Virus record (IMG/VR): IMGVR_UViG_3300022693_001279
Location: 1 to 20,565 of that record
DNA: 20,565 nucleotides
Origin: a virus
Reading direction: 5' to 3' (one strand)
The notes under the pieces were generated by a model. It was not told the DNA's origin and did no database searches. It saw only the letters and a program-made list of their open reading frames with translations. How positions within the stretch are numbered: position 1 is the stretch's first letter; each line of letters starts with the position of its first letter. This document shows positions 1-20,565 of the stretch, piece after piece. The position numbers and the translations under genes were made by a program.

Positions 1-10
1 AGTTTAACTG

Positions 11-145
11 TCATTTATTATCCTCTTTATCAGTAAAACAAATAGTGGTTGAATTTTCTGATATTTTATCTCTAACCCATTGACAAGGACATTGATCTAA
101 CCAATCATAAAAATCTTCTGACATTGTTACTCTTATTTTAGTCAT
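11..145 (-). CDS. 44-aa hypothetical protein
   Basis: Small ORF not long enough for ordinary ORF lists. It begins MTKIRVTMSEDFYDWLDQCP and ends TDKEDNK. Its ATG overlaps the stop of the upstream minus-strand gene as ATGA (142-145), and a clear Shine-Dalgarno GGAGGAG lies 7 nt before the ATG. Both signs support real, translationally coupled expression. The peptide is acidic with two close cysteines (CPC) and no membrane segment. I do not recognise a family; a small regulatory or anti-host protein is possible but unsupported. Confidence 0.6.
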   Translation of the reverse strand: MTKIRVTMSEDFYDWLDQCPCQWVRDKISENSTTICFTDKEDNK

Positions 146-390
146 TTAAATACTCCTCCATATATTAGAATTAATTCTGCCAACCAGATGGAAAATATAG
201 TTATATGTGCAACACCCATTAACACAAGTATGTTCATAAACACTTTTTCTTTTTTTCCTCTGTGATAGAAAGTATCAAAATCCAAGAAACTTAGAAACCC
301 TTTTGGTTTACTTTTTTCTCTTTTATCCCAGTGATCTATTTTGATCCCTCCTCTGTTTCTGTAGAAAACATATTCTTTGTATATGTCCAC
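142..390 (-). CDS. Small single-span membrane protein
   Basis: The longest reading gives 82 aa from a GTG start, overlapping the upstream minus-strand gene by 55 nt. The N-terminal half is basic and the C-terminal half is one hydrophobic segment (about residues 51-80, VFMNILVLMGVAHITIFSIW onward), so it is probably anchored in the membrane by its C-terminus. The start is doubtful. GTG at 390 has no good ribosome binding site. GGAGG at 347-351 sits 7 nt ahead of an in-frame ATA (337-339) that overlaps the stop of the previous gene, the same spacing as for the gene downstream. The function is unknown. With its neighbour it forms a pair of tiny membrane proteins in an operon of early-type genes. 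Confidence 0.55.
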   Translation of the reverse strand: MDIYKEYVFYRNRGGIKIDHWDKREKSKPKGFLSFLDFDTFYHRGKKEKVFMNILVLMGVAHITIFSIWLAELILIYGGVFK

Positions 391-533
391 TCTGGTTTAA
401 TAAACTTTTTTGCATCATTCCAGAACCACATTAGAATGATTATAATACCTATTGGTAATAATACACCGCTCGCTATGCAGAACCCTGCTATAACAAATGT
501 CCAGTTTATTTTTGGAAATTTCATCTCTATCAT
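336..533 (-). CDS. Small single-span membrane protein
   Basis: 65 aa, with one strong hydrophobic segment at about residues 11-37 (WTFVIAGFCIASGVLLPIGI onward) followed by a charged tail rich in Glu, Lys and Thr. The start ATG at 533 lies 26 nt downstream of a TATA element (TTATATG, 554-560 on the minus strand), fitting a leaderless mRNA; a second ATG three codons later is an alternative. It is the first gene of a minus-strand operon that continues through 142-390 and 11-145. No family is recognised. A role at the host membrane, such as superinfection exclusion or egress, is possible from topology only. Confidence 0.6.
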   Translation of the reverse strand: MIEMKFPKINWTFVIAGFCIASGVLLPIGIIIILMWFWNDAKKFIKPEWTYTKNMFSTETEEGSK

Positions 534-553
534 TTATCTATATAATGATGAGA

Positions 554-560
554 CATATAA
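554..560 (-). promoter_or_regulatory. TATA box for the 336-533 operon
   Basis: TTATATG on the minus strand, with its TATA beginning 26 nt before the ATG at 533. No SD precedes that ATG, so a leaderless archaeal transcript is the simplest reading. Confidence 0.45.
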
Positions 561-587
561 GTCTTTTCATTAACGCTTAATAATTTT

Positions 588-695
588 ATTTAAACTGAGA
601 AGATGACGTATCAACGTTCTTTCTTCTCCTTAAAGCCTAAGAGGGCTACCGTCCAACTTTAAGTTGTTAATTCTGGTTAATCCCTGAAGGCTTAT
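588..695 (-). ncRNA. Candidate structured small RNA
   Basis: The 194-nt gap at 534-727 has no ORF but has its own TATA-like element 27 nt upstream of the predicted 5' end. On the minus strand the predicted RNA folds into a long interrupted hairpin. AAGCCT (693-688) pairs with AGGCTT (638-633). AGGG (685-682) pairs with CCCT (645-642). ACC (677-675) pairs with GGT (650-648). The tip is CAACT/AGTTG (666-654) around a short loop. A second hairpin follows, GAGAAGA (628-622) with TCTTCTC (603-597), enclosing ACGT/ACGT (617-614 with 609-606), and then an AT-rich tract. The 5' end falls at the base of the first stem. It is not a tRNA, since there is no anticodon or T arm. The pairings are visible; its status as an RNA gene is inferred. 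The 3' end is approximate. Confidence 0.4.
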
Positions 696-712
696 TAAAA
701 TGATGTATATCT

Positions 713-722
713 AATATATATA
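713..722 (-). promoter_or_regulatory. TATA box for the candidate small RNA
   Basis: TATATATATT on the minus strand, just downstream of the stop of the 728-910 gene. A transcript starting 27 nt from its T would begin at about 693-695, exactly where the AAGCCT stem starts. Confidence 0.4.
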
Positions 723-727
723 CTTTA

Positions 728-910
728 TCACTCTTCATTATTTTCATTTATTCTTTCTTTTAACTCTTTAATTTTATCCTCACATAGGAATGTAAGTTTC
801 CAAAAAGTCTTTTTATCATTCGTACTTACCTTGATAGGATCTAATTTTCCAAATGCTGTTTCAAACCAATATATAAGTCTTTTATAGTCAGTTAATTCAA
901 ATTCTACCAT
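728..910 (-). CDS. 60-aa hypothetical protein
   Basis: Begins MVEFELTDYKRLIYWFETAF and ends with a charged helix (KIKELKERINENNEE). A GTG two codons upstream (916) would give 62 aa. The ATG at 910 is preferred because the TATA box at 931-940 then lies 27 nt away, the same distance as for the divergent gene at 961. The protein is soluble with no recognised motif. Its position at the left edge of the structural module, transcribed away from the portal, suggests an early or accessory gene. Confidence 0.6.
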   Translation of the reverse strand: MVEFELTDYKRLIYWFETAFGKLDPIKVSTNDKKTFWKLTFLCEDKIKELKERINENNEE

Positions 911-930
911 TTTCACTCTGATATAGTTAA

Positions 931-940
931 ATTTATATTC
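931..940. promoter_or_regulatory. Shared bidirectional TATA box
   Basis: The sequence reads TTTATATTC on plus and GAATATAAAT on minus. Counting from the T that opens the TATA core on each strand, the plus start codon (961) and the minus start codon (910) are each 27 nt away. One TBP site could therefore drive two leaderless transcripts. Confidence 0.6.
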
Positions 941-960
941 TTAAAAGGATTTCTATTTAC

Positions 961-1101
961 ATGGTTCGAAAAGATGTAGAGATATCAGAGGAAAACCCAG
1001 TTGTAACTGAGAAATCACTTGTGACCGTTAAATCAGTATGTTCTTGCAAAATAGGCAGAGATATATACTGTAAAGAACACGGTGACCCAGATAAAAAATA
1101 G
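961..1101 (+). CDS. 46-aa zinc-motif peptide
   Basis: Begins MVRKDVEISEENPVVTEKSL and carries a CxC-x8-CxxH motif (C28, C30, C39, H42) in its last third, a likely single zinc site. There is no SD; the ATG is 27 nt from the shared TATA box at 931-940, so it is probably leaderless. It is followed by 69 nt and then the portal gene, which has its own TATA box. A tiny zinc protein could be a transcription regulator or a structural peptide. The family is not recognised. It is too short for usual gene callers but is supported by its promoter. Confidence 0.6.
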   Translation: MVRKDVEISEENPVVTEKSLVTVKSVCSCKIGRDIYCKEHGDPDKK

Positions 1102-1139
1102 TACGAAAAACGACACTTCCCTTACAAAAACATAACAAA

Positions 1140-1148
1140 GTATATAAC
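1140..1148 (+). promoter_or_regulatory. TATA box for the portal gene
   Basis: GTATATAAC, with the TATA starting 30 nt before the portal ATG at 1171. There is no SD before that ATG. The 69-nt gap holds nothing else I can recognise. Confidence 0.5.
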
Positions 1149-1170
1149 TGTCTATTAGTTCATATTATTA

Positions 1171-3024
1171 ATGGGTTTTACAGATACATTGCGTAACATA
1201 TTAAAAGGCAGAGTTAATGTAGATAAATCTTATACTGGTGGTACGGTAAGACCTTCAATCGCCCAACCTTATATGAGTACCGATACAGGTGCTAAACTAC
1301 CTATATTTCCATTTCCCTTAATAATGATTTATGAGTTGGCTGATAATATAGATGCCTTAAGAATACCAATAGAGACTATTAATAGAGAGATGTTTAAGAA
1401 TGGATTTGAAGTAGTTGAGCGTTTTACTTATAAATGTAATGACTGTTCTAAGGAATTTCAAAACAAACCAAACTCTGGAATAGAAGGTGAGGCTGATGCA
1501 GATATGATAAAGTGTGATTCATGTGGTTCCAAAGATTTAAGAAGACCTGAACCTCAACACCGCAAAATACTTGAAAACATGGTACATAACCCTGTCAATG
1601 GTAATGGTCAAACTATAGAAGACGTTACAAGACAATTAGAAAGAGACTTGGAAATAGCAGATAATGCATATCTTTTATTGTTAAAGAATTACTTCATTGA
1701 TGATATTACAGGTGAAATTAATCAAGAAAAGACCGAAATTAAAGAGATGTTGCGAATAGACCCTCCTCAAGTAGCTATGATTGCTGATTCAGATGGTAAG
1801 ATTGGTTATGATGATAAAAGACAAAAGATTTGGGTATGTCCAAGATTCGAGCACCGTGGTCATAGACTTTATTCAGACAGATGCGATAAATGTAACGCCC
1901 GTGCTTTAAAGGCTGTGCTAGAGGTAAACAGTGTTTATTCAGTCGGAATACCACAACCTAAACGTGTTATTTATGCTGAAGGAGAGATAATTTGGAAGGC
2001 AGGTAAATACAAACCAGCCCTCATATATGGATATTCTCCTATTTACTCTGTATGGTCAAAGGCTATGTCTTTATCACATATGGATGAGTATATACGAAAG
2101 TACTTTGATAAGATGAGACCGCCAAGAGGATTGCTCTTAATTGCTTCTCGTAACTATGAAACATTTAGAAAGTCATGGGATGCACTTGAACAGAAAGCGA
2201 TAGAAGACCCATACATGATACACCCACTAATGGTAGAGACAGATAAGGGTAGTAAAAACATGGCACAGTGGATGGACTTTACTGGTTCATTACAGGAATT
2301 ACAATTCGTTGAAATTAGAAAAGAACTTAGACAAGTTATAGGTGCTATTTTTGGAGTATTGCCACTTTACTATGGTGAAATGGTTGGTGGATGGTCACAG
2401 GAAGGGTTACAGGTTACAATTACTAACAGAGCGGTTAAATGGGGTCAGGACATTTTGTATAAAGCCTTCTTTAGAAGAATTTGTGATGTAATGGGTATTG
2501 ATGATTGGGATTTAAAGTTAGTTGCAGGTGAAGAGAATGATAAACTTAGAGAACTACAACAGGAAGGACTTGAGATTGATAATATGGCTAAACTACAACA
2601 GATGGGATTTGGTATATCGATGACACATGGTGGAGAGTTTAAAGTTTCTAAAGAACCAACTATACAAGAAGATTTAAGTCTAGGAAGAGGTAGAGGTACT
2701 GCTGCTCCTAAAGACCAACAACAAAACTTTGACGGAGAACCAGTGTTGGCAAGACCTTCTGATATAGGTGGTGTTGCACAAGGATTCCCAGCAAGTGGTA
2801 GTGGTACATCAATGTCAAAGAAAAACTACCCTGATGGTATAACACCTTCTAACTTTGAAGTTGTTAAAAACACTTTACAATCTGCAATAGACTTTGGATG
2901 GTCTAAAACTAAAACTGTTGATGAACTTAGAAAGCATAGTGCTATGACGGTTAGAAGTGCTAGAGAATTAGTAAAGAATGAATTTGAAAATATTAGGAGG
3001 TGGGAAGACGAAGATGAAAAGTAA
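1171..3024 (+). CDS. Portal protein
   Basis: 617 aa. The portal forms the dodecameric ring at one capsid vertex through which DNA is packaged and ejected. The central and C-terminal part has the usual portal pattern: a GYSPIYSVW segment (about residue 288), a long helical stem region, the MRPPRG stretch, and the helix around residues 395-430 containing YYGEMVGGWSQEG. Two Cys/His clusters are unusual: C89, C92, C115 and C118 (CxxC-x22-CxxC), and C223, H228, H231, C238 and C241. The C-terminal about 120 residues are low complexity (TAAPKDQQQN, GSGTSMSKKN) ending in a charged helix. The ATG is leaderless. The 3' end overlaps the next gene, whose SD lies inside this one. Terminase is not next to it, which is unusual. 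Confidence 0.85.
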   Translation: MGFTDTLRNILKGRVNVDKSYTGGTVRPSIAQPYMSTDTGAKLPIFPFPLIMIYELADNIDALRIPIETINREMFKNGFEVVERFTYKCNDCSKEFQNKPNSGIEGEADADMIKCDSCGSKDLRRPEPQHRKILENMVHNPVNGNGQTIEDVTRQLERDLEIADNAYLLLLKNYFIDDITGEINQEKTEIKEMLRIDPPQVAMIADSDGKIGYDDKRQKIWVCPRFEHRGHRLYSDRCDKCNARALKAVLEVNSVYSVGIPQPKRVIYAEGEIIWKAGKYKPALIYGYSPIYSVWSKAMSLSHMDEYIRKYFDKMRPPRGLLLIASRNYETFRKSWDALEQKAIEDPYMIHPLMVETDKGSKNMAQWMDFTGSLQELQFVEIRKELRQVIGAIFGVLPLYYGEMVGGWSQEGLQVTITNRAVKWGQDILYKAFFRRICDVMGIDDWDLKLVAGEENDKLRELQQEGLEIDNMAKLQQMGFGISMTHGGEFKVSKEPTIQEDLSLGRGRGTAAPKDQQQNFDGEPVLARPSDIGGVAQGFPASGSGTSMSKKNYPDGITPSNFEVVKNTLQSAIDFGWSKTKTVDELRKHSAMTVRSARELVKNEFENIRRWEDEDEK

Positions 3025-3259
3025 AATAAAACCTAAAGTAACAGATAAAAAGATAAAAAAGGAAGTTAAACTGAAAATACAAGAAGAAACACCAATAGAA
3101 CTACCTATACGCAGAAGATTTTTAGATGGGGATATTAATGAGTTTAATAGAATAGCAAATTCTTGTAAGAATAATGAACTCTTAACATATGAAATACATG
3201 TAGTAATTGATGATGCTATAAAGAGAATGTTAAATGTTAGGAAAGACCACAGTGTATAA
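3014..3259 (+). CDS. Basic 81-aa hypothetical protein
   Basis: Starts MKSKIKPKVTDKKIKKEVKL: the first 25 residues are very lysine-rich, followed by a more ordinary helical region (RRFLDGDINEFNRIA; VVIDDAIKRMLNVR). It overlaps the end of the portal gene by 11 nt. The ATG at 3014 is preferred because a strong SD, AGGAGGT (2995-3001), lies 12 nt upstream; an in-frame ATG at 2978 would add 12 residues but has no SD. The stop overlaps the next start as TAATG. The basic tail suggests binding to nucleic acid or to an acidic partner. No family is recognised. Confidence 0.65.
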   Translation: MKSKIKPKVTDKKIKKEVKLKIQEETPIELPIRRRFLDGDINEFNRIANSCKNNELLTYEIHVVIDDAIKRMLNVRKDHSV

Positions 3260-3705
3260 TGGCAACAAAATTAGATGTAAATCACGGTACAACTGATATT
3301 GGTAAGAGAATATGGGATTTACACCAAAAAAACGAATATACACATGTAACCGAGTATAAGGAAGCCTTATGTTTTGGATGTTTAAAGAATGACGCTGCTG
3401 CTGCACTAATAGTTGATATTTGTGGAGATTGTGCTGGAAAACGTGGCAGAGAGACACTTTTAGTGTCAGTTAAGGAAGTTTATTATGGATTATGTTATTT
3501 TTGTGGTCATTACAAGTTTAATATGGAACAGGTTAATTGTAGACTATGTAGAAATTGCCACAGAAAAGTTGCAAATATAATGAAAGATTATAATAAAAAA
3601 GGTGGTTTTATGGGTGCAGACCCCTTTTGGGTTAGAATTAAGAAAAAACACGGAAAAGATTGGAAAGAGATAATGAATAATGGTACTAAGTCTTATCGTC
3701 AATAA
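3259..3705 (+). CDS. Zinc-finger protein with paired zinc ribbons
   Basis: 148 aa with ten clustered metal ligands: C38 and C41 with C55 and C58 (CxxC-x13-CxxC), then C79 and C82 (CYFC) with C94, C97, C100 and H101 (CRLCRNCH). The C-terminus is basic, with a W..I.KKHGKDWKEIM segment resembling a DNA-binding helix. Translation is coupled to the preceding gene by TAATG. Two zinc ribbons and a basic tail suggest nucleic-acid binding, perhaps a late-gene regulator or an HNH-like or packaging accessory protein. I see no HNH or nuclease motif. T-runs directly after the stop probably end this unit, where it meets the convergent minus-strand genes. Confidence 0.7.
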   Translation: MATKLDVNHGTTDIGKRIWDLHQKNEYTHVTEYKEALCFGCLKNDAAAALIVDICGDCAGKRGRETLLVSVKEVYYGLCYFCGHYKFNMEQVNCRLCRNCHRKVANIMKDYNKKGGFMGADPFWVRIKKKHGKDWKEIMNNGTKSYRQ

Positions 3706-3868
3706 TTTTTTGTTTTTTCATGCGTCTTTTCTTCTCTTTCATATATTCTACTAAATCTGGAGGAATTAGTAATGCCTCAAGTAATATTTCAATATTTTCT
3801 AATTTAAAGTTGGTTATTTGAAGTAACTCTTCAACTTCTCCTAATATAAAATCAAATTTCATCTTCAT
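3686..3868 (-). CDS. 60-aa hypothetical protein
   Basis: Predicted to be helical and charged: MKMKFDFILGEVEELLQITN, then a basic C-terminus (KEKKRRMKKQK). The start overlaps the end of the 3852-4310 gene by 17 nt (11 nt if the second ATG at 3862 is used), and the 3' end overlaps the convergent zinc-finger gene by 20 nt. The tight overlaps argue for a real, co-transcribed gene, but there is no SD and no family match that I can recognise. Confidence 0.5.
   Translation of the reverse strand: MKMKFDFILGEVEELLQITNFKLENIEILLEALLIPPDLVEYMKEKKRRMKKQKIIDDKT
3706..3720 (+). terminator. T-rich terminator of the portal unit
   Basis: Two T6 runs separated by one G directly after the stop at 3705, a typical archaeal poly-U termination signal. 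They lie within the 3' coding region of the convergent gene. Confidence 0.45.
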
Positions 3869-4310
3869 TATGTAAAATAAGTATCAACCTATTATAATTT
3901 ATGTCAAAAAACATATTATTATAATCTATTTTTAACGTCTTTTTTGGTCTTTCACCATTAAATTTATCTATTCGTAACCTTAATTCAGGTTTTCTTAGTT
4001 TTTTTGGAAAGAATGAGACATGGTTAGTTTTTGGATTATATGTTAATTTTCCATCTAAAACAAGTTTCTCATCCCCTTTTTTGTATTCATTAAACTCTTT
4101 AAGGTTAAAAAATGTAATAGAACGTGTATACCCTGTTTTATTAGAGAACATATCTGTGTTTAATATAATCCAAAGTTTATCATCATCTTTAATATATAAA
4201 TCAAGTACCTTTATCGATGATTCATTCACCTTTTTTTTCATATCAATAAAATTTTTATATTTATCAACATATGTTTTTAAATTACTATATGCATACAATG
4301 ATACACCCAT
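3852..4310 (-). CDS. Hypothetical protein on a minus-strand island
   Basis: 152 aa, starting MGVSLYAYSNLKTYVDKYKN. It mixes beta and charged segments (KVLDLYIKDDDKLWIILNTD; KLVLDGKLTYNPKTNHVSFF) and is lysine- and asparagine-rich with no cysteines. The ATG is leaderless, 27 nt from the palindromic TATA element shared with the divergent gene at 4357. With the 60-aa gene after it, it forms a two-gene unit running against the surrounding virion genes, like the morons of lambdoid phages. The function is unknown. Confidence 0.65.
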   Translation of the reverse strand: MGVSLYAYSNLKTYVDKYKNFIDMKKKVNESSIKVLDLYIKDDDKLWIILNTDMFSNKTGYTRSITFFNLKEFNEYKKGDEKLVLDGKLTYNPKTNHVSFFPKKLRKPELRLRIDKFNGERPKKTLKIDYNNMFFDINYNRLILILHNEDEI

Positions 4311-4328
4311 GAGGTTATTAGGAAATAC

Positions 4329-4338
4329 TTATTAATAA
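4329..4338. promoter_or_regulatory. Palindromic TATA box shared by divergent genes
   Basis: TTATTAATAA is a perfect 10-bp palindrome. On plus, the T opening the core (4330) is 27 nt from the ATG at 4357. On minus, the equivalent T (4337) is 27 nt from the ATG at 4310. Neither gene has an SD. Confidence 0.6.
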
Positions 4339-4356
4339 ATCCTTCTTAAGATTTTT

Positions 4357-4572
4357 ATGGATAAATGCAAATGTGGAGGGAAAAAATACGAATATGAAAC
4401 TACATCAAATAGAACATTATATATTACTGAGTATTATTTTTCAATATGTTTCAGATGTGGAAGATTTGATGGTAAGGCAGCCACTAAAGAGTTAACTGAA
4501 TTATTCATAGAAGAACCTATGTTATTATTACATATGATTAAATCTGGATACTTGGTACCTATAAATAACTAG
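4357..4572 (+). CDS. Zinc-ribbon protein
   Basis: 71 aa with a CxC near the N-terminus (C4, C6) and a CxxC at C32 and C35 (ICFRCGRFDG), giving a four-cysteine zinc ribbon at residues 4-35 followed by a helical tail (ATKELTELFIEEPMLLLHMI). The start is leaderless, from the TATA box shared with 3852-4310. It is the third compact zinc protein in this stretch. It is most likely a nucleic-acid or protein adaptor; the specific role is unknown. Confidence 0.65.
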   Translation: MDKCKCGGKKYEYETTSNRTLYITEYYFSICFRCGRFDGKAATKELTELFIEEPMLLLHMIKSGYLVPINN

Positions 4573-4577
4573 GTTAA

Positions 4578-4586
4578 CTTATATAC
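4578..4586 (+). promoter_or_regulatory. TATA box for the 4611 gene
   Basis: CTTATATAC, whose TATA begins 31 nt before the TTG at 4611, the same distance as for the gene starting at 20409. It supports the TTG start with a leader of only a few nucleotides. Confidence 0.4.
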
Positions 4587-4610
4587 TTAGTTTACTAAGT
4601 CTCTTATAAG

Positions 4611-4823
4611 TTGAACAAATCTAGAGGTTTAATAAGAATATTTGGTAATTTTGGGGTATCATTCTTTTCACCACTCGTAGGTGGTAATATTGCTGAAACT
4701 ATGTTTGATATAGGGTTTACATTCGAACAAATTATTATTATTGCATTATTTTCTGCTATATTTGTGACTGGACTATCAATTAGTAAAGAAGCAGTAGAAT
4801 GGAGTAAAAATGGTAAAAAATGA
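4611..4823 (+). CDS. Small membrane protein, possible holin-like
   Basis: 70 aa read from a TTG start, chosen because the TATA box at 4578-4586 fits and no ATG occurs until well inside. Residues 13-30 are moderately hydrophobic (GNFGVSFFSPLVGG) and residues 39-56 form a strong membrane segment (EQIIIIALFSAIFVTGLSI); the tail is basic (WSKNGKK). Size and topology resemble small holin-like or membrane-anchoring viral proteins, but no family signature is visible. The stop overlaps a possible 26-aa ORF as ATGA. Confidence 0.55.
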   Translation: MNKSRGLIRIFGNFGVSFFSPLVGGNIAETMFDIGFTFEQIIIIALFSAIFVTGLSISKEAVEWSKNGKK

Positions 4824-4900
4824 CAAGAACAAAGAAAAGAACAAAGAAAAGAACTTGTAATTGGGTACATGAAATACTTTCATGCGTATTGATTTGGTAA
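4820..4900 (+). CDS. Possible 26-aa basic peptide
   Basis: ATGA overlap with the upstream membrane protein, then MTRTKKRTKKRTCNWVHEIL and six more residues. The N-terminus is a tandem TKKR repeat encoded by two copies of a 12-nt unit (ACAAAGAAAAGA). There is no SD at a good distance. It may be a real coupled peptide or simply a readable stretch; the overlap is the only positive sign. Confidence 0.25.
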   Translation: MTRTKKRTKKRTCNWVHEILSCVLIW

Positions 4901-4902
4901 AG

Positions 4903-4912
4903 GTTATATAAT
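4903..4912 (+). promoter_or_regulatory. TATA box for the 4932 gene
   Basis: GTTATATAAT, with TATATAA starting 27 nt before the ATG at 4932; no SD. This is one of the best-formed promoters in the window. Confidence 0.5.
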
Positions 4913-4931
4913 GGTATCTTAAGTAATACCT

Positions 4932-5198
4932 ATGGTCGACCCATTACTAGCAGTAGTACTTGCAACAGTTGCTGGTGCAGTTTTAAACACCGTTAGAGGA
5001 TATCTAGGTTCTGATTCAGACACATATGATATCAAAAAGTTCTTAGGTGCTGTAATTGTAGCAGTATTTGCAGGAGTTGCTATTGCACAAACAATAGGCT
5101 TGTCAGGAATAGACACATTAGGTCTAGCTTTGATAGGTCTTACAGCAGGATTCACAGTTGATTTTGCTGTTTCTAAAGCAAAAAAAGTAGTATCATAG
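4932..5198 (+). CDS. Three-span small membrane protein, holin-like
   Basis: 88 aa with three hydrophobic stretches at about residues 4-24 (PLLAVVLATVAGAVLNTVRG), 37-55 (FLGAVIVAVFAGVAIAQTI) and 63-80 (LGLALIGLTAGFTVDFAV), ending in a basic tail (SKAKKVVS). This matches the size and topology of class I holins. Archaea of this kind lack peptidoglycan, so a pore or a membrane-reorganising egress factor would be the equivalent role; this is inference. It has its own leaderless TATA promoter and a hairpin-plus-T-run terminator, so it is a single-gene transcription unit, probably strongly expressed. Confidence 0.6.
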   Translation: MVDPLLAVVLATVAGAVLNTVRGYLGSDSDTYDIKKFLGAVIVAVFAGVAIAQTIGLSGIDTLGLALIGLTAGFTVDFAVSKAKKVVS

Positions 5199-5219
5199 GC
5201 ACTACTTATTCTTTTTTTT
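5185..5219 (+). terminator. Hairpin and T-run terminator
   Basis: AAGTAGT (5185-5191) pairs with ACTACTT (5201-5207) around a 9-nt loop containing the stop codon, followed by ATTC and T8 (5212-5219). It ends the holin-like gene. It also argues against the ATG at 5226 as a start, since no promoter would fit before it. Confidence 0.5.
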
Positions 5220-5228
5220 ATCATAATG

Positions 5229-5237
5229 TTTATTAAT
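5229..5237 (+). promoter_or_regulatory. TATA box for the protease gene
   Basis: TTTATTAAT, preceded by TAATG exactly as at the 9994 promoter. The core T is 28 nt before the ATG at 5259, so the protease probably starts there rather than at 5226. Confidence 0.45.
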
Positions 5238-5258
5238 GATACAGGTAAATTTATGTAT

Positions 5259-7487
5259 ATGAATAAAAAAGATGTAAATGAATTATATTTTTCAACGTTA
5301 GTTACAAAATCACTAGAACCAATCAATTCTGATGAAAGATATTTTGAGGGATATCTTACAGTCCAAATGAAGGATAAACAAGGAGAAATAACAATAGTAG
5401 ACGAATTATACAAGGTGTTACCTATATGGATGGATCGAGGTGCTCCTATATCTGATACTCACTCAAACAGGATTATAGGTAAAGGTATTAATTTTTCTAG
5501 AACTGTATACAAAGGAAAAGATGGAGAAGAACTTCCAGCAATTAAAATAACAGGTAAAATTTTTAAAAATTATGAATTAGATAATGATATTTGGGAAAAA
5601 ATTAAATCAGGAGAATATAAAGGATTATCATTTGGTGGAGCTACAAGAGCTGATAGGACTCCTATTGCAATGAAAGATGGTAGTGTTGCATATGCTCTTA
5701 AAGAATTAGAACATTATGAAGTCGCAGTGTGCAAAGACCCAGCAGTACCATTGGCATTAATTACAGATTACAATCCACTTGCAAAGGCATTTACAGGTAG
5801 TTCTGAAAGGAGAGACAAGGATAAACTAGTTATTAAATGTACTAAATTTGGATGTTATGTTAACAAGGTAAATCTATCAGAAGAAGATACATTTGAAGGT
5901 AAGGTAAGGAAATTACAAGCAGATGGTAAGTCAAGAGAGTCAGCAGAAAAAATAGTCGGTTCATTTGTAAAAGCAAATCCAGAAGGTGGAGAACAACATG
6001 GTATGACAAGTGCAGATGAGGATTTAATTGATTCAGAAACATCTGATCCTGCAAATCCAAATAGAAGAAAAATACATGATGTAGATGAAAGAGAGTTAGA
6101 GGCAAACAAAGCATGGAAATGTCCTAAATGTGATAAAGAATTTGGAGTTGCTGGACATAGTAGAGAAGGAGAACGATTTGAACATATAATGTCTCATGAA
6201 AAAGAAGGAAAAAAATATGCTGATAAGAATCTTAAAGAAATAAAAAAATATAAAATCATGGGTTTCGAAGGACAAAAATGTCCTCTTGGTAATTGTGAGC
6301 ATAAGGTTGGTGATTTTAAAAATTTTCAAGACCATATGAATACAACCCATCCACTCAAACAAGGTGAAGAAGGTGATGAGTATGATTACACGTTTTACCC
6401 TAAAGGTCACCAAAAAAATAAAACTAATGTTAAACTAACAGAAGGTGGAGAAAAAGTAATGGGAGAGGCTAAAGAATTTATTGCTAGAGATGAAAGAGGT
6501 AAAAAGATAGATGCATATAAACAATTTAAAGAAGTAGAACAAGAGAGTGGTACAGATCATTCAGATTCAGAAGGTGATAAACATCAAATGTATAATCAAA
6601 ATGCTGGTAAAGAATCATGGGTAGGTAATGGAAGTCCTTATCCTAAAATAGTAAAGACAGAAGAGTTACCAAATTCTAAAGATGAACAAGATGATATAAG
6701 TATTGAACATGCATCACATAATACACCAACAGAAGGTAGTAGATTAGGAAGTAAAGGTAAAAAATCTAAATATTATAAATTTATGAAGACATTGTTAGGT
6801 GACGCTAAAATAGCGAAAGATGCATTAGATCCAAAAGCAAAACCACAAGATGACCTTTTAGGAAATCCTAATACTGCACTTCCAAAAAATACAAGAGTTG
6901 GTCAGAAACCACCTAAGGTTCATGACCTTGGTGATACTGAAGAAGATTATGGAACTTTTGAACAATTAGGAAATCCATTTGAAGGAAGTACAACTAGAAT
7001 AACAGCACAAGGAATTAAAAACCAGAACAAACCACGAACACAAACAACTAATCCAGATGCAAAATATTATAAAAATCCAAAAGTAGGGAGGTCAGACGAT
7101 ACAAAACCTAGTTTTGATGATGAATTAAAATACAAATCTAAATATTATAAATTTATGAAGGCATTATTAGGTGGAGTTACAGGTAACGTAGGATTTCCTA
7201 AAAAACCAGCACTTCCAACTGAAGAATCTGACACTGAAAGGGCGAACAGGATTAACTCATCAAGAGGAGAAAAAGAAAAACCAGTTGTTGAAGGTGACGC
7301 ACAGTTAACTAGAAAAGGTATTTCTGGAAGTGGTTATGGTGGGGCAATTAGACATGCTGAACTACCATATAAGCAAGATCATGAAACTGCACAAGTTACA
7401 GAAGTTAAAGATGATAAAACAGAAAACAAGCACAAACTAACCAAATTAAAGTCAGGTATACTCATAAATATATTAAAAGCACTATAA
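5259..7487 (+). CDS. Prohead protease (XkdF-like) with long zinc-finger extension
   Basis: 742 aa from ATG 5259; the longest ORF starts at 5226 (753 aa), but the TATA box at 5229-5237 favours 5259. Residues 1-175 look like the XkdF-type capsid maturation protease: RYFEGYLTVQMKDKQGE, then DTHSNRIIGKG (candidate catalytic His68), YKGLSFGG (candidate Ser124) and LEHYEVAVCKDPAVP (His152). The remaining about 560 residues are unusual. They contain a C-x2-C-x17-H-x3-H finger (C288, C291, H309, H313), a classic C-x4-C-x12-H-x4-H finger (C341, C346, H359, H364), and long hydrophilic low-complexity regions with the motif KSKYYKFMK-x-LLG at residues 502 and 626. The protease makes up under a quarter of the protein; the rest may act as internal scaffold or be cleaved away. 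It sits directly upstream of scaffold and capsid, as usual. Confidence 0.75.
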   Translation: MNKKDVNELYFSTLVTKSLEPINSDERYFEGYLTVQMKDKQGEITIVDELYKVLPIWMDRGAPISDTHSNRIIGKGINFSRTVYKGKDGEELPAIKITGKIFKNYELDNDIWEKIKSGEYKGLSFGGATRADRTPIAMKDGSVAYALKELEHYEVAVCKDPAVPLALITDYNPLAKAFTGSSERRDKDKLVIKCTKFGCYVNKVNLSEEDTFEGKVRKLQADGKSRESAEKIVGSFVKANPEGGEQHGMTSADEDLIDSETSDPANPNRRKIHDVDERELEANKAWKCPKCDKEFGVAGHSREGERFEHIMSHEKEGKKYADKNLKEIKKYKIMGFEGQKCPLGNCEHKVGDFKNFQDHMNTTHPLKQGEEGDEYDYTFYPKGHQKNKTNVKLTEGGEKVMGEAKEFIARDERGKKIDAYKQFKEVEQESGTDHSDSEGDKHQMYNQNAGKESWVGNGSPYPKIVKTEELPNSKDEQDDISIEHASHNTPTEGSRLGSKGKKSKYYKFMKTLLGDAKIAKDALDPKAKPQDDLLGNPNTALPKNTRVGQKPPKVHDLGDTEEDYGTFEQLGNPFEGSTTRITAQGIKNQNKPRTQTTNPDAKYYKNPKVGRSDDTKPSFDDELKYKSKYYKFMKALLGGVTGNVGFPKKPALPTEESDTERANRINSSRGEKEKPVVEGDAQLTRKGISGSGYGGAIRHAELPYKQDHETAQVTEVKDDKTENKHKLTKLKSGILINILKAL
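6762..6788 (+). repeat. 27-nt direct repeat in the protease gene, copy 1
   Basis: Encodes KSKYYKFMK; identical at DNA level to 7134-7160, 372 nt (124 codons) away. Both copies are followed by x-LLG. Confidence 0.8.
7134..7160 (+). repeat. 27-nt direct repeat in the protease gene, copy 2
   Basis: Second identical copy of the unit at 6762-6788, in the same reading frame. It may be a duplicated binding or cleavage segment. Confidence 0.8.
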
Positions 7488-7511
7488 TGCTCATATTTAA
7501 ACATATAAGAA

Positions 7512-7520
7512 TATATATAA
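7512..7520 (+). promoter_or_regulatory. TATA box for the scaffold-capsid unit
   Basis: TATATATAA. The core lies about 35 nt before the ATG at 7549, so the transcript would have a leader of about 8 nt. A second AT element, ATTTAAATA, at 7530-7538 is too close to fit the usual spacing. Confidence 0.4.
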
Positions 7521-7548
7521 ACCCCTAAACATTTAAATACCTAATAAC

Positions 7549-8154
7549 ATGAAAAAAGAACTTCTAAAAGAAAACGAGGCTAAAGACGAGAAAGACGAAG
7601 AAGAAGAAGACGAAGAAGACATTGAGAAATCTATCGGTACGGTATTAGGACAACTACAACAGATTGTAGATTCCCAAACAACCTTGATTGATACTCAAAA
7701 AGCAGTTGGTGAGGCAGTAGTCGAACTATCTGAAAGAGTAAAAGCAATCGAAGTTTCAAAGGATGATAACCTATCACCAAAATCCGATTTACCTCTAAAA
7801 CCAAAAGAATCCGACAAGGAAGATATTGGTGCAGAAGTAAAAGCTCCAAATAACGATCCATATCCAACAGGCACACAAGCCAAATTGGATGCAGATGGAG
7901 AAGGTACAGAATCTGACGATTCTAAACTAAGCATGGAGAAAAAAACTCAAGTTCAAAAGGCAAACTTTGACTTCACCACAGAAACACCTAGACCTAACGC
8001 AGCAGCAGAAACGGTTAATAAATCATATCAAGATGATTTCTCACCAATTCTAAAAGATGCACGGGAAGGTGGATATGAGGGTCTTTCACAAGTAGCTAGA
8101 AATATTCTTGCAGGAAAATATTACACCCCAAGCACAGAGGAGATAGGATTCTAA
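7549..8154 (+). CDS. Probable capsid scaffold protein
   Basis: 201 aa. The N-terminus is strongly acidic (KDEKDEEEEDEED, about residues 13-25), followed by a heptad-like helix at about 26-70 (LGQLQQIVDSQTTLIDTQKA), a disordered Pro/Lys/Asp-rich middle, and a compact C-terminal segment (FSPILKDAREGGYEGLSQVA). Acidic coiled-coil proteins directly upstream of the capsid gene are typically scaffolds that shape the procapsid and are removed by the prohead protease. Only 1 nt separates its stop from the capsid ATG. Codons here end in C more often than in the flanking genes, suggesting high expression. A minor capsid protein is the alternative. Confidence 0.6.
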   Translation: MKKELLKENEAKDEKDEEEEDEEDIEKSIGTVLGQLQQIVDSQTTLIDTQKAVGEAVVELSERVKAIEVSKDDNLSPKSDLPLKPKESDKEDIGAEVKAPNNDPYPTGTQAKLDADGEGTESDDSKLSMEKKTQVQKANFDFTTETPRPNAAAETVNKSYQDDFSPILKDAREGGYEGLSQVARNILAGKYYTPSTEEIGF

Positions 8155-8155
8155 G

Positions 8156-9376
8156 ATGGTTCAAATAAAGACAATCGATGAACTCGAAGCACTTTATTAT
8201 GGATATAATAGAAACCTAGTTCGAAAAGCAGATGCACCAGTAACCACATCAACGGTTGGTACATTTAATGCTATATTCGGTGCATACGCATGGGCTCAAC
8301 TCAACCTTGAAGCTAATGCTTTTGGTATATTACCAAAACATGCATGGGATAAATCTGGATTCAGGGTAATTACAGCAAAACCAACTCTTAACACCACAAA
8401 CGGTAATACTGTTTTAGGTGGAACAGCAGAAGGTGGGCTAATTGCTGAAACAATAAAGCCAACTTTACAAGAGATTGACATCAGACCAAAAACCGCTCAG
8501 TTGCCATTCAGTGCATCTGAAGTTATGGAATGGCTTGCAACTCACAGTAAAGACGATATTTGGGGTGGATTAGGTTCACTTCGACTATATATGGCAGTTC
8601 AGCATAAAGAATTCCTAAATAGAATGTTATTGGCAGACGTAGAAAGTGTCGCAGCAGCAGGTGGTACAAATACAGGTACTAATGACTTTGAATCATTGGA
8701 TAGAATTATTTCTTCCGATGCAGAAGAAGATTCATTAGGTGGATCTGGATCTGGTCACTATGATCCTTGGGCAGCAAATGCAACCGTAGACAGAGATGGA
8801 AACGGTGGTGAATTTGACTGTACTGTAGAATCCGCTTCAGGCACAATCGGTACAAATGGTGTACTTACTGACGATACTCTAAGAACTTTCTTACGAAAGA
8901 TTCGTATCGCAGCAGGTAAAGATCCAAATGTATTCCTAGGTTCACACGAAGTTTATTCCGAGATACAAGGCTTGTACATGCCTTCAGTCCGTATTCCAAA
9001 TCCATACGGTGAAGCACTAGTACAAATCGATGTAAATGGAATACAAACTTTCAAAGGAACTGGTGTAGGTATTCATGTAGATTCCATATATGGTATCCCA
9101 TTCATCCCAAGTAAGGATGCACCAAGTAATAGTGCCGACTCATCTGAGATCGGAAGACTATTTGCACTTGATACATCTGATGCAGAAGGATATGGTTATC
9201 CAAGAATCGGAATCTCCGTTGCAATTCCAACAGAGTATTACGAAGCAACCCGAAGAACTCCAGCATACCCATTCGTCAACAATGCATTTGTTGAGAAAGG
9301 TGTATTCAGAACTATGGGTGAAACCGTCTGTAGACATTTCAAGTCTCAAGGTAAAATTAGAGATATTAAACTCTAG
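8156..9376 (+). CDS. Major capsid protein (HK97 fold)
   Basis: 406 aa. HK97-type capsid proteins assemble as hexamers and pentamers into the icosahedral head. Supporting features: position after protease and scaffold; an N-terminal helix; an E-loop-like stretch at about residues 65-110 (FRVITAKPTLNTTNGNTVLG, then EGGLIAETIKPTLQEIDIRP); the long spine helix at about 120-165 (SASEVMEWLATHSKDDIWGG, RLYMAVQHKEFLNRML); and a P-domain ending in a receptor-like beta segment (GIPFIPSKDAPSNSADSSEI, then YYEATRRTPAYPFVNNAFVE). It contains a Gly/Ser insertion at about residues 195-235. It is probably co-transcribed with the scaffold (1-nt gap; GAGGAG at 8137-8142, AGGA at 8145-8148). The codon choice is the most C-ending in the window. 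A T9 tract and an unusual palindromic region follow. Confidence 0.85.
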   Translation: MVQIKTIDELEALYYGYNRNLVRKADAPVTTSTVGTFNAIFGAYAWAQLNLEANAFGILPKHAWDKSGFRVITAKPTLNTTNGNTVLGGTAEGGLIAETIKPTLQEIDIRPKTAQLPFSASEVMEWLATHSKDDIWGGLGSLRLYMAVQHKEFLNRMLLADVESVAAAGGTNTGTNDFESLDRIISSDAEEDSLGGSGSGHYDPWAANATVDRDGNGGEFDCTVESASGTIGTNGVLTDDTLRTFLRKIRIAAGKDPNVFLGSHEVYSEIQGLYMPSVRIPNPYGEALVQIDVNGIQTFKGTGVGIHVDSIYGIPFIPSKDAPSNSADSSEIGRLFALDTSDAEGYGYPRIGISVAIPTEYYEATRRTPAYPFVNNAFVEKGVFRTMGETVCRHFKSQGKIRDIKL

Positions 9377-9390
9377 TCTAACCAAATTTA

Positions 9391-9416
9391 AACCCCCTTT
9401 TTTTTTAAATTTTATT
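9391..9416 (+). terminator. T-run terminator after the capsid gene
   Basis: CCCCC followed by T9 (9398-9406) and further AT, 15 nt after the stop. It fits archaeal poly-U termination at a highly expressed gene. Confidence 0.5.
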
Positions 9417-9424
9417 ACGAATTA

Positions 9425-9494
9425 GTATACATATGTATGTATAGTGATGTTTCTAAATTCGAATTAATTACACTGTGTATACATATGTATGTAT
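9425..9494. repeat. Palindromic repeat region downstream of the capsid gene
   Basis: Two identical 18-nt copies of GTATACATATGTATGTAT (9425-9442 and 9477-9494), each containing the perfect palindrome ATACATATGTAT. Between them lies AATTCGAATT (9456-9465), another perfect palindrome, flanked by AGTG (9443-9446) and CACT (9471-9474). The whole block is therefore a roughly symmetric inverted repeat. The gap at 9377-9576 contains no ORF; besides this block it holds the capsid terminator and the next TATA box. It could be an operator, a recombination or replication element, or an mRNA 3' hairpin. Confidence 0.65.
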
Positions 9495-9546
9495 GTATGT
9501 TTTTTTAATATAGCTCATAGATATACGGATATATATATAATATATC

Positions 9547-9556
9547 TTTATATAAC
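9547..9556 (+). promoter_or_regulatory. TATA box for the 9577 gene
   Basis: TTTATATAAC; the core T is 28 nt before the ATG. No SD. Confidence 0.55.
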
Positions 9557-9576
9557 ACCATAATATTATATTATTA

Positions 9577-9969
9577 ATGGCAATCACAGTCGCACAGAAT
9601 TCAGACCATAAAAGTCTAGCAGGAAAGACACTAGCCGTTCAAGCAGAATTAACTTCAAAACTGAAAACAGTTATAGTTGATGTCACCTATGGTGGTTCAG
9701 AAGTATATGCTACAAACGGAAATACTGTCGACCTTTCTTTGGGCGGTAGAATCAGTACTGTTATCGGAGCAACAATACTCCATAGCAATAAAGGTCTACT
9801 TTTGCAATACGCTCCAGCAACAGCAGGGGCAGCAGCCACAGGAAAAGTCAAGGCTTTTGGTCAAAGTGCTCAGGGATCTTCATCAGATACCGTGGCATTC
9901 GAGGAACTAGAAGCTTCAGATGCGTTAGTCAATTCTTTGACCATACGTATTAGAGTATTTGGTTTCTAA
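9577..9969 (+). CDS. Probable capsid decoration protein
   Basis: 130 aa, Gly/Ala/Ser/Thr-rich and predicted to be all beta: TVIVDVTYGGSEVYATNGNT, then VDLSLGGRISTVIGATIL, and a C-terminal strand SLTIRIRVFGF. The pattern of a short beta-sandwich with a YATNGxTVDLxxLG segment is common in small virion proteins encoded just after the capsid gene, which bind the capsid surface. The function is inferred from position and composition. It has its own promoter and a T8 terminator. Codon use is close to that of the capsid gene, so abundant expression is likely. Confidence 0.6.
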   Translation: MAITVAQNSDHKSLAGKTLAVQAELTSKLKTVIVDVTYGGSEVYATNGNTVDLSLGGRISTVIGATILHSNKGLLLQYAPATAGAAATGKVKAFGQSAQGSSSDTVAFEELEASDALVNSLTIRIRVFGF

Positions 9970-9973
9970 CCAC

Positions 9974-9986
9974 TTTTTTTTCTTTT
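9974..9986 (+). terminator. T-run terminator
   Basis: T8, C, T4 starting 5 nt after the stop of the 9577 gene; the next promoter begins at 9994. Confidence 0.45.
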
Positions 9987-9993
9987 AATAATG

Positions 9994-10002
9994 TTTATAT
10001 AA
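9994..10002 (+). promoter_or_regulatory. TATA box for the 10023 gene
   Basis: TTTATATAA with TATATAA starting exactly 27 nt before the GTG at 10023. It supports a leaderless mRNA with a GTG start. Confidence 0.55.
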
Positions 10003-10022
10003 TAGGATTTATATTAAATATT

Positions 10023-10292
10023 GTGGTAGAACTTAATCATAATTTAGTAAATGTTAATTCTGATACGCTAGTTAAAGGAAATCATGGTGTTGTTGTAGGG
10101 GTTAAAGTAATTAAATCAGGAGGTTCAGGTGCTAAAGTTATACTAAGAAATGGAACAAGTGGTTCAGCAGCAGCAGAATTTACTGTATTTGGCGAAGATG
10201 TTCAGGATTTAGGCAATCTAAATAGACGATTTGAGGCAGGAATATTTGCTGATGTGACAGGCACAGCAGAGTATCTAATAATATTTAAATAG
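10023..10292 (+). CDS. Small beta-rich virion protein, probable second decoration protein
   Basis: 89 aa from a GTG start placed by the TATA box at 9994. The sequence alternates short strands and turns: HGVVVGVKVIKSGGSGAKVI, LRNGTSGSAAAEFTVFGEDV, then AGIFADVTGTAEYLIIFK. Such compact beta-sandwich proteins between capsid and connector genes are usually head decoration or fibre-attachment proteins. There are no cysteines and no membrane segment. The last codons (ATA TTT AAA TAG) double as the TATA element of the next gene. The family call is tentative; the structural role is likely. Confidence 0.5.
   Translation: MVELNHNLVNVNSDTLVKGNHGVVVGVKVIKSGGSGAKVILRNGTSGSAAAEFTVFGEDVQDLGNLNRRFEAGIFADVTGTAEYLIIFK
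10284..10290 (+). promoter_or_regulatory. TATA box embedded in the end of a gene
   Basis: TTTAAAT, overlapping the last codons of the 10023 gene; its core T is 28 nt before the ATG at 10314. Confidence 0.4.
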
Positions 10293-10313
10293 AAAGCAAA
10301 CATTATAAAATAC

Positions 10314-10937
10314 ATGGTAACGTATTATTGTTCGACAGCAGATGTATCTGATTTTCTACGTATTCCAATCAATTCTACTACTACTCCAAACAAAAAACAA
10401 GTGGAGAAGATTATTAATAGGAAAGAAGAATATCTAGATAGAAGAATAGGTCATACATTTGGAAGAACAAAACAAATTGTAAATGAAATTCATGATTTAT
10501 CATTATTATATACTTATGGTTGGGGTACTCCAATATTTTTACAACACAGACAAATACAGGATTTAAGTGGTGCACAAGGAGATAAGATTGAAATATGGCA
10601 GGGTGCAAGTTCAGCATATGATGATATATTAGGAAATAATACTTGGTATGAGTTTGATCCTGTATACGGAAGATTATTCTTAAGAGGATTCTTATTTAGT
10701 ATAATGAGAAAGAACAGAGTTAGAATTACATATCGTTATGGGGATTCTACTGTTCCAGATGATTTAGAGGATGCATGTTTAAAATTAACAATTATAGATA
10801 TTCTTAACTCTAGTTTTAGAATGGATACTTTACCAATGGGAGGAAATGCTATTGACATACAGGCATCAATAAGACAATGGAAGGATGATGTAGAGGATAT
10901 AATAATGAATAGAAGAGAGGTATTTGTAATACCTTGA
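10314..10937 (+). CDS. Head-tail adaptor (gp6-like)
   Basis: 207 aa. The opening YYCSTADVSDFLRIPINSTT resembles the N-terminal helix-turn of HK97 gp6/SPP1 gp15-type adaptors, which form a ring below the portal and connect it to the neck. The middle is beta-rich (IQDLSGAQGDKIEIWQGASS; VRITYRYGDSTVPDDLEDAC) and the LEDACLKLTIIDILNSSF helix is characteristic of the family, though it is longer than usual. The stop overlaps the next ATG as TGATG. Position between decoration proteins and neck genes agrees. Confidence 0.7.
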   Translation: MVTYYCSTADVSDFLRIPINSTTTPNKKQVEKIINRKEEYLDRRIGHTFGRTKQIVNEIHDLSLLYTYGWGTPIFLQHRQIQDLSGAQGDKIEIWQGASSAYDDILGNNTWYEFDPVYGRLFLRGFLFSIMRKNRVRITYRYGDSTVPDDLEDACLKLTIIDILNSSFRMDTLPMGGNAIDIQASIRQWKDDVEDIIMNRREVFVIP

Positions 10938-11482
10938 TGAGTTTTATCAAACCTTCAAGAAAAGGTGGTACTGGGTTTAGATTTGGGTTTTTCTCCGAAG
11001 ATGCAGATGGTAAGGAACTTGAATTTAACACAGCCAAGGAGTATTATGAACATATCAAAAAGAGTGCAATAGAAGATTTTAAAAAAGGATTTGGAGACAC
11101 AGCAAAATCAGAAATAGAGTTTCAAGATTTGGAAGATGGTGTAAGAGTCATAGGTGAAAAGGAAGCATTCAAACAAATACAAATGGTTAATGTTGAAGCA
11201 TTATCTCCATATGAATATGGTATTGCTATGGCAGATGCATATTTAAGAAGCAATGATGATGACCCAACAGAAAGAAACACATTCTATGAAGAAGATGAAA
11301 AGACAGGTAGATCCCAAAAATTTGACAAAGAAAGGTTGATTCAGTGGATTGTTTCTAAAAAATTAACAAAGGATTATTCTGAATGGAGAGAATTAACCAC
11401 ATTAAATTATGAAGACAGATTGAAAAAATTAGATTCTATAGCATATCTTGTAGCTAGAAAAATATTTAACGGTGGCTATTAA
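10937..11482 (+). CDS. Putative neck / head-tail connector protein
   Basis: 181 aa from ATG 10937 (a TTG one codon earlier is also open). It overlaps the adaptor stop as TGATG and ends in TAATG with the next gene, so it is part of a tightly coupled connector operon. The N-terminus is basic and Gly/Phe-rich (MSFIKPSRKGGTGFRFGFFS); the rest is helical and charged, with SPYEYGIAMADAYLRSNDDD and WIVSKKLTKDYSEWRELTTL. The role as head-closure or tail-completion protein is assigned by position; I do not recognise the fold. Confidence 0.5.
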   Translation: MSFIKPSRKGGTGFRFGFFSEDADGKELEFNTAKEYYEHIKKSAIEDFKKGFGDTAKSEIEFQDLEDGVRVIGEKEAFKQIQMVNVEALSPYEYGIAMADAYLRSNDDDPTERNTFYEEDEKTGRSQKFDKERLIQWIVSKKLTKDYSEWRELTTLNYEDRLKKLDSIAYLVARKIFNGGY

Positions 11483-11898
11483 TGGCTGGAGGTAACGCCT
11501 ATGATGCAGCAGATGATTTAATATCACTTATTAATGATAACTGGAGTTTATCACATCCTATTAAAGTCAGAAAAATGTGGGATCAAAAATCCATAGGTTT
11601 TGGGGAAGACAGGTTTGACTCTATTATGATATTCCCAAAGAACGAAAAGATAGATTATTTTGGATTATATGGTAGTGATTTTCTTCACACAGTAGAAATA
11701 AAGGTACATGTAAGGTCATATCAAGGGCATGAACACCATAATGACTTAGTTAATGAATTTCAAAGAATAATAAAAGAAAATATTAGGAGAACTGGGTATG
11801 TTGACCTTCTAATTAAAATATCAATATCAGAATCGGAACCTCTTAGAAACATGTTTAGGCACACTTTTTCCGTTCAATATAGGAAGCTTAATCCATGA
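11482..11898 (+). CDS. Probable tail terminator protein
   Basis: 138 aa starting MAGGNAYDAADDLISLINDN. The pattern is an N-terminal helix, a central beta segment (FDSIMIFPKNEKIDYFGLYG, then HTVEIKVHVRSYQGHEHHND), a long helix (LVNEFQRIIKENIRRTGYVD) and a last strand (HTFSVQYRKLNP). This alpha/beta arrangement is that of small tail-completion or terminator proteins such as lambda gpU and SPP1 gp17, which cap the tail tube where it joins the head. It is coupled to the previous gene by TAATG with GGTGG just ahead, and lies immediately before the tail tube gene, as expected. Confidence 0.6.
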   Translation: MAGGNAYDAADDLISLINDNWSLSHPIKVRKMWDQKSIGFGEDRFDSIMIFPKNEKIDYFGLYGSDFLHTVEIKVHVRSYQGHEHHNDLVNEFQRIIKENIRRTGYVDLLIKISISESEPLRNMFRHTFSVQYRKLNP

Positions 11899-11903
11899 TA
11901 ATA

Positions 11904-11912
11904 TTTAAATAC
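11904..11912 (+). promoter_or_regulatory. TATA box for the tail tube gene
   Basis: TTTAAATAC. The core T is 34 nt before the ATG at 11940, so a leader of about 6-7 nt is expected; AGGTTGAT just before the ATG may be a weak SD. Confidence 0.35.
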
Positions 11913-11939
11913 GAAGAAAATATAGAAAGGTTGATATAA

Positions 11940-12911
11940 ATGGTTCGAACTGGTAGTAGCACATATGTAAAGTATGGTTGGGAATCATCATACGGTGGTT
12001 CGGCAACAATAGATAAGAAATTTGGTCTACAAGACTCTCTTAATTCTTGGACATTAACTCATAATAGAATGGATTTACCAGCATTAAATCAATTAACAGT
12101 AGACGAATATGCTTATGGTCAACAGCAAGGCTCAATAGGGGTGGATTTCACTCTAAGTAATCCTTGGATTTTTAAATCAATTTTAGGTACTGGTTCAGTC
12201 ACAGGTTCTTCTGCTCCTTACACTCATACTTTTCCACATGCTTCAAACGGTATTAATAAAACACCAACAACATTTTCAGTTGAAGTAGGTTTTGACGATT
12301 CAACTAATATAGTCAGAACATTAAAAGGATGTGTGACAGATTCATTAGCAATTAATACTTCGGTAGGAGATTTAGTTTCTGCAACAATATCAGCAACATA
12401 TGGTAAAGAAGATGCTCCAAGTACATCTCTATCAGCACCAAGTAAACCAGTAGTAGAATTTCCATACACATTTGCACATGCAAGACTAAAATGGAGTGGA
12501 AGTACTGTAGCACAGGTACAAGACTTGTCACTTACTATTGCACAAAATACAACATTATTATATGGATTAAATTCACACCAAGCAGTTGATTCTTACAGAC
12601 AACTCTTGGATATTACAGGTTCTTTTAGAGCATCCTTGGTCAATAAAGACTTATTAGAAAATATGCTTGAACAAGTTAAAGCAGGGTCATCATCTGGTAC
12701 TTATAGTTCAACTGTAGGAGGTTCTCCTGAATTAGAGATACTCTTTAGTAAAGACAGTGGTGAAGAGATTAAAATTACTGGTACTGGGTTGGCACCATCA
12801 GACCTCGCTTGGGATGGTATTAGACCAAACGAACCAGTATTTGAGAATGTTAACTGGAGATTTAAATCAATTACAATAGCAGCAAAGAATAACCAGTCAG
12901 CAGCAGAGTAA
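11940..12911 (+). CDS. Major tail tube protein
   Basis: 323 aa. Tail tube proteins stack as hexameric rings to form the hollow tail. The sequence begins SSTYVKYGWESSYGGSATID, a common opening of tube proteins, and is beta-rich with recurring pairs: SIGVDFTLSNPWIFKSILGT, TTFSVEVGFDDSTNIVRTLK, GCVTDSLAINTSVGDLVSAT, VQDLSLTIAQNTTLLYGLNS and LDITGSFRASLVNKDLLENM. The phrase GCVTDSLAINTSVGDLVSATISA is typical of this family: two similar beta-sheet halves in which the first half defines a function-specific strand swap. It lies between tail terminator and tail chaperones. No sheath gene follows, so the tail is non-contractile. Confidence 0.8.
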   Translation: MVRTGSSTYVKYGWESSYGGSATIDKKFGLQDSLNSWTLTHNRMDLPALNQLTVDEYAYGQQQGSIGVDFTLSNPWIFKSILGTGSVTGSSAPYTHTFPHASNGINKTPTTFSVEVGFDDSTNIVRTLKGCVTDSLAINTSVGDLVSATISATYGKEDAPSTSLSAPSKPVVEFPYTFAHARLKWSGSTVAQVQDLSLTIAQNTTLLYGLNSHQAVDSYRQLLDITGSFRASLVNKDLLENMLEQVKAGSSSGTYSSTVGGSPELEILFSKDSGEEIKITGTGLAPSDLAWDGIRPNEPVFENVNWRFKSITIAAKNNQSAAE

Positions 12912-12932
12912 ATATAAAGGTATTTATATTAC
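12911..12932 (+). promoter_or_regulatory. TATA box within an inverted repeat, tail chaperone promoter
   Basis: AATATAAA (12911-12918) and TTTATATT (12923-12930) form a perfect 8-bp inverted repeat with a 4-nt spacer. The right arm is the TATA box, with its core T (12925) 27 nt before the TTG at 12952. The left arm overlaps the stop codon of the tail tube gene. Confidence 0.5.
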
Positions 12933-12951
12933 TAAAATATTATGTATAATA

Positions 12952-13299
12952 TTGGCAATTAAGACGTTTGAGATTAAATTTGAAGGTAAAAAAGAAATAA
13001 TTGAGTATGAGGATGATTTAACTTTCGGAGAACTTGAATCTATTTTAAATGAAACAGTAGATATGTCTGATGTTACAAAACCCAAAGTAAATATACCTAA
13101 ATACAGACAACAAATTTTATTAAAAGTAGTAAAAAAAGCACCATTTAAGACAGGTGATTTAGTAGCAATCAGGAACATGAGGTCGAGCGTGGCAAAACAA
13201 ATCTTGGAGGGGGTTATGATTGATTTCCCTTTAGCGAAATACTTGGAGGATTGGATGGTAACCTTCGTAGGGTCGGAAGTCGCCAAGAATCTACGTTAA
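12952..13299 (+). CDS. Tail assembly chaperone, G-like
   Basis: 115 aa from a TTG start fixed by the TATA box 27 nt upstream. Chaperones of this type (lambda gpG) coat the tape measure during tail assembly and are not in the virion. The opening is TFEIKFEGKKEIIEYEDDLTFGE in pieces, i.e. a strand pair followed by an FGELESIL helix, then IPKYRQQILLKVVKKAPFKT, a pattern common to short chaperones before tape measure genes. Its last part overlaps a second ORF in the -1 frame, with the slippery heptamer at 13224-13230. It is the unshifted product, expected to be the more abundant form. Confidence 0.7.
   Translation: MAIKTFEIKFEGKKEIIEYEDDLTFGELESILNETVDMSDVTKPKVNIPKYRQQILLKVVKKAPFKTGDLVAIRNMRSSVAKQILEGVMIDFPLAKYLEDWMVTFVGSEVAKNLR
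13206..13230 (+). promoter_or_regulatory. -1 programmed ribosomal frameshift site
   Basis: The heptamer T TTC CCT (13224-13230) has the X XXY YYZ form in the frame of the G-like gene. Tandem slippage re-pairs TTC to TTT (both Phe) and CCT to CCC (both Pro). It begins immediately after the last upstream stop (TGA 13221-13223) of the -1 frame. An SD-like GGAGGGGG (13206-13213) lies 10-13 nt upstream, the distance at which internal SD sequences stimulate -1 slippage in dnaX and IS elements. Downstream, CTTGG (13242-13246) can pair with CCAAG (13283-13287) around an ACCTT/AGGGT hairpin (13261-13273). The sequence elements are seen; use of the site is inferred. Confidence 0.7.
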
Positions 13300-13451
13300 C
13301 AGTATATTATTTTTGTGCTAAAGAGTTTGGTTGGACAAAGTCACAGGTAGATGAATTACCCATAGATTACCTTAAAGGTCTTTTATACATACATAAAAAG
13401 GCTCAAGACCGTACCTTGAATATTCCACCATTACCCAAGAAACTTAAATAA
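13230..13451 (+). CDS. Tail assembly chaperone T domain (frameshift extension)
   Basis: The -1 frame segment read after slippage adds 73 residues, giving a G-T fusion of about 166 aa from the TTG at 12952. Its hallmark is CAKEFGWTKSQVDELPIDYL followed by KGLLYIHKKAQDR, typical of the T part of G-T chaperones, which links the complex to the tail tube protein. Independent initiation at TTG 13251 (66 aa) is unlikely: GGAGG is only 1 nt away, there is no promoter, and the segment is fully open back to the slippery site. It is followed by 21 nt and the tape measure gene, the canonical arrangement. Confidence 0.7.
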   Translation, partial: FSEILGGLDGNLRRVGSRQESTLTVYYFCAKEFGWTKSQVDELPIDYLKGLLYIHKKAQDRTLNIPPLPKKLK

Positions 13452-13472
13452 TAAGGATAGTTTATAAGTCTT

Positions 13473-15971
13473 ATGGTAAAGAAAGAAGTTGATTTTATAG
13501 GCAACGCACAAGCTTTGGATGCAATAGGAAAAGCCCTTCAGACAATGGCAAAAAATGCATCAGGTTTTAGTGATAAGCTTGCAGAGGTAGAAAAGTACTT
13601 AAAAAATATTCAAAAATTGATAAAAGTTGTAGAGGTACAAAAGGCAATAAATATTGACAAAGGTCTTAAAGAATTAACGAGAAGGATGGAACAAATGACT
13701 AATGAGAGTTTAAGATTAGGAGAAAAAACCAATAATTACACTAAAAGGTTAGACGAGAGAATTCAAAGAGAGACAAAAGCATATGATTTAAGAAATGATA
13801 TGATGCAGGAAAGAATGAGATTAGATAATTCACTTAAGAGAGGTCAAGAACAACAAAGAGCAGATAATATTATGGCACACTCAAACGCCATATCAGAAAG
13901 AAGACTAAAAGAAGAAGAAATGAAAACAGGTAGAGCACGTACAAGTATGATTAAAAAAATAATGGGAGGTTTTGCAGGAGGTGATTTATTTGGTGGTTTA
14001 GAAACAGGTGCAGGTCTAACTGTAGGTGCAGGAATGACTGGAGCAGAACTGGGAGGAGAGAGAATAAAGGAAGGATTTGGCGTTAGTAAAAGAATATTGA
14101 ATTTTCAAAAAGGAATTTCTGGTGGAGGTGAAACATCAATAGGAACACCAATAGGATCACCTTTAAATAAAATTGGTTCAATGCTTTCAAAATTTCCTGC
14201 TTTACAGAAAGCAGTGGGTGGAGAAAAAGGTTCAGAAGGAGGAGGCATTATGGGTAAGGCGGGAAAAGGTGCAGGTAAACTAGGAGGTATTGCACCATTA
14301 TTAGCAGGAGGTGCAGCAGGATTGATAGGTGGAATAATAATGAAAGGTTTAGAATCATCTCCAATGTTTAAGGCTATGTCAAAAATAATAGGACAGGCAT
14401 TTAGTTTATACTTGAGACCTATAGGAGATTTAGTAGGAGGTGTATTCAAACCACTTATAGTACCAATGATGAAGATGGCAGCAGCCAACGCAAAAGCAGG
14501 TTCTAAATTGATAAAAACAGGAGAAAATATTGGTAAAGGATTAGTAGCGGTATTCAGTAATCCAGCAGGATTTATTAATGCAGCATTATTAGATGCGGTT
14601 GATGGTATGCATGTAGCAATCTCTGAAATGTTACATCCTGTATATGTAGCATTAAATTCATTGACATTTGGTTTTGCTGCAATCCCAGAAAAATTTATGG
14701 GAACAGAAAATAGATTAGGAGACTTTATTGATGATACATATGCAAAGTGGGTAGCAGACATTGACGCAGCATTTGGATCAGTAGTATCTTCTGGTGAAGA
14801 AACAACAAAAGTAATATCAGGTATAGGCTCAACTATTGAAACAGGTCAAGATAAAGCTAATGAGATTTTAGAAAAAACATATACCGTACTTGGAAAGGAA
14901 ATGGCTGGAACACCGTATGCAAGATCAGAAGCAGGACAAGCAACTGGTTTATTTGATGAAGAGGGCAACTTAATTAAAGAAGAGTTAGAAAATGCAGGCA
15001 CCATAATAGCAACAACAATAGATGGTGTGGAATTAACTCTTACCAAATCTGCTATAGACACTGCGAATGAAGCAAGTGAACAACTCACTATTAACAGAGG
15101 CACAACCGCAACAACCGCAGTAATAGCAGCCATGTTCGAGCAAGCAGCAATTAACATTAAAAAGAGACTGGATGCATTAATTGCAAAACAAATAAAAGTT
15201 AGAACAACCACAGATTCGACAGGAAAGACAACAATAGGTAAGGCAGATGCGGATTTACTCGTTTCACAGAAAGGGATAGAAGAGGATGGATGGAGTGCAG
15301 GTGGTGAAGCATTCAAACAACAATATGCTAGCGTATCAGGTGCAATGGTAATCGCAAATAGAACAGACTCAATAGAAAAACAAAGGAAGTTCATGGAACA
15401 AAAGGTCAATATGGATGCTAGAAAGTATGCACTTGACCAGAATAATGTTAGTGAAAGGATCGCAGTGTTACAGTCACAAGCGTTTGCTGGTACTATAAGT
15501 TGGGAATATTATAACAAAACAATTACCAAACTAATTGAAACCGCTCTAGGGTCTTCAGGAAACATCAATATATCAACCGAAGGTGCAAGTATATTAAGAG
15601 CTGTTCAAGCAGCGAAAGACAAAGGAATATTAGGACATACAAAACAGAATCAATTTAGAACTGCTTATTCTACAGCAGATGCTTTAGGTGATAAGTCAGG
15701 TAAACAAGATGCAATGAATTTGTTAAATCCTGAGAGAATGGCAGAAGGAGGTATTATTAGCGAACCTATATTCGGGATAGGAAGAAGTGGTAAGAGTTAT
15801 TTATTAGGTGAGTCAGGAGCTGAAAGAATTACACCTCTTAAAAGTTCAGAAGGAGGAGTTAATGTAGTAATTAATATAGCAAAAATGTCAAATACTGTAG
15901 ACTTGCAACAAATTAAACCAATAATTGAAAGGGCATTACGTGAAACACATTCTAGGAGAGGTATAATCTAA
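13473..15971 (+). CDS. Tape measure protein
   Basis: 832 aa. It fills the tail tube and sets tail length; at the usual about 0.15 nm per residue this predicts a tail near 125 nm. Residues 20-155 are long charged coiled coil (DKLAEVEKYLKNIQKLIKVV, then KELTRRMEQMTNESLRLGEK). Gly/Ala-rich hydrophobic stretches follow at about 165-195 and 270-292 (APLLAGGAAGLIGGIIMKG), which could insert in the host membrane at ejection. The C-terminus has the family hallmark GGIISEPIFGIGRSGKSYLL, GESGAERITPL, then a strand-helix ending (VNVVINIAKMSNTVDLQQIK). A TTAAATAAT element 29 nt before the ATG may be a promoter. The stop overlaps the next ATG as TAATG. Confidence 0.85.
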   Translation: MVKKEVDFIGNAQALDAIGKALQTMAKNASGFSDKLAEVEKYLKNIQKLIKVVEVQKAINIDKGLKELTRRMEQMTNESLRLGEKTNNYTKRLDERIQRETKAYDLRNDMMQERMRLDNSLKRGQEQQRADNIMAHSNAISERRLKEEEMKTGRARTSMIKKIMGGFAGGDLFGGLETGAGLTVGAGMTGAELGGERIKEGFGVSKRILNFQKGISGGGETSIGTPIGSPLNKIGSMLSKFPALQKAVGGEKGSEGGGIMGKAGKGAGKLGGIAPLLAGGAAGLIGGIIMKGLESSPMFKAMSKIIGQAFSLYLRPIGDLVGGVFKPLIVPMMKMAAANAKAGSKLIKTGENIGKGLVAVFSNPAGFINAALLDAVDGMHVAISEMLHPVYVALNSLTFGFAAIPEKFMGTENRLGDFIDDTYAKWVADIDAAFGSVVSSGEETTKVISGIGSTIETGQDKANEILEKTYTVLGKEMAGTPYARSEAGQATGLFDEEGNLIKEELENAGTIIATTIDGVELTLTKSAIDTANEASEQLTINRGTTATTAVIAAMFEQAAINIKKRLDALIAKQIKVRTTTDSTGKTTIGKADADLLVSQKGIEEDGWSAGGEAFKQQYASVSGAMVIANRTDSIEKQRKFMEQKVNMDARKYALDQNNVSERIAVLQSQAFAGTISWEYYNKTITKLIETALGSSGNINISTEGASILRAVQAAKDKGILGHTKQNQFRTAYSTADALGDKSGKQDAMNLLNPERMAEGGIISEPIFGIGRSGKSYLLGESGAERITPLKSSEGGVNVVINIAKMSNTVDLQQIKPIIERALRETHSRRGII

Positions 15972-16507
15972 TGCCAGCAGAAGTAGTCGAGATACGTTCA
16001 TTTAAAACAGATAAGAAATACCGTTATCTAGTAAGAAATATTCAATCATTAGATATACAATTAACAAGTCAGGTTTCAACCACACCCTTACCATTAATGG
16101 GTGACAATAATAATGTTCTCACAAAAGCAGATGGTAACTCAGTACGTATATCATTATCTTGGATTTTACATGACGAAGACGATGACATAGTAGTAGCTAA
16201 TAATTATAATACAGAAGGTACAACAGTAGGTGGAGGAACAAGTCCATATGGTTTTGGTTCAGATTCAGGGGTGAGATTAGCAGACAGTCAAGTTAAATTT
16301 TTAATTAATAATCAATTAGAGTCGGGCTCAACACAATCAGGATTTCAGGCAACATATTTGGATGATGTTTATCAGATTATTATAGGAAATATAGGATTTT
16401 CAAGAGTGGGTCTAATTGAATCCTTACAAGTATCAAAATCTGGAGATAAACCAGTAACTTGGAGTGCAATGTTATCATTCATAGCAGGTGACGTTGTTAC
16501 AGCATGA
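15971..16507 (+). CDS. Probable distal tail protein
   Basis: 178 aa, beta-rich: KKYRYLVRNIQSLDIQLTSQ, SVRISLSWILHDEDDDIVVA, and a C-terminal pair IGFSRVGLIESLQVSKSGDK then PVTWSAMLSFIAGDVV. A Gly/Ser-rich loop occupies the middle. A strong SD, AGGAGAGGT (15954-15962), lies within the end of the tape measure gene, and the gene overlaps both neighbours (TAATG, ATGA). The slot between tape measure and hub is that of Dit proteins, which form the ring joining tube and hub. It is shorter than typical Dit, and a tube-like initiator ring is the alternative. Confidence 0.5.
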   Translation: MPAEVVEIRSFKTDKKYRYLVRNIQSLDIQLTSQVSTTPLPLMGDNNNVLTKADGNSVRISLSWILHDEDDDIVVANNYNTEGTTVGGGTSPYGFGSDSGVRLADSQVKFLINNQLESGSTQSGFQATYLDDVYQIIIGNIGFSRVGLIESLQVSKSGDKPVTWSAMLSFIAGDVVTA

Positions 16508-18516
16508 CCCACATATTAAAAATCATTAAAAATAGAACAACTGAAATAACACTTTTATCAGCAAACCTTAAAAAAGAAGGAGACAGGGGTATAGACCAAG
16601 CTCAATTTAATACAAAAAAAACAGAATCAATATCAGTTAATGATAGAATTGAGTTGATGTTTGATATTATTTCACTTGAAGGACTTGTAGGTTTTTATGG
16701 TTTTCAAGGAGGAATCAAAGATGAAAGTACAAAACAGAATCATGGTACTGCTACAAATATAACATATCAAAGAGAGGCAGATTTTTATGGAGATGAGGCA
16801 ATATTTAATGGTACAAATTCATTCGCATCTGTGAGTGATGATGATGATCTTGACTTATCTGGACAGTTTGACATCATAATGTGGGTTAAATGGTTAAGTA
16901 CAACTGAACAGTTTTTACTATCAAAACGTTCAAGTACATCAAATGGGTTTGCATTATCTGTTAATGCTTCTACAGCAGGAGATGTTAAATTTTCAATAGG
17001 CTCAGACACATTAACAAGTAGTTCAAGTTCATTCAATAATGGAGATAAACATCTTATAAGAATTAAAAGAGACTCTAATAACTTAATAACATTATATGTG
17101 GATGATACAAGTGTAGGAACAGTTACAAGTTCATACAATCCGACAAATACAGAGTCAATGTTAATAGGAAAGGATTACGGTGGAAGTTTCTTTAACGGTT
17201 ATATGTTAAGGCTCAGAATATACAAAGGTTATAATAAAATAGATAGTAATATAACTAAATTATATGGAGAAATCAATCCTAGAACACTCTTGAAATTCGG
17301 TGGGTTTGTAACAAAAATAGATATAGAACTTGCAATTAAAAAAGTAACCGCACAAAGTTATGGAAAAATATTAGCAGAAACTGATGTAAGAGGAGAAAAT
17401 TATGATGGTAAGACAGTTGAATATATTGTAAATGACTTAATTACAAGTAACACATCTTTTACTTTTAGTGACAGAAACTCTCCATCAGGATTAATAATTT
17501 CAAAATTTGTAGCGGATGGAAAAATTATTGATATAATAAGAGATTTTGCAAATTTCACTAATAGGGTATTTTATACAACAGCCAACGAAGAGTTTTTTTT
17601 CGAACCAGTAAGTTATAATTATGTTTCATCTGTATTCACACATGGTACTTCAGGTGCAATTATAGAAAAATCAGCACTTGATGATACACAGTTAGTTAAT
17701 TCAATCACATTATTAGGTGAGGTGTTAGAATATAAACTCGTAGAAACATTTAATGGTAATAATAGTAACAAGAACTTTGTATTAATAAATACTGCTATCA
17801 TGATTGAAGTTCAACTTGGCGGGGTTGTTCAAGAACCAGATGTTGACTATGAAACAGATTCTTTAAATAAAGAAATAATATTTACAACAGCACCACCGAC
17901 TGGAACTAATAATATTTCAGTAGAATATTATTATGAAATACCTATTACGGTAAAAGGAACAAAACAAAGCAGTATAGATACATACGGAATACATTCAAAA
18001 AAATTCAATTTAGATTGGATTAGTAACAGAACAGATGGTGTAAGGTTTATACAATCATACCTAAACAGGTACGGAACTGTAAAACAGAACATATCAATGA
18101 GATTTGGACAGCCTATATTATATTTAAATGAAAATGATGTCTTAAACGTAGTTAATGATTTTTTAGATATATCTGGGAACTTTGCTGTAAAATCAATCGA
18201 ATGGTCATATCCTGACCTAAATACAGAAGTGATTGTTGGTGAATACAGATTTGATTATTTTGAAGATGACAAGGAAATTGTCAGAAAATTACATGATTAC
18301 GAATCATCAATTACCAAATCAAAGGAGATACAGGATTATGAATCACCTGAGGAAATACTTACATTAACAGACATAGTCATACAGTATATTATAAATATAT
18401 ACACAGAAACCTTAAATATTTCAAATACGACAGTTATATATGATAAAACTAATAATAATTATGGGAGTGGAACATATGGAAGTAGAGTCACAGGGAGTGT
18501 GTATGTAAGTGAATAA
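16504..18516 (+). CDS. Tail hub protein (Tal/gp27-like) with inserted LamG-like domain
   Basis: 670 aa. Tal/gp27-type hubs close the tail tip as a trimer. The N-terminal barrel begins SVNDRIELMFD (residues 44-54) and resumes at LLKFGGFVTKIDIELAIKKV (about 260-280). Between them sits an about 185-residue insert with concanavalin/LamG signatures: LEGLVGFYGFQGG, NHGTATNI, AIFNGTNSFASVSDDDDLDL, FDIIMWVKW, HLIRIKRDSNNLITLYVDDT and MLRLRIYKGY. Hub features follow: YDGKTVEYIVNDLITSNTSF, IIDIIRDFANFTNRVFYTTA, FNLDWISNRTDGVRFIQSYL. A Thr/Ile-rich tail ends in GSGTYGSRVTGSVYVSE. It is coupled by ATGA, with AGGTGA 12 nt upstream. The insert is a candidate glycan-binding module at the tail tip. Confidence 0.7.
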   Translation: MTHILKIIKNRTTEITLLSANLKKEGDRGIDQAQFNTKKTESISVNDRIELMFDIISLEGLVGFYGFQGGIKDESTKQNHGTATNITYQREADFYGDEAIFNGTNSFASVSDDDDLDLSGQFDIIMWVKWLSTTEQFLLSKRSSTSNGFALSVNASTAGDVKFSIGSDTLTSSSSSFNNGDKHLIRIKRDSNNLITLYVDDTSVGTVTSSYNPTNTESMLIGKDYGGSFFNGYMLRLRIYKGYNKIDSNITKLYGEINPRTLLKFGGFVTKIDIELAIKKVTAQSYGKILAETDVRGENYDGKTVEYIVNDLITSNTSFTFSDRNSPSGLIISKFVADGKIIDIIRDFANFTNRVFYTTANEEFFFEPVSYNYVSSVFTHGTSGAIIEKSALDDTQLVNSITLLGEVLEYKLVETFNGNNSNKNFVLINTAIMIEVQLGGVVQEPDVDYETDSLNKEIIFTTAPPTGTNNISVEYYYEIPITVKGTKQSSIDTYGIHSKKFNLDWISNRTDGVRFIQSYLNRYGTVKQNISMRFGQPILYLNENDVLNVVNDFLDISGNFAVKSIEWSYPDLNTEVIVGEYRFDYFEDDKEIVRKLHDYESSITKSKEIQDYESPEEILTLTDIVIQYIINIYTETLNISNTTVIYDKTNNNYGSGTYGSRVTGSVYVSE

Positions 18517-18976
18517 ACAGATAATACCTCTTAATGGAAATGTTCATATTCAGGCATGGGAAAAACAACCAGACGGAACAGAAATAAAAGTATATGATAA
18601 AACAATTAAAAACCTTATAGTTGATGCAGGAAAGGAATCAATTCTTAAATTTTTAGGTAATATGTCAGGAGGTGGATATGCTAACTGGATAGGAGTAGGT
18701 GATTCTACTACAGCAGCAGGTTCAGCACAAACAGACTTACAGGCATCTTCAAACAAATTATGGAAAACCATAGCAAGTGGAGACAGAGTATATGTAGGAA
18801 GTACTTTGTATTTATCAACTGATTTTGGATATTCAGAAGGTAATTTTACATGGAATGAACTTGGATTAAGAGACAGTCAAGGTACTCCAGTCATGTGGGC
18901 TAGACAAATTGATACATCTCCATTGGTTAAAACAACATCAAAAAGAGCGATTGTGGAGTGGCAGTTGAGTCTCTAG
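18509..18976 (+). CDS. Baseplate/tail fibre-associated protein
   Basis: 155 aa from GTG 18509, overlapping the hub gene by 8 nt; GGGAGTG (18494-18500) is a plausible SD about 8 nt upstream, and no ATG is available. The pattern is that of a widespread tail-tip protein: NLIVDAGKESILKFLGNMSG, then a gap, ANWIGVGDSTTAAGSAQTDL, then SEGNFTWNELGLRD and a closing strand KRAIVEWQLSL. In many siphoviruses a protein of this shape lies between hub and receptor-binding fibres. The precise function is unknown; virion location at the tail tip is inferred. The next gene starts immediately after the stop. Confidence 0.55.
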   Translation: MNKQIIPLNGNVHIQAWEKQPDGTEIKVYDKTIKNLIVDAGKESILKFLGNMSGGGYANWIGVGDSTTAAGSAQTDLQASSNKLWKTIASGDRVYVGSTLYLSTDFGYSEGNFTWNELGLRDSQGTPVMWARQIDTSPLVKTTSKRAIVEWQLSL

Positions 18977-20350
18977 ATGGCTAAAGTATTAATCCCACGA
19001 TCAGACAGTATAAGTGCTAAAGTAATTGAACCAAGTGATTTTGAATCGTTCTTTAGTGATGATATGATCAATGATTATGTTAGAAGTGGTTTTACTCTAT
19101 CAGCAGGAAGTGGTTTAGCAGTAAACATAGCAATAGGGAAGGCAAGATTAAAAGGTCTATTCATTCATAATGATTCAGCATCATCAAAATCAAGTCTATC
19201 AGCAAGTTCTACAAATTCAATATACATTACATTAACTAGAGATTCAAGTAGTGAGGCAGAATCTTGGGATTTTACATCAAATACAACAGGTACAACACCA
19301 ACTGATTCCTTATTCATAGGTACTGCAACTACAAATGGAAGTAGTGTTACAGCAGTTGATGCAGTTAATGTTGAAAAATTATCTGGAAATACGATTAATA
19401 TTTTTGGTGACAAATCTGATGGTGATGTTACTATATCAACTAATACAGATTATGGTTCATCACAAATAAAATATTTTAATAATTTTACATTAAATTCAGG
19501 TATAACATTGGAAGCCAATACACCATTCATAATACATGCAATGGGTACAGTTACTATAAACGGTTCAATATCAGTTAAAACTGGTGGTGTTAGAGGCACT
19601 GGAGGATCTGCTGGAGGCGGTGGAAGTGGTGGTAACTATAGTAATGCACCTGGTAGTGCTGGAAGTGCTGGAGGAACTGGAGGTCAAGGTGGGAGTGGTT
19701 ATTTTAATAATAATGGAACTACTGGTGGAACTGGTGGTAATAGTGGAGGTGGAGGAGCTTCTGGTGGGTCTGGTGGAAGTAATAATAATATACTAGTATT
19801 ACAGAGAAATATTATAGCTATTATAGGAAAGCCTGCAATATATGCCACATCTGGAGCTGGAGGTGGCGGTGGGCATGGTGGGCATGGTGGTGATGCTGGT
19901 GCTAGTGGGAATCAAATGTATCAATATGGTGGTAATGGAGGTGCTGGAGGTGCTGGAGGTTTTGGTGGAGCTGGTGGTGGTCAATTAATTATAATAGCTA
20001 ATAAAATCATAACAGGAAATTCATCAACATTATCAGCAGTCGGAGAAATTGGTGGTAATGGTGGTAATGGTAGTAATGGTGGTAATGCTGGTGCACCTAA
20101 TAGTGGTGGTCATGGTGGTGATGGTGGTGATGGAGCTGGTGGAGGTGGAGGTGGTAATGGAGGATTTATAACATTATTTTATAAAAATATTACCGATAAT
20201 GGAACATATTCAGTTATAGGTGGTACAAATGGATCTGGTGGAACTGGTGGTATTAGAGGTAATTATCAAACTGCTTCTAATGGAACTACTGGTGCTGCTG
20301 CAACTGGAAATTCCACTACAGGAACAATTTTAAAACTTAAGGTGAATTAA
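18977..20350 (+). CDS. Glycine-rich tail adhesin / receptor-binding protein
   Basis: 457 aa. Residues 1-130 are a beta-rich attachment domain (NDYVRSGFTLSAGSGLAVNI, then ARLKGLFIHNDSA). Residues 150-205 are a short beta-helix-like region (ITLEANTPFIIHAMGTVTIN). From about 206 the protein is dominated by glycine-rich blocks of GGxGGxGG type (e.g. GGTGGQGGSG, GGGGGHGGHGGDAG) separated by hydrophobic strands (NILVLQRNIIAIIGKPAIYA; GGQLIIIANKIITGNSSTLS; GGFITLFYKNITD). This is the architecture of polyglycine-II sandwich adhesins such as the S16/T4-like gp38 tip proteins, whose variable loops choose the receptor. The DNA of this region is strongly G-rich on plus. Receptor binding is inferred from architecture and from its place last in the tail module. 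Confidence 0.65.
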   Translation: MAKVLIPRSDSISAKVIEPSDFESFFSDDMINDYVRSGFTLSAGSGLAVNIAIGKARLKGLFIHNDSASSKSSLSASSTNSIYITLTRDSSSEAESWDFTSNTTGTTPTDSLFIGTATTNGSSVTAVDAVNVEKLSGNTINIFGDKSDGDVTISTNTDYGSSQIKYFNNFTLNSGITLEANTPFIIHAMGTVTINGSISVKTGGVRGTGGSAGGGGSGGNYSNAPGSAGSAGGTGGQGGSGYFNNNGTTGGTGGNSGGGGASGGSGGSNNNILVLQRNIIAIIGKPAIYATSGAGGGGGHGGHGGDAGASGNQMYQYGGNGGAGGAGGFGGAGGGQLIIIANKIITGNSSTLSAVGEIGGNGGNGSNGGNAGAPNSGGHGGDGGDGAGGGGGGNGGFITLFYKNITDNGTYSVIGGTNGSGGTGGIRGNYQTASNGTTGAAATGNSTTGTILKLKVN

Positions 20351-20375
20351 AAGTGAATATACATAAACAATAATA

Positions 20376-20384
20376 TTTATATAC
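20376..20384 (+). promoter_or_regulatory. TATA box for the 20409 gene
   Basis: TTTATATAC; the core T is 31 nt before the ATG at 20409. Confidence 0.45.
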
Positions 20385-20408
20385 TAACATGTACTTAATC
20401 TAATTATA

Positions 20409-20565
20409 ATGTTACACCTAACAGAGTCAAATAAACCACGACTAACTCAAATTAATCAAGATTTAAACGTATGTATAGTCAGAGAATCAATTAATGGTGA
20501 TAAAACTTGGTATTATGCCAAGAATATAGTCACAAATGATGGAGACTTATTTTACGCCCAACAAG
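20409..20565 (+). CDS. 5' part of a hypothetical protein (runs off the window)
   Basis: 52 codons are present: MLHLTESNKPRLTQINQDLN, then VCIVRESINGDKTWYYAKNI and TNDGDLFYAQQ. There is no stop before the window ends, so it is a partial gene. It has its own TATA box and no SD. The readable part looks like a mixed alpha/beta soluble domain. I cannot assign a family; a further virion or accessory protein following the adhesin is plausible. Confidence 0.5.
   Translation, partial: MLHLTESNKPRLTQINQDLNVCIVRESINGDKTWYYAKNIVTNDGDLFYAQQ

Follow-up and report, generated by a model that had tools for sequence, protein, structure and literature searches.

A predicted programmed -1 frameshift at an invariant CCCTTTA heptamer, downstream of an internal Shine-Dalgarno-like element, in the tail chaperone genes of marine and most likely thaumarchaeal viruses

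Programmed -1 frameshifts in the tail chaperone genes of archaeal viruses have been published for HVTV-1, HCTV-1, HCTV-2 and HCTV-5 (Pietila 2013 and Sencilo 2013, as reviewed in PMC5009743 and PMC8211752), with GGGAAAC given as the shift site of HCTV-1, AAAAAAC as that of HCTV-2 and GGGAAAG as that of HCTV-5 (PMC5009743). We recovered all three sites in the haloarchaeal virus records, and a joined tail assembly chaperone coding sequence was found at the same place in HCTV-1, HCTV-2, HCTV-5, HVTV-1 and HCTV-16. Demonstrated archaeal -1 frameshifting rests on very few cases. In this study, we analysed IMG/VR record IMGVR_UViG_3300022693_001279 from position 1 to 20,565 (20,565 bases, hereafter the window). 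Comparison with homologous loci strongly supports the -1 frameshift in an archaeal tailed-virus tail chaperone that a preliminary description of this DNA had proposed, and we regard the locus, with a probability of about 0.93, as a programmed -1 frameshift that would produce a G protein and a longer G-T tail assembly chaperone fusion. The occurrence of the shift, its efficiency and its tRNA steps are what we infer from the sequences.

The window carries two overlapping ORFs, in the 0 and -1 frames, between a tail tube gene and a tape-measure-like gene, which is the G/GT layout. The same order of tube, chaperone and tape measure is found in HCTV-1, HCTV-2, HCTV-5 and HVTV-1. The features of the locus are as follows.

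11940-12911, + strand: tail tube protein gene (Pfam Phage_tube_2, E 7e-18; relatives in HCTV-1, HCTV-2 and HCTV-16)
12952-13299, + strand: ORF1, G-like tail assembly chaperone (115 aa, TTG start, 0 frame)
13206-13217, + strand: internal Shine-Dalgarno (SD)-like element GGAGGGGGTTAT, with the conserved register AGGGGGTTAT at 13208-13217, ending 9 nt before CCCTTTA
13224-13230, + strand: TTTCCCT, in the ORF1 frame, overlapping the CCCTTTA site
13227-13233, + strand: candidate slippery heptamer C CCT TTA, the sole copy in the 20,565-base sequence
13227-13451, + strand: ORF2, T-like domain in the -1 frame, a conserved protein, entered by the proposed shift
13242-13287, + strand: proposed CTTGG/CCAAG hairpin (CTTGG at 13242-13246, CCAAG at 13283-13287), not supported
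13473-15971, + strand: tape-measure-like protein gene (832 aa), so named from position, length and composition only

Sequence and profile searches found no family match for the tape-measure-like ORF. The -1 frame is open for ORF2 from 13224 to 13451, and its last stop, TGA, lies at 13221-13223. The elements named in the preliminary description, GGAGGGGG at 13206-13213, TTTCCCT, the TGA and the CTTGG/CCAAG pair, are all present as it gave them. Its further statement that the heptamer starts right after the last -1 stop holds for the window and its nearest relative and fails for the other relatives, in which the -1 frame opens 18-78 nt earlier. Elsewhere in the window, the portal protein encoded at 1171-3024 has an insertion with CxxC motifs that resembles a zinc ribbon. 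The gene at 5226-7487 encodes 753 aa, with weak Pfam matches to a prohead protease in the N-terminal part and, in one stretch, to a C2H2 zinc finger, and the gene at 16504-18516 encodes a large tail-module protein with an inserted laminin-G/concanavalin-like domain (Pfam Laminin_G_3, E 1e-11).

Homologues were collected from IMG/VR by searches in which the heptamer played no part, and the tube protein gave 58 loci, a G-T alignment 77 and a tube alignment 64. The results showed that, relative to ORF1, ORF2 is in the -1 frame in 32/32 distinct loci of a first set and in 47/47 of a second set, the two sets overlapping each other. The part of ORF2 beyond ORF1 had a median dN/dS of 0.22 across 18 pairs of relatives. 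These results correct the gene annotation of a marine archaeal virus group in which the T half is easily overlooked.

The identity of the products was examined by structure and profile comparison. In BFVD, the AlphaFold model of G (pLDDT 86) gave modest matches (prob 1.00, best E 5e-5, TM about 0.5-0.6) to proteins annotated as tail assembly chaperones, one of them from Haloarcula hispanica tailed virus 2, and T gave a weak match to a tail assembly chaperone family in PHROG. G and T each matched a protein of an 'uncultured archaeal virus' (A0A1S5Y368 and A0A1S5Y388, neighbouring accession numbers). No match was found for G in the PDB by sequence or by fold, for G or T in Pfam, for the G-T protein among named phages by tblastn, or between G-T and the HCTV-1 chaperone by profile comparison. 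By its likeness to lambda (PMC5009743), the pair probably has a chaperone function in tail assembly.

To locate the slip site, we compared 66 distinct homologous contexts. CCCTTTA was invariant, in frame and within the ORF1/ORF2 overlap, in 66/66 contexts, and was kept even in L198, a distant relative whose tube protein is 41% identical. TTTCCCT, which starts three bases 5' of CCCTTTA and which the preliminary description had taken as the heptamer, occurred in only 3/66; in 58/66 contexts TAC precedes CCT and breaks it, while both ORFs persist. The loss of the heptamer from homologues that keep both ORFs, which that description had named as an argument against its model, is thus real for TTTCCCT and does not occur for the overlapping CCCTTTA. 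We also scanned the whole of IMG/VR for the peptide pattern (E/G)V(M/L)KDYP(L), leaving the Pro and Leu codons free. This codon-degenerate scan returned 60 matches, 38 of them distinct, and every one read TAC CCT TTA. Among 37 sequences non-redundant at 90%, CCT and TTA were both fixed, whereas the other invariant residues nearby, except Trp, vary in codon; across the genes of the window, CCT makes up 34% of Pro codons and TTA 50% of Leu codons. CCCTTTA is the conserved X XXY YYZ heptamer in the overlap that is expected of the G/GT class, and the comparison indicates that the true slip site is CCCTTTA at 13227-13233 rather than TTTCCCT. A shift at TTTCCCT, during which tRNA-Phe would occupy the P site and tRNA-Pro the A site, would use a formally valid in-frame X XXY YYZ directly after the -1 stop, and given its distribution we consider it very unlikely; TTTCCCT is possibly an accessory slip site in the three viruses that have it. 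Another candidate considered was a shift further upstream, after which dual coding (Pro-Leu and Pro-Phe) would itself force CCCTTT followed by A or G. In the window the -1 frame opens only 3 nt before CCCTTTA, and the relatives with TAC have no slip heptamer just 5' of it. Literature searches found no description of CCCTTTA as a shift site.

We then asked whether ORF2 could be translated on its own, either by re-initiation or from a TTG, GTG or ATG that stands 24 nt 3' of the heptamer. An NTG codon does stand at this position in most loci, because the 0-frame residues there are (E/D)W. The results showed that 7/47 loci have CTG at this position and lack any ATG, GTG or TTG 5' of the T core, and that L198 has none of these codons in the whole of ORF2. 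Since an independent start would also leave the invariant heptamer and the fixed SD spacing unexplained, we regard it as highly improbable, and the comparison indicates that an own start for ORF2 is excluded in general. The separate start that the preliminary description had listed as counter-evidence was accordingly not found. A fusion mRNA made by transcriptional slippage appears more improbable still. Some other overlapping gene pairs are known to use slippage (PMC5009743), and nothing in this locus points to it specifically; polymerase slippage usually takes place on a long homopolymer, the conserved site has only runs of three, and the conserved SD register implicates the ribosome.

The region upstream of the heptamer was analysed for pairing with the 16S anti-SD AUCACCUCCU. 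The results showed that the register AGGAGGTGAT ends exactly 9 nt 5' of CCCTTTA in 35/37 non-redundant sequences, and that in 36/37 no other stretch of the preceding 150 nt pairs more strongly with the anti-SD, so that the upstream SD noted in the preliminary description is borne out. Mean pairing energy 8-10 nt before the heptamer was about -10.7 kcal/mol, compared with about 0.1 elsewhere. The spacing to CCCTTTA is 13 nt when counted from the GGAGG core and 9 nt when the count starts where the extended archaeal SD ends. SD spacings of 8-11 nt have been summarised as stimulating -1 shifts (PMC6321510), and the element, lying within this range, is a putative stimulator. One could suppose that the shift is real and that the SD-like stretch, which falls within the codons of a conserved (E/G)V(M/L) motif, is a mere by-product of the peptide without stimulating effect. 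This appears unlikely, as codon choice under the register is forced, with GAG for Glu in 23/23 cases (22% elsewhere) and GGG or GGA for Gly in 14/14 (the P values for this bias treat related sequences as independent). Moreover, A-to-G changes in the element keep the anti-SD pairing (AGGGGGT), the register is fixed though the encoded amino acids differ, and GGAGG is likewise found 10 nt 5' of GGGAAAG in HVTV-1 and HCTV-5 (L264:2430-2471 and L263:2078-2119, respectively). HCTV-1 has GGGGAG 8 nt before GGGAAAC, and HCTV-2 has only a weak SD match. Judged from these few genomes, internal SD elements may be widespread at archaeal tail-chaperone frameshift sites.

An SD in such a host had been called unusual, which proved half right. 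Moderate SD matches precede 7/18 gene starts checked in the 20,565-base sequence, and the Nitrososphaeria SD consensus is listed as AGGAGGUGA (PMC10783764). The starts at 8156, 10934, 15971, 16504, 18509 and 18977 have a moderate SD, and those at 1171, 5226, 7549, 9577 and 12952 have none. It seems that one virus combines starts led by an SD with starts that are SD-less or leaderless.

The proposed downstream hairpin was not conserved. Across the 37 sequences, the 3' flank was folded over three spans, with mean z-scores of -0.17, -0.09 and +0.03; it was no more stable than shuffled sequence, and no shared fold was found 3' of the heptamer in this analysis of local hairpins. That no downstream structure was found is a point against the shift model, as many -1 sites have one.

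In the mechanism that we propose for the programmed -1 frameshift, the majority of ribosomes would end at the ORF1 stop and give G (115 aa). At C CCU UUA, a fraction would move back by one base while the 16S anti-SD pairs with the SD-like stretch, whose register ends 9 nt upstream; tRNA-Pro, in the P site, would pass from CCU to CCC, and tRNA-Leu, in the A site, from UUA to UUU. Re-pairing in the P site would be favourable, the change from CCU to CCC improving the pairing with a GGG anticodon, and in the A site UUU would keep two pairs with a UAA anticodon; these anticodons follow the general picture of archaeal tRNA sets. Alternatively, tRNA-Pro alone would slip, after which Phe would be inserted. 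The HIV site U UUU UUA shows a like A-site behaviour, with a mix of Leu and Phe (PMC5009743). The slipped ribosomes would translate ORF2, and their product would be a G-T protein about 166 aa long. If the pair works as gpG/gpGT do in lambda, G would cover the tape measure and T would bring in the tube protein.

Evidence on the host comes from the relatives. AmoC genes (187 aa) were present in 3/13 long relatives (G003, G007 and G011); in G003 the gene stands between the major capsid gene, immediately 5' of it, and the next structural gene (L141:1597-2160). In one relative, a capsid gene at most two genes away from AmoC was clearly homologous to that of the window. These AmoC proteins score far below the bacterial AmoC cut-off and, judged against an archaeal AmoC sequence, are probably of archaeal type. 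The best named relatives of the portal, capsid and tube proteins belong to haloarchaeal viruses, mainly to the Druskaviridae, and genome-contig scans with the portal protein or the G-T alignment found no provirus relatives. Tailed viruses of marine Thaumarchaeota that carry amoC have been described (Ahlgren 2019, as cited in PMC8651126). The hosts are most likely marine Thaumarchaeota, a conclusion drawn from amoC in the relatives because the window itself carries none.

An unchanged heptamer and an SD at fixed spacing in 66 distinct contexts form strong comparative evidence, and the locus offers a compact cassette for asking whether SD/anti-SD pairing acts in elongation on a thaumarchaeal (TACK-type) ribosome. 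We lean towards the reading that the pull of SD/anti-SD pairing during elongation would be the main or only stimulator on thaumarchaeal ribosomes, at a Pro-Leu CCCUUUA site unreported for archaeal viruses, and that internal SDs would be general in archaeal tail-chaperone frameshifts.

Compared with known systems, the locus is closest to those of the haloarchaeal viruses HVTV-1, HCTV-1, HCTV-2 and HCTV-5, with which it shares the place after the tube gene, the -1 direction, the two products (predicted here) and an archaeal host (a probable one here), as well as distantly homologous portal, capsid and tube proteins. It differs from them in the slip site (CCCTTTA versus GGGAAAC, AAAAAAC or GGGAAAG) and in their haloarchaeal hosts, and similarity between the chaperones is undetectable; a conserved SD is not mentioned for them in PMC5009743 or PMC8211752. 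Lambda G/GT and its relatives in bacterial tailed phages share the layout, the -1 shift and the likely tail-assembly chaperone role, while lambda has another heptamer and the present locus a strongly conserved SD-like element. The -1 shifts of E. coli dnaX and of IS elements likewise have an upstream SD, active at 8-11 nt (PMC6321510) compared with 9 nt for the putative stimulator here, whereas dnaX uses A AAA AAG with a downstream hairpin (PMC5600365) that was undetected in the present locus. Saccharolobus solfataricus fucA1 (PMC8211752) shares a -1 shift on an archaeal ribosome, as predicted for the present locus, but is a cellular gene with A AAA AAT, a putative stem-loop and a single intact frame in most relatives. 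On this comparison, what would be new here are the heptamer, apparently the host phylum, the lack of a detectable downstream structure, the internal SD at fixed spacing and the demonstrated strict conservation.
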